NCBI RefSeq assembly: GCF_003351405.1
Contig: NZ_CP031240.1
Coordinates: 1,852,321-1,916,320 of the forward strand
Reading direction: 5' to 3'
DNA length: 64,000 bases
Origin: Haemophilus haemolyticus
Lineage (GTDB): Bacteria; Pseudomonadota; Gammaproteobacteria; Enterobacterales; Pasteurellaceae
Shown here piece by piece: positions 1 through 64,000 of the stretch (positions are counted from its first letter, which is position 1; each line of letters opens with the position of its first letter). Below the pieces are notes generated by a model. It did no database searches and had not been told where the DNA came from. It saw only the letters and a list, made by a program, of their open reading frames with translations. The position numbers and the translations under genes are program-made.

Positions 1-3000
1 ATTCAGCACTGGTTAAACCAGTCAATTCTTTTTGTAAGGAATAGATAAAGTTTTTACCCGCTTGTTTTACTGCAAGATTATCGCCAGCTTTGAAAGTTAC
101 TGTTTCCCCAGCTTTGATTAACTCTTCCGTATTACCATCAACTGTTCCAGTATCCTCTTTGCCTGCTGTCGCTTTCCAGCCCATTTCTTTTAAGGCATTT
201 ACTACTTCATCAGCAGTCACTAATTTACCATTCGTTGTAGTTGCTGTTGGCACACCATCTGTTGTTGTAATCTTGCCAGTTTTTGGAGTTAATGTGATTG
301 TATCTCCCTCTGCCGCTACTTCTAACAAGCTACCATCACTAGATTTCACAGTGAATTTGATACCGCCTTTTTTATCTAGATCTTGTGCTGCTGTTTCTGT
401 AGCTTCTGCATCTCCAGTTTTACCTGCTAATTTAATTGTATTTTTAGCAAGCCCATGGAATTGACTACCGTTAATCGCATCTGTAGACGTTTCAGAGATG
501 TCCCCAGGTTTTACATTCGTAATTTTCACCGGAGCGGCATCGTCAGAGCCAGATACTTTGATATCTCCAGCATCAGTTTTGCTGAATTTAGGACCTTGAT
601 CGCCACCTATTTGTACAGTATTGAAAGATACATTATCTTTTGTAGCAAATGTAAATTTGCTTCCATCTTGTGTAATCTTGATGTTTTTATCTGCTTCAAA
701 GGTTACTTTGTCACCTGCTTTAACAAGTTGGTTAGTTGCTGTTGCTCCTAATTCACCTTTAGTGGTTGCCAAAGATGTAGCCGTCCATGCTGCACTGTTA
801 ATAGCATTCACAACATTACCTACTGTAGCGACTTTATTTTCATCACCAGTTTTTGATGCAACAGTTCCTGCTGTGTTGCCTTCTGTAACATTGTTGATCG
901 TACCAGTATTAACTTTTACACCAGCTGCTTCTACAACTAATGAAGAATCTGCTGGTTTTACGGTAATTTGGTTAGCATCATTTTTCTCTAATCCATTACC
1001 TAAGTTAACGTTGTACTTAACAGTAGATGTTTTATTCTCTGTAGTGTCTACTACAGCTGTTGTACCATTACCATCCGCAAAGTTCACAGTATCATATGGT
1101 TTGACGAAGTCTTTCGCTGCACCATTGTTTTGTAAGTTCCAGCCTGCTTGTAATACATCCCCTACTGTAGCTGCATTATTTTTATTGACTTGGTTAGCTT
1201 CTGTTCCCAATGTTGGAGCTGTTGCGCTAGTCGTTGGAGCATTAGTACCTGTTTTAGCTCCATCCAAGTTGCCTTCTACATTAGACAATGTCGTCGGTGA
1301 TTTTGTACCTTTTGGGCCGTTAATTGTTGTTTTTACTGGACCTGTTACTTCTGTACCACTTCCATCTGGCTCTGTATTGAAAATTTGGTTACCATTTTGG
1401 TCAACTTTACCAGTTGGATATACTTGTTTACCATTTTCATCAGTATACACCACAGGAGTTACAGATTTATTCGTAGATACTTGGTCATCTACTTTCACAG
1501 TGATTGTACGTATATTACCTTCTGTTTTACCCGATACAATAGCTGTGCCTTCGCCAACGAATTTCACTTCATTAGCATTTTTTACCGTTTCAGAATATGG
1601 GTTGCCCAAATCACCAGTCGTTTTATTAGAAGAGACTACCCAACCCATATTACGCAAATCACCTACTGTAGCTGCATTTGTATCAGGCACCGCATCGTTA
1701 TTGAAGTTACGTAATTGATTTCGAACTGGTGCTTTACCATTTACATCAGGATCACTATAGTTAACTAGATTACTTGTTACATTCGTAATCGGGTTACCAC
1801 CGTTATTTAAACCATTTTGGTTTAATGTCACTGTGTTTTCAGTTGTGCCTGCTGGTTTTGTAATTGTAATACCAGTTGGAGTAATTTTTACTTTATTATC
1901 TCCATCTTTAAATTCAGCACTGGTTAAACCAGTCAATTCTTTTTGTAAGGAATAGATAAAGTTTTTACCCGCTTGTTTTACTGCAAGATTATCGCCAGCT
2001 TTGAAAGTTACTGTTTCCCCAGCTTTGATTAACTCTTCCGTATTACCATCAACTGTTCCAGTATCCTCTTTGCCTGCTGTCGCTTTCCAGCCCATTTCTT
2101 TTAAGGCATTTACTACTTCATCAGCAGTCACTAATTTACCATTCGTTGTAGTTGCTGTTGGCACACCATCTGTTGTTGTAATCTTGCCAGTTTTTGGAGT
2201 TAATGTGATTGTATCTCCCTCTGCCGCTACTTCTAACAAGCTACCATCACTAGATTTCACAGTGAATTTGATACCGCCTTTTTTATCTAGATCTTGTGCT
2301 GCTGTTTCTGTAGCTTCTGCATCTCCAGTTTTACCTGCTAATTTAATTGTATTTTTAGCAAGCCCATGGAATTGACTACCGTTAATCGCATCTGTAGACG
2401 TTTCAGAGATGTCCCCAGGTTTTACATTCGTAATTTTCACCGGAGCGGCATCGTCAGAGCCAGATACTTTGATATCTCCAGCATCAGTTTTGCTGAATTT
2501 AGGACCTTGATCGCCACCTATTTGTACAGTATTGAAAGATACATTATCTTTTGTAGCAAATGTAAATTTGCTTCCATCTTGTGTAATCTTGATGTTTTTA
2601 TCTGCTTCAAAGGTTACTTTGTCACCTGCTTTAACAAGTTGGTTAGTTGCTGTTGCTCCTAATTCACCTTTAGTGGTTGCCAAAGATGTAGCCGTCCATG
2701 CTGCACTGTTAATAGCATTCACAACATTACCTACTGTAGCGACTTTATTTTCATCACCAGTTTTTGATGCAACAGTTCCTGCTGTGTTGCCTTCTGTAAC
2801 ATTGTTGATCGTACCAGTATTAACTTTTACACCAGCTGCTTCTACAACTAATGAAGAATCTGCTGGTTTTACGGTAATTTGGTTAGCATCATTTTTCTCT
2901 AATCCATTACCTAAGTTAACGTTGTACTTAACAGTAGATGTTTTATTCTCTGTAGTGTCTACTACAGCTGTTGTACCATTACCATCCGCAAAGTTCACAG

Positions 3001-4856
3001 TATCATATGGTTTGACGAAGTCTTTCGCTGCACCATTGTTTTGTAAGTTCCAGCCTGCTTGTAATACATCCCCTACTGTAGCTGCATTATTTTTATTGAC
3101 TTGGTTAGCTTCTGTTCCCAATGTTGGAGCTGTTGCGCTAGTCGTTGGAGCATTAGTACCTGTTTTAGCTCCATCCAAGTTGCCTTCTACATTAGACAAT
3201 GTCGTCGGTGATTTTGTACCTTTTGGGCCGTTAATTGTTGTTTTTACTGGACCTGTTACTTCTGTACCACTTCCATCTGGCTCTGTATTGAAAATTTGGT
3301 TACCATTTTGGTCAACTTTACCAGTTGGATATACTTGTTTACCATTTTCATCAGTATACACCACAGGAGTTACAGATTTATTCGTAGATACTTGGTCATC
3401 TACTTTCACAGTGATTGTACGTATATTACCTTCTGTTTTACCCGATACAATAGCTGTGCCTTCGCCAACGAATTTCACTTCATTAGCATTTTTTACCGTT
3501 TCAGAATATGGGTTGCCCAAATCACCAGTCGTTTTATTAGAAGAGACTACCCAACCCATATTACGCAAATCACCTACTGTAGCTGCATTTGTATCAGGCA
3601 CCGCATCGTTATTGAAGTTACGTAATTGATTTCGAACTGGTGCTTTACCATTTACATCAGGATCACTATAGTTAACTAGATTACTTGTTACATTCGTAAT
3701 CGGGTTACCACCGTTATTTAAACCATTTTGGTTTAATGTCACTGTGTTTTCAGTTGTGCCTGCTGGTTTTGTAATTGTAATACCAGTTGGAGTAATTTTT
3801 ACTTTATTATCTCCATCTTTAAATTCAGCACTGGTTAAACCAGTCAATTCTTTTTGTAAGGAATAGATAAAGTTTTTACCCGCTTGTTTTACTGCAAGAT
3901 TATCGCCAGCTTTGAAAGTTACTGTTTCCCCAGCTTTGATTAACTCTTCCGTATTACCATCAACTGTTCCAGTATCCTCTTTGCCTGCTGTCGCTTTCCA
4001 GCCCATTTCTTTTAAGGCATTTACTACTTCATCAGCAGTCACTAATTTACCATTCGTTGTAGTTGCTGTTGGCACACCATCTGTTGTTGTAATCTTGCCA
4101 GTTTTTGGAGTTAATGTGATTGTATCTCCCTCTGCCGCTACTTCTAACAAGCTACCATCACTAGATTTCACAGTGAATTTGATACCGCCTTTTTTATCTA
4201 GATCTTGTGCTGCTGTTTCTGTAGCTTCTGCATCTCCAGTTTTACCTGCTAATTTAATTGTATTTTTAGCAAGCCCATGGAATTGACTACCGTTAATCGC
4301 ATCTGTAGACGTTTCAGAGATGTCCCCAGGTTTTACATTCGTAATTTTCACCGGAGCGGCATCGTCAGAGCCAGATACTTTGATATCTCCAGCATCAGTT
4401 TTGCTGAATTTAGGACCTTGATCGCCACCTATTTGTACAGTATTGAAAGATACATTATCTTTTGTAGCAAATGTAAATTTGCTTCCATCTTGTGTAATCT
4501 TGATGTTTTTATCTGCTTCAAAGGTTACTTTGTCACCTGCTTTAACAAGTTGGTTAGTTGCTGTTGCTCCTAATTCACCTTTAGTGGTTGCCAAAGATGT
4601 AGCCGTCCATGCTGCACTGTTAATAGCATTCACAACATTACCTACTGTAGCGACTTTATTTTCATCACCAGTTTTTGATGCAACAGTTCCTGCTGTGTTG
4701 CCTTCTGTAACATTGTTGATCGTACCAGTATTAACTTTTACACCAGCTGCTTCTACAACTAATGAAGAATCTGCTGGTTTTACGGTAATTTGGTTAGCAT
4801 CATTTTTCTCTAATCCATTACCTAAGTTAACGTTGTACTTAACAGTAGATGTTTTA
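1..4856 (-). repeat. 1911-bp in-frame tandem repeat inside the adhesin gene (about 2.5 copies visible)
   Basis: The sequence at 1 reappears at 1912 and at 3823, an offset of 1911 bp or exactly 637 codons. Reading frames inside each unit give identical translations in all visible copies. Identity in coding direction begins at 4856: at 4857 the third copy changes from the shared sequence to a related but diverged module. In coding direction the units are 4856-2946, 2945-1035 and 1034-1 (incomplete). The full copy number cannot be read here. Confidence 0.97.
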
Positions 4857-7800
4857 CCATCTGCACTTTCCACAGCGACAGATGTGCCATCGCCTTTGAC
4901 GAAGTTCACCGTATCATATGGTTTTACGAAGTCTACAGCTTTACCATCACCTTGAATATTCCAACCAGCATTCAACACATCAGATACAGTCGCTGCATTC
5001 GTCGGATTTACTTGATTTGCAGTATTTCCTAAAGTTGGGGCATCTTGAGATTTAGTCGCATTACTTGGGCCTGTTGCAGCATCGCTATTTTTTGTACTTG
5101 GTAAATTGCTTGCTACATTGGAAATTGCATTCCCACCATTATTCAAGCCACTTGTAGTTAATGATACTGCTTCTTTACCTTGTGTCACAGGTTTTACAGT
5201 AACACCATTTCCATCAATTACAGTTTTATTGCCTGCTGCATCTTTAAATTCAGCGCTCGTTAAGCCCGTTAAATTTGGATTCAAGGAGTATGTGAATTTA
5301 GATGTCACACGTGCTCCTGTTTGACGATTTGGATTATCAGGATCTTCATACACTGGTCTAGATGCATCTTGTTGGTGCAATACTAGATTATCACCCACAC
5401 GGAATTTTACTTCATCGTTAAGACGCACTTTATCTACTTGTCCTGTAGCTGTACCTTCATTTACTCGATTCGTTGTTTTACCATCTGTAGAATGCACTTC
5501 ACTTCCTGCATTAGCTACCACTCCATTTAATTTCAATACACCGGAGCTATCCTTATCTTTTTCCGCTTCTACAGCCCAACCACTGGACATACGTTTTGTA
5601 ACAGAGTTCAACTGAGAACCGTTGATCGCATCTGTGGAGTCATCCGCAATACGACCAGCCGCTACGTTTTTCAACTGCCGTTCTGCACCAGGTGTACCAA
5701 AGGATACCACGTCACCTTCGGAAGTATTCGTACCACCTGCCCAGTAGAATGTATAGGCAACTTTTTTACTATCGAAAGGTACAATTTTACCTTCTTTATC
5801 ATAGGAAATATCTGTTTGACGAGTACCAATAGAGTTTGCATCTGCTTTAGAACCCGTACCGATAGCCACCCCATTTTGTAACTCGGATATAGCCCCTGTG
5901 CCTAGTGCTACGCCGCCTAATTTTGTCACACGAGCACCCGTACCAATCGCAGTACCTAAATCACCAGTTGACAAAGAGTGAATCCCCATAGAAATAGAGC
6001 CATGACCATTTTTATTAGTATCTTTCGAATAATCTAAGGTCGTAGTATTTAATACAGCGCCATTTGTTAATTCTCCATAGGCGGCTTGAATGGTACCAGT
6101 AGCACCTTCCATTTCTACAGAACGAATCGTACGGTGTACATCTTCCCCACCAATATGTTCTACCTTAGTTGTTGTTTTGATAACCGTGTGACCATTGGCA
6201 TCTTTTTTCTCTTTTTGATAGTTCACAGTTTGTGCCGCAACTTTAGTGATTTCCGAGCCACCAATCATAATAGAGGAGTCACCTTGCGCCTGTGTACCAA
6301 GACCCATAGCAATCGCACCTTGATTACCTGACGCTTTTGCCCCTTGACCAACTGCAATATCAGCCTCTTTCGTTGCTTGTGCTAACTGACCGACAGCAAC
6401 AGAAGAGGCTGCCGCCTTAGAACTATCACCGACAGCTACCGCAGATTTATCAGCATTTGCCTGATAACCTGTAGCCACCGCACTTTCTTTAGCACGAGCA
6501 GCAGTACCTGCAGCCACTGCATAATTGCCTTGCGCTTCCGCACCCATACCGATGGCTACTGCTGCCTCCGCATTCGCCAATACGGATGCACCAGAACCGA
6601 TGGCTGTAGCACCAAAGGCACCTTTTCTAACGATAGAGTTCGTACCAATCGCCACACCTAATGGGGTGGTAGAATGGGCCTGCATACCGATTACAGTTGA
6701 ACCATCTTGACCATAGCTAGCACGATAGCTATTATCTAACCCTGCACCTACAAGTTCCGCATATTTAGCGCTAATTGTAATAGGTTGATTATTTTTTCCC
6801 GTTCCTGGCGTTGTCTCTGCATTAAAATCATTAACACTTCTAGCAGCTTCGCTGTTCGGGTCCGCCGCTTTAAAGTATTTCTTTCCATCATAAGCTTGAA
6901 TATCATTACCACCGATAACAATAGATCCCTGACCCGCTATAGATTGCGCACCAATTGCTACGGATTGGTCCCCGATAGCACGAGTGTTACGACCTACCGC
7001 TGTGGCTTCATTAATATCTACATTTTGATAGGAAAAGAATCCATTACCATTGGCGCTTCCTGTATTTTTAAAATAATCCAATGTACTAGTCGTACCACCA
7101 AAGGCTTTCACCAATACTGTTGCATTATCATCTGGATCGGTTCCATTTCCTGTCGGCAGTCCATCAGCACCAAGCCCACGATAACCAGCACCAGCACCAG
7201 CACCAACAGCTACAGAAGAGTTAATGGCCGTATTATTCCGATTGATACCTGTATAAGCACCCGTACCGATAGCCACACCACCAGCACTACTTAATGTTCC
7301 TGTCGAATTAGGATTAGAATCCAAGCCACCTCTGTTACTAGCTGCACTTGCACCATAACCGATGGCAATACTATGACCTACACCTTGATCTCGAGTTTCA
7401 GCTCCTCTACCGAAAGCAATATCATAATTTTTTTTGGCTTTACTAGAGTGACCAAAAGCCATTGTACTCTCGGCACTTGCATCACTTCTCCATCCAATGG
7501 CATAACTATCGTTACCTGTAGCATTCGCCTCAGTAGCTAATGCCAAACTTCCACGACCAGTCGCTTTTGAGCCTTTGCCAAGAGCTACTGCACTATCACC
7601 ACTAGAAACAACTTCCCTACCGATAGCTACAGCAGAACCTGATGTTGCTTGTGTTTTATAACCCAGGGCGATACCATCTTCACTGCTTGCATTAGATTCT
7701 TCCCCTATAGCAGTCGCTCTCGTTCCAGACGCATTACTCTTATAGGATAATGCCACGGCATTATTTCCACTTGCGGTAGCTCCTACACTTAATGCACTGG

Positions 7801-8197
7801 CCCCAGAACCAGTAGCTTTTGAATCTTGGCCAAGAGCTACTGCACTATTACTATTAGAAAGAGCACCCTTACCAATAGCTATGCTTTGATAGCCAGTTGC
7901 ATTAGCATCCCTACCGATAGCCACTGCTGCAGAACCGGAGCCTGTTGAGTTCTCACCCCAAGCTACACCATTACCATCACCTGTGCCGGGATTATTCAAT
8001 GCAGCATAAGCCGAATGGCCGCTTAATAGCGACAATGCGATGGCAGAAGATTTAATAAAATTGCCTGAAAACTTGACCGTACTCCTTTGTGTTTGTGCAT
8101 TTGATGAACTTTGTTTTTTATGTGCTTTTGTCAATTCTGAAACAACCACCCAAGATTGCGTTGCTTGGCTCCATACAATACGGAAAATTTTATTCAT
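1..8197 (-). CDS. Giant trimeric autotransporter adhesin, partial (C-terminus beyond left edge)
   Basis: The N-terminal 2732 codons are inside the window and the reading frame is still open at base 1. The ATG at 8197 begins an extended signal peptide (ESPR) of the type MNKIFRIVWSQATQ, a charged linker, then a hydrophobic core and an AYA cleavage site near residue 65. Residues about 70-750 are YadA/Hia-type head repeats with recurring AIG-x-x-A and AVG motifs. A neck motif (DAINGSQL) at about residue 850 leads into modules with Trp-ring-like (AATVGDV..AGW) and GLNNGG motifs. From base 4856 down to 1 these modules are near-perfect 637-aa repeats. Family knowledge: such proteins trimerise through a C-terminal YadA anchor and bind host cells or matrix; the anchor lies outside the window. 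The gene sits next to siaB, where I do not recall an adhesin in the reference strain, so it is probably accessory. I saw no stop in the parts translated by eye. Confidence 0.9.
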   Translation of the reverse strand, partial: MNKIFRIVWSQATQSWVVVSELTKAHKKQSSSNAQTQRSTVKFSGNFIKSSAIALSLLSGHSAYAALNNPGTGDGNGVAWGENSTGSGSAAVAIGRDANATGYQSIAIGKGALSNSNSAVALGQDSKATGSGASALSVGATASGNNAVALSYKSNASGTRATAIGEESNASSEDGIALGYKTQATSGSAVAIGREVVSSGDSAVALGKGSKATGRGSLALATEANATGNDSYAIGWRSDASAESTMAFGHSSKAKKNYDIAFGRGAETRDQGVGHSIAIGYGASAASNRGGLDSNPNSTGTLSSAGGVAIGTGAYTGINRNNTAINSSVAVGAGAGAGYRGLGADGLPTGNGTDPDDNATVLVKAFGGTTSTLDYFKNTGSANGNGFFSYQNVDINEATAVGRNTRAIGDQSVAIGAQSIAGQGSIVIGGNDIQAYDGKKYFKAADPNSEAARSVNDFNAETTPGTGKNNQPITISAKYAELVGAGLDNSYRASYGQDGSTVIGMQAHSTTPLGVAIGTNSIVRKGAFGATAIGSGASVLANAEAAVAIGMGAEAQGNYAVAAGTAARAKESAVATGYQANADKSAVAVGDSSKAAASSVAVGQLAQATKEADIAVGQGAKASGNQGAIAMGLGTQAQGDSSIMIGGSEITKVAAQTVNYQKEKKDANGHTVIKTTTKVEHIGGEDVHRTIRSVEMEGATGTIQAAYGELTNGAVLNTTTLDYSKDTNKNGHGSISMGIHSLSTGDLGTAIGTGARVTKLGGVALGTGAISELQNGVAIGTGSKADANSIGTRQTDISYDKEGKIVPFDSKKVAYTFYWAGGTNTSEGDVVSFGTPGAERQLKNVAAGRIADDSTDAINGSQLNSVTKRMSSGWAVEAEKDKDSSGVLKLNGVVANAGSEVHSTDGKTTNRVNEGTATGQVDKVRLNDEVKFRVGDNLVLHQQDASRPVYEDPDNPNRQTGARVTSKFTYSLNPNLTGLTSAEFKDAAGNKTVIDGNGVTVKPVTQGKEAVSLTTSGLNNGGNAISNVASNLPSTKNSDAATGPSNATKSQDAPTLGNTANQVNPTNAATVSDVLNAGWNIQGDGKAVDFVKPYDTVNFVKGDGTSVAVESADGKTSTVKYNVNLGNGLEKNDANQITVKPADSSLVVEAAGVKVNTGTINNVTEGNTAGTVASKTGDENKVATVGNVVNAINSAAWTATSLATTKGELGATATNQLVKAGDKVTFEADKNIKITQDGSKFTFATKDNVSFNTVQIGGDQGPKFSKTDAGDIKVSGSDDAAPVKITNVKPGDISETSTDAINGSQFHGLAKNTIKLAGKTGDAEATETAAQDLDKKGGIKFTVKSSDGSLLEVAAEGDTITLTPKTGKITTTDGVPTATTTNGKLVTADEVVNALKEMGWKATAGKEDTGTVDGNTEELIKAGETVTFKAGDNLAVKQAGKNFIYSLQKELTGLTSAEFKDGDNKVKITPTGITITKPAGTTENTVTLNQNGLNNGGNPITNVTSNLVNYSDPDVNGKAPVRNQLRNFNNDAVPDTNAATVGDLRNMGWVVSSNKTTGDLGNPYSETVKNANEVKFVGEGTAIVSGKTEGNIRTITVKVDDQVSTNKSVTPVVYTDENGKQVYPTGKVDQNGNQIFNTEPDGSGTEVTGPVKTTINGPKGTKSPTTLSNVEGNLDGAKTGTNAPTTSATAPTLGTEANQVNKNNAATVGDVLQAGWNLQNNGAAKDFVKPYDTVNFADGNGTTAVVDTTENKTSTVKYNVNLGNGLEKNDANQITVKPADSSLVVEAAGVKVNTGTINNVTEGNTAGTVASKTGDENKVATVGNVVNAINSAAWTATSLATTKGELGATATNQLVKAGDKVTFEADKNIKITQDGSKFTFATKDNVSFNTVQIGGDQGPKFSKTDAGDIKVSGSDDAAPVKITNVKPGDISETSTDAINGSQFHGLAKNTIKLAGKTGDAEATETAAQDLDKKGGIKFTVKSSDGSLLEVAAEGDTITLTPKTGKITTTDGVPTATTTNGKLVTADEVVNALKEMGWKATAGKEDTGTVDGNTEELIKAGETVTFKAGDNLAVKQAGKNFIYSLQKELTGLTSAEFKDGDNKVKITPTGITITKPAGTTENTVTLNQNGLNNGGNPITNVTSNLVNYSDPDVNGKAPVRNQLRNFNNDAVPDTNAATVGDLRNMGWVVSSNKTTGDLGNPYSETVKNANEVKFVGEGTAIVSGKTEGNIRTITVKVDDQVSTNKSVTPVVYTDENGKQVYPTGKVDQNGNQIFNTEPDGSGTEVTGPVKTTINGPKGTKSPTTLSNVEGNLDGAKTGTNAPTTSATAPTLGTEANQVNKNNAATVGDVLQAGWNLQNNGAAKDFVKPYDTVNFADGNGTTAVVDTTENKTSTVKYNVNLGNGLEKNDANQITVKPADSSLVVEAAGVKVNTGTINNVTEGNTAGTVASKTGDENKVATVGNVVNAINSAAWTATSLATTKGELGATATNQLVKAGDKVTFEADKNIKITQDGSKFTFATKDNVSFNTVQIGGDQGPKFSKTDAGDIKVSGSDDAAPVKITNVKPGDISETSTDAINGSQFHGLAKNTIKLAGKTGDAEATETAAQDLDKKGGIKFTVKSSDGSLLEVAAEGDTITLTPKTGKITTTDGVPTATTTNGKLVTADEVVNALKEMGWKATAGKEDTGTVDGNTEELIKAGETVTFKAGDNLAVKQAGKNFIYSLQKELTGLTSAE

Positions 8198-8466
8198 AAA
8201 TGTCTCTCTAACTATATTAAAAAATGACTCCTAACCTCTAACCCAATTTGTAAAAGAGGCTTCGGAGAGATAAAGTGTGAGAATTATACTGATTTAGCAA
8301 TAAAACTCAATTTCTAATAACAATCTTTACAATAATTTACATTCAAAATATCATAAAAAACACAAGGTAAACGTTTGCTTTTTTTGCACAAGAAGTAAAC
8401 AAAAGTGCGGCGAGTTTTAGGGGAGTTTTTATTGGGAAAAAGCAAATATGTTTATCAAAAAATAAA

Positions 8467-8490
8467 GGCCGCAACGTGCGGCCAATTTTT
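8467..8490. terminator. Rho-independent terminator, siaB 3' side
   Basis: A 6-bp perfect stem (GGCCGC/GCGGCC, 8467-8472 and 8478-8483) with loop AACGT has T-runs on both sides, so it can work in either direction. It lies just after the siaB stop on the minus strand. The rest of the 293-bp gap (8198-8490) carries the adhesin 5' region; I recognise no clear promoter in it. Confidence 0.8.
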
Positions 8491-9195
<705 letters not shown>

Positions 9196-9278
9196 CTATT
9201 CTAAAATCTTTCCCTTGTTTTAGCAAAAACTAATCTTTAATATGGCACCACATTTTTATTTAAAAAAGAGGAAATAAA

Positions 9279-9941
9279 ATGACTCAACTTACTCGTGAAC
9301 AAGTTCTTGAACTCTTTCATCAACGCAGCTCAACACGTTATTACGACCCCGCCAAAAAAATCAGTGATGAAGATTTTGAATGTATTTTAGAGTGCGGTCG
9401 ATTATCGCCGAGTTCTGTGGGTTCTGAACCTTGGAAATTTTTAGTGATTCAAAATAAAACCCTTCGCGAAAAAATGAAACCTTTTAGCTGGGGAATGATG
9501 AATCAGCTTGATAATTGCAGTCACCTTGTGGTGATTTTAGCGAAGAAAAATGCCCGTTATGACAGCCCATTTTTTGTGGATGTGATGACACGCAAAGGCT
9601 TGAACACAGAGCAACAACAAGCCGCCCTCGCAAAATACAAAGCCTTGCAAGAAGAGAATATGAAATTGCTCGAAAGCGACCGCACTTTATTTGATTGGTG
9701 CAGCAAACAAACTTATATCACCCTTGCCAATATGCTTACTGGCGCTGCCGCCCTTGGCATCGACTCTTGCCCAATTGAAGGTTTTCATTACGACAAAATG
9801 AATGAATGCCTCGCCGAAGAAGGATTATTCGATCCTCAAGAATATGCGGTTTCTGTCGCCGCAACCTTCGGCTACCGCTCACGCGATATTGCGAAAAAAT
9901 CCCGTAAAGCATTGGATGAAGTGGTGAAATGGATAGAATAA
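9279..9941 (+). CDS. NAD(P)H-dependent nitroreductase family protein (NfsB-like)
   Basis: A 220-aa flavoprotein of the oxygen-insensitive nitroreductase fold, expected to use FMN and NAD(P)H to reduce nitro compounds or quinones in the cytoplasm. Visible signatures are the N-terminal RSSTRYYDP (about 16-24), the FMN-contacting RLSPSSVGSEPWKF segment (about 41-54), and the C-terminal GYRSRD. Length fits the family. The start has a good ribosome site (AGAGGA, 8 bases upstream). Its physiological substrate cannot be told from sequence. A small reading frame overlaps its last 13 bases. Confidence 0.9.
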   Translation: MTQLTREQVLELFHQRSSTRYYDPAKKISDEDFECILECGRLSPSSVGSEPWKFLVIQNKTLREKMKPFSWGMMNQLDNCSHLVVILAKKNARYDSPFFVDVMTRKGLNTEQQQAALAKYKALQEENMKLLESDRTLFDWCSKQTYITLANMLTGAAALGIDSCPIEGFHYDKMNECLAEEGLFDPQEYAVSVAATFGYRSRDIAKKSRKALDEVVKWIE

Positions 9942-10126
9942 ATACTTACTATAATTTAAAAGCACAAGGAGAAAAAATAGTGCTTTCTTCCGATAAACGA
10001 CAGATTCGAGGACGAAAAAGCCTTGCGGAATTACTAACAGATATTGATAGTCAAGAAATTGAATGTTTGAATAGGTCAATCTCTGAACTCATTCAATCTA
10101 AATCCGTAGGAAAAGAAATATGGTGA
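9929..10126 (+). CDS. Small hypothetical protein, possible orphan antitoxin remnant
   Basis: The open frame is 65 codons from the ATG at 9929, overlapping the nitroreductase end. A strong Shine-Dalgarno (AAGGAG, 9966-9971) lies 8 bases before an in-frame GTG at 9980, which would give 48 aa and is the better start. The product is polar, with a basic patch (RQIRGRK) and an amphipathic C-terminus ending KEIW. I do not recognise the family. Its size, the GTG overlapping its TGA stop and the neighbouring mazEF-like pair suggest a toxin-antitoxin remnant: the frame opened by that GTG stops after six codons. This is inference. Confidence 0.35.
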   Translation: MDRINTYYNLKAQGEKIVLSSDKRQIRGRKSLAELLTDIDSQEIECLNRSISELIQSKSVGKEIW

Positions 10127-10210
10127 GCAAAATTTTCTAAAAAGCAGAAGATTATTTAATTGATGAAGTTATTATTAAACTTGTCGATTTAATTGATCCA
10201 CAATAGAATT

Positions 10211-10240
10211 TGCCCTAGCAAAAAAACTAGGGCATTTTTT
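10211..10240 (+). terminator. Rho-independent terminator
   Basis: An 8-bp perfect stem TGCCCTAG/CTAGGGCA (10211-10218 and 10227-10234) is followed by a run of T on the plus strand. It ends plus-strand transcription from the nitroreductase side and also lies just beyond the stop of the minus-strand toxin gene. Confidence 0.8.
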
Positions 10241-10592
10241 AGTCTCTTAAAATCGCTTCAACAATGTCTTGAACTTCAAATAAAACATAATCTGGTACAG
10301 ATTCAACTTTTTTCGCATCTCTACCTCGAAAGTCAATTATTCTGGCTTGATATGCAACAACGACACCTTGTGTCTTACAGCCTGTTCCACTTAGCGTAAC
10401 CGCAAAACCATTTTCTCTGGCAAGTGCCGGATTTCCTTGTGTAATCGGTGCTATCATCATAAATCCCAAATTATGAAATTTATTATCGCTTAATACTAAT
10501 GCAGGACGCTTCTCACCCTGTAATTCATTTCCTACAACGGGATTTAAGCAAACCGTGATAATATCACCTCTTTTAAATTGTTGTTTAGCCAT
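10239..10592 (-). CDS. MazF/PemK-type mRNA interferase toxin
   Basis: A 117-aa protein of the MazF/PemK/ChpB fold; these toxins cleave mRNA at short motifs and arrest growth when unpaired. The N-terminal FKRGDIITVCLNPVVGNE and the following EKRPALVLS match the family's conserved RGDI..V.LdP..G.E and KRPalVlS blocks, and the length is typical. The ATG at 10592 overlaps the antitoxin stop by one base (TGATG) behind AGGAAA, so translation is coupled; a TTG one codon earlier is less likely. The family is clear. Specificity (MazF, ChpB or PemK) cannot be assigned. Confidence 0.88.
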   Translation of the reverse strand: MAKQQFKRGDIITVCLNPVVGNELQGEKRPALVLSDNKFHNLGFMMIAPITQGNPALARENGFAVTLSGTGCKTQGVVVAYQARIIDFRGRDAKKVESVPDYVLFEVQDIVEAILRD

Positions 10593-10861
10593 CAAATTTC
10601 CTGCCCTGTCGGCTCAAGTAAATCCCATTCTTGAATGACGGGTAATTGTTTTGATGAGGTCATTGCAAGGCGTTCATCTAAGGTTAATCTTTTTCTTTTT
10701 TTCGGATTATTAGGAACAACAATCACTTTAATAGTATTGTCACTAATTTTTTCTAGCTCCAAAAAGTCCCCCATATCCAAATTCATAGAATCGGTAAAGT
10801 CCTTAGGTAAACGAATCGCTTTACTATTTCCCCACTGTTTTACTTGTAATCTCATATTCAT
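10592..10861 (-). CDS. MazE/ChpS-type antitoxin
   Basis: An 89-aa protein with an N-terminal AbrB/MazE DNA-binding fold: LQVKQWGNSKAIRLPKD (about residues 5-21) is the signature looped-hinge motif. The acidic C-terminal tail is the expected toxin-wrapping part. It is first in the operon and overlaps the toxin gene, the usual MazEF order, so it should neutralise the toxin and repress the promoter in the gap 10862-11053. No strong ribosome site precedes either ATG (10861 or 10855). Confidence 0.87.
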   Translation of the reverse strand: MNMRLQVKQWGNSKAIRLPKDFTDSMNLDMGDFLELEKISDNTIKVIVVPNNPKKRKRLTLDERLAMTSSKQLPVIQEWDLLEPTGQEI

Positions 10862-11053
10862 AGTTATATAGCTGACAAAAGTTTATTTTTAATAAAAAAT
10901 AAGTCAAAAATCAGCCTCTCCTTATACTAATTAACTATTGGTAACAATGTATCACTTAATGATACTACGCTAGTGTAGCTTTATATTTGTTTATGTCAAA
11001 TAAAAGGATCATTTCATCATATTCAAGGTAAATTAGATGAAAATAAATTTTAA

Positions 11054-11083
11054 GGGCTGCACATGCAGCCCTATCTTTTTTTC
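11054..11083. terminator. Hairpin terminator after mrp
   Basis: The palindrome GGGCTGCA-CA-TGCAGCCC (11054-11071) is flanked by T-rich sequence on both strands, strongest on the plus strand. It follows the mrp stop on the minus strand. Confidence 0.7.
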
Positions 11084-11085
11084 GA

Positions 11086-12198
11086 TTATTTCACTTCTTT
11101 AAATAAAATCTCACTTGGGATTACGGAACCTTGCCAGTAAAGTTCTGTAGAGACTTTCTCAGCGAGTTGTAGAAACGCTTGTGAAATTTCATTTTCAGGT
11201 ACTCGTACAACAGTTGGGTTGCCCGCATCTAAATCTTCACGGATACGAATGTGTAAAGGAAGTTGAGCTAATACTTTTACATTGTATTTTTCAGCCATTT
11301 TCTCTGCACCGCCTGTGCCAAAAATCGCTTCGTGGTGACCGCACTTACTACAAATGTGCATTGACATATTTTCCACAATGCCTAACACGGGCACAGATAC
11401 CCGCTCAAACATTGCAATACCTTTCACCGCATCAAGCAAAGCAATATCTTGTGGAGTAGTAACTACCACTGCCCCCGTTACAGGGATTTGTTGTGATAAG
11501 GTAAGTTGAATATCACCTGTGCCCGGTGGCATATCGATAACAAGATAATCTAAACTATCCCATAGGGTTTCATTTAATAATTGACTTAATGCACTGCTCG
11601 CCATTGGGCCACGCCAAATTGTTGCGCTATCTTCATTCATTAAAAAGCCAATGGAATTTGCAGATAAACCGTGTGCTTTAATTGGGGTGATGTGTTGATT
11701 ATCTGGCGAAGTTGGACGTTGATCCGCTGCACCTAACATATGGGGAATAGAAGGTCCATAAATATCCGCATCTAAAATCCCAACACGTGCGCCTTGTGCT
11801 TGTAATGCTAAAGCCAGATTAACAGAAACCGATGATTTCCCTACACCACCTTTACCAGAACTCACCGCAATAATATTTTTCACACCTTTTACAGCTGGTT
11901 GATTATTTGCTCGCTTAAGTGTGGCGATTTGATACGAGATCGCCCATTTAATTTCTTTGCAATCTGTTGCTTTCAACAACGCATCTGAAACCGCTTGTTT
12001 TAACTGTTCTGCACCAGAATTCCATGCGAAAGGTAATTTCAATTCAATGCGTAAAGTATCACCGCCCTTTTCCACTTTTTTCAAAGTATTAAGCGCAATC
12101 AGATCCTTTTGCAGGGTTGGATGCTGAAATTGTTGGATAATCTGCTGAACTTGATTTTGCTGCTCGGCAGTCAAATTATCAGAAAAGTAGGTTGCCAT
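11086..12198 (-). CDS. mrp: Iron-sulfur carrier / P-loop ATPase Mrp (ApbC)
   Basis: A 370-aa MinD/Mrp-family ATPase that binds and transfers Fe-S clusters in the cytoplasm. The deviant Walker A SSGKGGVGKS is at about residues 113-122, followed by a Walker-A-prime-like DADIYGPSIP. A CSKC pair near residue 285 is the cluster-ligating motif of Mrp/Nbp35 proteins. An N-terminal FSCA-type domain occupies about 1-95. The open frame reaches 12246, but the ATG at 12198 follows a perfect AGGAGG, so I start there. An uptake-sequence core sits upstream at about 12251. Confidence 0.95.
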   Translation of the reverse strand: MATYFSDNLTAEQQNQVQQIIQQFQHPTLQKDLIALNTLKKVEKGGDTLRIELKLPFAWNSGAEQLKQAVSDALLKATDCKEIKWAISYQIATLKRANNQPAVKGVKNIIAVSSGKGGVGKSSVSVNLALALQAQGARVGILDADIYGPSIPHMLGAADQRPTSPDNQHITPIKAHGLSANSIGFLMNEDSATIWRGPMASSALSQLLNETLWDSLDYLVIDMPPGTGDIQLTLSQQIPVTGAVVVTTPQDIALLDAVKGIAMFERVSVPVLGIVENMSMHICSKCGHHEAIFGTGGAEKMAEKYNVKVLAQLPLHIRIREDLDAGNPTVVRVPENEISQAFLQLAEKVSTELYWQGSVIPSEILFKEVK

Positions 12199-12321
12199 AA
12201 TAACCTCCTGTTTAGTAGAGTAAATTTGTCGGGCATATTTAATCACGGAAAGTGCGGTATGTTAAGTTAAAGTTTTTCAAACTAGAAAAAAGTGATAACA
12301 ACTACTCACTTTTCATTAAAA

Positions 12322-13440
12322 TTAATTTTTAATGCGTAAAACTAACTTTTTTGAGTAAGATATCATTGGTTTTTCAATTGTATGATGCAAAATCATAGCT
12401 ATCAAAATACATAAGATAGTTACCATACAAAAGGTAGCAACGCCATTTTGTTTTACGATATGAAACTTATGATAAATAAAATCAGTAAACACCATATGAC
12501 TGATGTAAAGTGAATAAGATATTTCCCCAAGATATATTAATAAAGATGAGCGAGGCATTTTAAATAAAGCCTCATATAAAACACATAAAATAATAAATAA
12601 AGATGCAATAACCCCACCAGAAAACAACCCAGTCTCCAGCAACCAATAAAAGTTATATTTATCATTAGACAAAATAAAGAAAAACAGATAAATACCACAT
12701 AAAACAAAGGCAACTTTAATTGGATAGCTATTTACTATATTTAACTTCCCTACAAAACCTTTAGAATACTTATAAAACAAATAAATCAACATACCGTAAA
12801 CGAACTCAAAGAACATTGAAGAGGTAAATATATACAACACATTATGTTCTCCAACTAAGTTGTTATCTCCCTCTCTAAAGTATAAATAAAAATCATGATT
12901 AAAGTAGTAACTAAAAAAAAGATACAAAAGAAAAATTAAAAAAATAGTAATATACACACGATATTTATGATTAATAGCCATTGCTATAGAAAAAACAAAA
13001 TAGAAAACTATCTCATAAGAAATCGACCATGCAGACGGTAATACATTATAACCAAAATAAGGCGCAGAAGCTTGATAATTAAAGTTAAATCCTAACACAG
13101 AAATAAAATAATAATGCAAATCATAATTTCTCATCACTAAATAATATGTAGTTATACAAATAACAAGTAAAGGATAAATTCTAAAAAACCTTCTAATAAT
13201 AAACTCACCCCATCCATAGTTTTCTTTTTCTGTAGAAAAACAAATAATAAATCCGCTTAATACAAAAAAGAAATCAACCCCCAAATATCCTTGTGAAAAA
13301 AGCAAGTCTCCTAAGCTAATTTGAGAATAAACACCATTTAATGAAGCACTTAAGTGAAAAAATAATACAGCTAATGCTGCAAAACCTCTAATATATTGTA
13401 GAGAATAAAATTTTTTTGAAGTAGTGACTAGGGTATTCAT
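12322..13440 (-). CDS. Membrane acyltransferase, family 3 (OafA/OatA-like)
   Basis: A 372-aa, very hydrophobic protein with about ten predicted membrane segments. The N-terminus YIRGFAALAVLFFHLS (about residues 16-31) carries the conserved R and catalytic-type H of acyltransferase-3 proteins, followed by GVDFFFVLSGFII and RRFFRIYPLL. Such enzymes usually add acetyl groups to LPS/LOS or other surface glycans. Substrate is unknown here. The gene is much more AT-rich than mrp and metG and contains no uptake-sequence core, suggesting recent acquisition; I recall mrp and metG as neighbours in the reference strain. No obvious ribosome site is seen before the ATG. Confidence 0.85.
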   Translation of the reverse strand: MNTLVTTSKKFYSLQYIRGFAALAVLFFHLSASLNGVYSQISLGDLLFSQGYLGVDFFFVLSGFIICFSTEKENYGWGEFIIRRFFRIYPLLVICITTYYLVMRNYDLHYYFISVLGFNFNYQASAPYFGYNVLPSAWSISYEIVFYFVFSIAMAINHKYRVYITIFLIFLLYLFFSYYFNHDFYLYFREGDNNLVGEHNVLYIFTSSMFFEFVYGMLIYLFYKYSKGFVGKLNIVNSYPIKVAFVLCGIYLFFFILSNDKYNFYWLLETGLFSGGVIASLFIILCVLYEALFKMPRSSLLIYLGEISYSLYISHMVFTDFIYHKFHIVKQNGVATFCMVTILCILIAMILHHTIEKPMISYSKKLVLRIKN

Positions 13441-13607
13441 GGTATAAATAAACTAAATATTAGGAAATCTAGTGAAAAGTAGAGATATTCTACTCATTAC
13501 GCAATAAAAACTCAATTCTCATTAAATTTTACCAAGCTTTAAACTAGCCCCTCATTTTTTTTTCTAGTAAGATAAGCACAATTTTGTATGCTAAAAAGAG
13601 AATAAAA

Positions 13608-15656
13608 ATGACAACTCAACCCCGTAAAATTTTAGTCACTTGCGCCTTGCCTTATGCCAATGGGGCAATTCATTTAGGCCATATGTTAGAACATATCCAA
13701 GCAGATATTTGGGTGCGTTTTCAACGTATGCGTGGCAATAAAATCCATTTTGTTTGTGCGGACGATGCGCACGGCACGCCGATCATGTTGAATGCCGATA
13801 AACTGGGCATTACACCTGAAGAATTAATTGCCAAAGCAAAAGCCGATCACGTGCGTGATTTTGCAGGTTTCAATATTAGTTTTGATAACTACCATTCCAC
13901 TCACAGCGAAGAAAACAAACAGCTCACCGCAGAAATTTACAATAAACTCAAAGCCAATGGCTTTATTAAGAGTAAAGTTATTTCTCAGTTATTCGACCCT
14001 GAAAAAAATATGTTCTTGCCCGATCGTTTTGTGAAAGGCACTTGCCCGAAATGTAAAGCAGAAGATCAATATGGCGATAACTGCGAAGTTTGTGCTTCTA
14101 CTTATAGCCCAATGGATTTAATTAATCCTCGTTCAGCCGTTTCTGGTGCAACACCTGTTGTAAAAGAATCTGAACACTTTTTCTTTGACTTACCTGCATT
14201 TGAAGGCATGTTAAAAGAATGGACTCGTTCTGGCTCACTTCAATCTGAAATTGCGAACAAAATGCAAGAATGGTTTGAGAGCGGTTTACAACAATGGGAT
14301 ATTTCACGCGATGCGCCTTATTTCGGTTTTGAAATTCCGGGCGCAAAAAATAAATTCTTCTATGTTTGGTTAGATGCACCAATCGGCTATATGGCTTCAT
14401 TCAAAAATCTATGCAATCGTGAAGGCATTGATTTCAATGAATTTTGGGCGGAAGGCAGTGATGCGGAGCTTTATCATTTCATCGGTAAAGACATCGTTTA
14501 TTTCCACAGTTTATTCTGGCCAGCAATGCTTGAAGGCAGTGGCTATCGTAAACCGACTAATGTGTTCACTCATGGCTATGTCACGGTGGATGGGGCGAAG
14601 ATGTCAAAATCTCGCGGGACTTTCATTCAAGCCAGCACTTATTTGAATCATATTGATCCTGAATGTTTGCGTTATTACTATGCGGCAAAATTAAATGATC
14701 GCATTGAAGATTTAGACTTTAACCTTGAAGATTTCGTACAACGTGTAAATACGGATATTGTAAACAAATTAGTGAATTTGGCTTCACGCAATGCGGGCTT
14801 TATTGCGAAACGCTTTGAAGGCAAACTTGCGGATAAACTGGAAGATGAAACATTATTTGCAGAATTTACCGCTCAAGCCGAGCAAATTGCCGCTTATTAC
14901 GAAAGCCGTGAATACAATAAAGCCATTCGTGAAATTATGGCATTAACGGATAAAGCTAATAAATACATTGATGAAAAAGCCCCTTGGGTGATTGCAAAAG
15001 AAGAAGGCAAAGAGGCAGAATTGCAAGCCGTATGTTCAATGGGTATTGAGCTTTTCCGCGTGTTGATGTCTTACTTGAAACCTGTTCTCCCAAAACTGGC
15101 AGAACGTGCAGAAGCCTTCTTACAAGCTGAATTACGTTGGGAGAACATTCATCAACCATTACTTGGCCATACTCTTGCACCGTTCAAAGCCTTATTCTCT
15201 CGTTTAGAGAAAAAACAAATTGATGCCGTTGTGGAAGAAACCAAAGCCTTATTTGCCGCAGCCAATAAAACCGCAGAAAAAACTGAAGCAAAACCAACCG
15301 CACTTTCTGCCGTTGAACCTATTGCTGAAACCATCACCATTGATGATTTCGCTAAACTTGATATGCGTGTAGCAAAAGTATTGAAATGCGAAGCCGTGCC
15401 AGAATCTAATAAACTTTTACGTTTTGAATTAGATCTTGGCGATCATACTCGTCAAGTCTTCTCTGGCATTAAAGCGGCTTACAATAAGCCTGAAGAATTA
15501 GAAGGTCGTTTTGTGATTATGGTGGCAAACCTTGCACCACGTAAAATGAAATTCGGCGTGTCTGAGGGAATGATTCTATCCGCAGGAACAGGCGGTAGTG
15601 ATTTATTCTTGTTATCTGCCGATAGTGGTGTCACTGCAGGCATGCAAGTAAAATAA
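13608..15656 (+). CDS. metG: Methionyl-tRNA synthetase
   Basis: A 682-aa class I aminoacyl-tRNA synthetase charging tRNA-Met in the cytoplasm. The HIGH-type motif HLGH is at residues 22-25 and KMSKS at 331-335. A zinc-binding knuckle with two CxxC pairs (CPKC, CEVC) lies near 146-165. The C-terminal tRNA-binding/dimerisation domain starts near 577 ([12 protein letters not shown]). The frame opens at a TTG (13584), but ATG 13608 behind AAAGAG is the sensible start. A linker just before the tail domain carries an uptake core. A hairpin terminator follows. Confidence 0.97.
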
Positions 15657-15674
15657 TCAATTCAATCTAAATGA

Positions 15675-15702
15675 GGGCAACATTACGTTGCCCTTTTATT
15701 TT
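15675..15702 (+). terminator. Rho-independent terminator of metG
   Basis: A 7-bp stem GGGCAAC/GTTGCCC (15675-15681 and 15687-15693) with loop ATTAC is followed by TTTTATTTT. Confidence 0.88.
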
Positions 15703-15768
15703 CTAGTTGAAAATAGGCGGCTTATAACCTACTATAACACTCAACTATTTATCTATTTGGAGAATATT

Positions 15769-16629
15769 ATGAAAAACGAATTAATTTGCTATAAACAAAT
15801 GCCAGTGTGGACAAAAGACAAATTACCACAAATGTTCCAAGAAAAGCACAACACAAAAGTCGGTACTTGGGGGAAATTAACTGTATTAAAAGGCAAACTC
15901 AAATTTTATGAGCTAACCGAAAATGGCGATATTATCGCCGAGCATATTTTTACCCCAGAAAGTGACATTCCTTTTGTCGAACCTCAAGCATGGCATTGTG
16001 TTGAAGCACTTTCTGATGATTTAGAATGTACCCTAGGTTTCTATTGCAAAAAAGAAGATTACTTCAGTAAAAAATACAATATGACAGCCACTCATGGCGA
16101 TGTAGTGGATGCAGCAAAAATTATCTCGCCTTGTAAAGTATTAGATTTAGGTTGCGGACAAGGGCGTAATTCACTTTATTTAAGTTTATTGGGCTATGAT
16201 GTGACCTCTTGGGATCACAATGAAAATAGCATTGCCTTTTTAAATGAAACCAAAGAGAAAGAAAACCTTAATATTTCTACCGCACTTTATGATATTAACG
16301 CCGCCAACATTCAAGAAAACTATGATTTTATTGTTTCAACGGTGGTGTTTATGTTCTTAAATCGTGAACGTGTGCCGTCAATCATTAAAAATATGCAAGA
16401 ACACACCAATGTTGGCGGGTATAACTTAATCGTTGCTGCTATGTCCACTGATGATGTGCCTTGCCCGCTTCCATTCTCCTTCACCTTCGCTGAAAATGAA
16501 TTGAAAGAATATTACAAAGATTGGGAATTCTTAGAATATAACGAAAATATGGGCGAATTACACAAAACCGATGAAAATGGCAATCGCATTAAAATGAAAT
16601 TTGCCACAATGTTAGCAAGAAAAAAATAA
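15769..16629 (+). CDS. tehB: SAM-dependent methyltransferase TehB
   Basis: A 286-aa two-part protein: an N-terminal DUF1971 cupin-like domain (about 1-95) and a C-terminal Rossmann methyltransferase with SAM motif VLDLGCGQGRNS near 124-135. The long two-domain form is typical of H. influenzae TehB, which is linked to tellurite and oxidant resistance and haem use. The open frame extends upstream into the metG terminator. The ATG at 15769 preceded by TTGGAG is the right start. It is a single gene between the metG terminator and convergent gloB. Confidence 0.95.
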   Translation: MKNELICYKQMPVWTKDKLPQMFQEKHNTKVGTWGKLTVLKGKLKFYELTENGDIIAEHIFTPESDIPFVEPQAWHCVEALSDDLECTLGFYCKKEDYFSKKYNMTATHGDVVDAAKIISPCKVLDLGCGQGRNSLYLSLLGYDVTSWDHNENSIAFLNETKEKENLNISTALYDINAANIQENYDFIVSTVVFMFLNRERVPSIIKNMQEHTNVGGYNLIVAAMSTDDVPCPLPFSFTFAENELKEYYKDWEFLEYNENMGELHKTDENGNRIKMKFATMLARKK

Positions 16630-16672
16630 CCCGCTAATTTAAAAAATCACCGCACTTTGTCCTCAGCCAATA

Positions 16673-17374
16673 TTAGAAAATATCTTTTGCTTTACGAAGT
16701 GCGGTAAATTCTTCAAGTGTTTTTGCTTGTAAAAACGGATTAATTTCTCGCTCTAGTTTTAATGTTGTTGGCAAGCTTGGTTTATTTTCAGCTCGTTGTG
16801 TTTCAACAAAAATACGCTGCTTTTCTACCGCACTTTTCTCCACCAGCACAGTTTCCGCAAAAGCTAAATTCCCCAAGGTGTATTCGTGAGCAGGACAAAC
16901 AATCGTCTCGTCAGGCAAGGTATTCAAACGCTGTAAACCATCAAACATCTGCGCATAATTACCTGTGAAAACACGTCCGCAACCGGCAGAAAATAACGCA
17001 TCACCACAAAATAAATGATTATCTACTAAAAAACTAACGTGCTGTTTCGTGTGTCCACCAGTCGGAATGACATCAATTTGATAATATTCGGTAAGGATCT
17101 TTCCTTCATTCACAATTTGAGTTGCGCCTTTTTTCTCACATTCTTGCGGCCCATAAATCGGCACCGTTGGATAACGTTTTTTAAATGCCGACACACCTTG
17201 TGTATGATCCTCATGTTCGTGAGTAAGCAACACCGCTTCAACCGTTGCGTTTTGCTTATCTAGCCACGCAAACAACTTGTCCGTTTCAGGCAAATCGACA
17301 ATAATAAGAGGCAGATTTTCTCGTTGATAAAGCCAAATGTAGTTATCATTCAGCGCAGGCAAAGCAAATAACAT
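16673..17374 (-). CDS. gloB: Hydroxyacylglutathione hydrolase (glyoxalase II)
   Basis: A 233-aa metallo-beta-lactamase-fold enzyme hydrolysing S-lactoylglutathione to lactate and glutathione, the second step of methylglyoxal detoxification. The metal-binding motif THEHEDH is at residues 51-57; further ligands are in [18 protein letters not shown] and CPAHEYT. Slightly short of the usual 250-260 aa but with all motifs and a normal HAGH C-terminal domain. Convergent with tehB; uptake cores lie in the gap (16651) and inside the gene. Confidence 0.95.
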
Positions 17375-17425
17375 AATCGTCCTTTTAATTAGTGATAGAA
17401 AAATAAATTGATTCCTCTTAAAACA

Positions 17426-18232
17426 TTAGATGCGTTCCACATTCCACCAAATCAACGCCCATTTTTTCTGTCCGTGAGAAATGGGTTCGTTGTTAGCTTG
17501 TTTACAATCGTAAAAGGCTTTCAAACCTTGTTTTTCTTTTTCGGAAAGTTCACCTAAAGAAAATTCCACCGAGGCTAATAAATCCTCGTAGCTTTCACCT
17601 TGAAAACAACCCGATTCGGTTTCAATAAAATTCAAATTTGCCTGAATGCCTTTTTGATACAACCGATTGAGTAAATAAATATAAGTGGGGAAACCAATAT
17701 CTTCACGCCCAATCGCCTCAAATACGCCCTCATCTAAAAAATGACGTTGTGTGACAGAAGTCAAAAACACACGTTTTTTCGCTTTGGCACAGAGTTTTTC
17801 GATCATATCGTCCAAATCGTCCACCAGCGTCGAACGAGATGCCAACACCACATCAGCTTGTGGCACATCATCCCAATTATCCGCCCAAGATTTATGAAAT
17901 GTCGTGAGATGATGCAAACCAAATTTCTGTTTAAACTGCGCCAAGCAATCTAACATTCCATTGCTATAATCTAAGGCATATACGGTTGAACCTTGTTGTG
18001 CGAGCGGTACAGCAAAGGTACCGGGGCCACAGCCAATATCCAATACAGTTTCATCAGCTTGCACATTCATAGCTTGCAATAATTGCTGATTATATGCAGA
18101 AGGTTTTCCGACTAAATTCTCTGCCATTTTCACGGCTTTTTTATCCCATTTTGTCGGAGGCAAGTTGTAATGATTACAAGCGATTAAGTATTGTTGATAG
18201 AGTTCAACAAAATTGATGTCGTAAATAGTCAT
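17426..18232 (-). CDS. SAM-dependent methyltransferase of unknown substrate
   Basis: A 268-aa class I methyltransferase. The SAM-binding motif VLDIGCGPGTFA is at about residues 63-74, with the acidic ribose-binding residue in YALDYS shortly after. N-terminal (about 1-50) and C-terminal additions distinguish it from SmtA or UbiE types; the substrate cannot be inferred. It is 51 bp upstream of gloB on the same strand and probably co-transcribed with it. An uptake core (18280 region) lies upstream. Confidence 0.85.
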   Translation of the reverse strand: MTIYDINFVELYQQYLIACNHYNLPPTKWDKKAVKMAENLVGKPSAYNQQLLQAMNVQADETVLDIGCGPGTFAVPLAQQGSTVYALDYSNGMLDCLAQFKQKFGLHHLTTFHKSWADNWDDVPQADVVLASRSTLVDDLDDMIEKLCAKAKKRVFLTSVTQRHFLDEGVFEAIGREDIGFPTYIYLLNRLYQKGIQANLNFIETESGCFQGESYEDLLASVEFSLGELSEKEKQGLKAFYDCKQANNEPISHGQKKWALIWWNVERI

Positions 18233-18462
18233 AGTGATTTTTCAATGTGGTTATTCAAATGTTGATGTAAAAGTTCGGGCTAAGTGCGGTTAAAATGGTA
18301 AGCTTTTTTTCATTTTAACTTTTTAAAAACGAGACACTACAACGAATTCTACAGCATCGATATATTAATTCAAATATAACGTAGAAAAATAAGATAAAAG
18401 GATTCTATAATATTAGGTGTTCTATATTTTCCTATGGTTATTTCGTAGAAAAGGATAATTCA

Positions 18463-18939
18463 ATGAAATTTGAAGTGATTTATAAATTTTTCTTAGTGTG
18501 GGGATTAGCCCTAAGTTTGCTTTTTGTTGTTGCAAGTGGCATTTCAATGTGGTTAGGCTTTTCTTTTACTCAAGCCTTAGATATTCATCTTTTCTTTGCT
18601 GGATTTACCGTATTTGGTTTGTTACTGCATTTTTATAGCCGTAAGAAGAAATGGGTAAAAATCAACACTCAATTTACCGATCTCATCACGCATAATCGTA
18701 TGCCTTCTTACTGCAATTTAGATCGTTTAATGATGACTTTCGAACATTTTTCTATTCAACAAATCGCCGAGCAGCTCAATCTTTATCTCCCGATTTTACT
18801 AAATGAATTATCACAAGCCCAAATAAATATAACTGATACCCACCGCACTTTACGAGAAAACTTTCCTCTTAACGATGAGAAAATTTTCGCCACTATTACG
18901 ATTGCCTTGAAAATGCGGTTCAATCCAACGTTACTTTAA
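18463..18939 (+). CDS. Small inner-membrane protein, unknown function
   Basis: A 158-aa protein with two hydrophobic helices near the N-terminus (about residues 10-32 and 40-57), then a basic stretch (SRKKKWVK) and a soluble domain of about 95 residues, predicted cytoplasmic. I do not recognise the family. The middle (residues about 70-100) is amphipathic and ends in a long helix-prone tail. A consensus -10 (TATAAT, 18406-18411) lies upstream without a good -35. A strong terminator follows, so it is a single-gene unit. Confidence 0.75.
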   Translation: MKFEVIYKFFLVWGLALSLLFVVASGISMWLGFSFTQALDIHLFFAGFTVFGLLLHFYSRKKKWVKINTQFTDLITHNRMPSYCNLDRLMMTFEHFSIQQIAEQLNLYLPILLNELSQAQINITDTHRTLRENFPLNDEKIFATITIALKMRFNPTLL

Positions 18940-18973
18940 CGCCAATCAAATATACATTAAAAGTGCGGTAGAA

Positions 18974-19004
18974 AACCCCGAAGTTTTTCGGGGTTGATTT
19001 TTGC
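18974..19004 (+). terminator. Rho-independent terminator
   Basis: A 9-bp perfect stem AACCCCGAA/TTCGGGGTT (18974-18982 and 18987-18995) with loop GTTT is followed by GATTTTTG. It separates the small membrane-protein gene from ycaO. Confidence 0.88.
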
Positions 19005-19076
19005 CGAAAAAATCTTGCCCCGCTATTAAAACTCCCCTATTATTCACCGCACTTTTTTCTCATTTAGGAACAAAAA

Positions 19077-20840
19077 ATGACAGAACAAACGTTTATCCCT
19101 GGCAAAGATGCCGCATTAGAAGATAGCATTGCAAAATTTCAGCAAAAATTGACCGCACTTGGTTTTAATATTGAAGAAGCATCTTGGCTTAATCCGGTAC
19201 CAAATGTGTGGTCTGTACATATTCGCGATAAAGACTGCCCGCAGTGTTTTTCTAATGGTAAAGGGGCAAGCAAAAAAGCGGCATTAGCCTCTGCCCTTGG
19301 CGAATATTTTGAGCGTCTTTCCACTAATTATTTCTTTGCTGATTTCTATTTAGGGCAAGAAATTGCAAACGGCGATTTTGTGCATTATCCCAATGAAAAA
19401 TGGTTCCCGATTGAAGATGATGCTTTACTGCCTAATGGCATTTTAGATGATTATTTATTGGATTATTTTGATCCTAATGCCGAGCTTACGCCTGAATTAT
19501 TGGTAGATTTACAATCTGGCAATTACGATCGTGGGATCGTGGCGATGCCTTATGTTCGTCAATCGGACGAACAAACCGTTTACATTCCACAAAGTATTAT
19601 TGCCAACCTTTATGTCTCAAATGGTATGTCTGCGGGCAATACGAAATTTGAAGCACGTGTGCAAGGCTTGTCAGAAGTATTTGAGCGTTATGTGAAAAAT
19701 AAAATTATCGCCGAAGCAATCAGTCTGCCAGAAATTCCAAAATCAGTGATGGATCGCTATCCATCTATTCAGGCTTCCATTGCAAAATTAGAGGAAGAAG
19801 GTTTCCCAATTTATGCTTTTGATGCTTCACTTGGCGGAAAATACCCTGTTATTTGCGTCGTGTTATTAAATCCAAATAACGGCACGTGCTTTGCGTCTTT
19901 TGGTGCACATCCAAATTTCCAAGTGGCATTAGAACGTACGGTGACTGAACTTTTACAAGGTCGTAGCTTGAAAGATTTAGATGTTTTCTCACCGCCATCT
20001 TTCAATAACGATGATGTGGCTGAACACGCTAATTTAGAAACCCACTTTATTGATTCGAGCGGTTTAATTTCTTGGGATTTATTTAAACAAACGCCTGATT
20101 ATGAATTTGCTGATTGGGATTTCAGTGGTACAACGCAGGAAGAATACAATAATTTAATGGCAATTTTCCGTGCGGATGAAAAAGAAGTTTACGTAATGGA
20201 TTACAACCACTTGGATGTCTATGCGTGCCGTATTATCGTGCCAGGCATGTCTGATATTTATCCTGCAGACGATTTAATTTACGCCAATAACAATATGGGA
20301 ATGGATTGGCGCGAAATTTTACTCGATTTACCAAACTGGCATCACGATGCGGAAACCTATCAAGAATTATTAGATGAATTAGATGGACAAGATATTGACG
20401 ATGCGACTCGCGTGCGTGAATTTATCGGTATCGTTGCACCTAAAAATAGCGGCTGGACAACCTTACGCATCGGTGAATTAAAATCAATGCTCCACCTTGC
20501 ATTAGGCGAATTAGAACAAGCATTAGATTGGGCAAATTGGACGCTGAATATGAACAGCTCCGTATTCACTACAGAACGTGTGAATTATTACCGCGCATTA
20601 ATTTCCATCATTGAATTACATTTAGATGAAAATCGCGACCCAACGCAATATCGTTCAGTGTTTGAGAAAATGTATGGTAAAGATGCGGTTAAACAAGCTT
20701 GGGCTGCGGTGTCTGAAGGGGGTAGTCCGTTCTACAATCTTCCAGCAAGTGATGAAAATTTGGAAAACTTTAAGGAACATCAGGCGTTACTAGGGGCTTA
20801 TGGGAGGTTGCAGAAAGCAAAGCGAGTACATCAAAAATAA
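19077..20840 (+). CDS. ycaO: YcaO-domain protein (RimO methylthiolation accessory type)
   Basis: A 587-aa protein with an N-terminal YcaO ATP-binding domain (to about residue 390) and a TPR-like helical C-terminal part (about 430-587), the architecture of E. coli YcaO. YcaO enzymes use ATP to activate amide backbones. The E. coli-type protein is linked to RimO-dependent beta-methylthiolation of ribosomal protein S12, not to peptide natural products. No precursor peptide or partner biosynthetic gene is visible nearby, supporting the housekeeping role. ATG at 19077 follows TTAGGA; an uptake core overlaps the 5' region. Confidence 0.93.
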   Translation: MTEQTFIPGKDAALEDSIAKFQQKLTALGFNIEEASWLNPVPNVWSVHIRDKDCPQCFSNGKGASKKAALASALGEYFERLSTNYFFADFYLGQEIANGDFVHYPNEKWFPIEDDALLPNGILDDYLLDYFDPNAELTPELLVDLQSGNYDRGIVAMPYVRQSDEQTVYIPQSIIANLYVSNGMSAGNTKFEARVQGLSEVFERYVKNKIIAEAISLPEIPKSVMDRYPSIQASIAKLEEEGFPIYAFDASLGGKYPVICVVLLNPNNGTCFASFGAHPNFQVALERTVTELLQGRSLKDLDVFSPPSFNNDDVAEHANLETHFIDSSGLISWDLFKQTPDYEFADWDFSGTTQEEYNNLMAIFRADEKEVYVMDYNHLDVYACRIIVPGMSDIYPADDLIYANNNMGMDWREILLDLPNWHHDAETYQELLDELDGQDIDDATRVREFIGIVAPKNSGWTTLRIGELKSMLHLALGELEQALDWANWTLNMNSSVFTTERVNYYRALISIIELHLDENRDPTQYRSVFEKMYGKDAVKQAWAAVSEGGSPFYNLPASDENLENFKEHQALLGAYGRLQKAKRVHQK

Positions 20841-20879
20841 ATTAGGCTTATATCGTACTTTCAATACTTGAAAGTACGA

Positions 20880-21325
20880 CCTACTTTTCTTTGCTTCGCC
20901 AAAGAAAAGTAGGCAAAAGAAAAGCGCCCCTGCTTTTCCTTATTTACTTTGTTTCATACAATTTGCTTAACGGAAATTTTCTGAACTCGCCGCAAACGGC
21001 TCAAACAGACGAAAATTTCCTACAAATTCTATGAAACAAAGGCGGAAAAGAAGGGAACCCATTTAATTCTACCAACAAATAAAACGACCTATAAAAACCT
21101 TCCTAAAACCAACCGCACTTTTTAAATGATCCTCCGATAAACTCGGGCCCCATATAAATCGCCTTTGCGACTTTCAATTTTTAGGCAATTTTCGTCTGTT
21201 TGAGCAACGAAGTTGCGAGTTCAGAAAATTGCCGTAAAGAAAATTGAAATAAAGCAAAGATCAGCGATTTAACTGGGGGTACTTTTCTTTGCTTACTTTC
21301 TTTTGTACAAGCAAAAGAAAGTAAG
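20880..21325. repeat. Intergenic inverted-repeat element between ycaO and gyrA
   Basis: This 568-bp gap has no gene. It is bounded by two similar hairpins, each a perfect 14-bp stem with a 6-nt loop: 20880-20893/20900-20913 (CCTACTTTTCTTTG arm) and 21292-21305/21312-21325 (CTTACTTTCTTTTG arm). Inside, a block near 20971-21022 (TTTTCTGAACTCGC ... GCTCAAACAGACGAAAAT) recurs inverted at about 21185-21232. It resembles dispersed non-coding dyad repeats of Haemophilus and looks like two copies arranged head to head. Confidence 0.7.
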
Positions 21326-21369
21326 TCGCCATTAGGCGAAATCCTAATGTAAAAAACATACCTTTATGC

Positions 21370-21375
21370 TATAAT
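21370..21375 (+). promoter_or_regulatory. Probable gyrA -10 element
   Basis: A perfect TATAAT lies 34 bp before the gyrA start codon. No convincing -35 hexamer is seen 16-18 bp upstream. Confidence 0.5.
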
Positions 21376-21408
21376 CCGCTACAATTTTTGATCAAAAAAG
21401 GAATACCA

Positions 21409-24051
21409 ATGACGGATTCAATCCAATCATCTATCACCCCTGTCAATATCGAAGAAGAACTCAAATCTTCCTACCTTGACTACGCGATGTCGGTTATCGT
21501 TGGGCGTGCATTACCTGACGTTCGAGATGGTTTAAAACCTGTTCACCGCCGCGTACTATTCTCAATGGATCGCGAAGGAAATACCGCCAATAAAAAATAT
21601 GTAAAATCAGCGCGTGTTGTAGGTGATGTAATCGGTAAATATCACCCGCATGGTGACTTAGCCGTTTACGATACCATCGTTCGTATGGCGCAACCATTCT
21701 CACTTCGCTATATGTTGGTTGATGGGCAAGGTAACTTTGGTTCAATTGATGGTGATGCGCCAGCTGCAATGCGTTATACCGAAGTACGTATGCAAAAAAT
21801 TACGCAAGCATTGCTCACTGATTTGGATAAAGAAACCGTCAATTTCTCGCCAAACTATGATGGCGAATTAATGATTCCAGATGTATTGCCAACTCGTATT
21901 CCAGCACTTTTAGCAAATGGTTCTTCTGGTATTGCGGTGGGGATGGCAACTAACATTCCTCCTCACAACTTAAATGAAGTATTAAATGGTTGTTTGGCTT
22001 ATATCGACAACAATGAAATTACCATTGATGAATTAATGCAACATATTCCTGGTCCAGACTTTCCAACGGCTGCGTTAATTAATGGTCGTAAAGGAATTGA
22101 AGAAGCCTATCGCACTGGTCGTGGTAAAGTGTATGTTCGTGCTCGTGCAACGGTAGAAACCAACGAAAAAGGACGCGAGCAAATTATCGTGTCTGAATTG
22201 CCATACCAAGTAAATAAAGCAAAATTAGTCGAGAAAATCGCTGAATTAATTCGCGAGAAAAAAATCGAAGGCATCAGCAATATTACTGACCTTTCAAACA
22301 AAGAAGGGATCCGTATTGAAATTGATATTAAACGTGATGCAGTAGGTGAAGTAGTATTAAACCATCTTTACTCGCTTACTCAAATGCAAGTGACTTTTGG
22401 TATCAATATGGTGGCATTGGATCACGGTCAGCCACGTTTATTTAATCTTAAAGAAATTATTGAATCCTTCGTTTTACACCGCCGTGAAGTGGTGACACGT
22501 CGTTCTATCTTTGAACTTCGCAAAGCGCGTGAACGCACGCACATTTTGGAAGGTTTAGCGGTTGCTCGTTCTAATATCGATGAAATGATTGCGATCATTC
22601 GTAACTCTAAAAACCGTGAAGAGGCTGCAGCAGCAATCAGTTCACGCTCTTGGACGTTACATAGCGATATTATTAATCTTCTTGATGTTTCTGCTCGTCC
22701 TGATGATTTAGAAGAAAATCTTGGTATTCAAGGTGAACAATATTACTTATCGCCAGCGCAAGTAAACGCAATTCTAGAACTTCGCTTACACCGTTTAACT
22801 GGCATTGCCTTTGAAGAAGTTGTAAAAGAATATGAAGAATTATTAGTTAAAATTGCGGATCTTCTTCATATTTTAAGTAGCGCAGAACGTTTAATGGAAG
22901 TGATTCGTGAAGAATTGGAAGAAGTGAAAGCACAATTCGGTGATGATCGTTTAACTGAAATTACCGCAGCTTCTGGCGATATTGATTTAGAAGATTTAAT
23001 CGCACAAGAAGATGTGGTTGTGACGCTTTCTCATGAAGGTTATGTAAAATACCAACCACTAACGGACTATGAAGCACAACGTCGTGGTGGTAAAGGCAAA
23101 TCTGCGACGAAGATGAAAGAAGAAGATTTCATCGAAAAATTACTGGTGGCAAATACTCACGATACTATCCTCTGTTTCTCTAGCCGTGGTCGTTTATATT
23201 GGTTGAAAGTATATCAACTTCCACAAGCAAGCCGTGGCGCACGTGGTCGTCCAATTGTGAATATTCTTCCGTTACAAGAAAACGAACGTATTACTGCAAT
23301 CTTGCCAGTTTCTGCTTACGAAGAAGATAAATTCGTGGTCATGGCAACTGCCGGCGGTATTGTGAAGAAAATCGCCTTAACCGAATTTAGCCGCCCACGT
23401 TCAAATGGTATCATCGCATTGAATTTACGTGATGAAGATGAATTAATCGGCGTGGATATTACTGATGGCAGCAACGAAATTATGTTGTTCTCATCACAAG
23501 GTCGCGTGGTACGTTTTGCGGAAAATGCTGTGCGTACAATGGGGCGTTTAGCAACAGGGGTTCGCGGTATTAAACTCGCTTTAACAAACGATATTTCTGA
23601 CGATGAAAGTGCGGTAGAAATTGAAGATATTTCTGATGACAACGCTGAAGCATCATTAGACTTAAATATCGATAAAGTGGTTTCTCTTGTTGTGCCAAAA
23701 GGTGAAGGTGCAATTTTAACCGCAACGCAAAACGGCTACGGAAAACGCACACAATTAAGTGAATACCCAACTAAATCACGTAATACAAAAGGCGTGATTT
23801 CGATTAAAGTGAGTGAACGCAATGGTAAAGTAGTTGCCGCAACTCAAGTAGAAGAAACAGACCAAATTATGTTAATCACTGATGCAGGAACCCTTGTTCG
23901 CACACGCGTAAGCGAGGTAAGCATCGTAGGTCGTAACACGCAAGGCGTTCGTTTAATTCGTACTGCAGATGATGAACATGTTGTAAGTTTAGAACGTGTT
24001 TGTGATGCAGATGAAGAGGATTCTTTAGAAGAAAGCGGTTCTGAAGAATAA
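21409..24051 (+). CDS. gyrA: DNA gyrase subunit A, with Ser84Leu
   Basis: An 880-aa type II topoisomerase subunit; it forms A2B2 gyrase with GyrB and supercoils DNA. The breakage-reunion domain includes the quinolone-determining region and the catalytic Tyr in [10 protein letters not shown] (about 120-129). The C-terminal beta-pinwheel (from about 530) ends in an acidic tail. Codon 84 (21658-21660) is TTA, leucine, in [11 protein letters not shown] where family members have Ser; Asp88 is intact. Leu at this position is a well-known quinolone-resistance substitution in H. influenzae. The frame opens at a TTG (21388), but ATG 21409 has the AAGGA site. An inverted uptake-sequence pair terminates the gene. 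Confidence 0.98.
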
Positions 24052-24080
24052 TCTATTATAAAAGAACCTATTATAAAAGA

Positions 24081-24113
24081 AAAAGTGCGGTGAAATTTCA
24101 CCGCGCTTTTTTT
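24081..24113. terminator. Bidirectional terminator made of inverted uptake sequences
   Basis: AAAAGTGCGGTGAAA pairs with TTTCACCGCGCTTTT (one G-T wobble) and is followed by T-runs on both strands. It sits between convergent gyrA and metX. Confidence 0.88.
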
Positions 24114-24121
24114 ATGACTAA

Positions 24122-25198
24122 CTAATTCCCCGCCAAACCATCTCTAATTCGTTTTTCAAACTGATCATAATCCACTAAAAACGCATCGTGTCCGTAATCT
24201 GATGGGAATTCGTAAAAATGTAGATCGACTCCACTTTGTTCTAAAAGCTGTTTACTTTTATAAAGGTCAACTGGCTTAAAAAGTTGATCTGTTGTCACTG
24301 AAACCAACGTATAGCGTGCCTTAATGCGTGATAATGCCTCTTTGACATTTTCATACCCAATGCTTGGATCATACATATCCAACGCCCGTAACAAATGCAA
24401 ATAACTATTAGCATCGAAACGTTCTAAAAATTTTTTGCCTTGATAAGAAAGGTAGGATTCAACTTGAAAGTAGTCGCCCCAAAAGCTGCCATCTGATTTT
24501 GTTGCTCGTCCAAAAGCTTTTGCAAGCTGTAAATCAGTGCGGTAAGTCAACATACCTAGCATACGAGCAATAGATAGCCCTTGATCCGGCGGTGTACCAT
24601 CATAGTAATCGCCACTGTTAAAATTAGGGTCATTAATGATCGCTTGACGCATAACATGGTTAAATCCTATGGCTTCCGCACTAAAATAAATGGATGAGCA
24701 AAGATTCACGATATTATCCATAAAATCAGGGTAATCAATCGCCCATTGGTTCGCTTGCATGCCGCCAAAAGATCCACCAATAATAGCTTTTAAATGGCTA
24801 ATACCAAGATGCTCAAGCAAGGCTTTCTGCACTTTGACAATATCTTGCACGACAATATTAGGAAATTGGCTACCATAAGGTTTACCCGTTTGCGGATTAA
24901 TCGATGAAGGCCCAGTTGTTCCCTTGCAACCACCTAATACGTTCGAACTAATAAAAAAATAACGATCCGTATCCAATGCTAAACCTGCTCCCATAAAATT
25001 CTGCCACCATCCATCTCGACCATCATCGAAATAAGGCTCAGCATCGCCAGTCAAAGCGTGACAAATTAATACCGCATTATCTTTTTCGGCATTGAGCGTA
25101 CCATAAGTTTGATACGCAACATTGATATGGGAAAGCTTGCCACCAAGCGTCATGGTTAAAGGCTGTGTGTCAAAAAGCACTACATTTTGCACAGACAT
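24122..25198 (-). CDS. metX: Homoserine O-acetyltransferase
   Basis: A 358-aa alpha/beta-hydrolase that transfers acetyl from acetyl-CoA to homoserine, the first committed step of methionine synthesis. The nucleophile Ser143 is in GGSFGGMQ; the Asp-His pair is in the C-terminal region (VTTDQLF and DYGHDAFL). The N-terminal HALTGDAEP segment is typical of MetX. A good promoter with a putative MetJ operator lies upstream (25232-25288), and the gene is convergent with gyrA. Confidence 0.95.
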
Positions 25199-25231
25199 TG
25201 GAAACCTATTGTAATAATCATAATGGCACTT

Positions 25232-25261
25232 AAACTATCAGTAAGTCGATTAGGTTGTCAA
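25232..25261 (-). promoter_or_regulatory. Probable metX promoter
   Basis: On the minus strand a perfect -35 (TTGACA, 25261-25256) is followed after 18 bp by TAGTTT (25237-25232) as a weak -10, ending 34 bp before the metX ATG. Confidence 0.5.
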
Positions 25262-25266
25262 GAAAT

Positions 25267-25288
25267 TTTAGCCGTCTAAACGGCTAAA
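25267..25288. promoter_or_regulatory. Putative MetJ operator upstream of metX
   Basis: TTTAGCCGT-CTAA-ACGGCTAAA is a 9-bp inverted repeat that contains two adjacent 8-mers (AGCCGTCT, AAACGGCT) close to the MetJ box AGACGTCT (one and two mismatches). It touches the upstream side of the metX -35. The assignment rests on similarity and on metX being a typical MetJ target. Confidence 0.45.
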
Positions 25289-25355
25289 TTATCACACATC
25301 AATGCAATTCATAAAATCCATCAAATTCTCCTTGAAGTGCGGAGAATTTTTCATT

Positions 25356-26042
25356 ATGTTTACAGACATGATAATAAAAAAATTACCATCAAAATTAACC
25401 GCACTTTTTCGTATATCGCTCTATACAATCTTTGCACTGATTATGCTTTGCTTGCTTGTCGATAAAGGCGTAAGTTTTTACGTGCGTGATAAGGTATTTA
25501 CGAATATTGATGAACTCCCTCCTCGCGCATATGCTCTTGTGCTAGGCACATCAAAATATATTATTGGTGGAAAACCTAATGCTTATTACGAGTATCGTTT
25601 AGCCGCTGCAAAAGAGTTGATCGATCATCAGAAAGTCAATTATCTTTTATTAAGTGGCGATAATCGCACGGTCCAATATAATGAACCAAGAGCAATGTTT
25701 CGTGATTTACGAAAAATGGGCGTATCTGAAGCCTCTATGTTCCGTGATTTTGCTGGTTTCCGCACGCTAGATTCCATTATCCGCGCAGATAAAATTTTCC
25801 AAGTACAAGCATTTACGATTGTTAGCCAAAAATTTCATTGCGAACGCGCACTTTTAATTGCCAAAGCACATGATATTGACGCGATTTGTTTTGTAGCAAA
25901 ACAACCTGAATTACATCTATCTACTCTAATAAGAGAAGTTTTTGCGCGTATAAAAGCGGTTTTGGATTTGATATTAGGTGTTGAACCTTATTTTTTGGGA
26001 GAGCCAGAACCACTACCCTCCCCTATAAATAAGGTAAATTGA
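25356..26042 (+). CDS. SanA/YdcF-family (DUF218) membrane protein
   Basis: A 228-aa protein with one N-terminal membrane helix (about residues 18-36) and a DUF218 domain, predicted periplasmic. The order of blocks (ALVLGTSKY, NAYYEYRL, NYLLLSGDN, NEPRAM, FRTLDSI, FHCERAL) matches E. coli SanA, which affects envelope integrity and vancomycin exclusion. An earlier in-frame ATG at 25302 would add 18 residues; ATG 25356, behind GGAGAA, puts the membrane helix in the SanA position. It is transcribed divergently from metX and ends 3 bp from convergent folC. Confidence 0.85.
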   Translation: MFTDMIIKKLPSKLTALFRISLYTIFALIMLCLLVDKGVSFYVRDKVFTNIDELPPRAYALVLGTSKYIIGGKPNAYYEYRLAAAKELIDHQKVNYLLLSGDNRTVQYNEPRAMFRDLRKMGVSEASMFRDFAGFRTLDSIIRADKIFQVQAFTIVSQKFHCERALLIAKAHDIDAICFVAKQPELHLSTLIREVFARIKAVLDLILGVEPYFLGEPEPLPSPINKVN

Positions 26043-26045
26043 TAT

Positions 26046-27359
26046 TTACTCTACAACAGACCAAAATTCGGCTACGGTGTGGAAAGATCCAAAGACTAAA
26101 ACCACATCATTTTTTACTGCACTTTTGAGGGCTGTACGCACGCCATCCATAACAGAATTATCTGATGTAGCTTGAACATGTGGGAAATAACTTTTCAGTT
26201 TATCAGCTAATTCATCGCCTGACTGCCCGCGATAGCCACCTAAGGTTACACAATGCCATTCATCAATAATAGGCGTTAAATGCGCAAATACCCCATTTGC
26301 ATCTTTGTCTTTGAGCATCCCACATACGGCAATCATTTTGCCCTCTATGCTATGTTTAAGTGCGGTTAATTTTTCAGATAAATATTTTGCAGCGTGAGGA
26401 TTATGCCCCACGTCAACGATGATTGTTGGCAAGGTTTCAACTGGTACGCCAAGGTAATCCGCTAATTTTTCACGTCTATCTGCTTTTATTACTTGAAAAC
26501 GACCAACCAACTCCACCTCTTGCAAAGATTTTCGCAAAGTCTGTTCTGAAATATCAAAAGGCAAGTATTGAACAGCAGCAAGAGCCGTTGCAGCATTCGC
26601 CAATGGAATCTGACAAATCGGTAAATTTTCTAACCGCACTTTTTTATTTTGCCATTGCCAATTTTTGGCATTTTGCTCAAACGACCAATCCACATCACGT
26701 CGAGAAACTTGGCAATGTAATTTTTCAGCTTGATCGAGCATTATTTGCGGCACATTGGGTTCGCCAATCACAACAGGACAATTTTCACGGAAAATTCCTG
26801 CTTTTTCAAAAGCAATAGCCTCTCTGGTATCCCCAAGAAAATCAGTGTGATCAATATCGATGCTAGTAATCACCGCAAGATGGCTATCCACAATATTGGT
26901 CGCATCTAAACGTCCACCCAACCCCACTTCTAAAATCACCACATCTAATTTTGCTTGCTTAAATAAATGCAAGGCAGAAAGGGTACTAAATTCAAAATAA
27001 GTCAGCGATTCTGTTTTGTTTTCATCAATAAAAGCAAAAGAGGCGGTATGTGCTTCATCGGGTAAATCTTGATTTTGAATGCGTACTCGCTCGTTATAAC
27101 GTAGTAAATGAGGCGAAGAATACACGCCCACACGTAATCCGTGATTAAGCAGAATCGTTTCTAACAAACGGCAAGTCGTGCCTTTACCATTCGTCCCTCC
27201 CACCGTTATCACATAAGGGGCAGGATGAAGTAAATCCAGTTTTTCTGCCACGGATTTAATACGATCTAAACCAAGATCAATAGGTTTAAAATGGCTTTTT
27301 TCCAAATAAGAAAGCCACTCAGCGAGTGGCGAAGTGGCTTTAAGTTGCATATTATTCAT
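26046..27359 (-). CDS. folC: Dihydrofolate synthase / folylpolyglutamate synthase
   Basis: A 437-aa Mur-ligase-type ATPase that joins glutamate to dihydropteroate and lengthens folate polyglutamates. The P-loop [11 protein letters not shown] is at about 52-62, DATN and the HTDFLG segment in the central domain, and the C-terminal Rossmann-like domain contains VDVGHNPHA. Its ATG overlaps the accD stop region by 8 bp (27352-27359), so the two are translationally coupled; a second ATG lies three codons later. This accD-folC pairing is common in gammaproteobacteria. Confidence 0.96.
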
Positions 27360-28242
27360 CTTCTGAAATAAGTTCAGGTTCTACAAAAGGAGAAGGTTGA
27401 TTCGTTAATTTACTCAGTACACTTGCTAAAGTTTTACGCATTTCTGAACGTTTTACGATCATATCAATTGCCCCTTTCTCAAGTAGAAACTCACTACGTT
27501 GGAAACCTTCTGGAAGTTTTTCACGTACGGTTTGTTCAATAACGCGCGGCCCCGCAAACCCAATTAAAGCTTTTGGCTCGGCAATATTTAAATCACCTAA
27601 CATCGCAAAACTTGCTGATACGCCGCCTAAAGTTGGATCTGTTAATACTGAAATAAATGGCACGCCTTTTTCACGCATTTGGGCAAGTACTGCACTGGTT
27701 TTTGCCATTTGCATTAAAGAGAATAATGCTTCCTGCATACGTGCACCACCACTTGCAGAGAAACATACAAACGGACAATTCATTTCCATTGCCTTTTCAG
27801 CTGCTTTAACAAATTTTGCACCAACCACAGAACCCATTGAACCGCCCATAAAAGCAAAGTTCGATGCAGCCACAACAATTGGCATATTATAAAGTGTACC
27901 AGTCATGGTAATTAACGCATCTTTTTCACCCGTTTCTTTTTGCGCCGCACTGATACGATCTTTATATTTCTTTAAGTCTTTAAATTTTAAAATATCTTTT
28001 GGTTCTAAATCTGCCGCAATTTCTTGGCTTGAACCTTCGTCCAATAATTTTAATAAACGCTCACGTGCGTCAATACGCATATGATGACCACATTTAGGGC
28101 AAACATAAAGATTACGTTTAAGTTCTTCACTATAAAGTACTTGTTCACAAGAAGTACATTTTGTCCACACGCCTTCCGGCACATTTGCTTTTCGACTAGA
28201 AGAAGACGGACTTTTACTAAAAATTCGGTTAATCCAGCTCAT
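27352..28242 (-). CDS. accD: Acetyl-CoA carboxylase carboxyltransferase beta subunit
   Basis: A 296-aa subunit of the cytoplasmic carboxyltransferase (with AccA) that makes malonyl-CoA for fatty-acid synthesis. A four-cysteine zinc ribbon (C29, C32, C48, C51) is at the N-terminus, the region known to bind DNA and mRNA in E. coli AccD. The crotonase-fold core includes [12 protein letters not shown] and SGGARMQEA. It is the first gene of the accD-folC pair. The 202-bp gap to htrA holds divergent promoters I cannot pinpoint. Confidence 0.97.
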
Positions 28243-28444
28243 TTTTCGACCTTTTTATTGACTAGAAAATTCTGCGTATTAGAGCATAAATTTGCAGAAT
28301 TTGCTACTTGTAAGGCGTTTTTGTACTGCTCCGATTTCCTTTAGAGACTTTCAATAAATATGAGAAATAAATCTATGATTGAACATTTTTTTTATTTCTT
28401 TGTCTCATAGACCATGTTATCTGAAATCTATTTTGGAGTATTTT

Positions 28445-29836
28445 ATGAAAAAAACACGTTTTGTATTAAGCAGTATTGCTCTCGGATTAAGTGTCTTGAG
28501 TACACCATTTGTGACTCAAGCTGGTTTACCGAGTTTTATTTCAGAGCAAAATAGTTTGGCGCCCATGTTAGAAAAAGTTCAACCTGCAGTAGTGACACTT
28601 TCTGTTGAAGGAAAAGCAAAAGTTGACTCACGTTCTCCTTTTCAAGACGATATTCCTGAAGAATTTAAATTCTTCTTCGGCGATCGTTTTGCTGAACAAT
28701 TTGGTGGACGCGGAGAGTCAAAACGTAACTTCCGTGGTTTAGGTTCTGGTGTCATTATTAATGCAAGCAAAGGCTATGTTTTAACAAATAATCATGTTAT
28801 TGACGGGGCTGATAAAATCACTGTGCAATTACAAGATGGCCGAGAGTTTAAAGCCAAATTAGTGGGTAAAGATGAGCAATCAGATATTGCGTTAGTACAG
28901 CTTGAAAAACCAAGTAATTTAACAGAAATCAAATTTGCTGATTCCGATAAATTACGAGTAGGCGATTTCACTGTTGCAATTGGTAATCCATTTGGTTTAG
29001 GCCAAACTGTGACATCAGGTATTGTTTCTGCATTAGGTCGCTCAACTGGCTCTGATAGCGGTGCTTATGAAAACTATATTCAAACTGATGCTGCGGTAAA
29101 CCGCGGTAATTCAGGTGGTGCATTAGTCAACCTAAATGGTGAACTCATTGGTATCAACACCGCGATTATTTCGCCAAGTGGTGGCAATGCGGGAATTGCC
29201 TTTGCGATTCCAAGTAATCAAGCAAATAATTTAGTACAACAAATTCTAGAATTTGGTGAAGTACGCCGAGGGTTGCTTGGTATTAAAGGTGGCGAACTCA
29301 ATGCTGATTTAGCCAAAGCCTTTAATGTAAGCGCGCAACAAGGTGCATTTGTAAGTGAAGTTTTACCGAAATCTGCAGCTGAAAAAGCTGGCATTAAAGC
29401 GGGGGATATTATCACGGCGATGAATGGTCAAAAAATCTCAAGTTTCGCAGAAATGCGTGCAAAAATTGCCACCTCTGGTGCAGGAAAAGAGATCAGTTTA
29501 ACTTACTTACGCGATGGTAAATCTCACGATGTTAAAGTGAAATTACAAGCGGATGATGGAAATCAACTTTCCTCTAAAACGGAATTGCCTGCATTAGATG
29601 GCGCGACATTGAAAAACTATGATGCAAAAGGCATCAAAGGGATTGAAATCACCAAAGTTCAACCGAACTCGCTTGCTGCGCAACGAGGTTTAAAAGCTGG
29701 CGATATTATTATTGGTATAAACCGTCAACTGGTTGAAAACACGGCTGAATTAAGTAAAGCGCTTGATGATGAACCATCGGCTGTAGCCTTAAATATTTTA
29801 CGTGGAGACAACAATTTTTACTTATTAGTACAATAA
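28445..29836 (+). CDS. htrA: Periplasmic serine protease HtrA/DegP
   Basis: A 463-aa periplasmic protease-chaperone that degrades misfolded envelope proteins under heat or oxidative stress. It has a signal peptide with cleavage after TQA (about residue 26), a trypsin-like domain with catalytic triad His117 (TNNHV), Asp147 (SDIAL) and Ser223 (GNSGGAL), and two C-terminal PDZ domains (about 265-355 and 375-463). The open frame extends upstream from a weak start, but ATG 28445 with TTGGAG gives a proper signal peptide. H. influenzae HtrA is a known surface/vaccine antigen. Confidence 0.96.
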   Translation: MKKTRFVLSSIALGLSVLSTPFVTQAGLPSFISEQNSLAPMLEKVQPAVVTLSVEGKAKVDSRSPFQDDIPEEFKFFFGDRFAEQFGGRGESKRNFRGLGSGVIINASKGYVLTNNHVIDGADKITVQLQDGREFKAKLVGKDEQSDIALVQLEKPSNLTEIKFADSDKLRVGDFTVAIGNPFGLGQTVTSGIVSALGRSTGSDSGAYENYIQTDAAVNRGNSGGALVNLNGELIGINTAIISPSGGNAGIAFAIPSNQANNLVQQILEFGEVRRGLLGIKGGELNADLAKAFNVSAQQGAFVSEVLPKSAAEKAGIKAGDIITAMNGQKISSFAEMRAKIATSGAGKEISLTYLRDGKSHDVKVKLQADDGNQLSSKTELPALDGATLKNYDAKGIKGIEITKVQPNSLAAQRGLKAGDIIIGINRQLVENTAELSKALDDEPSAVALNILRGDNNFYLLVQ

Positions 29837-29861
29837 TTCTTCCACCAAAGATATAAACAAA

Positions 29862-29892
29862 AAGTCCGATCATGATGATCGGACTTCTTTTT
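29862..29892. terminator. Terminator between convergent htrA and mfd
   Basis: AAGTCCGATCAT pairs perfectly with ATGATCGGACTT (29862-29873 and 29875-29886), followed by CTTTTTTT on the plus strand. Confidence 0.87.
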
Positions 29893-32800
29893 TATGAAGC
29901 AATTGCTTTCAACAAATCTACCACAAATTCTAACCGCACTTTGTTATCAGATAGGTCTTTCATAAACTTAAATTTCAATGGACCATCAAATCGATACACA
30001 ATAGGTTCTTTTTGAATTAATTGAATAAATTTATCTGGATTCACTTGTGCTTTTGGTGAAAACTCAATAAAACCGCCTTGCGTTCCTGCATCAATGCGCA
30101 CAACTTTCAACGGTTCAACCAACAAACGTAACTCTGCAATTTGCAGTAGATTTTTTGTCGCATCTGGCAATAATCCGAATCGGTCTATCAACTCAACTTT
30201 TAACTCGTCCAATTCAGCTTTACTCTCTGCTGCGGCAATACGTTTATAAAAGGATAAACGCATATTCACATCACCTAGATAATCATCTGGCAATAAAGCA
30301 GGCACGCGTAATTCAATATCCGCTTGTTGTTGAGTCAATTCTTCTAATGATGGTTCACGTCCTTCTTTTAATGCTTTAACCGCTGCATCCAATAATTCCA
30401 TATAAAGCGAAAAACCAATGCTTTCTATTTGTCCGCTTTGTTCATTTCCAAGTAATTCGCCAGCGCCACGAATCTCTAAATCATGAGTAGCCAAGATAAA
30501 ACCAGCCCCAAGGTTATCAAGATTTTCTAACGCATCTAGGCGTCGTTCGGCATCTTTTGTCATCATTTTTGGCGGTGGCGTAAGCAAATAAGCATAAGCT
30601 TGATGATGTGAACGCCCGACTCGTCCGCGTAATTGATGTAACTGAGCCAAACCAAAATGATCTGCTCGTTCAATAATAATGGTATTTGCTGTTGGTACAT
30701 CAATACCCGTTTCAATAATGGTTGAACAAACTAAGACGTTATAACGCTGATGATAAAAATCACTCATCACACGTTCTAGTTCACGTTCTCGCATCTGTCC
30801 ATGCCCCACAATCACTCGCGCTTCAGGCACAAGTGCGGTCAGTTTTTCTGCTGTATTTTCAATACTTGCGACATCATTGTGGAGATAATAAACCTGCCCG
30901 CCACGGAGAATTTCACGCAAAATTGCTTCTCGTACAACAAGATCGTCATTCTGGCGGACGAAGGTTTTAATACTTAATCGGCGAGCAGGTGGCGTAGAAA
31001 TAATGGAAAGATCACGAATACCATTCATCGCCATATTAAGCGTTCTTGGAATTGGCGTTGCCGTTAGTGTAAGAATATCGATATTCGCACGGAGCTGTTT
31101 AATTTTCTCTTTTTGGCCCACACCGAAACGATGTTCTTCATCAATAATCAACAAGCCAAGATCGTTAAATTTGACATCTGATTGAATTAATTTATGAGTA
31201 CCAATTAGAATATCGACTTTACCTTCTGCAAGGTTTTCCAGAATTTGTTTTTGTTCTTTTGCAGTTTTAAAACGCGATAATACTTCTACGTTTACAGGCA
31301 AATTCGCAAAACGATCTTTAAAATTCTCATAATGCTGTTGGGCTAAAAGTGTGGTTGGCACTAGCACTGCTACTTGCTTATGATTCATAACAGCCAAAAA
31401 CGCAGCACGCATTGCCACTTCAGTTTTACCAAAACCTACATCACCGCAAACAAGGCGATCCATTGCTTTTGGCTGACACATATCCGAAATCACTGCATTA
31501 ATTGCCATTTCCTGATCATAAGTTTCTTCAAAAGGAAAAGTTGCAGCAAATTGTTGAAATTCTTCACGATCATATTTAAAGGCAAAACCTTTCTTCGCTT
31601 CACGTTGTGCGTAAACATCTAGTAACTCGGCCGCCACATCACGAATTTTCTCCGCTGCTTTTTGGCGTGATTTCGCCCAAGCCTCGTTACCCAATTTATG
31701 TAATGGTGCACTTTCATCAGAACCACCAACATAACGGCTAATCAAATGTAATGAAGTAACAGGCACATAAAGTTTTGATTCATTTGCATAATTTAGCAGC
31801 AAATATTCTGCTTTAATGCCACCTGTATCTAAGGTAACCAAACCGCCATAACGCCCCACACCGTGATCAAGATGCACAACTGGCTGCCCTATTTTCAGCT
31901 CGGCAAGATTGCGCACAAGCGTATCAGGATTAATCATTTTACGCTTATCTCTAGAACGTTGTTGAACACGTTCGCCAAGTAAATTAGCTTCACCAATAAT
32001 CGCAACAGGAAGCGATTGTTCAATAATAAAACCTTGTTCAAGAGAACTAACTAACAAGCTAAATTTTTCATTTTCAGCCTGTTCCAAGGATTGAATTTGT
32101 TTTGGCTTGAGTTTTAATGCTGAAAGCAAATCAAGCAACGTCTCTCGGCGACCTTCCGTCTCCACCGAAAACAGTACATTTCCTTTAAAATGCTCAATAA
32201 ATTGGCGTAATTGCTCCAATGGTTCTTTTTGCTGGGATTGGATAGTCACTTCTGGCAAAGCGGCAACAGGTAAATTTTTCTGGCGTACCGATGACCGCAC
32301 TTTTTCCGCTTTAAATGTAATGCGTGGATAAAATTTCAATCGGCGATTAACTTCATCAACATTAAGCCATAATTTTTCAGGCGATAAAAGCGGACGCATC
32401 GGATCCACTTTACGTTGTTCATAACGCTGTTTGGCATCTTGATAAAAACGCTCACCTTGCATTTGGTTGTTTTCCATATCCACAAACAGCGTTTGTTCTG
32501 GCAAATAATCAAACAACGTTGCCATTTCAGAAAAGAAAAGTGGCTGCCAATATTCAATGCCAGAAATCAATGTACCTTTACTGATTTGCTGATAAATATG
32601 TTCGGGATCTCGACGAATTTCACCAAAGGTTTCACGAAATTGTGCACGGAAAAATTCAATCCCTTTGTCATCTGTTGGAAATTCGTGCGCTGGCAAAAGA
32701 TTAATTGAGTTAATTTCATCAAGAGTACGTTGCGTATCCACATCAAAAGTGCGAATGGAATCAATTTCATCATCAAAGAAATCAAGACGAAAAGGCACCG

Positions 32801-33332
32801 CACTTCCCATTGGAAAAAGATCCAACAAGGCTCCACGAACCGCATATTCACCATGTTCTAGTACTTGCTCCACAGCACGATAGCCCGCAGCTTCTAATTG
32901 TAAGCGCATTTTATCGATGACCAAACGATCACCTTTTTTAATCAGAAGCACATTGTGTTGTAAATATTGTGGCGGGCAAAGGCGTTGCATTAATGTCGAA
33001 ATTGGCAATAAGAAAATTCCTTTTTTCGCATTTTGTAAATGGAAAAGCGCACTTAAACGAGAGGAAATAATTTCTTGATGAGGGGAAAAGGTATCGTAAG
33101 GTAAGGTTTCCCAATCAGGAAAAAGGCATACATTTTGACTGCTTAATTCCGATAAAACACGTGATAAACGCACCGCACTTCGCGTATCTGGTGTCACCAC
33201 TACGGTTAAATTTTGATTTTGCTCTGCAATTTCACTAATCGCCAATGCATCAGCGCCTGGTAATACATTGCCTAAAATTTTGTGATCATTGGGTTGGGTA
33301 GGAATATCAGGTTGGAAAAAAGCCGTTTTCAT
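29892..33332 (-). CDS. mfd: Transcription-repair coupling factor Mfd
   Basis: An 1146-aa SF2 translocase that removes stalled RNA polymerase at DNA lesions and recruits UvrA. In order: UvrB-homology module (N-terminal 350 residues, WETLPYDTFSPHQ), RNA-polymerase-interacting domain (VVHLDHGVGRYGG), RecG-like motor with Walker A CGDVGFGKTE, DEEH box, TATPIPRTL, and helicase motif VI QLRGRVGRS, and a C-terminal TRCF domain. An upstream ATG at 33374 would add 14 residues; ATG 33332 gives the expected length, though neither has a strong ribosome site. It is last in the higBA-to-mfd minus-strand run. Confidence 0.97.
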   Translation of the reverse strand: MKTAFFQPDIPTQPNDHKILGNVLPGADALAISEIAEQNQNLTVVVTPDTRSAVRLSRVLSELSSQNVCLFPDWETLPYDTFSPHQEIISSRLSALFHLQNAKKGIFLLPISTLMQRLCPPQYLQHNVLLIKKGDRLVIDKMRLQLEAAGYRAVEQVLEHGEYAVRGALLDLFPMGSAVPFRLDFFDDEIDSIRTFDVDTQRTLDEINSINLLPAHEFPTDDKGIEFFRAQFRETFGEIRRDPEHIYQQISKGTLISGIEYWQPLFFSEMATLFDYLPEQTLFVDMENNQMQGERFYQDAKQRYEQRKVDPMRPLLSPEKLWLNVDEVNRRLKFYPRITFKAEKVRSSVRQKNLPVAALPEVTIQSQQKEPLEQLRQFIEHFKGNVLFSVETEGRRETLLDLLSALKLKPKQIQSLEQAENEKFSLLVSSLEQGFIIEQSLPVAIIGEANLLGERVQQRSRDKRKMINPDTLVRNLAELKIGQPVVHLDHGVGRYGGLVTLDTGGIKAEYLLLNYANESKLYVPVTSLHLISRYVGGSDESAPLHKLGNEAWAKSRQKAAEKIRDVAAELLDVYAQREAKKGFAFKYDREEFQQFAATFPFEETYDQEMAINAVISDMCQPKAMDRLVCGDVGFGKTEVAMRAAFLAVMNHKQVAVLVPTTLLAQQHYENFKDRFANLPVNVEVLSRFKTAKEQKQILENLAEGKVDILIGTHKLIQSDVKFNDLGLLIIDEEHRFGVGQKEKIKQLRANIDILTLTATPIPRTLNMAMNGIRDLSIISTPPARRLSIKTFVRQNDDLVVREAILREILRGGQVYYLHNDVASIENTAEKLTALVPEARVIVGHGQMRERELERVMSDFYHQRYNVLVCSTIIETGIDVPTANTIIIERADHFGLAQLHQLRGRVGRSHHQAYAYLLTPPPKMMTKDAERRLDALENLDNLGAGFILATHDLEIRGAGELLGNEQSGQIESIGFSLYMELLDAAVKALKEGREPSLEELTQQQADIELRVPALLPDDYLGDVNMRLSFYKRIAAAESKAELDELKVELIDRFGLLPDATKNLLQIAELRLLVEPLKVVRIDAGTQGGFIEFSPKAQVNPDKFIQLIQKEPIVYRFDGPLKFKFMKDLSDNKVRLEFVVDLLKAIAS

Positions 33333-33434
33333 AAATATAAATAATGCGCCAATCTTGTATAAAAATTGACGCATAGTGTACTGGAATTTGACCTATCTTT
33401 CAACAAATTTACTGTTTAAAAAACCAGTTAATAT

Positions 33435-33608
33435 TTATTTCTTTAAAGAAGATTCTTCTTTCTTCAAATTGCCATTTTCATCTTCTGTTGCTGACATAGG
33501 CACGCAGCTACAATTCGGTTGATCTAAACCCCATTCTTTAATGAAGTTGTCATATTTTTCAAGTGTGCGTTTAAACCAGCCTTTTGGTTTTGCAGTTTGT
33601 TCTGTCAT
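33435..33608 (-). CDS. Small 57-aa protein coupled to tmcA (DUF5363-like)
   Basis: A short gene encoding a 57-aa hydrophilic protein starting MTEQTAKPKGWFKRTL. Its ATG overlaps the tmcA stop as ATGA (33605-33608), behind GAGGAA, indicating coupled translation. The product has a central KEWGLDQPNCSC segment with two cysteines and a charged tail (KKEESSLKK). It resembles Pasteurellaceae proteins I know as DUF5363; function is unknown. No signal peptide or membrane segment. The overlap and ribosome site argue that it is a real gene. Confidence 0.75.
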   Translation of the reverse strand: MTEQTAKPKGWFKRTLEKYDNFIKEWGLDQPNCSCVPMSATEDENGNLKKEESSLKK

Positions 33609-35449
33609 AAAGTTCCTCGCTCTAAATATTGTTTAATTTCTAAACGCAAACATTCTACGCCTTTTTTCTTGTTAATGGGAAGTTGTTTTTTTGTTAAATA
33701 AGCGGAAATTAATGGAAAATTTTCTTCTCCAGTTGATTTTAATAAACGCCTTATCGCAGGGATGCTCGAAAATAAAGTGCGGTGAAAATTAGCGAAGTTT
33801 TTTAAGCTCACCCAATCGAACTCATCAAGCTGCCAATCAAGCTGATTTTGCTGAAAATTTATTGCGAACGGATGAAAAGATAAAGGGAGATTACGCTGAA
33901 ATTGTTTGTGCGTAGCATCAACTAAGGCCAAGCCTTCTTTGGAAAGACCTTTAAGGGCTATCGCTGAATAACAACCACTACTCGCTTCTTGGTGCTCACC
34001 TAAATGCACTAAAACAAAACCGCACTTTTGCCAAAATTTTGCGAGTTCGTCAGTGTAACCAAAACTTACCGAAAGAAAATCCACTTCTGAATTTTCCATA
34101 AATTTCATTAGATTTTGCCCAATACCCTTTCTTTGCCAATTTGGTTGAACCGCTATACGAGAAATGCGTAAAGATCGTAATTTACAGGCTTGGGACAGAT
34201 TTTCATAGAAACATAATGCCTGTGGAACAAGATTGCCTTTCGGACGGCGTTTGCCTTGTTGAATTTGAATAATCAACTCATCATCAGCCATATTTCCTTC
34301 TTCCAACGACCAAATTGCACCGAGCAAATTCTGTTGATATTCAGCGAAATAAAAACGTTGATTTTCCCCATCCAGTAAACGACGAAGATCAAGTGGCGAC
34401 GTTCGATAATGCGCCAATGTCATTAAGCTATAAAACTCTGCAATATGATGTGGTTTTTGCACTTCTCGAATTTGATAAGGGAGATGGGGCTGAAAAGGAA
34501 ATTGCTGAAAAGCATCTTCGGCATTTAGCAACAAAAGATCATCAATAAAATCTTCTAACAGATCATTTTCTTGCCAACGTAGGGGCTGTTTAAGCTCAAA
34601 ATGCTGAAAAGTACGGTTGATTTTCCGTTTAAATTTTAACTCGAAACCACGTCCCGTTCCTTCATAGCTATGAATTGTTGTGCTGAAGACAATATGTTGA
34701 AAATATTGAGAATATTCTTGCAATAACGGCAATGGGATCATTGCTGCTTCATCTACGAGCAACCAAGCAGATTGACTAAATTCGGGTTCATTTTGTAACC
34801 TAATAGACAGTTCATCAGGCGCGATAAATTCAATTCCCCCTTCTGAAAATTCGATAACAGAATGCACCGCACTTTTATTCGGTGCTGTGAGATAAACTGG
34901 CGCTTGAATTTGGTTAGCAAGCATCCCCAATAAGGCGGATTTTCCTCTTCCGCGCTTAGCGGTTAGAAAATAAATATCCTGCTCAGCTTTTAAAATATTA
35001 TCAATAATTTGCTGCTGAGCTAACGTGGCATTTTTATGATGCTCGTTAGAATAAAAAAATGCAGGAAATTCAACCGCACTTTCCTCTCTTATAATGGGGA
35101 AATGATAGCGCTCAATGCAGTGTTTGAAATGATGAATAAAATTAGGCGTGGCGATTGCTGACTGATTTCCATTCCAACGTAAACTATCTTGATCAGGCTG
35201 CAGAGATAAATTTTCCCAATCGGATAACACTAAACAAAGTGTGCCGCCCATTTTCAATGTTCCAGCTGCAATAGCCAGTGCTTCAGGATGAATGCCATTT
35301 CGCGCATCAAATAAAATATGTTCAAATTCTTGTCCGAGCAAATTCGTTGCTTTAGAAAAAGCAATGCCGCCTTCACCGATAATCAATACGTTATCAGACA
35401 CAAGCGGCAAAGTTTTGCTGATTAAAATTTGAAGATGGCGAGATGACAT
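33605..35449 (-). CDS. tmcA: tRNA(Met) cytidine acetyltransferase
   Basis: A 614-aa ATP-dependent enzyme that makes N4-acetylcytidine at the wobble position of elongator tRNA-Met. The DUF1726 N-terminal domain is followed by the RNA helicase-like module with P-loop TAKRGRGKSA (about 163-172) and WLLVDEAAMIPL (Walker B), a GNAT acetyltransferase domain with RIAVQPNWQRKGIG near 420-435, and a C-terminal tRNA-binding tail. It starts 4 bp after the preceding small membrane-protein gene and overlaps the next one, so all three share a transcript. Confidence 0.95.
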   Translation of the reverse strand: MSSRHLQILISKTLPLVSDNVLIIGEGGIAFSKATNLLGQEFEHILFDARNGIHPEALAIAAGTLKMGGTLCLVLSDWENLSLQPDQDSLRWNGNQSAIATPNFIHHFKHCIERYHFPIIREESAVEFPAFFYSNEHHKNATLAQQQIIDNILKAEQDIYFLTAKRGRGKSALLGMLANQIQAPVYLTAPNKSAVHSVIEFSEGGIEFIAPDELSIRLQNEPEFSQSAWLLVDEAAMIPLPLLQEYSQYFQHIVFSTTIHSYEGTGRGFELKFKRKINRTFQHFELKQPLRWQENDLLEDFIDDLLLLNAEDAFQQFPFQPHLPYQIREVQKPHHIAEFYSLMTLAHYRTSPLDLRRLLDGENQRFYFAEYQQNLLGAIWSLEEGNMADDELIIQIQQGKRRPKGNLVPQALCFYENLSQACKLRSLRISRIAVQPNWQRKGIGQNLMKFMENSEVDFLSVSFGYTDELAKFWQKCGFVLVHLGEHQEASSGCYSAIALKGLSKEGLALVDATHKQFQRNLPLSFHPFAINFQQNQLDWQLDEFDWVSLKNFANFHRTLFSSIPAIRRLLKSTGEENFPLISAYLTKKQLPINKKKGVECLRLEIKQYLERGTL

Positions 35450-35453
35450 CGTT

Positions 35454-35795
35454 TTATTTCAGATAGGCAATTAACATCGCACCAATAAAACTTACGCAAG
35501 CAAGCCAAAAGAAAATGCGTTTAGGTTGAGAAACTTTTTTACTGAAAAATTTCGCAGCAAACACGATATACAAAATCAGTAATGCGAATTTAGCTACCAA
35601 CCACCATTCAATATCAAAAACAAAGAGATATAAAATGACAACACCAGAAACAATCAACAAGGTATCTGATAAGTGCGGTAAAATTTTTAATAATTTTATC
35701 GAACGCCAGTTTTTGCCAGTAAGCTGCATTGCGCCACGAATCACCAACAAGGCAAAACTTAAAAAGGCGAAAAAAATATGTAAATAAACTAGCAT
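35454..35795 (-). CDS. SirB2-family small membrane protein
   Basis: A 113-aa integral membrane protein with four hydrophobic helices (about residues 3-22, 40-60, 64-84, 93-112), matching the SirB/YnfA-like SirB2 family (MLVYLHIFFAFLSFALLVIRG start). Function is unknown; the family often sits beside translation or cell-division genes. An open frame reaches a TTG at 35807, but ATG 35795 behind GGGAG is the start. It lies between the ettA terminator and tmcA. Confidence 0.82.
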   Translation of the reverse strand: MLVYLHIFFAFLSFALLVIRGAMQLTGKNWRSIKLLKILPHLSDTLLIVSGVVILYLFVFDIEWWLVAKFALLILYIVFAAKFFSKKVSQPKRIFFWLACVSFIGAMLIAYLK

Positions 35796-35816
35796 AATCA
35801 CTCCCAAAAAAGTAAG

Positions 35817-35846
35817 AAAAGTGCGGTTAACATCAACCGCACTTTC
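35817..35846 (-). terminator. Paired-uptake-sequence terminator after ettA
   Basis: GAAAGTGCGGTT and AACCGCACTTTC form a perfect 12-bp stem (35817-35828 and 35835-35846) with a 6-nt loop. On the minus strand it is followed by TTTTCTTACTTTTTT, ending the ettA transcript. Confidence 0.85.
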
Positions 35847-35856
35847 TCAATATAAA

Positions 35857-37527
35857 TTACTTCGCAATACGTTTATATTTAATACGATGTGGCTGAGTCG
35901 CTGCATCGCCTAAGGTTTTCTTTTTCCACTCTTCGTAGTCTGAGAAGTTACCTTCATAGAAGGTGATTTTACCTTCATCACCGTAATCTAAAATATGCGT
36001 TGCGATACGGTCTAAGAACCAACGGTCATGGGAAATCACCATTGCACAGCCTGGGAATTCTAAAATCGCATTTTCTAAGGCACGCAAGGTTTCAACGTCT
36101 AAGTCATTGGTTGGTTCGTCCAATAACAGCACGTTACCACCACGTTGTAGAAGTTTAGCTAAATGTAAACGACCACGTTCACCACCCGATAATTCGCCTA
36201 CGCGTTTTTGTTGATCTACGCCTTTGAAGTTGAAGCGTCCAACATACGCACGGCTTGGAATTTCAAAGTTACCAATGGTCAGAATATCTTGTCCGTTAGA
36301 CACTTCTTCCCACACGGTTTTCTTGTCATCCATTGAGTCACGGAATTGATCCACAGACGCAAGCACAACGGTTTCGCCCATTGTCACAGAGCCTGAATCT
36401 GGTTGTTCTTGACCTGACAACATACGGAATAAGGTTGATTTACCCGCACCATTTGCCCCGATAATCCCAACGATTGCACCTTTTGGAATACTGAAGGATA
36501 AATCATCAATTAAAGTGCGGTCGCCATAAGATTTGGTTAAGTTTTGCACTTCAATCACTTTATCACCCAAACGTGGACCAGGCGGAATAAAGAGTTCGTT
36601 AGTCTCGTTTCGTTTTTGATATTCGCCAGAGTTCAATTCATCAAAACGAGCCATACGTGCTTTGCTTTTCGCTTGGCGACCTTTAGGATTTTGACGCACC
36701 CATTCCAACTCTTTCGCAATAGATTTTTGACGCGCATTTTCAGCCGCTTGTTCTTGCTCTAAACGTTTCTCTTTTTGCTCTAACCAAGAAGAATAGTTGC
36801 CTTCCCAAGGAATACCCTCACCACGGTCAAGCTCTAAGATCCAGCCCGCTACGTTATCTAAGAAATAACGGTCGTGGGTAATTGCCACAACAGTGCCCTC
36901 GTAGTCATGTAAGAAACGCTCTAACCATGCCACAGATTCTGCATCTAGGTGGTTAGTTGGTTCGTCTAATAAGAGCATGTCTGGTTTTTCGAGTAATAAG
37001 CGGCAAAGTGCCACACGGCGACGCTCACCACCTGATAAATGTTCGATTTTGGCATCCCAATCAGGTAAACGTAATGCATCTGCGGCACGCTCTAATTGGT
37101 TATCTAAATTATGCCCATCATGCGCTTGAATAATGGCCTCAAGGTTCGCTTGTTCTGCGGCTAATTTATCAAAATCCGCATCTGGATTCGCATAAAGCGC
37201 ATACACTTCATCTAAACGATTCAGTGCATTTTTCACTTCTGAAACTGCTTCTTCCACAGCTTCACGCACGGTTTGTTGCGGCTCTAATTTTGGTTCTTGC
37301 GGAAGATAACCAATTTTAATTCCTGGCTGCGGACGAGCTTCCCCTTCAAATTCTTTATCTACGCCCGCCATGATGCGTAAAAGGGTTGATTTACCCGCAC
37401 CATTTAAACCCAAAACCCCGATCTTCGCACCAGGGAAAAAGCTTAAAGAAATATCTTTCAAAATATGACGCTTCGGTGGCACCACTTTACCGACACGATG
37501 CATCGTATATACAAATTGCGTTGACAT
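35857..37527 (-). CDS. ettA: Energy-dependent translational throttle protein EttA
   Basis: A 556-aa ABC-F ATPase without membrane segments that binds the ribosomal E site and gates the first steps of elongation according to ATP/ADP. Two ABC domains are visible: Walker A GLNGAGKSTLL (about 39-49) with signature LSGGERRRVAL, and GANGAGKSTLF (about 357-367) with LSGGERGRLHL. Between them is a charged linker rich in Arg, Lys and Glu, and in domain 1 the arm that contacts L1. Length and the C-terminal KYKRIAK match the EttA subgroup. Confidence 0.96.
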   Translation of the reverse strand: MSTQFVYTMHRVGKVVPPKRHILKDISLSFFPGAKIGVLGLNGAGKSTLLRIMAGVDKEFEGEARPQPGIKIGYLPQEPKLEPQQTVREAVEEAVSEVKNALNRLDEVYALYANPDADFDKLAAEQANLEAIIQAHDGHNLDNQLERAADALRLPDWDAKIEHLSGGERRRVALCRLLLEKPDMLLLDEPTNHLDAESVAWLERFLHDYEGTVVAITHDRYFLDNVAGWILELDRGEGIPWEGNYSSWLEQKEKRLEQEQAAENARQKSIAKELEWVRQNPKGRQAKSKARMARFDELNSGEYQKRNETNELFIPPGPRLGDKVIEVQNLTKSYGDRTLIDDLSFSIPKGAIVGIIGANGAGKSTLFRMLSGQEQPDSGSVTMGETVVLASVDQFRDSMDDKKTVWEEVSNGQDILTIGNFEIPSRAYVGRFNFKGVDQQKRVGELSGGERGRLHLAKLLQRGGNVLLLDEPTNDLDVETLRALENAILEFPGCAMVISHDRWFLDRIATHILDYGDEGKITFYEGNFSDYEEWKKKTLGDAATQPHRIKYKRIAK

Positions 37528-37691
37528 TAATTATTCCTCATTAAAAATGACGCCCCATTTTACTGGAAAATAGGGCGGAAATATAGGAAACAAGCAGTAG
37601 GATTTTACAAAAGTTTCGCGGAAATTGACCGCTTGTAAATATTTAGGGGTAAAGCAGCTCCCTAAATTAAATAGACACTTTAGGACTTAAA

Positions 37692-38015
37692 TTACATTGC
37701 AAATGTAGAAGTACCATGCCGATGTAGAGCGGGCTTAACATTTGCAAGACTTTGTTGAAAACGTTTATTGTGTTCAAGGTCCCATAAATCAATACGTGTT
37801 TGCAGATTAAGCCAAAACTCAGGCGTGGTATCAAATGCTTTAGCAAGTTTAACTGCCATTTCTAGCGTAATTCGTGAACTATTATTAACGATATTACTTG
37901 CCGTATTACGATGTACATCTAAAATTTGAGCTAAATCATTAATTTTAAGACTTAAAGGTTCTAAAAACTCTTCTTGCAGAATTTCTCCAACAGAGGTGGG
38001 TTTTCTCGTCATCAT
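37692..38015 (-). CDS. higA: HigA-family antitoxin
   Basis: A 107-aa XRE-type protein. The helix-turn-helix covers about residues 18-70 (KINDLAQILDVHRNTASNIVNN then ITLEMAVKLAKAFDTTPEFWLNLQ, the HigA signature). It should neutralise the HigB toxin and repress the operon. It lies 10 bp after higB, the reversed toxin-first order typical of hig loci. The first codon is ATG 38015 with a second ATG next to it; the upstream GGAAGA in the spacer serves as ribosome site. Confidence 0.93.
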   Translation of the reverse strand: MMTRKPTSVGEILQEEFLEPLSLKINDLAQILDVHRNTASNIVNNSSRITLEMAVKLAKAFDTTPEFWLNLQTRIDLWDLEHNKRFQQSLANVKPALHRHGTSTFAM

Positions 38016-38025
38016 ATTATCTTCC

Positions 38026-38331
38026 TTATAAATTATAAGAATGTGGATCTAAATATAAATTATTTACTTCATTATTCTCATATTTAAAAATTAGGCGATA
38101 TTGTTTATTTACTCGAATGGAATAAATTTTATTTTCTTTTGGCTCAAGCAACTCTAAGTGATTAGCCGGCGGAGAACGTAAATCATTGATATCTTCCGCA
38201 GCACTTATCATATCCAATTTTCTTGCCAATACTTTAGATAAATTAGAAGGAATCTTACTATGAGTATTACCATATTGATAAAACCTATAAAGATAATCAT
38301 CTCTAAAATGCTCACGCTTTAAATTAAACAT
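38026..38331 (-). CDS. higB: HigB-family RelE/ParE-fold toxin
   Basis: A 101-aa ribosome-dependent mRNA interferase-like protein. The family signatures are a central NDLRSPPANHLELL segment, YSIRVNKQYRLIFKYE and the C-terminal LDPHSY, which match the HigB killer-protein family, including the Arg and His residues used in mRNA cleavage. It is the promoter-proximal gene of the pair with higA. The operon promoter must lie in 38332-38411, beside the small-RNA terminator. Confidence 0.9.
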   Translation of the reverse strand: MFNLKREHFRDDYLYRFYQYGNTHSKIPSNLSKVLARKLDMISAAEDINDLRSPPANHLELLEPKENKIYSIRVNKQYRLIFKYENNEVNNLYLDPHSYNL

Positions 38332-38411
38332 CTATTATTCTCTTGGTTATACTCGAGTTGATCATAATAAGAATAAATGCACAATGCAAGAGTGCATCTT
38401 TCGACTTAGAT

Positions 38412-38436
38412 AAAAAAAACCACCCGAATCGGGTGG
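38412..38436 (-). terminator. Terminator of the predicted small RNA
   Basis: CCACCCG/CGGGTGG (38420-38426 and 38430-38436) forms a 7-bp GC-rich stem with a 3-nt loop; on the minus strand it is followed by eight T. Confidence 0.85.
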
Positions 38437-38528
38437 CAGGAAAGTAGTTTAGCTATATTTATGATTATTTTATTTAGGAACTTTATGAATATCAAGCAAT
38501 CACTTGACGGGGGTCATGTTACTGAATA
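38412..38528 (-). ncRNA. Probable FNR-activated small RNA resembling FnrS
   Basis: The 325-bp gap between higB and the nickel locus has a strong minus-strand terminator (38412-38436) with no minus-strand gene before it, so it should end an untranslated RNA. An exact FNR box (38563-38576) is centred about 41 bp upstream of 38528, the usual activating distance. Within the transcript CCGTCAAGTGAT (38492-38503 region) closely matches the conserved CGTCAAGCGAT of enterobacterial FnrS, and an ACTTTCCT segment precedes the terminator. The predicted length, about 105-117 nt, fits FnrS. The exact start is not visible because the -10 is poor; the FnrS identity is inference. Confidence 0.55.
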
Positions 38529-38562
38529 TTCAGAGACAAGGGAAATGCTATTGAGAGTTTTT

Positions 38563-38576
38563 TTGATTTACATCAA
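38563..38576. promoter_or_regulatory. FNR-binding site
   Basis: TTGATTTACATCAA matches the FNR consensus TTGAT-N4-ATCAA exactly. It could activate the minus-strand small RNA (38412-38528), the plus-strand nickel/cobalt operon starting at 38657, or both. Confidence 0.65.
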
Positions 38577-38656
38577 CATTTTTGACAGAAAAATTCGTTT
38601 TTGCGTGTAGAATAAACAACTTCTAATGCTAACGTTCAAAATAATTAGGATTTTTT

Positions 38657-39277
38657 GTGAAAACGTATTCATTATTACTCGGTCTATTCATTAGTTGTAG
38701 TGTTTTAGCTCACCCCCATGCATTTATAGATATGCAAACCACGCCTATCATAGAAAATAATCAACTCACTGGCTTATCAATGAAATGGGCATTGGATGAA
38801 GCAAGTTCGTCCGCAGTTATTTATGATATGAAACAGGCTAAAACAAAAAATGATCAGCAAAAACTCATCGATGATGTCATGGGAAATGTTGTGAGCGAAC
38901 ATTATTTTAGCTATCTATATGATGCTCAAAATAACAAAATCAAATATTCTCCTCACCCCAAAAATTACGGGGTAAAAATCCAAGGATTACAACTGCAATA
39001 TTATTTTGATGTGCCACTCGCCCATTCTCAAAAATTAGAAAAAAACACATTTAGCTTACAAACTTACGATCCCACTTATTATGTGGCAATGACTTACGCC
39101 TCAAAAAGTGCGGTAGATTTTTCCGCACTTCCAAAAAATTGCCAAGGAAAATTAATTGAACCTAATGTGGATGAAAAAATCCAAGCCTACGCATCTTCAC
39201 TTGATAAATCCCAAAAGAACGAAGATGATTCATTAGGCGTGATGTTCGCGCAAAAAATAATAATTCAATGTGAGTAG
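38657..39277 (+). CDS. DUF1007-family periplasmic protein of nickel/cobalt locus
   Basis: A 206-aa exported protein: signal peptide MKTYSLLLGLFISCSVLA, then mature HPHAFID, a metal-ligand-like His-Pro-His start found across the DUF1007 family. These proteins are nearly always encoded beside NicO/RcnA-type nickel-cobalt permeases, as here (2-bp gap to the next gene), and probably handle metal in the periplasm. The start codon is GTG with TTAGGA upstream. An inverted pair of uptake cores lies in the coding sequence near 39106-39130. Confidence 0.85.
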   Translation: MKTYSLLLGLFISCSVLAHPHAFIDMQTTPIIENNQLTGLSMKWALDEASSSAVIYDMKQAKTKNDQQKLIDDVMGNVVSEHYFSYLYDAQNNKIKYSPHPKNYGVKIQGLQLQYYFDVPLAHSQKLEKNTFSLQTYDPTYYVAMTYASKSAVDFSALPKNCQGKLIEPNVDEKIQAYASSLDKSQKNEDDSLGVMFAQKIIIQCE

Positions 39278-39279
39278 AA

Positions 39280-40254
39280 ATGAAAAAGTATAAAACAGGG
39301 CTCGTGTTATTAGTGATTGCACTTGCCTTATTTGGCTATTTTTCCCCTTGGTTTTTCTTACATATTGCTGCATGGCAAAAAGATTTTAATCAGCTTATTT
39401 CGGAAAATCTACACCAAATTCAAAATAATAGTATCAATGCCGGCATCACGCTTATTTTTGCCAGCTTTGTTTACGGCGTACTCCATGCCCTCGGGCCAGG
39501 ACACGGCAAATTTATTATCGCCAGCTATCTTTCCACTCATGAAAGCCAATTAAAGCAAAGCACTATCTTGAGCTTACTTTCTTCCTTAATGCAAGGCATT
39601 GTCGCGATTACAGCAACAACATTGCTCGTTGTAGTGCTAAATCTATCATCACGTTATTTCAAATTAAGTCAGCTTTGGTTAGAAAGAACTGCCTTGCTAT
39701 TATTAGTATTTCTCGGCTGTTATTGGATTTGGCAAGGTTTACGTGCCTATCGTAAAAAATCTAAATTAGCCATTAAATCCCTAAATCCCCTCCCCCTATA
39801 CGAAAAAAGTGCGGTGAAAAATAACCGCACTTTTCAACCAAACACCTGTAGCTGTGGACACCAACATTTACCAAGCCCTACACAAACTGCACAAGCAACC
39901 AATCTAAAATCACAATTTCTCGTCATTTTAACAATTGGCATGCGACCATGTAGCGGTGCAATTTTTGTTTTATTTTTAGCTTATATGCTTGATCTTTATG
40001 GCTGGGGAATTTTGGCTGTATTGGCCATGTCTTTCGGCACAGGACTTATGCTGTCAACCTTCGCAGGGATTGTACGTTATGCGAGAAATACCGCGATTCA
40101 CTTAGGGCGTTGGTATGGTTCAAAACATACGAAAGGAAAAAGCGACAGCATCATAAAATTAATAGCAGGTGGAATAATGCTATTTTTTGCCTTGAGCTTG
40201 TTGTATGGAACACTAAATCCAGTAAATGGAGGCACTATTTTATTTGGAAATTAG
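39280..40254 (+). CDS. NicO-family nickel/cobalt transporter
   Basis: A 324-aa inner-membrane protein with about six helices. Conserved motifs are HALGPGHGKF in the second helix region, GMRPCSGAIFVLF, and SFGTGLMLS. A soluble loop near residues 185-210 carries a Cys/His cluster (CSCGHQH) typical of metal-handling NicO/RcnA proteins. Whether it imports or exports nickel or cobalt cannot be read from the sequence; H. influenzae needs nickel for urease and glyoxalase. The cytoplasmic loop is encoded across an inverted pair of uptake cores (39808-39834). Confidence 0.88.
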   Translation: MKKYKTGLVLLVIALALFGYFSPWFFLHIAAWQKDFNQLISENLHQIQNNSINAGITLIFASFVYGVLHALGPGHGKFIIASYLSTHESQLKQSTILSLLSSLMQGIVAITATTLLVVVLNLSSRYFKLSQLWLERTALLLLVFLGCYWIWQGLRAYRKKSKLAIKSLNPLPLYEKSAVKNNRTFQPNTCSCGHQHLPSPTQTAQATNLKSQFLVILTIGMRPCSGAIFVLFLAYMLDLYGWGILAVLAMSFGTGLMLSTFAGIVRYARNTAIHLGRWYGSKHTKGKSDSIIKLIAGGIMLFFALSLLYGTLNPVNGGTILFGN

Positions 40255-40373
40255 TAAGCTATCAAAACTATTTTATTATCGAGAGATAATAGTTTGCCTT
40301 GATATTTTATTAAATTATAAACAACGGTCAGATATAAATTTCATTAGAAAATACCTCATAATCCGCATTCATT

Positions 40374-40853
40374 ACCGAATTCAAGTGTGCTGAAGGCAAG
40401 CTCTATTTATCCCCCATTAAGGATTTATTTAACAATGAAATTATTGCTTATGATTTAGCGCGAAGCCCGAACTTTGAGCAAATCACCCGAATGATGAAAC
40501 AAGCTGTAGCAAGGCTTGAAGGCGCAAAACCGATTTTACATTCGGACCAAGGTTGGCAGTATCAGATGATAGGCTATCAAAACATACTCAGGGAGAATGG
40601 CATTCAACAAAGTATGTCAAGGAAGGGGAATTGTTTAGATAACAGTGCGATGGAAAGTTTCTTTGGGCGATTAAAAACGGAATGTTATTACGGAAAACGA
40701 TTTGAAACGTTCGAACAACTGGAAAAAACGATTCATGAATATATTCATTATTACAACCATGAGCGCATTCAGGGGAAACTAAAAGGACTCAGCCCTGTGA
40801 ATTACAGAACTCAGTCCTTGAACTAAATCAGTCTAACTTTTTGGGGTCAGATC
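40374..40853 (+). pseudogene. 3' remnant of an IS3-family (IS150-type) transposase
   Basis: The frame from 40374 to the stop at 40826 encodes the C-terminal half of an OrfB DDE transposase. TEFKCAEGKLYLSPI starts abruptly just after the first catalytic Asp would occur; HSDQGWQYQM carries the second Asp, and NSAMESFFGRLKTE the Glu. No start, no OrfA and no left end are present. The sequence after the stop ends TTTTTGGGGTCAGA, typical of the right inverted repeat of this group. The element is dead; 40255-40373 before it is AT-rich with no gene. Confidence 0.85.
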
Positions 40854-40869
40854 ATTTTTATAAGATAGA

Positions 40870-41300
40870 TTAAGAAAATAACCGCTTAATCTCTTTCTCA
40901 TACATATAAATATTAACTGGGTTAGTTGGCAGTTGAGAATCTAAATATTCATTTGCACGTTTAACATATTCTTCATGATGCTTGTCATGGTTATCGATTA
41001 CATCCAGTAATACTTTCGCACCTTCAAAAGCATCAAATTGGTCATAATAATATCCAACACCTTTAGGAATTAATTTTGAGTTATGAATAAATGGATATCC
41101 TCCATATAACGCATCATTATATGCATAATTCAAGCCATTTTCCCATTGATGAGCAAGCACTATATCCGTGTAACGAGACAAGAAATCTAGCATTTGATAA
41201 CGCCCTTCTACGGTCAGAATTCCATCTTTCAATACCTTCGTTCTCCCAATAAAATTAAACATAATAGGATGATCTTTTTTATGATAAACATTTGTAATGT
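40870..41300 (-). pseudogene. Truncated duplicate of the DUF2827 gene (C-terminal third)
   Basis: The 130-residue frame (from an internal Met at 41262) matches the last third of the intact DUF2827 gene at 42733-43872. The match is nearly base-perfect over about 41140-41297 and then stops abruptly, with only short unrelated codons and a TAA upstream. The C-terminal 60 residues have diverged moderately. It is a broken paralogue, probably left by recombination or by IS activity; the IS3 remnant is only a few bases beyond its 3' end. Confidence 0.85.
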
Positions 41301-41433
41301 ATAAATCTCTGAAATTTCTATATTTTTATAAATTCATAACTGACTTAAAATGCTTAATTTTAAATATTGCTTCTCAGCCTCATTGATTATATAGTAAAAG
41401 AATTTTATTTTTACTAACTCTTTGCAAATATAG

Positions 41434-42675
41434 CTAAATTAAACGCAAATTATCAAAAACCCAGCGAATGCGTTTACCTTCAACATCTAGCTCTTTAGTA
41501 CAAAATTGAATTTCTTCATTTGATACTAAATCAACATAATAAAGTGATTGTAATTCAGGAGAAAACTTATCTCCATTCTCACGAATAAAATATGTTGAAA
41601 GACATGCTCCAAAACCAATTATTTTTTCACAGAAAAATACTAATCTTACAGAATGATTGTGTGTATTCTTTAGTGTAAATGAGCTATCTCCAGCCACAGA
41701 AATCATTAAACAACCCGGTTTATAAACGTCATTAGATTGAGATATAACACTTGAAAAATGTCCTCCATTTGCATTTGCTTGAGTTAATTCTAATGTGAGA
41801 TTTTCTTTAGCTGGAGGATAACATGTCAAAGAGGATTTAATTATATTAAATATCTTATTTTCTCTCAGATTAAATTTCTTTCCTTCCTGATGATAATAAC
41901 TTTCAAATACATAAGGATAAGCTAACATCTTATCATTGCGATGATTTCTTGTTATATGTATCCCTTGAACAAATTCCCCTTTAACCAAAGGGGCAAAATT
42001 ACCCTCATCATGTTTTAATTCAATTCCCCAAACAGGCGGGCAATTATATTTTTGATGGATAAAGCTTACTTTTTCAGAATCCAGTGCATATAAATTAAAT
42101 AAAGTAGTATCAACACCATAAATAGGTTTTAGATAGTTTTTGATATTCAGTTGTTCTTCAATATACTGTTTATATAGCAACCAAGCTTCTTTATATCCTA
42201 ATATTACTCCCACTTGCCATACATATCCATTTTTCGAAACCACAGCATCTATCTTGGCACTAACTGTTTTTTTTGATTCAGATTCAACACAATTATCTAA
42301 AAAAGTACAACGCCACGCATCATAAGTTGCATAAAGATTCTTTTCATTTTTAATCTGTTCAAATATATCTAGATGATGAGAAGGAAACCAAATATCACAG
42401 TCGTATACTGCAATTTGGTCATAGTTATAATTCTGTGCAATATCAGCTGCAGAAATATGTCTATCTAATAACAGCTCTTTACAACCATAAGTAGGCTCAA
42501 AAATTTTAATATCATGCTCTTTTAAACATATTTTCTTAACTTCAGATAAACCATAATCAATGATGCCTATATCGCCTTTATAATTAGTTCTTCTTAAACT
42601 TAGAATGAAAGAAATTAGATTCTCAAACCATATTTTATTATTATCATCTAGAGCTGTTAAAATCAGTCTTTTCAT
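41434..42675 (-). CDS. Putative GT-A glycosyltransferase with C-terminal beta domain
   Basis: A 413-aa cytoplasmic protein. Residues about 1-270 look like a GT-A (GT8-like) nucleotide-sugar transferase: an N-terminal strand-helix MKRLILTALDDNNK, a DxD-type metal motif in VYDCDIWFPSHH (about 92-103), and an acceptor-loop GVDTTLFNLYAL. The last 130 residues are beta-rich and unlike standard GT8. I do not recognise a named enzyme. ATG 42675 follows AAGG. It lies between two DUF2827 genes; an imperfect inverted uptake pair sits in the gap 42702-42727. Substrate could be LOS or the neighbouring adhesin. Confidence 0.7.
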   Translation of the reverse strand: MKRLILTALDDNNKIWFENLISFILSLRRTNYKGDIGIIDYGLSEVKKICLKEHDIKIFEPTYGCKELLLDRHISAADIAQNYNYDQIAVYDCDIWFPSHHLDIFEQIKNEKNLYATYDAWRCTFLDNCVESESKKTVSAKIDAVVSKNGYVWQVGVILGYKEAWLLYKQYIEEQLNIKNYLKPIYGVDTTLFNLYALDSEKVSFIHQKYNCPPVWGIELKHDEGNFAPLVKGEFVQGIHITRNHRNDKMLAYPYVFESYYHQEGKKFNLRENKIFNIIKSSLTCYPPAKENLTLELTQANANGGHFSSVISQSNDVYKPGCLMISVAGDSSFTLKNTHNHSVRLVFFCEKIIGFGACLSTYFIRENGDKFSPELQSLYYVDLVSNEEIQFCTKELDVEGKRIRWVFDNLRLI

Positions 42676-42732
42676 TTTACATACCTTATTTATATATGAT
42701 AAAAAGTGCGATTAAATAACCGCACTTATATA

Positions 42733-43872
42733 TTACTCTTCAAATAAGCGCTGAATTTCACGCTCGTAAATAGCAATATTTATAGGATTACTTGGCAACA
42801 ATGTCTCTAAAAATGCATTTGCACGTTTTTGGTACGCCTCATGGTTCTTATCATGATTATCAATCACATTTAATAACACATCCGCACCATGAAATGCATC
42901 AAAACCTTCATAATAATATCCGACACCTTTAGGTAATAACGTTGAATTATGTACAAATGGATAACCACCATATAACGCATCATTGTACGCATAATTCAAA
43001 CCATTTTCCCATTGATGGGCAAGCACTATATCCGTGTAACGAGACAAGAAATCTGGCATTTGATAACGCCCTTCTACGGTCAGAATTCCATCTTTCAATA
43101 CCTTCGTTCTCCCAATAAAATTAAACATAATAGGATGATCTTTTTTATGATAAACATTTGTAATATAAACATGCTTAATTTTATCAGGCGCTTGTCGATA
43201 AGCTTGTTCTGCAATTAAAATAGGAGTAAAACAATTTTTGAAAATAAAAATATTTGGCTCAAAGTTCGCAATTCGCCATTTTTTACGATCTTTATTCGGC
43301 TTATAGCCAAATTCAATTCCATGCTTTTCTTTTAACCTTTTAATTACAATATCACAAAATGTAGGTGCCCAAATTGCTGGAACAACATGTGCATCACACT
43401 CAAACATAATAGAAAAATAAGAGCGGCAAGTATTTTCATTTTGTGGAATTAACCAGATACTATCAAACTTACTTCCATTAAATACACGACCAGCAGGTTG
43501 ATTAAAAATGAAGTTTTCAATATCCATGATGTAATCAGGCCCCATTTTATAACAAACAACTTTCCCGCCATGTTCATGCATTTTATTACTAAGCGCAGGT
43601 TCAATACTAAGAGTCCCTTCAATTAACACATCCAATTCATCAATCACATCATTAATATAAGCAAACTTTAAGTCTAGATCATTCAACATAAACCCATCTG
43701 GAGGCGTTGTTCTTTTCTCTGGCCCCCAAGATACTAAAACCACATCATCCACAATGTCGGAATGTTGAAACAAATGATAAAGATGAATGACATTTTGGTT
43801 CGCACCATTTGCCCAAATATCTGTAACTTTAGCTTCTAAATTAAATGTAATTCCAATTTTATATTTACGCAT
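42733..43872 (-). CDS. DUF2827-family putative glycosyltransferase
   Basis: A 379-aa protein with a Rossmann-like N-terminus (KIGITFNLEAKVTDIWANGANQ) and a C-terminal half with the GT-B-like pattern: FIGRTKVLKDG, then a surface-recognition segment DIVLAHQWENGLNYAYNDALYGGYPFVHN resembling the nucleotide-sugar site of retaining transferases. Family DUF2827 has no assigned reaction that I know. No signal peptide or membrane helix. ATG 43872 follows GTAGGAG. It precedes the GT-A-like gene on the same strand (57-bp gap), so the two probably act together on one glycan. Confidence 0.72.
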   Translation of the reverse strand: MRKYKIGITFNLEAKVTDIWANGANQNVIHLYHLFQHSDIVDDVVLVSWGPEKRTTPPDGFMLNDLDLKFAYINDVIDELDVLIEGTLSIEPALSNKMHEHGGKVVCYKMGPDYIMDIENFIFNQPAGRVFNGSKFDSIWLIPQNENTCRSYFSIMFECDAHVVPAIWAPTFCDIVIKRLKEKHGIEFGYKPNKDRKKWRIANFEPNIFIFKNCFTPILIAEQAYRQAPDKIKHVYITNVYHKKDHPIMFNFIGRTKVLKDGILTVEGRYQMPDFLSRYTDIVLAHQWENGLNYAYNDALYGGYPFVHNSTLLPKGVGYYYEGFDAFHGADVLLNVIDNHDKNHEAYQKRANAFLETLLPSNPINIAIYEREIQRLFEE

Positions 43873-43972
43873 ACTTACTCCTACTTTTTTTAATTTTATT
43901 ATCTGATAGCTCTCACAAGCGGTCTTATTCTAGTCAAATTTTAAAAATAAAAACCATCAAAGAATAACAATC

Positions 43973-44682
43973 CGCACGTAAAACGTGCGATTTTTAGGCT
44001 CCCCTATAAGGGCCTATACTTCACAAGCCCCTCAAGGGGCTTGTGAGAACTGACAACTGCGTCTAATTATTCCCTTGATTACCCCTTAAAGGGGTGAACA
44101 TGTTCTTTCGTTGATAAATTATCTTGAACCATATCTTCTTTTTCTTGGTTTCTTATATAATCCTCTACTACTTTTGTATTTAATCCTACTGTGCTTACAA
44201 AAAATCCTTTCGCCCATAAATGCCTATTTCCATATCTATATTTTAAGTTCGCGTGTCTTTCAAAAATCATCAGCGCTGATTTCCCCTTCAGGTAGCCCAT
44301 AAAACCTGATACTGATATTTTAGGTGGGATTTTTAAGAGCATATGGATATGGTCTGGCATTGCATGCGCTTCTATTATCTCCACATTTTTATAGTCACAT
44401 AGCTGCCTCAATATTTGACCTATATCTGCTCTTAACTTTCCATAAATTGCTTTTCTTCTGTACTTCGGGATAAATACAATGTGATACTTACAGTTCCATT
44501 TTGTGTGTGATAGACTTAAATCGTCACTGGTTTTACTTACCATGATAATCCTCCTATATGTTGAATTTTGGTTGTCAGCCTTGTTCATTATATAGCGAGG
44601 ATTTTTTCTATTCATCGCTTAAGCTATTTGGCTCCATACGCATAGCGTATGGTTTTTATAGCCAGACTTTCGTCTGGCTATA
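43973..44682 (-). mobile_element. IS200-type element (boundaries approximate)
   Basis: A single Y1 transposase gene is flanked by subterminal hairpins instead of inverted repeats, as in the IS200/IS605 family: 43973-43979/43983-43989 and 44022-44031/44036-44045 (10-bp stem) on the 3' side; 44634-44641/44645-44652 and 44657-44667/44672-44682 on the 5' side. The outer hairpins could instead belong to neighbouring genes; exact ends are not defined here. Confidence 0.7.
44079..44543 (-). CDS. tnpA: IS200-family Y1 transposase TnpA
   Basis: A 154-aa HUH single-strand transposase. The HUH motif is in DHIHMLLKIP, and the catalytic Tyr is in VVEDYIRNQEKED. Size and start (MVSKTSDDLS...) fit the family. 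The open frame reaches 44615, but ATG 44543 follows a perfect AGGAGG. It appears intact and may be active; it separates the putative glycosyltransferases from the adhesin gene. Confidence 0.93.
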   Translation of the reverse strand: MVSKTSDDLSLSHTKWNCKYHIVFIPKYRRKAIYGKLRADIGQILRQLCDYKNVEIIEAHAMPDHIHMLLKIPPKISVSGFMGYLKGKSALMIFERHANLKYRYGNRHLWAKGFFVSTVGLNTKVVEDYIRNQEKEDMVQDNLSTKEHVHPFKG

Positions 44683-44712
44683 ATAAAATCACTCGGGTTA
44701 CCCCGAGTGATT
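44683..44712 (-). terminator. Terminator of the giant adhesin gene
   Basis: AATCACTCGGG/CCCGAGTGATT (44687-44697 and 44702-44712) forms an 11-bp stem with a 4-nt loop, followed on the minus strand by TTATTAT. It ends 22 bp after the adhesin stop codon. Confidence 0.85.
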
Positions 44713-44733
44713 TATTCACTAATTAGCGCTTAA

Positions 44734-47700
44734 TTACCATTGGTAACCAACACCTGCGCCAACATTGTAGTCACCTTGTGTAGTTACCGCGCCACTCATT
44801 TTGAAGATAACACGATTGTTATCGCTCGCACGAGAGTAACCTACAGCTACCGCACTTTGACCTCTGTAGTTACCTACACCAAGACCAAGCACTAAGCCAC
44901 CTGGTTTAGTCACTTGTGGAATATTCGCTATAGCTGTTGCTCCTGCGATACCACCACGAAGTTTCTTATCAGTTTTATTCAATTCGCTACGAACTGCACC
45001 AACTGAACGATCAACATATTGTTTATTCGCTGCATCAGTGCTACGGATTGGATCCGCAACATTCGTTACACGACGCTCATTGCCTTGGCTACCTACTGAA
45101 ACGGTATTCGCTTCATTCGCTACAGAGCCTTTACCAAGTGCTACAGAGTTATTTGCAGTAGCTTTAGCACCTTGACCCACAGCTGTTGAGTTTTTACCTG
45201 AAGCTTGTGAGTTATTACCTAACGCAGTGCTATTTTCGTCACTTGCATTCGCACCATAGCCAATAGCTGTTGCATCTTTACCTTTCGCTTTAGCACTATC
45301 ACGTTTGCTGGTGTTATCTGCTGCAAATGCTGTTTTGCCATCTTTACTGATCAAACCAGAATCATCAATACGTTTCGCAGAGCTTTCTGCTGCAGTTGCA
45401 GAAGATGCAGCCGCTGTCGCAGATGAACCTGCTGCAGACGCAGACGTGCTTGCTGCAGTTGCTGAGCTATCCGCTGCTGATGCAGAAGTTGAAGCTGCCG
45501 TTGCTGAGCTGTTCGCTGCTGATGCAGACGTTGAAGCTGCCGTTGCGGAGCTATTTGCTGCTGATGCAGATGTGCTTGCCGCTGTCGCGGAGCTATTTGC
45601 TGCTGATGCAGAAGTGCTTGCAGCTGTCGCGGAGCTATTTGCTGCTGATGCAGAAGTGCTTGCTGCGGTTGCGGAGCTATTTGCTGCTGATGCAGAAGTT
45701 GACGCTGCCGTTGCGGAGCTATTTGCTGCTGAAGCAGAAGTGCTTGCCGCTGTCGCGGAGCTGTTCGCTGCTGATGCAGACGTTGAAGCTGCCGTTGCGG
45801 AGCTATTTGCTGCTGATGCAGAAGTGCTTGCTGCCGTTGCGGAGCTATTTGCTGCCGATGCAGACGTTGAAGCTGCGGTTGCAGAGCTGTTCGCTGCTGA
45901 TGCAGAAGTTGACGCTGCCGTTGCGGAGCTATTTGCTGCTGAAGCAGAAGTGCTTGCCGCTGTCGCGGAGCTGTTCGCTGCTGATGCAGACGTTGAAGCT
46001 GCCGTTGCGGAGCTATTTGCTGCTGATGCAGACGTTGAAGCTGCCGTTGCGGAGCTGTTCGCTGCTGATGCAGACGTTGAAGCTGCCGTTGCGGAGCTGT
46101 TCGCTGCTGATGCAGAAGTTGAAGCTGCCGTTGCGGAGCTGTTCGCTGCTGATGCAGATGTGCTTGCCGCTGTCGCGGAGCTATTTGCTGCTGATGCAGA
46201 AGTGCTTGCCGCTGTCGCGGAGCTATTTGCTGCTGATGCAGAAGTGCTTGCTGCGGTTGCGGAGCTATTTGCTGCTGATGCAGAAGTTGACGCTGCCGTT
46301 GCGGAGCTATTTGCTGCTGAAGCTGATGTGCTTGCTGCCGTTGCGGAGCTGTTCGCTGCTGAGGCAGAAGTTGACGCTGCCGTTGCGGAGCTATTTGCTG
46401 CTGATGCAGATGTGCTTGCCGCTGTCGCGGAGCTATTTGCTGCTGATGCAGAAGTGCTTGCCGCTGTCGCGGAGCTATTTGCTGCTGATGCAGAAGTGCT
46501 TGCCGCTGTCGCGGAGCTGTTCGCTGCTGATGCAGACGTTGAAGCTGCCGTTGCGGAGCTATTTGCTGCTGATGCAGATGTGCTTGCCGCTGTCGCGGAG
46601 CTATTTGCTGCTGATGCAGAAGTGCTTGCAGCTGTCGCGGAGCTATTTGCTGCTGATGCAGAAGTGCTTGCTGCGGTTGCGGAGCTATTTGCTGCTGATG
46701 CAGAAGTTGACGCTGCCGTTGCGGAGCTATTTGCTGCTGAAGCAGAAGTGCTTGCCGCTGTCGCGGAGCTGTTCGCTGCTGATGCAGACGTTGAAGCTGC
46801 CGTTGCGGAGCTATTTGCTGCTGATGCAGAAGTGCTTGCTGCCGTTGCGGAGCTATTTGCTGCTGATGCAGATGTGCTTGCTGCGGTTGCTGAGCTATTT
46901 GCTGCTGATGCAGAAGTGCTTGCTGCCGTTGCTGAGCTGTTGGCTGCTGATGCAGAAGTGCTTGCTGCCGTTGCTGAGCTATTTGCTGCTGAAGCTGATG
47001 TGCTTGCTGCCGTTGCTGAAGAGCTTGCCGCTGATGCTGATGTACTTGCTGCAGTTGCTGAAGAGCTTGCCGCAGATGCTGATGTGCTTGCTGCGGTTGC
47101 GGAGCTATTTGCTGCTGATGCAGAAGTTGAAGCTGCGGTTGCTGAGCTATTTGCTGCTGATGCAGAAGTTGACGCTGCCGTTGCGGAGCTATTTGCTGCT
47201 GAAGCAGAAGTGCTTGCCGCTGTCGCGGAGCTGTTCGCTGCTGATGCAGACGTTGAAGCTGCCGTTGCGGAGCTATTTGCTGCTGATGCAGACGTTGAAG
47301 CTGCCGTTGCGGAGCTGTTCGCTGCTGATGCAGACGTTGAAGCTGCCGTTGCGGAGCTGTTCGCTGCTGATGCAGAAGTTGAAGCTGCCGTTGCGGAGCT
47401 GTTCGCTGCTGATGCAGATGTGCTTGCCGCTGTCGCGGAGCTATTTGCTGCTGATGCAGAAGTGCTTGCAGCTGTCGCGGAGCTATTTGCTGCTGATGCA
47501 GAAGTGCTTGCTGCGGTTGCGGAGCTATTTGCTGCTGATGCAGAAGTTGACGCTGCCGTTGCGGAGCTATTTGCTGCTGAAGCTGATGTGCTTGCTGCCG
47601 TTGCGGAGCTGTTCGCTGCTGAGGCAGAAGTTGACGCTGCCGTTGCGGAGCTATTTGCTGCTGATGCAGATGTGCTTGCCGCTGTCGCGGAGCTATTTGC

Positions 47701-50700
47701 TGCTGATGCAGAAGTGCTTGCCGCTGTCGCGGAGCTATTTGCTGCTGATGCAGAAGTGCTTGCCGCTGTCGCGGAGCTGTTCGCTGCTGAAGCTGATGTG
47801 CTTGCTGCCGTTGCTGAAGAGCTTGCCGCTGATGCTGATGTACTTGCTGCAGTTGCTGAAGAGCTTGCCGCAGATGCTGATGTGCTTGCTGCGGTTGCGG
47901 AGCTATTTGCTGCTGATGCAGAAGTTGAAGCTGCGGTTGCTGAGCTATTTGCTGCTGATGCAGACGTGCTTGCTGCCGTTGCGGAGCTATTTGCTGCTGA
48001 TGCAGATGTGCTTGCTGCGGTTGCGGAGCTGTTCGCTGCTGATGCAGAAGTTGAAGCTGCCGTTGCGGAGCTATTTGCTGCTGAAGCTGATGTGCTTGCT
48101 GCGGTTGCTGAGCTGTCCGCTGCTGATGCAGACGTTGAAGCTGCCGTTGCGGAGCTATTCGCTGCTGATGCAGAAGTTGACGCTGCCGTTGCTGAGCTAT
48201 TTGCTGCTGATGCAGATGTGCTTGCTGCGGTTGCGGAGCTATTTGCTGCTGATGCAGATGTGCTTGCTGCGGTTGCTGAGCTGTTCGCTGCTGATGCAGA
48301 AGTTGAAGCTGCCGTTGCTGAGCTGTTCGCTGCTGATGCAGATGTGCTTGCCGCTGTCGCGGAGCTATTTGCTGCTGATGCAGAAGTGCTTGCCGCTGTC
48401 GCGGAGCTATTTGCTGCTGATGCAGAAGTGCTTGCTGCGGTTGCGGAGCTATTTGCTGCTGATGCAGAAGTTGACGCTGCCGTTGCGGAGCTATTTGCTG
48501 CTGATGCAGATGTGCTTGCTGCGGTTGCGGAGCTATTTGCTGCTGAAGCAGAAGTGCTTGCCGCTGTCGCGGAGCTGTTCGCTGCTGATGCAGACGTTGA
48601 AGCTGCCGTTGCGGAGCTATTTGCTGCTGATGCAGATGTGCTTGCCGCTGTCGCGGAGCTATTTGCTGCTGATGCAGAAGTGCTTGCAGCTGTCGCGGAG
48701 CTATTTGCTGCTGATGCAGAAGTGCTTGCCGCTGTCGCGGAGCTGTTCGCTGCTGATGCAGACGTTGAAGCTGCCGTTGCGGAGCTATTTGCTGCTGATG
48801 CAGATGTGCTTGCCGCTGTCGCGGAGCTATTTGCTGCTGATGCAGAAGTGCTTGCAGCTGTCGCGGAGCTATTTGCTGCTGATGCAGAAGTGCTTGCTGC
48901 GGTTGCGGAGCTATTTGCTGCTGATGCAGAAGTTGACGCTGCCGTTGCTGAGCTATTCGCTGCTGATGCAGACGTTGACGCTGCGGTTGCTGAGCTATTT
49001 GCTGCTGATGCAGACGTTGACGCTGCGGTTGCTGAGCTATTTGCTGCTGATGCAGAAGTTGAAGCTGCGGTTGCGGAGCTATTCGCTGCTGACGCAGACG
49101 TTGACGCTGCCGTTGCGGAGCTATTCGCTGCCGATGCAGATGTGCTTGCTGCGGTTGCTGAGCTATTTGCTGCTGATGCAGACGTTGAAGCTGCCGTCGC
49201 TGAGCTATTTGCTGCTGAAGCAGATGTGCTTGCTGCGGTTGCTGAGCTATTTGCTGCTGATGCAGATGTGCTTGCCGCGGTTGCTGAGCTGTTTGCTGCT
49301 GATGCAGATGTGCTTGCTGCCGTTGCTGAGCTGTTTGCTGCTGAAGCAGACGTTGAAGCTGCGGTTGCGGAGCTATTCGCTGCTGATGCAGACGTTGAAG
49401 CTGCCGTTGCTGAGCTATTCGCTGCTGATGCAGATGTGCTTGCTGCCGTTGCTGAGCTGTTCGCTGCTGATGCAGATGTGCTTGCTGCCGTTGCTGAGCT
49501 GTTTGCTGCTGAAGCAGACGTTGAAGCTGCGGTTGCGGAGCTATTCGCTGCTGATGCAGACGTTGAAGCTGCCGTTGCTGAGCTATTCGCTGCTGATGCA
49601 GATGTGCTTGCTGCCGTTGCTGAGCTGTTCGCTGCTGATGCAGATGTGCTTGCTGCCGTTGCTGAGCTATTCGCTGCTGATGCAGACGTTGACGCTGCGG
49701 TTGCTGAGCTATTTGCTGCTGATGCAGACGTTGACGCTGCGGTTGCTGAGCTATTTGCTGCTGATGCAGAAGTTGAAGCTGCGGTTGCGGAGCTATTCGC
49801 TGCTGACGCAGACGTTGACGCTGCCGTTGCGGAGCTATTCGCTGCCGATGCAGAAGTTGAAGCTGCCGTCGCTGAGCTGTTTGCTGCTGATGCAGATGTG
49901 CTTGCTGCCGTTGCTGAGCTGTTCGCTGCTGATGCAGAAGTTGACGCTGCCGTTGCTGAGCTGTTTGCTGCTGATGCAGAAGTGCTTGCTGCGGTTGCGG
50001 AGCTGTTCGCTGCTGATGCAGATGTGCTTGCTGCGGTTGCTGAGCTATTTGCTGCTGATGCAGAAGTGCTTGCCGCTGTCGCGGAGCTGTTCGCTGCTGA
50101 TGCAGACGTTGAAGCTGCCGTTGCGGAGCTATTTGCTGCTGATGCAGATGTGCTTGCCGCTGTCGCGGAGCTATTTGCTGCTGATGCAGAAGTGCTTGCA
50201 GCTGTCGCGGAGCTATTTGCTGCTGATGCAGAAGTGCTTGCTGCGGTTGCGGAGCTATTTGCTGCTGATGCAGAAGTTGACGCTGCCGTTGCGGAGCTAT
50301 TTGCTGCTGAAGCAGAAGTGCTTGCCGCTGTCGCGGAGCTGTTCGCTGCTGATGCAGACGTTGAAGCTGCCGTTGCGGAGCTATTTGCTGCTGATGCAGA
50401 AGTGCTTGCTGCCGTTGCGGAGCTATTTGCTGCTGATGCAGATGTGCTTGCTGCGGTTGCTGAGCTATTTGCTGCTGATGCAGACGTTGACGCTGCCGTT
50501 GCTGAGCTGTTCGCTGCTGATGCAGACGTTGACGCTGCGGTTGCTGAGCTATTCGCTGCTGATGCAGATGTGCTTGCTGCGGTTGCTGAGCTATTCGCTG
50601 CTGAAGCAGACGTTGACGCTGCCGTCGCTGAGCTATTTGCTGCTGATGCAGACGTTGAAGCTGCCGTCGCTGAGCTATTTGCTGCTGAAGCAGATGTGCT

Positions 50701-53700
50701 TGCTGCGGTTGCTGAGCTATTCGCTGCTGATGCAGACGTTGAAGCTGCCGTTGCTGAGCTATTCGCTGCTGATGCAGATGTGCTTGCTGCCGTTGCTGAG
50801 CTGTTCGCTGCTGATGCAGATGTGCTTGCTGCCGTTGCTGAGCTATTCGCTGCTGATGCAGACGTTGACGCTGCGGTTGCTGAGCTATTTGCTGCTGATG
50901 CAGACGTTGACGCTGCGGTTGCTGAGCTATTTGCTGCTGATGCAGAAGTTGAAGCTGCGGTTGCGGAGCTATTCGCTGCTGACGCAGACGTTGACGCTGC
51001 CGTTGCGGAGCTATTCGCTGCTGATGCAGATGTGCTTGCTGCGGTTGCTGAGCTATTTGCTGCTGATGCAGACGTTGAAGCTGCCGTCGCTGAGCTATTT
51101 GCTGCTGAAGCAGATGTGCTTGCTGCGGTTGCTGAGCTATTTGCTGCTGATGCAGATGTGCTTGCCGCGGTTGCTGAGCTGTTTGCTGCTGATGCAGATG
51201 TGCTTGCTGCCGTTGCTGAGCTGTTTGCTGCTGAAGCAGACGTTGAAGCTGCGGTTGCGGAGCTATTCGCTGCTGATGCAGACGTTGAAGCTGCCGTTGC
51301 TGAGCTATTCGCTGCTGATGCAGATGTGCTTGCTGCCGTTGCTGAGCTGTTCGCTGCTGATGCAGATGTGCTTGCTGCCGTTGCTGAGCTATTCGCTGCT
51401 GATGCAGACGTTGACGCTGCGGTTGCTGAGCTATTTGCTGCTGATGCAGACGTTGACGCTGCGGTTGCTGAGCTATTTGCTGCTGATGCAGAAGTTGAAG
51501 CTGCGGTTGCGGAGCTATTCGCTGCTGACGCAGACGTTGACGCTGCCGTTGCGGAGCTATTCGCTGCCGATGCAGAAGTTGAAGCTGCCGTCGCTGAGCT
51601 GTTTGCTGCTGAAGCAGACGTTGAAGCTGCGGTTGCGGAGCTATTCGCTGCCGATGCAGAAGTTGAAGCTGCCGTCGCTGAGCTATTTGCTGCTGATGCA
51701 GATGTGTTTGCTGCCGTTGCTGAGCTGTTTGCTGCTGAAGCAGACGTTGACGCTGCGGTTGCGGAGCTATTCGCTGCCGATGCAGAAGTTGAAGCTGCCG
51801 TCGCTGAGCTATTTGCTGCTGATGCAGATGTGCTTGCTGCCGTTGCTGAGCTGTTCGCTGCTGACGCAGAAGTGCTTGCCGCGGTTGCTGAGCTATTTGC
51901 TGCCGATGCAGATGTGCTTGCTGCCGTTGCTGAGCTGTTCGCTGCTGATGCAGATGTGCTTGCTGCCGTTGCTGAGCTATTCGCTGCTGATGCAGAAGTT
52001 GAAGCTGCCGTTGCGGAGCTATTTGCTGCTGAAGCAGACGTTGACGCTGCGGTTGCTGAGCTATTTGCTGCCGATGCAGATGTGCTTGCTGCCGTTGCTG
52101 AGCTATTCGCTGCTGATGCAGATGTGCTTGCTGCCGTTGCTGAGCTGTTCGCTGCTGATGCAGATGTGCTTGCTGCCGTTGCTGAGCTGTTCGCTGCTGA
52201 TGCAGAAGTTGACGCTGCCGTTGCTGAGCTGTTTGCTGCTGATGCAGAAGTGCTTGCTGCGGTTGCGGAGCTGTTCGCTGCTGATGCAGATGTGCTTGCT
52301 GCGGTTGCTGAGCTATTTGCTGCTGAAGCAGATGTGCTTGCTGCCGTTGCTGAGCTATTTGCTGCTGAAGCAGAAGTGCTTGCTGCCGTTGCTGAGCTAT
52401 TCGCTGCTGATGCAGACGTTGACGCTGCGGTTGCTGAGCTATTTGCTGCTGATGCAGACGTTGACGCTGCGGTTGCTGAGCTATTTGCTGCTGATGCAGA
52501 AGTTGAAGCTGCGGTTGCGGAGCTATTCGCTGCTGACGCAGACGTTGACGCTGCCGTTGCGGAGCTATTCGCTGCCGATGCAGATGTGCTTGCTGCCGTT
52601 GCTGAGCTGTTCGCTGCTGATGCAGATGTGCTTGCTGCCGTTGCTGAGCTATTCGCTGCTGATGCAGAAGTTGAAGCTGCCGTTGCGGAGCTATTTGCTG
52701 CCGATGCAGATGTGCTTGCTGCCGTTGCTGAGCTATTCGCTGCTGATGCAGATGTGCTTGCTGCCGTTGCTGAGCTGTTCGCTGCTGATGCAGAAGTGCT
52801 TGCTGCGGTTGCGGAGCTGTTTGCCGCTGATGCAGAAGTTGAAGCTGCCGTCGCTGAGCTATTCGCTGCTGATGCAGAAGTTGAAGCTGCCGTTGCGGAG
52901 CTATTTGCTGCTGATGCAGATGTGCTTGCCGCGGTTGCTGAGCTATTTGCTGCCGATGCAGAAGTTGACGCTGCGGTTGCGGAGCTATTTGCTGCTGAGG
53001 CAGACGTTGAAGCTGCGGTTGCTGAGCTATTCGCTGCTGACGCAGAAGTGCTTGCCGCGGTTGCTGAGCTATTCGCTGCTGATGCAGACGTTGACGCTGC
53101 GGTTGCGGAGCTGTTCGCTGCTGATGCAGACGTTGACGCTGCGGTTGCGGAGCTGTTCGCTGCTGATGCAGAAGTGCTTGCTGCCGTTGCTGAGCTATTT
53201 GCTGCTGAAGCAGACGTTGACGCTGCCGTTGCTGAGCTATTTGCTGCTGAAGCAGATGTGCTTGCTGCCGTTGCTGAGCTGTTCGCTGCTGATGCAGAAG
53301 TGCTTGCTGCGGTTGCGGAGCTGTTTGCCGCTGATGCAGATGTGCTTGCTGCTGAAGCTGCTGTTTCTGCACGTGCAACAGATCTATTGATCTCTTGGAG
53401 GCTATTAGTTACAGTGGTTGCCGCATTTTTAGCATCTGTAATTGCTTGGTTAGAAGCAGCATTTAATTTGTAAGTTACTGCATTATTTTCATATACAACC
53501 TCTAACCCATCGCCAGCTCTGAAATCAAGCGTATTATTAGCATTATTAGTTGTTGATGTGCCATTGTTACGCATGATTTTCTTGTCAACGCCATTTACTT
53601 TGAACGTATATTCCGTTTTAGCAATTTCGTCAGCTGCTTTAATTACATAGTAAAGTTGTGAACCAGTGATTACATCACTCGATGTCTCAGAGATTTCACC

Positions 53701-56274
53701 AGCTCCAACATTTTGGATCTGGCGTTTAACATTGTCTTTACCAAAACTTACAGTGCCATTATCGGTTGCAGCAACGCCTTTAGATAAGGTTGTATCACCA
53801 ATCTTGATATCACTTACTGTATGTTTAGTCGATGTACTTGAAGATTGACCAATAGCAATATCACCTGAATTATTAGCAACCGCACTTTGACCTAGCGCAA
53901 TCCCATTTGCAGCAGACGCTACCACTTGAGCTCGATCACCAATACTAATCCCTGTTGCTCCAGCTGTTTTAGCATTGTTACCTAAAGTAACAGAATATGT
54001 TGCATTGTCTGTTGCTTGCGCTCCATTACCGATAACAATGGAGTAGTCTTTCTCTGCAGTCGCTTTTGCATCGCCAATACCTCCGATTACAATGGATCTT
54101 GAGCCATTTGCTGTTGCTTCTGGGCCAATTGCTACAGTTCTATCGCCTTTTGCAACAGCATACGCACCTATAGCAACAACTCTTTCTTGTTCTCCTTTTG
54201 CATTTTGACCAATAACAACAGAGTTTTCTCTTTCTACCGTTACATTTGTACCTATCGCAACAGAATTCTCACGTTTCGCTACAGTGGAATTACCTAGGGC
54301 AATCGAATTTTCACGTTGAACTGTTGCTTCATTACCAATAGCTACTGCGTTTACCGCACCGTTACCTGTTCCACTACTTACAGCTGTAATATTAGCCTTA
54401 TTACCAATCGCGACTGCACCGCTTGCAGCAGTGATTTTACTACCATTACCAATAGCAATAGCATTTGCAGAACCTACATTGTATGGGTCATAACGTAGAA
54501 TAGTACTACCTGCACCAAATGCAATTGCGCCAGCTGAACCCTCAACTTGAGCAAGCTTACCAATGGCAATTCCATTAATTGATTCACTAAAGTGGCTTCC
54601 CCAAAAGTTATTAACGTTTGCTCCAGTACCAATTGCAATAGAATCTTTAGCAAGAGCATTTGCATAGATACCAGTTGCTATAGAACGATCTGCCTGTGCC
54701 CCACTTGCTTCGGCATATTTACCATTATTGTCTTTTGTTACACCCTGCGATGCATTGGTAATGCTACTATTATTGTGACCTTCATAATTGAAGGTTACGT
54801 TAGTTACATTACCCTTATCGTCTGATGTAGTTAAAGCTTCCTCTCTCTTATTTCCATTGGAATTAACATGAGAATATCCCTTGATATCTACTTCATCGGC
54901 TTTAATCTTATTAAATTCTTCTAATACTTTTTTTACGGTAGTAGTTTTTGCTACGGTTTTACTAGCGTCAGCTCCAACAGTTTCTATTATGTTAATCGAT
55001 GTAATTCTGTTATCAGCTTTTTTAGCCTCTAAACCAGCTGTTTTTACATCAATATTTACCGAGCTTTGATTGTTTGAGTCTAAGGTTGTATATACATCTG
55101 TATAATCACCCGGTTTAAAAATAACTGTATGATCATTATTAACGCGCCCTGTTGTCGTGGTAGACTTTGTTACATCATCATAATGCGCAATATTCCAACC
55201 GGTATAATTTCTCACATAATAAAGTTGCGAACCGGTTACCGCATCGTTACTGTCATAGGCAATACGACCTGCAGCCACGTTTTGAATTTGGCGATACATC
55301 GTATTATTACCATCTTTGCCACCTACAGAAAGAATAGAAACGGTTTTAGTACCAGAAGAACCATTAACTTGAGAAACTTGTTCAGTTTGTGTCGTAAATT
55401 TACCTGCTGTAGATGGATGAGCAACATTAGATTTGATAGTCATCCCTTCTACTTTATTTAATGCAGCATTGTTTATGTTTCTGCCAGCTTCAATAACCTT
55501 ATTTAAGGCATCCTGAGTTTGACTTGCATTGTACGCTTTAACTGCCTCTGTATACTTAGTTTCAAGGTCGTTAACATTAATATTATCGTTCTCACGTCCT
55601 TGACCTACTGATTTAATACGAGAAAGCGAACCTAAGAAAACCGCGTCATCATATCCGTTATAAGCACCGCCATTACCGCTATTTGCTCCTAGAGCCAATG
55701 TATGACGCCCAATTGCTTGAGCCCCTGAGCCTAAGCTAATGGCATATGCTCCCTGTGTGCCACCTTGACGCCCATCAAGTGGGCTAAAATAATATTCTCT
55801 ACGACCATCTGATGCGGATGAATCATAGTTAGAACCAATAGCAATACCTTTATAACCAGAGGCAATAAGTGTGTCATGTCCAATAGCAAGTTGAAAATTA
55901 CCTACAGCTGCAGGTTTAATAATCTTACCACTCTGAGATACCTCATCCTTCGTTCCTACTTGAGCTTTACCAAAGCCAAAAGAACCCGTACTTGGATCAT
56001 AGACGCCCAAAATATATTTGCCATTATTTTTATCTAGCAGAAGTCCCCTATTTATTAATGTAAAACGTCCATCATCGGTATTTGTCTCTGCCATTACCCA
56101 TGTTGGATAGCATAAGCAAATTGAGAGTAGCGAAAGTTTTAACACAGGTTTAACTAATTTAGTTGTATTTACCACAGAGCTAGAAGAGGATTTAGCCATG
56201 CCTCTAGCTAGTTCAGATACTACTTCTGTTCTTTGTGTTGTCTTATTCCAAATAACTTTAAATATGCGATTCAT
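44734..56274 (-). CDS. Giant trimeric autotransporter adhesin with 14-residue Ser/Ala/Thr repeats (Cha-like)
   Basis: A 3846-aa surface protein. ATG 56274 follows GAGGAT; the frame's TTG one codon earlier is not the start. Residues 1-25 are an extended signal peptide region (MNRIFKVIWNKTTQ), with cleavage after VMA near 62. Head: YadA/Hia-type AIG/AVG repeats (about 80-830) with two neck motifs (DAVTGSQLYYV, DVITGSQLYYV). Stalk: residues about 974-3619 are 189 copies of a 14-mer. The C-terminus has a short second head (ATAIGYGANAS...), neck, and a YadA anchor ending GAGVGYQW. Family knowledge: trimeric outer-membrane adhesins; repeated-stalk Cha of a Haemophilus genospecies has 28-residue repeats whose number tunes adhesion. 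The strand is opposite to uvrB and the tRNA. Two uptake cores lie in the head and anchor, none in the repeats. Confidence 0.95.
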   Translation of the reverse strand: MNRIFKVIWNKTTQRTEVVSELARGMAKSSSSSVVNTTKLVKPVLKLSLLSICLCYPTWVMAETNTDDGRFTLINRGLLLDKNNGKYILGVYDPSTGSFGFGKAQVGTKDEVSQSGKIIKPAAVGNFQLAIGHDTLIASGYKGIAIGSNYDSSASDGRREYYFSPLDGRQGGTQGAYAISLGSGAQAIGRHTLALGANSGNGGAYNGYDDAVFLGSLSRIKSVGQGRENDNINVNDLETKYTEAVKAYNASQTQDALNKVIEAGRNINNAALNKVEGMTIKSNVAHPSTAGKFTTQTEQVSQVNGSSGTKTVSILSVGGKDGNNTMYRQIQNVAAGRIAYDSNDAVTGSQLYYVRNYTGWNIAHYDDVTKSTTTTGRVNNDHTVIFKPGDYTDVYTTLDSNNQSSVNIDVKTAGLEAKKADNRITSINIIETVGADASKTVAKTTTVKKVLEEFNKIKADEVDIKGYSHVNSNGNKREEALTTSDDKGNVTNVTFNYEGHNNSSITNASQGVTKDNNGKYAEASGAQADRSIATGIYANALAKDSIAIGTGANVNNFWGSHFSESINGIAIGKLAQVEGSAGAIAFGAGSTILRYDPYNVGSANAIAIGNGSKITAASGAVAIGNKANITAVSSGTGNGAVNAVAIGNEATVQRENSIALGNSTVAKRENSVAIGTNVTVERENSVVIGQNAKGEQERVVAIGAYAVAKGDRTVAIGPEATANGSRSIVIGGIGDAKATAEKDYSIVIGNGAQATDNATYSVTLGNNAKTAGATGISIGDRAQVVASAANGIALGQSAVANNSGDIAIGQSSSTSTKHTVSDIKIGDTTLSKGVAATDNGTVSFGKDNVKRQIQNVGAGEISETSSDVITGSQLYYVIKAADEIAKTEYTFKVNGVDKKIMRNNGTSTTNNANNTLDFRAGDGLEVVYENNAVTYKLNAASNQAITDAKNAATTVTNSLQEINRSVARAETAASAASTSASAANSSATAASTSASAANSSATAASTSASAANSSATAASTSASAANSSATAASTSASAANSSATAASTSASAANSSATAASTSASAANSSATAASTSASAANSSATAASTSASAANSSATAASTSASAANSSATAASTSASAANSSATAASTSASAANSSATAASTSASAANSSATAASTSASAANSSATAASTSASAANSSATAASTSASAANSSATAASTSASAANSSATAASTSASAANSSATAASTSASAANSSATAASTSASAANSSATAASTSASAANSSATAASTSASAANSSATAASTSASAANSSATAASTSASAANSSATAASTSASAANSSATAASTSASAANSSATAASTSASAANSSATAASTSASAANSSATAASTSASAANSSATAASTSASAANSSATAASTSASAANSSATAASTSASAANSSATAASTSASAANSSATAASTSASAANSSATAASTSASAANSSATAASTSASAANSSATAASTSASAANSSATAASTSASAANSSATAASTSASAANSSATAANTSASAANSSATAASTSASAANSSATAASTSASAANSSATAASTSASAANSSATAASTSASAANSSATAASTSASAANSSATAASTSASAANSSATAASTSASAANSSATAASTSASAANSSATAASTSASAANSSATAASTSASAANSSATAASTSASAANSSATAASTSASAANSSATAASTSASAANSSATAASTSASAANSSATAASTSASAANSSATAASTSASAANSSATAASTSASAANSSATAASTSASAANSSATAASTSASAANSSATAASTSASAANSSATAASTSASAANSSATAASTSASAANSSATAASTSASAANSSATAASTSASAANSSATAASTSASAANSSATAASTSASAANSSATAASTSASAANSSATAASTSASAANSSATAASTSASAANSSATAASTSASAANSSATAASTSASAANSSATAASTSASAANSSATAASTSASAANSSATAASTSASAANSSATAASTSASAANSSATAASTSASAANSSATAASTSASAANSSATAASTSASAANSSATAASTSASAANSSATAASTSASAANSSATAASTSASAANSSATAASTSASAANSSATAASTSASAANSSATAASTSASAANSSATAASTSASAANSSATAASTSASAANSSATAASTSASAANSSATAASTSASAANSSATAASTSASAANSSATAASTSASAANSSATAASTSASAANSSATAASTSASAANSSATAASTSASAANSSATAASTSASAANSSATAASTSASAANSSATAASTSASAANSSATAASTSASAANSSATAASTSASAANSSATAASTSASAANSSATAASTSASAANSSATAASTSASAANSSATAASTSASAANSSATAASTSASAANSSATAASTSASAANSSATAASTSASAANSSATAASTSASAANSSATAASTSASAANSSATAASTSASAANSSATAASTSASAANSSATAASTSASAANSSATAASTSASAANSSATAASTSASAANSSATAASTSASAANSSATAASTSASAANSSATAASTSASAANSSATAASTSASAANSSATAASTSASAANSSATAASTSASAANSSATAASTSASAANSSATAASTSASAANSSATAASTSASAANSSATAASTSASAANSSATAASTSASAANSSATAASTSASAANSSATAASTSASAADSSATAASTSASAANSSATAASTSASAANSSATAASTSASAANSSATAASTSASAANSSATAASTSASAANSSATAASTSASAASSSATAASTSASAASSSATAASTSASAANSSATAASTSASAANSSATAASTSASAANSSATAASTSASAANSSATAASTSASAANSSATAASTSASAANSSATAASTSASAANSSATAASTSASAANSSATAASTSASAANSSATAASTSASAANSSATAASTSASAANSSATAASTSASAANSSATAASTSASAANSSATAASTSASAANSSATAASTSASAANSSATAASTSASAANSSATAASTSASAANSSATAASTSASAASSSATAASTSASAASSSATAASTSASAANSSATAASTSASAANSSATAASTSASAANSSATAASTSASAANSSATAASTSASAANSSATAASTSASAANSSATAASTSASAANSSATAASTSASAANSSATAASTSASAANSSATAASTSASAANSSATAASTSASAANSSATAASTSASAANSSATAASTSASAANSSATAASTSASAANSSATAASTSASAANSSATAASTSASAANSSATAASTSASAANSSATAASTSASAANSSATAASTSASAANSSATAASTSASAANSSATAASTSASAANSSATAASTSASAANSSATAASTSASAANSSATAASTSASAANSSATAASTSASAANSSATAASTSASAANSSATAASTSASAANSSATAASTSASAANSSATAASTSASAANSSATAASTSASAANSSATAASTSASAANSSATAASTSASAANSSATAASTSASAANSSATAASTSASAANSSATAASTSASAANSSATAASTSASAANSSATAASTSASAADSSATAASTSASAAGSSATAAASSATAAESSAKRIDDSGLISKDGKTAFAADNTSKRDSAKAKGKDATAIGYGANASDENSTALGNNSQASGKNSTAVGQGAKATANNSVALGKGSVANEANTVSVGSQGNERRVTNVADPIRSTDAANKQYVDRSVGAVRSELNKTDKKLRGGIAGATAIANIPQVTKPGGLVLGLGVGNYRGQSAVAVGYSRASDNNRVIFKMSGAVTTQGDYNVGAGVGYQW
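45419..53356 (-). repeat. 189 tandem 42-bp units (14-codon repeat array)
   Basis: The 42-bp phase of a unit at 45419 and one at 53315 differ by 7896 bp, exactly 188 units, so the array keeps one register over 7938 bp. The consensus unit is SASAANSSATAAST. Changes are almost confined to Asn6 (to Ser, Asp or Gly). DNA units vary at synonymous positions. Larger blocks are duplicated: 45893-46530 recurs at 47153-47790 (offset 1260 bp, 30 units) and 48961-49500 at 50851-51390 (offset 1890 bp, 45 units), each with very few differences. Confidence 0.95.
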
Positions 56275-56481
56275 CAATAATCCTCAATAAGTTAAATTAT
56301 ATACATCAAATACTTTTAGATATACTTATGCCATCTAAAAAACGCTGCATTCTGCCATATTAATGATGATATAACCATCACTTTTTTGTAAAGATTTGTA
56401 AAGATAAGATGTTAAAAATATGAAAATATTTAGTTTAAATAGATGATGTGCAAATTGGGTCTAAATTACTATAGTTTTTTG

Positions 56482-56510
56482 TTGACAAGAGTTTTTCTTA
56501 TCATTAAAAT
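56482..56510 (+). promoter_or_regulatory. Promoter of tRNA-Asn
   Basis: Perfect TTGACA (56482-56487), 17-bp spacer, TAAAAT (56505-56510). A GC-rich discriminator GCGCGCCC follows, typical of stable-RNA promoters under stringent control. Confidence 0.85.
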
Positions 56511-56542
56511 GCGCGCCCTGTTCCTTGTGATACAAAGTTTAT

Positions 56543-56618
56543 TCCTCCTTAGTTCAGTCGGTAGAACGGTGGACTGTTAATCCATATGTCGCTGGTTCAA
56601 GTCCAGCAGGAGGAGCCA
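56543..56618 (+). tRNA. tRNA-Asn (anticodon GTT)
   Basis: A 76-nt cloverleaf: acceptor TCCTCCT pairs with AGGAGGA, D-arm GTTC...GAAC, anticodon GTT at 56576-56578 in loop CTGTTAA, T-arm GCTGG-TTCAAGT-CCAGC, encoded CCA end. It differs from E. coli tRNA-Asn mainly in the acceptor and T stems, with compensating pairs. Confidence 0.97.
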
Positions 56619-56624
56619 ATTTTT

Positions 56625-56681
56625 CTTTTGGTTTAGAATTTGTTTGTCTCCTTTTACAAATTCTAAATTAGCAACCAAAAG
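56625..56681 (+). repeat. Inverted repeat after tRNA-Asn
   Basis: CTTTTGGTT (56625-56633) pairs with AACCAAAAG (56673-56681), and inside it TTAGAATTTGT pairs with ACAAATTCTAA. The two arms form a long AT-rich stem-loop of unknown role, possibly in 3'-end processing. Confidence 0.6.
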
Positions 56682-56687
56682 ATTTTG

Positions 56688-56716
56688 AGCCCATCATGTT
56701 GATGGGCTTTATTTTT
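56688..56716 (+). terminator. Terminator of tRNA-Asn transcript
   Basis: AGCCCATCA/TGATGGGCT (56688-56696 and 56700-56708), 3-nt loop, followed by TTATTTTT. Confidence 0.88.
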
Positions 56717-56736
56717 ATCAGAATCCTCTCTTTTTT

Positions 56737-56771
56737 CTATCCACAGAGCCTGTGGATAACTTTGTGGATTA
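56737..56771. promoter_or_regulatory. Cluster of DnaA-box-like sites upstream of uvrB
   Basis: One exact DnaA box (TGTGGATAA, 56751-56759) and two with a single mismatch (CTATCCACA, 56737-56745; TGTGGATTA, 56763-56771) lie within 35 bp, 266 bp before uvrB. I recall a DnaA box in the E. coli uvrB control region. The rest of the stretch to 57036 is AT-rich with no gene; no LexA box is obvious. Confidence 0.5.
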
Positions 56772-57036
56772 ACTTTTTAAAATTTTGCGGATCCCTTGTT
56801 CTTACAAGGATTGTTCAATCTTGATTACAGATTAGCCTAAAATAAAATTTTAATTTAAAATCAATATGTTAAGTTTTGTCTAGTAAAAAATTAAAGTTTT
56901 TTTTATGAATTTGTGACATCTTCCTCTTGACATCGCTAAGTCTGTGTAAAACTTAGATTTTTGCCTGATCAATTTTACACATTAAATATGCTAAAATAGA
57001 CATTATTCAAAACTATGAAAAAACCGACCGCACTTT

Positions 57037-59076
57037 ATGTCTGAAAAAATCAACACAAAACAGTTCATTCTGCATTCCGACTTTCGTCCCTCTGGCGATC
57101 AGCCGCAAGCTATCGAAAAATTAGCTGAAAATTTAACAGATGGTTTAGCGCATCAAACTTTGCTCGGGGTAACTGGCTCGGGAAAAACCTTTACTATTGC
57201 CAATGTAATTGCCCAATTAAATCGCCCCGCCATGTTACTTGCGCCAAATAAAACCCTTGCAGCCCAGCTTTATGCAGAAATGAAAGCCTTTTTTCCAGAA
57301 AATGCGGTGGAGTATTTTGTGTCTTACTATGATTATTATCAGCCAGAAGCCTATGTGCCGAGCAGCGATACTTTCATTGAAAAAGATGCGTCTATTAATG
57401 ATCAAATCGAACAAATGCGTCTTTCTGCGACGAAATCTTTTCTAGAACGTCGAGATACCATCGTGGTGGCTTCTGTTTCAGCTATTTATGGTTTGGGTGA
57501 TCCTGATAGCTACTTACAAATGATGTTGCATTTACAACAAGGTGCTATTATCGATCAGCGCCAAATTTTAGCGAAGTTAGCGGAATTGCAATATACCCGC
57601 AATGATCAAGCATTTCAGCGTGGAACATTCCGTGTTCGCGGAGAAATTATTGATATTTTCCCCGCGGAATCCGATGATCGTGCAGTGCGTATTGAATTAT
57701 TTGATGATGAAATCGAGCGTTTAAGTTTATTTGATCCGCTCACAGGCAGTAGTTTTGGTGCTGTCCCACGTTTTACGATCTATCCTAAAACTCACTATGT
57801 GACGCCAAGAGAACGTATTTTAGATGCGATAGAAAACATCAAAAAAGAACTCGTATCACGCCGTGAATACTTCATTAAAGAACATAAACTTTTAGAAGAA
57901 CAACGTATCAGCCAGCGTACCCAATTTGATATTGAAATGATGAATGAATTGGGTTATTGCTCGGGTATTGAAAACTACTCTCGCTATTTGTCAGGCAGAA
58001 ATGAAGGCGAGCCACCACCAACATTATTCGATTATATGCCCTCTGATGCCATTTTAATTATTGATGAATCTCATGTGACTGTGCCTCAAATTGGTGGGAT
58101 GTATCGTGGTGACCGTTCTCGCAAAGAAACCTTAGTCGAATATGGTTTCCGATTACCGTCAGCATTAGATAATCGTCCATTACGCTTTGAGGAATTTGAA
58201 CGTTTAGCCCCACAAACCATCTATGTTTCCGCAACCCCAGGGCCTTATGAATTAGAAAAATCAGGCAGCGAAATCATCGATCAAGTGGTTCGCCCGACTG
58301 GTTTACTTGATCCAGTCATTGAAATTCGCCCAGTGTCTATTCAAGTGGATGATCTACTTTCTGAAGCTCGCCAAAGAGCGGATAAAAATGAGCGAGTTTT
58401 AGTGACAACACTCACCAAGAAAATGGCGGAAGATTTAACGGATTATTTAGATGAACATGGGATCCGAGTGCGTTATCTACATTCTGATATTGATACCGTA
58501 GAACGCGTAGAAATTATCCGTGATTTGCGTTTAGGCGAATTTGATGTATTGGTGGGAATTAACTTATTGCGTGAAGGTTTAGATATTCCGGAAGTGTCTC
58601 TGGTGGCGATTTTAGATGCCGACAAGGAAGGATTTTTACGTTCTGAACGTTCTTTAATCCAAACCATCGGCCGAGCTGCACGAAACTTAAATGGTAAAGC
58701 GATTTTATATGCGGATAGCATCACAAAATCGATGGAAAAAGCCATCACCGAAACCAACCGTCGTCGTGAAAAACAAAGTAAATACAATGAAGAACATGGT
58801 ATTGTGCCACAAGCATTAAATAAGAAAGTCGGTGAATTGCTAGATATTGGGCAAGGTGCAAACCAAAAAGCGAAAGCCAATAAACAACGCGGAAAAATGG
58901 CAGCAGAACCAACCGCACTTTATAATGCACCGAAAAATGCCAAAGAATATCAACAACAAATCAAAAAATTGGAACAACAAATGTATAAATTTGCGCAAGA
59001 TTTGGAATTCGAAAAAGCCGCAGCAATTCGCGATCAATTACATCAATTACGTGAACAATTTGTTTTTGATAACTAA
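57037..59076 (+). CDS. uvrB: UvrABC excision nuclease subunit UvrB
   Basis: A 679-aa damage-verification helicase-like subunit of nucleotide excision repair. Walker A GVTGSGKT is at 44-51; the beta-hairpin region [20 protein letters not shown] that clamps DNA is near 95-114; motif DESH (IDESHV), motif [13 protein letters not shown] and QTIGRAARN follow. A C-terminal UVR motif ([13 protein letters not shown]) that binds UvrC is near 655-667. The start ATG is immediately preceded by an uptake-sequence core (ACCGCACTTT) instead of a visible Shine-Dalgarno. A convergent sulfatase gene follows. Confidence 0.97.
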
Positions 59077-59080
59077 AAGA

Positions 59081-59105
59081 AACGCCAGCTTAAGCTGGCG
59101 TTCCG
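59081..59105. terminator. Terminator between convergent uvrB and sulfatase gene
   Basis: AACGCCAGC-TTAA-GCTGGCGTT (59081-59102), a 9-bp perfect stem. The T-tract on the plus strand is short (TTCCGTTT); the minus strand has CTTTTAG. Confidence 0.7.
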
Positions 59106-59106
59106 T

Positions 59107-61032
59107 TTATTTGTTTTCACCCGAGGAATACAAGCGATTCTTATATAAATAACTGCCTAATAAAGCGTGAGCTAATGCCTCTTTTTTCATCGCATCAGGC
59201 ACGTCTTTTGGCGTTAAAGTTTCTGAAGCTTTATCATAATGATAACCTTGTGCCGTTTTATTTGGCATTTGAATCACCACATCATTATTGCCTTTCATCA
59301 TTGCTTGAGTTTGATCGTATTGCATAAAGGCACGATCTGGGTTTACATCTTGCGTTAAATCAAAACCAATCATTGGATAATTGCCACTTACGCCTGCTAA
59401 AGAAAGCAATGTAGTTGGCATATCAATTTGGCTCACAAGACGGCTGTCACGACGTGGTGCAATGCCATCACCAAGAATCAAGGCTGGAATATGGAAATGC
59501 TTAATTGGCACGAGACTTGCTCCACCTACACGAGAATCGTGATCCGCAACAATTAAGAAAATCGTATCTTTCCAATAATTAGATTGTTTTGCCATTTTAA
59601 AGAAATGACCTAACGCATAATCCGCATATTTTGCCGCGTTATTACGAGTGGCTTTTGGTTGCTCATAAAGCTCAATTTTGCCATCTGGATATTCAAATGG
59701 ATCGTGATTGCTGGAGCTAAACACTAAACTAAAGAATGGTTTACCTTCATTTTGTAATTTCGTGAAGGTTTCATTGGCTTTATCAAATAAATCCTCATCA
59801 CTCACGCCCCAAGTGCCAGTAAATTTGGGATTTTGGTAATCTTGTTGATCCCAAATATCTTTAAAGCCATTGCCATAGAAAAAGCTCGCCATATTGTCGA
59901 AGTGCTTTTCACCGCCATAAATAAACGACGTGTTATAACCTTGTTTATGTAATAAATCCGCAATAGTAAAGAAACCACTTTGGGCATTATTAAGTTTCAC
60001 GACTGCACGAGCTGGCGTTGGCGTAAAACCTGCGGTTGTTGCTTCAATACCGCGTACTGAACGTGTGCCTGTTGCATAAAGATTTTCAAATAACCACCCT
60101 TCTTTTGCGAGCTGATCCACATTTGGAGAAAGTGGTTTGCCACCGAGTGTACCAATAAATTGAGCACCGAGACTTTCTTGTAGCAAAATCACGATATTTT
60201 TAGGTTTACCCTGATAAGTCGCGACATTTTTCGTTAAAGTTGGGTATTTATCTGAAATGTAATCGCTGTCTGGGCGGCCTCGGCTAGCTTTAACAATACG
60301 AAACATTTCATCTGCATCCATTTTTCCGTACATTTCTGAAGATTTTTCTTCATCTTTAAATTGCTGTGCGGCATAAATGACGGAATAGCCCGAGTTGAGC
60401 ACCAAAGAATTCACTAACGCATCAGAAGAAAATGCCACCATTGCGGGATTGATACCGCGGTGTTGAAAACTTGAACGCGCCCCTAGGAAACTCACGACAA
60501 TAACAAGCAAAGCAATCACAGGGCGAAGTTTCCAACTCATTGAACGTAAATTTTTGATTGCCCAACCAGAAATTTTCCAATAAATCACGGCAGCTAAAAC
60601 TGTGAAAACAAGACTAAAAATCACCGCACTTAAATGCCCTTCAGCCAGCATTGAAAAAACTTCTTTCGGATAAATCAGATATTCGATAAATAAACGATTT
60701 GGTCGGTAATCGTAGGTTTCAATAAAGGCAGGTGTAGCAATTTCCATAAAGATAATAAACACGCTACCAAGCGTTAACCAAATGCGTAAAATTTTTACCC
60801 AAATTTTACTGCTATGGAATAACGTTGTGATCAATGCAGGTACACCAAATAAATAACAGAGTGCCACAACATCCATTCGTACGCCTTGCAAAAATAATTG
60901 CAACCAGCCATCTACGGCGGATACACGCTCTGATTGCCATACAGCAAGTCCCAAACGGGATAAGGAAAGGAGGATGAGATTAATCAACACGAAGGTGAAG
61001 ATGGGGAATAAAGGGGAATGCGCTTTTTTCAT
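59107..61032 (-). CDS. LtaS/OpgB-like membrane sulfatase-fold transferase
   Basis: A 641-aa inner-membrane protein with five N-terminal helices (to about residue 200) and a large extracytoplasmic sulfatase-fold domain. The catalytic-type Thr is in ATGTRSVRG, with metal ligands Glu in LQESLG, Asp-His in VADHDSR, and the SSNHDPF segment. Family members transfer glycerol-phosphate from lipids to glycans (LtaS, OpgB) or act as phosphoethanolamine transferases; the exact substrate here is unknown. The frame extends to a TTG at 61062; ATG 61032 (MKKAHS) is chosen, though its ribosome site is weak. Confidence 0.82.
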   Translation of the reverse strand: MKKAHSPLFPIFTFVLINLILLSLSRLGLAVWQSERVSAVDGWLQLFLQGVRMDVVALCYLFGVPALITTLFHSSKIWVKILRIWLTLGSVFIIFMEIATPAFIETYDYRPNRLFIEYLIYPKEVFSMLAEGHLSAVIFSLVFTVLAAVIYWKISGWAIKNLRSMSWKLRPVIALLVIVVSFLGARSSFQHRGINPAMVAFSSDALVNSLVLNSGYSVIYAAQQFKDEEKSSEMYGKMDADEMFRIVKASRGRPDSDYISDKYPTLTKNVATYQGKPKNIVILLQESLGAQFIGTLGGKPLSPNVDQLAKEGWLFENLYATGTRSVRGIEATTAGFTPTPARAVVKLNNAQSGFFTIADLLHKQGYNTSFIYGGEKHFDNMASFFYGNGFKDIWDQQDYQNPKFTGTWGVSDEDLFDKANETFTKLQNEGKPFFSLVFSSSNHDPFEYPDGKIELYEQPKATRNNAAKYADYALGHFFKMAKQSNYWKDTIFLIVADHDSRVGGASLVPIKHFHIPALILGDGIAPRRDSRLVSQIDMPTTLLSLAGVSGNYPMIGFDLTQDVNPDRAFMQYDQTQAMMKGNNDVVIQMPNKTAQGYHYDKASETLTPKDVPDAMKKEALAHALLGSYLYKNRLYSSGENK

Positions 61033-61233
61033 TGTAAAAACCACTAATGCAACGGCATCCAAGCCGTATTAAATTAAAGAAAGATAGGCAACTGTCTATC
61101 GGTCGGTTCCTTTTCGACATGACAAAAGTCTTAAAGTGCGGTCAATTTTCGCATAGTTTTACTTAATCTCAAATGTAAACAATATGCCAAATTCTGTGTA
61201 GTACTATTTTAAGTAATCCGATTCAATAAAGAT

Positions 61234-61257
61234 AAAGCCCCGAAAAATCGAGGCTTT
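61234..61257 (-). terminator. Terminator after maeB
   Basis: AAAGCCcCGA/TCGaGGCTTT hairpin (61234-61257) with an A-rich loop, followed on the minus strand by ATCTTTATT. Two uptake cores (about 61134 and 61290) flank it in the 273-bp gap. Confidence 0.7.
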
Positions 61258-61305
61258 GTTAAGTAAACAGCGGAAATTTAATAAAAATTTACCGCACTTT
61301 TTTAA

Positions 61306-63576
61306 TTACTCTTGTTGTGCTTTCACCGCAGCATAGGCAATCATATTAATAATACGGCGAACAGACGCCCCTGGATTAAGAATATGCGCAGATTTGTTCA
61401 TACCCATTAAGATCGGGCCAACAGTAATTGCCGTAGTGGTGCCGCGTAATAAGCTATAACTAATACGTGATGAGCTCAAATCAGGGAACACTAGTAAATT
61501 GGCACTTCCTTTCAATGGACTATCAGGCATGACTTCTTTGCGGTGAGCTTCATTCATCGCTAAATCGCCACGCATTTCACCATCGATCATTAAGTGTGGA
61601 TTACGCTCTTTTACGAGCTGTAACACTTCACGCATTTTTGGTGCACTGAGTGAATTAGAGGAACCAAAATTAGAATGAGAAAGCAATGCAACCGCAGGTT
61701 CAATACCGAAACGGTGAATTTCTTCTGCAGCCATTAAAGTGATTTCGGCTAATTCTTCCGTTGTTGGATTACTATTTACGTGGGTATCCGTTAAGAATAC
61801 GTTACCCGTCGGTAATACAAGGCTATTTAAAGCTGCGGCAGTTTTCACACCGTCTTTTAAGCCAATGATATCGCGAATAGATGCAAGGTGTTTTCCGTAT
61901 GAACCAAATAAACCACATACTAAAGCGTCTGCATAACCTAAGCTAAGCAATGTAGAAGCTAATACAGTTGTATTAGAACGCACCACGCGTTTTGCGATTG
62001 CAGGTGTAATGCCTTTACGTTTCGTAAGCTCGTAGTAATGTTTCCAACATTCTTCATAGCGAGGATTATCTTCGTTATCCACAATTTCAAAATCGACACC
62101 CGCAGTTAAACGCAAACCAAGTTTTTTAATTTTTTCTTCAATCACGCTACGGCGACCAATTAAAATTGGATTTGCCAAGCCCATTGAAATCACTTCTTGA
62201 GTGGCATGCAATGCTTTATTTTCTTCCCCTTCCGCTAAAATAATGCGTTGTTTTTCCGCTTTTGCTTGGCTGAAAATAGGACGCATAAACAAGCTAGTTT
62301 TGTAAACAAACTGAGTTAGTTTTTCAACATAAGCATCCCAATTTTGGATTGGACGAGTTGCCACGCCAGACTCCATCGCAGCTTTTGCTACCGCTGGTGC
62401 GATACGCACAATTAAGCGAGGATCGAATGGACGAGGAATCACATAATCCGCACCAAAGGTTGCGCCTTCGCCGCCGTAAGCTGAAGTTACCACTTCGTTT
62501 TGCTCTTCTAATGCAAGGTCAGCAATCGCATAAACTGCCGCACGTTTCATTTCTTCATTAATAGTGGTTGCGCCCACATCTAATGCGCCACGGAAAATGA
62601 ATGGGAAACAAAGCACGTTATTTACTTGGTTTGGATAATCAGAGCGGCCTGTACATACAATTGCATCAGGACGAACCGCTTTCGCTTCTGGCGGGGTAAT
62701 TTCAGGATTTGGGTTAGCTAAAGCAAGAATAATTGGATGCGCAGCCATGGTTTTCACCATATCTTGTGTAAGCGCACCAGCCGCAGAACAACCTAAGAAA
62801 ATATCTGCATTTGGAATCGCATCACCAAGTTTACGCCAGCCATTATCTTCAATTGCATAATCTTTTTTGGTTTGATCCATTTTGTCATCACGACCTTTAT
62901 ATACCACGCCTTTCGAGTCACAAACCGTGATGTTTTCACGTTTCATACCTAAAGAAAGTAATAAGTTCAAACACGCAATAGACGCCGCCCCCGCACCAGA
63001 CGCAACAAGTCGAACATCTTCAATTTTTTTACCTACAATACGAAGAGAATTGATAATCGCGGCAGCACTGATGATCGCCGTACCGTGTTGGTCATCATGG
63101 AAGACAGGAATATTCATTCGCTCACGCAATTTTTGTTCAATATAGAAACATTCTGGTGCTTTAATATCTTCTAAGTTTATCCCACCAAAAGTTGGCTCTA
63201 ACGAGGCAATAATATCTACAAGTTTATCGGGATCATGTTCATTCACTTCAATATCAAATACGTTAATGCCCGCGAATTTCTTGAATAATACGCCCTTCCC
63301 TTCCATTACAGGTTTGCCCGCAAGTGCGCCAATATTACCAAGACCAAGTACCGCTGTACCATTAGAAATAACCGCGACCAAATTTCCACGCGCCGTATAT
63401 TTGTAAGAGGCTGCAGGATCTTTTTCAATTTCTAAACAAGGCTCAGCCACACCTGGTGAATAAGCTAAAGCCAAATCGCGTTGTGTTGCTAATGATTTTG
63501 TTGGGGTAACTTCGATTTTTCCAGGAATTGGGAATTCATGGAAATCCAAGGCTGCTTGACGTAATTGTTCACTCAT
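61306..63576 (-). CDS. maeB: NADP-dependent malic enzyme (MaeB type)
   Basis: A 756-aa hybrid protein. The N-terminal 430 residues are malic enzyme: [22 protein letters not shown](P)-binding [12 protein letters not shown] and the [13 protein letters not shown] region. It decarboxylates malate to pyruvate with NADP reduction. The C-terminal 320 residues are a phosphotransacetylase-like domain ([13 protein letters not shown] ... SHSNFGSS), which in MaeB is regulatory through acetyl-CoA binding. ATG 63576 is the only good start; GGAGCA precedes it. Confidence 0.96.
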
Positions 63577-63772
63577 AATAAATGCTCCATTTTATTGAAA
63601 CAGGATTGAAATATTGCGTCGATTATAGCGGTTTTTTATCCAAAAAATTGTGACAGACTGCAAATTTTCACAAAATCATTACAAAATTTTTTGATGCGAG
63701 GCATTAGCTAGACTTTTCATTTTTCAGCAAAAAAGGTAGGATTTTCACAAGAGAATCATAGAGGATAAGAAA

Positions 63773-64000
63773 ATGAATCCATTTCAAAAAATCAAAAGTG
63801 CGATGAATAAATGCCAAAGATTTTTTATCAATCGTTCATTACAACGTAAATTGACTAACCAAGGTATGACTGTCATTTCTGCCAATTGTGTGGGGGCTTT
63901 TATCTTACATGATTTGCACCAACCGTTTAATTCCCCTTTTGTGAATCTCTATCTCTCGCCACAGGATTTTTTGCGTTATTTACAAAATATAGATTTCTAC
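63773..64000 (+). CDS. DUF1919-family protein, partial (runs off right edge)
   Basis: The first 76 codons are present from ATG 63773, behind GAGGAT. The N-terminus is basic (MNPFQKIKSAMNKCQRFF), followed by LTNQGMTVISANCVGAFILHDL and a SPFVNLYLSPQDFLRYL segment, matching the DUF1919 family of putative glycan-modifying or exopolysaccharide-related proteins. Function is unknown and the C-terminus is outside. It is divergent from maeB, with a 196-bp gap in which I see no clear promoter. Confidence 0.75.
   Translation, partial: MNPFQKIKSAMNKCQRFFINRSLQRKLTNQGMTVISANCVGAFILHDLHQPFNSPFVNLYLSPQDFLRYLQNIDFY

Follow-up and report, generated by a model that had tools for sequence, protein, structure and literature searches.

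The window, i.e., the whole 64-kb stretch of DNA analysed here, is the final part of a single-contig genome of 1,916,320 bases (G000). A 3846-aa frame on its minus strand runs from an ATG at 56274 to a stop codon ending at 44734, and predicted glycosyltransferase genes follow it on the same strand. The plus-strand frames that cover the repeat array of this gene are antisense open frames only and correspond to no gene. The features of the locus are:

44734..56274, minus strand: trimeric autotransporter adhesin gene, probable orthologue at the TabA1/TahA1 locus (judged by shared gene order and by how closely its head matches orthologues in the genus)
56155..56274, minus strand: ESPR extended signal peptide (PF13018, E 1.8e-12, residues 1-40)
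53341..56154, minus strand: N-terminal head (YadA_head repeats, PF05658, E 4.6e-25) with YadA_stalk segments (PF05662, E 4.3e-12)
45403..53340, minus strand: stalk of 189 tandem 14-residue units SASAANSSATAAST, 2646 aa
44737..45402, minus strand: C-terminal YadA_head repeats (PF05658, E 2e-18) and YadA membrane anchor (PF03895, E 1e-18)
about 44737-44919, minus strand: YadA anchor proper (PF03895)
43963..44688, minus strand: IS200/IS605-type element between the adhesin and DUF2827 genes, transposase at 44079-44615
42733..43872, minus strand: DUF2827 gene (PF10933, E 5e-110), predicted GT-B (GT4-like) glycosyltransferase, 379 aa
41434..42675, minus strand: unnamed 413-aa predicted GT-A (GT8-like) glycosyltransferase with an invariant D-x-D (D92, D94)
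40891..41316, minus strand: C-terminal fragment of a second DUF2827 gene, matching positions 221-361 of 362

The whole adhesin sequence gave no match in Pfam, and its domains were found once the repeat had been split off: residues 1-978 correspond to ESPR, YadA_head and YadA_stalk domains, and the last 222 residues to YadA_head and the YadA anchor. The presence of an anchor, a head and stalk/neck segments supports classification as a trimeric autotransporter adhesin (type Vc), which bears out the first-pass annotation of this 3846-aa frame as an adhesin. A second giant adhesin (L148; 1-8230, minus strand), with an open frame of 3943 codons, extends past the left end of the window; equal-length antisense open frames at 621 and 2532 suggest that it contains internal repeats of about 1.9 kb.

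The stalk had previously been described as 189 copies of a 14-residue unit, and all 189 consecutive units were recovered with the register kept throughout. The array is also detected by TRF, with a period of 42, 188.6 copies, 86% matches and a score of 9294, and its occurrence by chance is excluded. The peptide SASAANSSATAAST is repeated exactly in 181 of the 189 units; the deviating ones carry N6S (n = 4), N6D (n = 2) or S13N (n = 1), and the final unit differs at three positions. The 2646 stalk residues comprise 1135 Ala, 948 Ser, 377 Thr, 183 Asn, 2 Asp and 1 Gly, i.e., two charged residues in total. At the DNA level, the units fall into 77 distinct versions, linked in a minimum spanning tree by 105 synonymous changes, three Ser-codon class switches and seven amino-acid-changing codons, whereas a non-synonymous share of 71% is expected for random changes to the consensus unit. 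The stalk peptide thus appears to have been held constant while its DNA drifted, which argues against a simple assembly duplication of the array. Pairwise comparisons between units gave a pN of 0.043 and a pS of 0.405; the corresponding values are about 0.134 and 0.481 for the heptad array of genome G002 and about 0.248 and 0.598 for that of Haemophilus aegyptius. These estimates are rough, two non-repeat segments at the end of the G002 array having been parsed as part of it. Multi-unit blocks of DNA versions recur along the array, so that it probably grew by block duplication. Among 121 proteins (the query and the best 120 of 128 homology matches), a comparable Ala-heptad run was found only in the query. 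The unchanging peptide is in keeping with an acceptor site that is repeated.

Ala occupies unit positions 2, 5, 9 and 12, exactly as noted before, and also positions 4 and 11. In all of the ten Ser/Thr stalks compared, Ala is found at two heptad phases three apart, while the remaining positions vary; its frequency at both phases is 0.96-1.00 in six stalks and 0.64-0.99 in the other four, the lowest pair being 0.64 and 0.72. This phasing lends indirect support to the earlier proposal that the stalk is an alanine-core coiled coil, which is how we read it. If the coil is straight, 2646 residues at 0.1485 nm each would span about 0.39 micrometre; the first-pass annotation gave about 400 nm.

The adhesin gene lies between uvrB and a NicO-type gene, as in G002 and H. 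aegyptius. Its head (about residues 462-977) is 67-74% identical to those of adhesins in four genomes of the genus: G001 (H. haemolyticus M19501), G002, G003 and G006 (H. aegyptius NCTC8502). The NicO-type neighbour is 95% identical in G002 and 96% in NCTC8502, and uvrB is 99% identical in G002; in NCTC8502 the uvrB neighbour is likewise present, the head is 68% identical and the stalk consists of AETAKAG-type repeats with six exact copies. In H. influenzae biogroup aegyptius, AASSSAS has been reported to occur 90 times in TabA1, and AETAKAG 48 times in its counterpart, TahA1 (Strouts et al., 2012; PMC3309571). Because the syntenic NCTC8502 orthologue has AETAKAG-type repeats, we take the locus to be tabA1/tahA1, the strain compared being NCTC8502 and not F3031 or F3047, and the window adhesin is a probable orthologue at this locus. 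TabA1 and TahA1 are likewise encoded at a fixed locus and have a heptad stalk of low complexity, but they are much shorter (1490 and 1182 aa, PMC3309571) than the window adhesin with its 189 x 14 stalk residues and 3846 aa.

The relative named earlier was the Cha adhesin, which is indeed the right kind of adhesin but not the orthologue, since head and locus differ: the window adhesin sits at the uvrB/NicO locus and its head matches that of H. aegyptius. An adhesin of H. seminalis SZY H1 (G009), whose 28-residue unit STAASTADSKAVAA-STAASTADSKATEA contains Asp and Lys, can be inferred to be of the Cha type; used as a stand-in for Cha, it matches the window adhesin at 34-35%.

Other observations were made at or around this locus. 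In G001 (L033 and L061), the adhesin and DUF2827 genes are reversed between uvrB and the NicO-type gene with respect to G000 and G002, an arrangement that resembles an inversion of the cassette; both contigs end within the adhesin gene, so that an assembly cause is possible. A second adhesin copy in H. aegyptius (L018/L031) has a head related at 53% identity; its stalk is very short, and one stop codon interrupts its frame. At the same locus in G007 (L034:13369-13902), a genome devoid of DUF2827, the adhesin is reduced to a head remnant with stops.

The structure model of the DUF2827 protein (pLDDT 89.7) matches the folds of two-Rossmann GT-B glycosyltransferases. We consequently predict a GT-B, GT4-like fold, a statement about fold and not about membership of GT4. 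The GT4 motif is E-x7-E; the DUF2827 protein reads E289-x7-N297 at this place, with E289 invariant and N297 nearly invariant. No sequence match better than E 0.62 was found in the PDB. In H. aegyptius, a Glycos_transf_1 enzyme is a further candidate partner glycosyltransferase. These adjoining predicted glycosyltransferase genes, absent from the first-pass annotation, could explain the Ser/Thr surface of the stalk. The fragment of the second DUF2827 gene shares 85% DNA identity with the full gene over 405 bases, and the stretches that seem identical by eye suggest that the gene was duplicated and then partly homogenised by gene conversion; what looks by eye like the remnant of a transposase lies at about 40700-40850, near the fragment. 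More IS200/IS605-type copies, full and partial, occur elsewhere in the genome. Given the IS200 element between the adhesin and DUF2827 genes and the fragmentary second DUF2827 gene, the system may be decaying in this strain.

An association between an extra gene and the type of stalk is already apparent in the literature. Strouts et al. (PMC3309571) reported that the Ser-rich form, TabA1, has an additional downstream gene, HIBPF06250, which they termed a conserved hypothetical protein and which is absent with the charged form, TahA1; in the Haemophilus cryptic genospecies, two homologous genes lie downstream of cha, with 69% identity between them and 62% to HIBPF06250. The DUF2827 copies of H. 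quentini K068 (G008) share 69.4% identity, and their identity to the DUF2827 protein of the window is 62%. Because of these matching identities, we take HIBPF06250 and the genes downstream of cha to be DUF2827 genes. Cha, a tandem-repeat adhesin with its pair of homologous downstream genes, is in this respect among the closest known systems. DUF2827 itself is named in a single paper of the open-access library searched, a cysteine database, and we found there no description of a function for the pairing of trimeric adhesin stalks with DUF2827 or other glycosyltransferases.

DUF2827 was detected in 6 of 10 genomes of the genus, each time beside a same-strand adhesin anchor, and in none of 14 control genomes. 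We scored adhesins for a 100-residue stretch in which Ser and Thr make up at least 40%. In the genus set, all four DUF2827-linked adhesins with a resolved stalk contain such a stretch, versus none of 58 unlinked ones, with a threshold that was picked while these data were being scored, after Ser/Thr-rich linked adhesins had been seen. This set derives from 78 anchor places, of which one below the family cut-off was omitted and six were already included; 14 whose open frames fall below 370 aa were left out of the remaining 71 (L063 covers one of these, which is in G008). The resulting 65 ORF rows include one duplicate (L144, identical to L062) and two linked adhesins cut by contig ends (L061 and L063), neither of which passes, leaving the 4 linked and 58 unlinked adhesins. 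In the family sample, all seven linked adhesins have the stretch, as against 2 of the 71 unlinked ones, these 78 (frames of at least 850) coming from 82 places hand-picked among at least 150, mostly for long frames, before Ser/Thr content was computed; four more linked ORFs with short frames were left out. Of the two unlinked exceptions, L264 has a short, non-repetitive Ser/Thr window and its genome lacks DUF2827; L275 has a long Ala/Ser stalk and its genome carries DUF2827 elsewhere. Across the family, 13 of 15 DUF2827-positive genomes have a same-strand upstream anchor, while G048 and G021 have none among the matches listed.

The pairing of giant adhesins with predicted glycosyltransferases is, from gene neighbourhoods, a recurrent one in many bacteria. 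We named the loci of the best 80 of 130 DUF2827 relatives, which span Pasteurellaceae, Burkholderiales, sphingomonads, Acinetobacter and Acidithiobacillus. An adhesin lies near DUF2827 at 65 of these 80 loci: an anchor is found upstream on the same strand at 54, and the adhesin is downstream at five, divergent at four and in another orientation at two, some adhesin calls resting on a signal-peptide pattern instead of an anchor. Anchors were sought here on ORF tails with composition filters off. The Ser/Thr test is passed at 44 of the 54 loci with an upstream anchor, i.e., by 38 of 39 resolved stalks and by 6 of 15 short cut pieces (9 fail). The sole resolved stalk that does not pass, L089 of Actinobacillus ureae, has a neighbouring DUF2827 gene that is broken into two frames. 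The named loci overlap with the genus and family sets (4 of the 7 linked adhesins of the family sample are from genomes already among the named loci), so that these counts are not independent, and they ignore relatedness. No adhesin was detected nearby at the remaining 15 of the best 80 loci, of which we read seven as lying near a contig end and eight as having long resolved flanks (one of these with a broken DUF2827 gene); DUF2827 may consequently act elsewhere or in trans.

We consider it likely that the window adhesin is a YadA-type head carried on a long alanine-core rod whose stalk Ser and Thr residues are O-glycosylated by DUF2827 and its partners. The outward positions of such a rod would be almost exclusively Ser, Thr, Asn and Ala. 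DUF2827 (GT-B, GT4-like) would add the first sugar to many stalk Ser/Thr residues while the chain is still unfolded in the cytoplasm, before export, and partner enzymes, i.e., the GT8-like 413-aa protein here and also the Glycos_transf_1 enzyme in H. aegyptius, would lengthen it. The glycosylated chain would then leave unfolded via Sec, and the anchor would assemble the adhesin. A sugar coat in place of charge would keep the uncharged Ala/Ser/Thr rod soluble, extended, straight and shielded, and could mask it from antibodies and proteases, and the head would stand off from the cell by up to about 0.4 micrometre. In those relatives of the adhesin without the neighbouring enzyme, Lys and Glu take the outside positions instead.

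The stalk could also be a mere length spacer, an unmodified alanine-core coil whose Ser/Thr content is a by-product of repeat expansion, the glycosyltransferases serving LOS or capsule and being neighbours by chance. Strouts et al. (2012; PMC3309571) took such repeats as spacers, and the DUF2827 genes with no detected adhesin are in line with this explanation. We nevertheless regard it as unlikely, because DUF2827 tracks Ser/Thr stalks and not heads across Pasteurellaceae, because the adjacency at 65 of the best 80 loci extends to Burkholderiales and sphingomonads, and because the peptide is constant against the drift of its DNA. Alternatively, DUF2827 could glycosylate the adhesin head or make a polysaccharide that binds or tethers the adhesin, much as EmaA is known to be glycosylated via the LPS pathway (PMC8151025). 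This seems quite improbable to us, since DUF2827 is common to adhesins with different heads and since adhesins of G003 and of H. aegyptius have the same head on a Lys/Glu stalk with no DUF2827 found beside them; the enzyme therefore appears to follow the stalk. That an HMW1C-like enzyme N-glycosylates the N-S-S sequon of the repeat unit, as happens in other autotransporters, is very unlikely even with 183 NXS/T sequons per stalk chain and the ability of such enzymes to modify trimeric autotransporters (PMC8151025, PMC5303269), because HMw1_D2 (PF18254), present in 7 of 10 genus genomes, has no match in G000 and because the commonest Ser/Thr units of G002 (SATSAAN) and of H. aegyptius L036 (SSSANAA) lack a sequon.

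The O-glycosylated rod that we favour can be compared with known systems. In serine-rich-repeat glycoproteins of Gram-positive bacteria, with GtfA/GtfB and GlyE, and in Sdr proteins, with SdgA/SdgB, an adhesin with a long stalk rich in Ser is likewise accompanied by nearby glycosyltransferases of GT4 and GT8 fold, but the window system belongs to Gram-negative type V secretion, has a probable alanine-core coiled coil and ends in a YadA outer-membrane anchor in place of the LPxTG-type wall anchoring of the serine-rich-repeat proteins. For type V proteins, a 2021 review describes two classes of cytoplasmic glycosyltransferases, HMW1C-like and BAHT, which likewise act on type V adhesins and are in some cases encoded beside their substrate (PMC8151025). 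Neither family was found in the window genome (for the heptosyltransferases of the Aah/TibC type, BAHT, TIGR04414 has no match in G000), whereas DUF2827 belongs to PF10933. For the Burkholderia adhesin BCAM2418, it has been proposed that Ser/Thr repeats may be O-glycosylated, with no enzyme named in the part of the text available to us (PMC7142374).

On balance, we lean towards the broader proposal that DUF2827 represents a third dedicated class of type V glycosyltransferases, which would start the O-glycosylation of Ser/Thr faces along coiled-coil stalks in Gram-negative bacteria, and that adhesins swap stalk repeat and enzyme together, between charged and sugar-coated forms, the latter being mucin-like rods of up to about 0.4 micrometre. 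If so, a family of unknown function whose genes neighbour those of large adhesins in Pasteurellaceae, Burkholderiales, sphingomonads and other bacteria would gain a testable role, and the co-variation of stalk and extra gene reported in 2012 at tabA1/tahA1 and cha, with no function attached, would be explained. Many low-complexity stalks now read as spacers would become candidate glycoproteins, and the system would offer a natural means of displaying sugars densely along a rigid peptide repeat. Variation with human secretor status has been reported for oral Haemophilus adhesins that contain YadA-like domains (PMC12979206). The sugar-coated stalk, if confirmed, would bear on the antigenicity and adhesion of human oral and respiratory bacteria.
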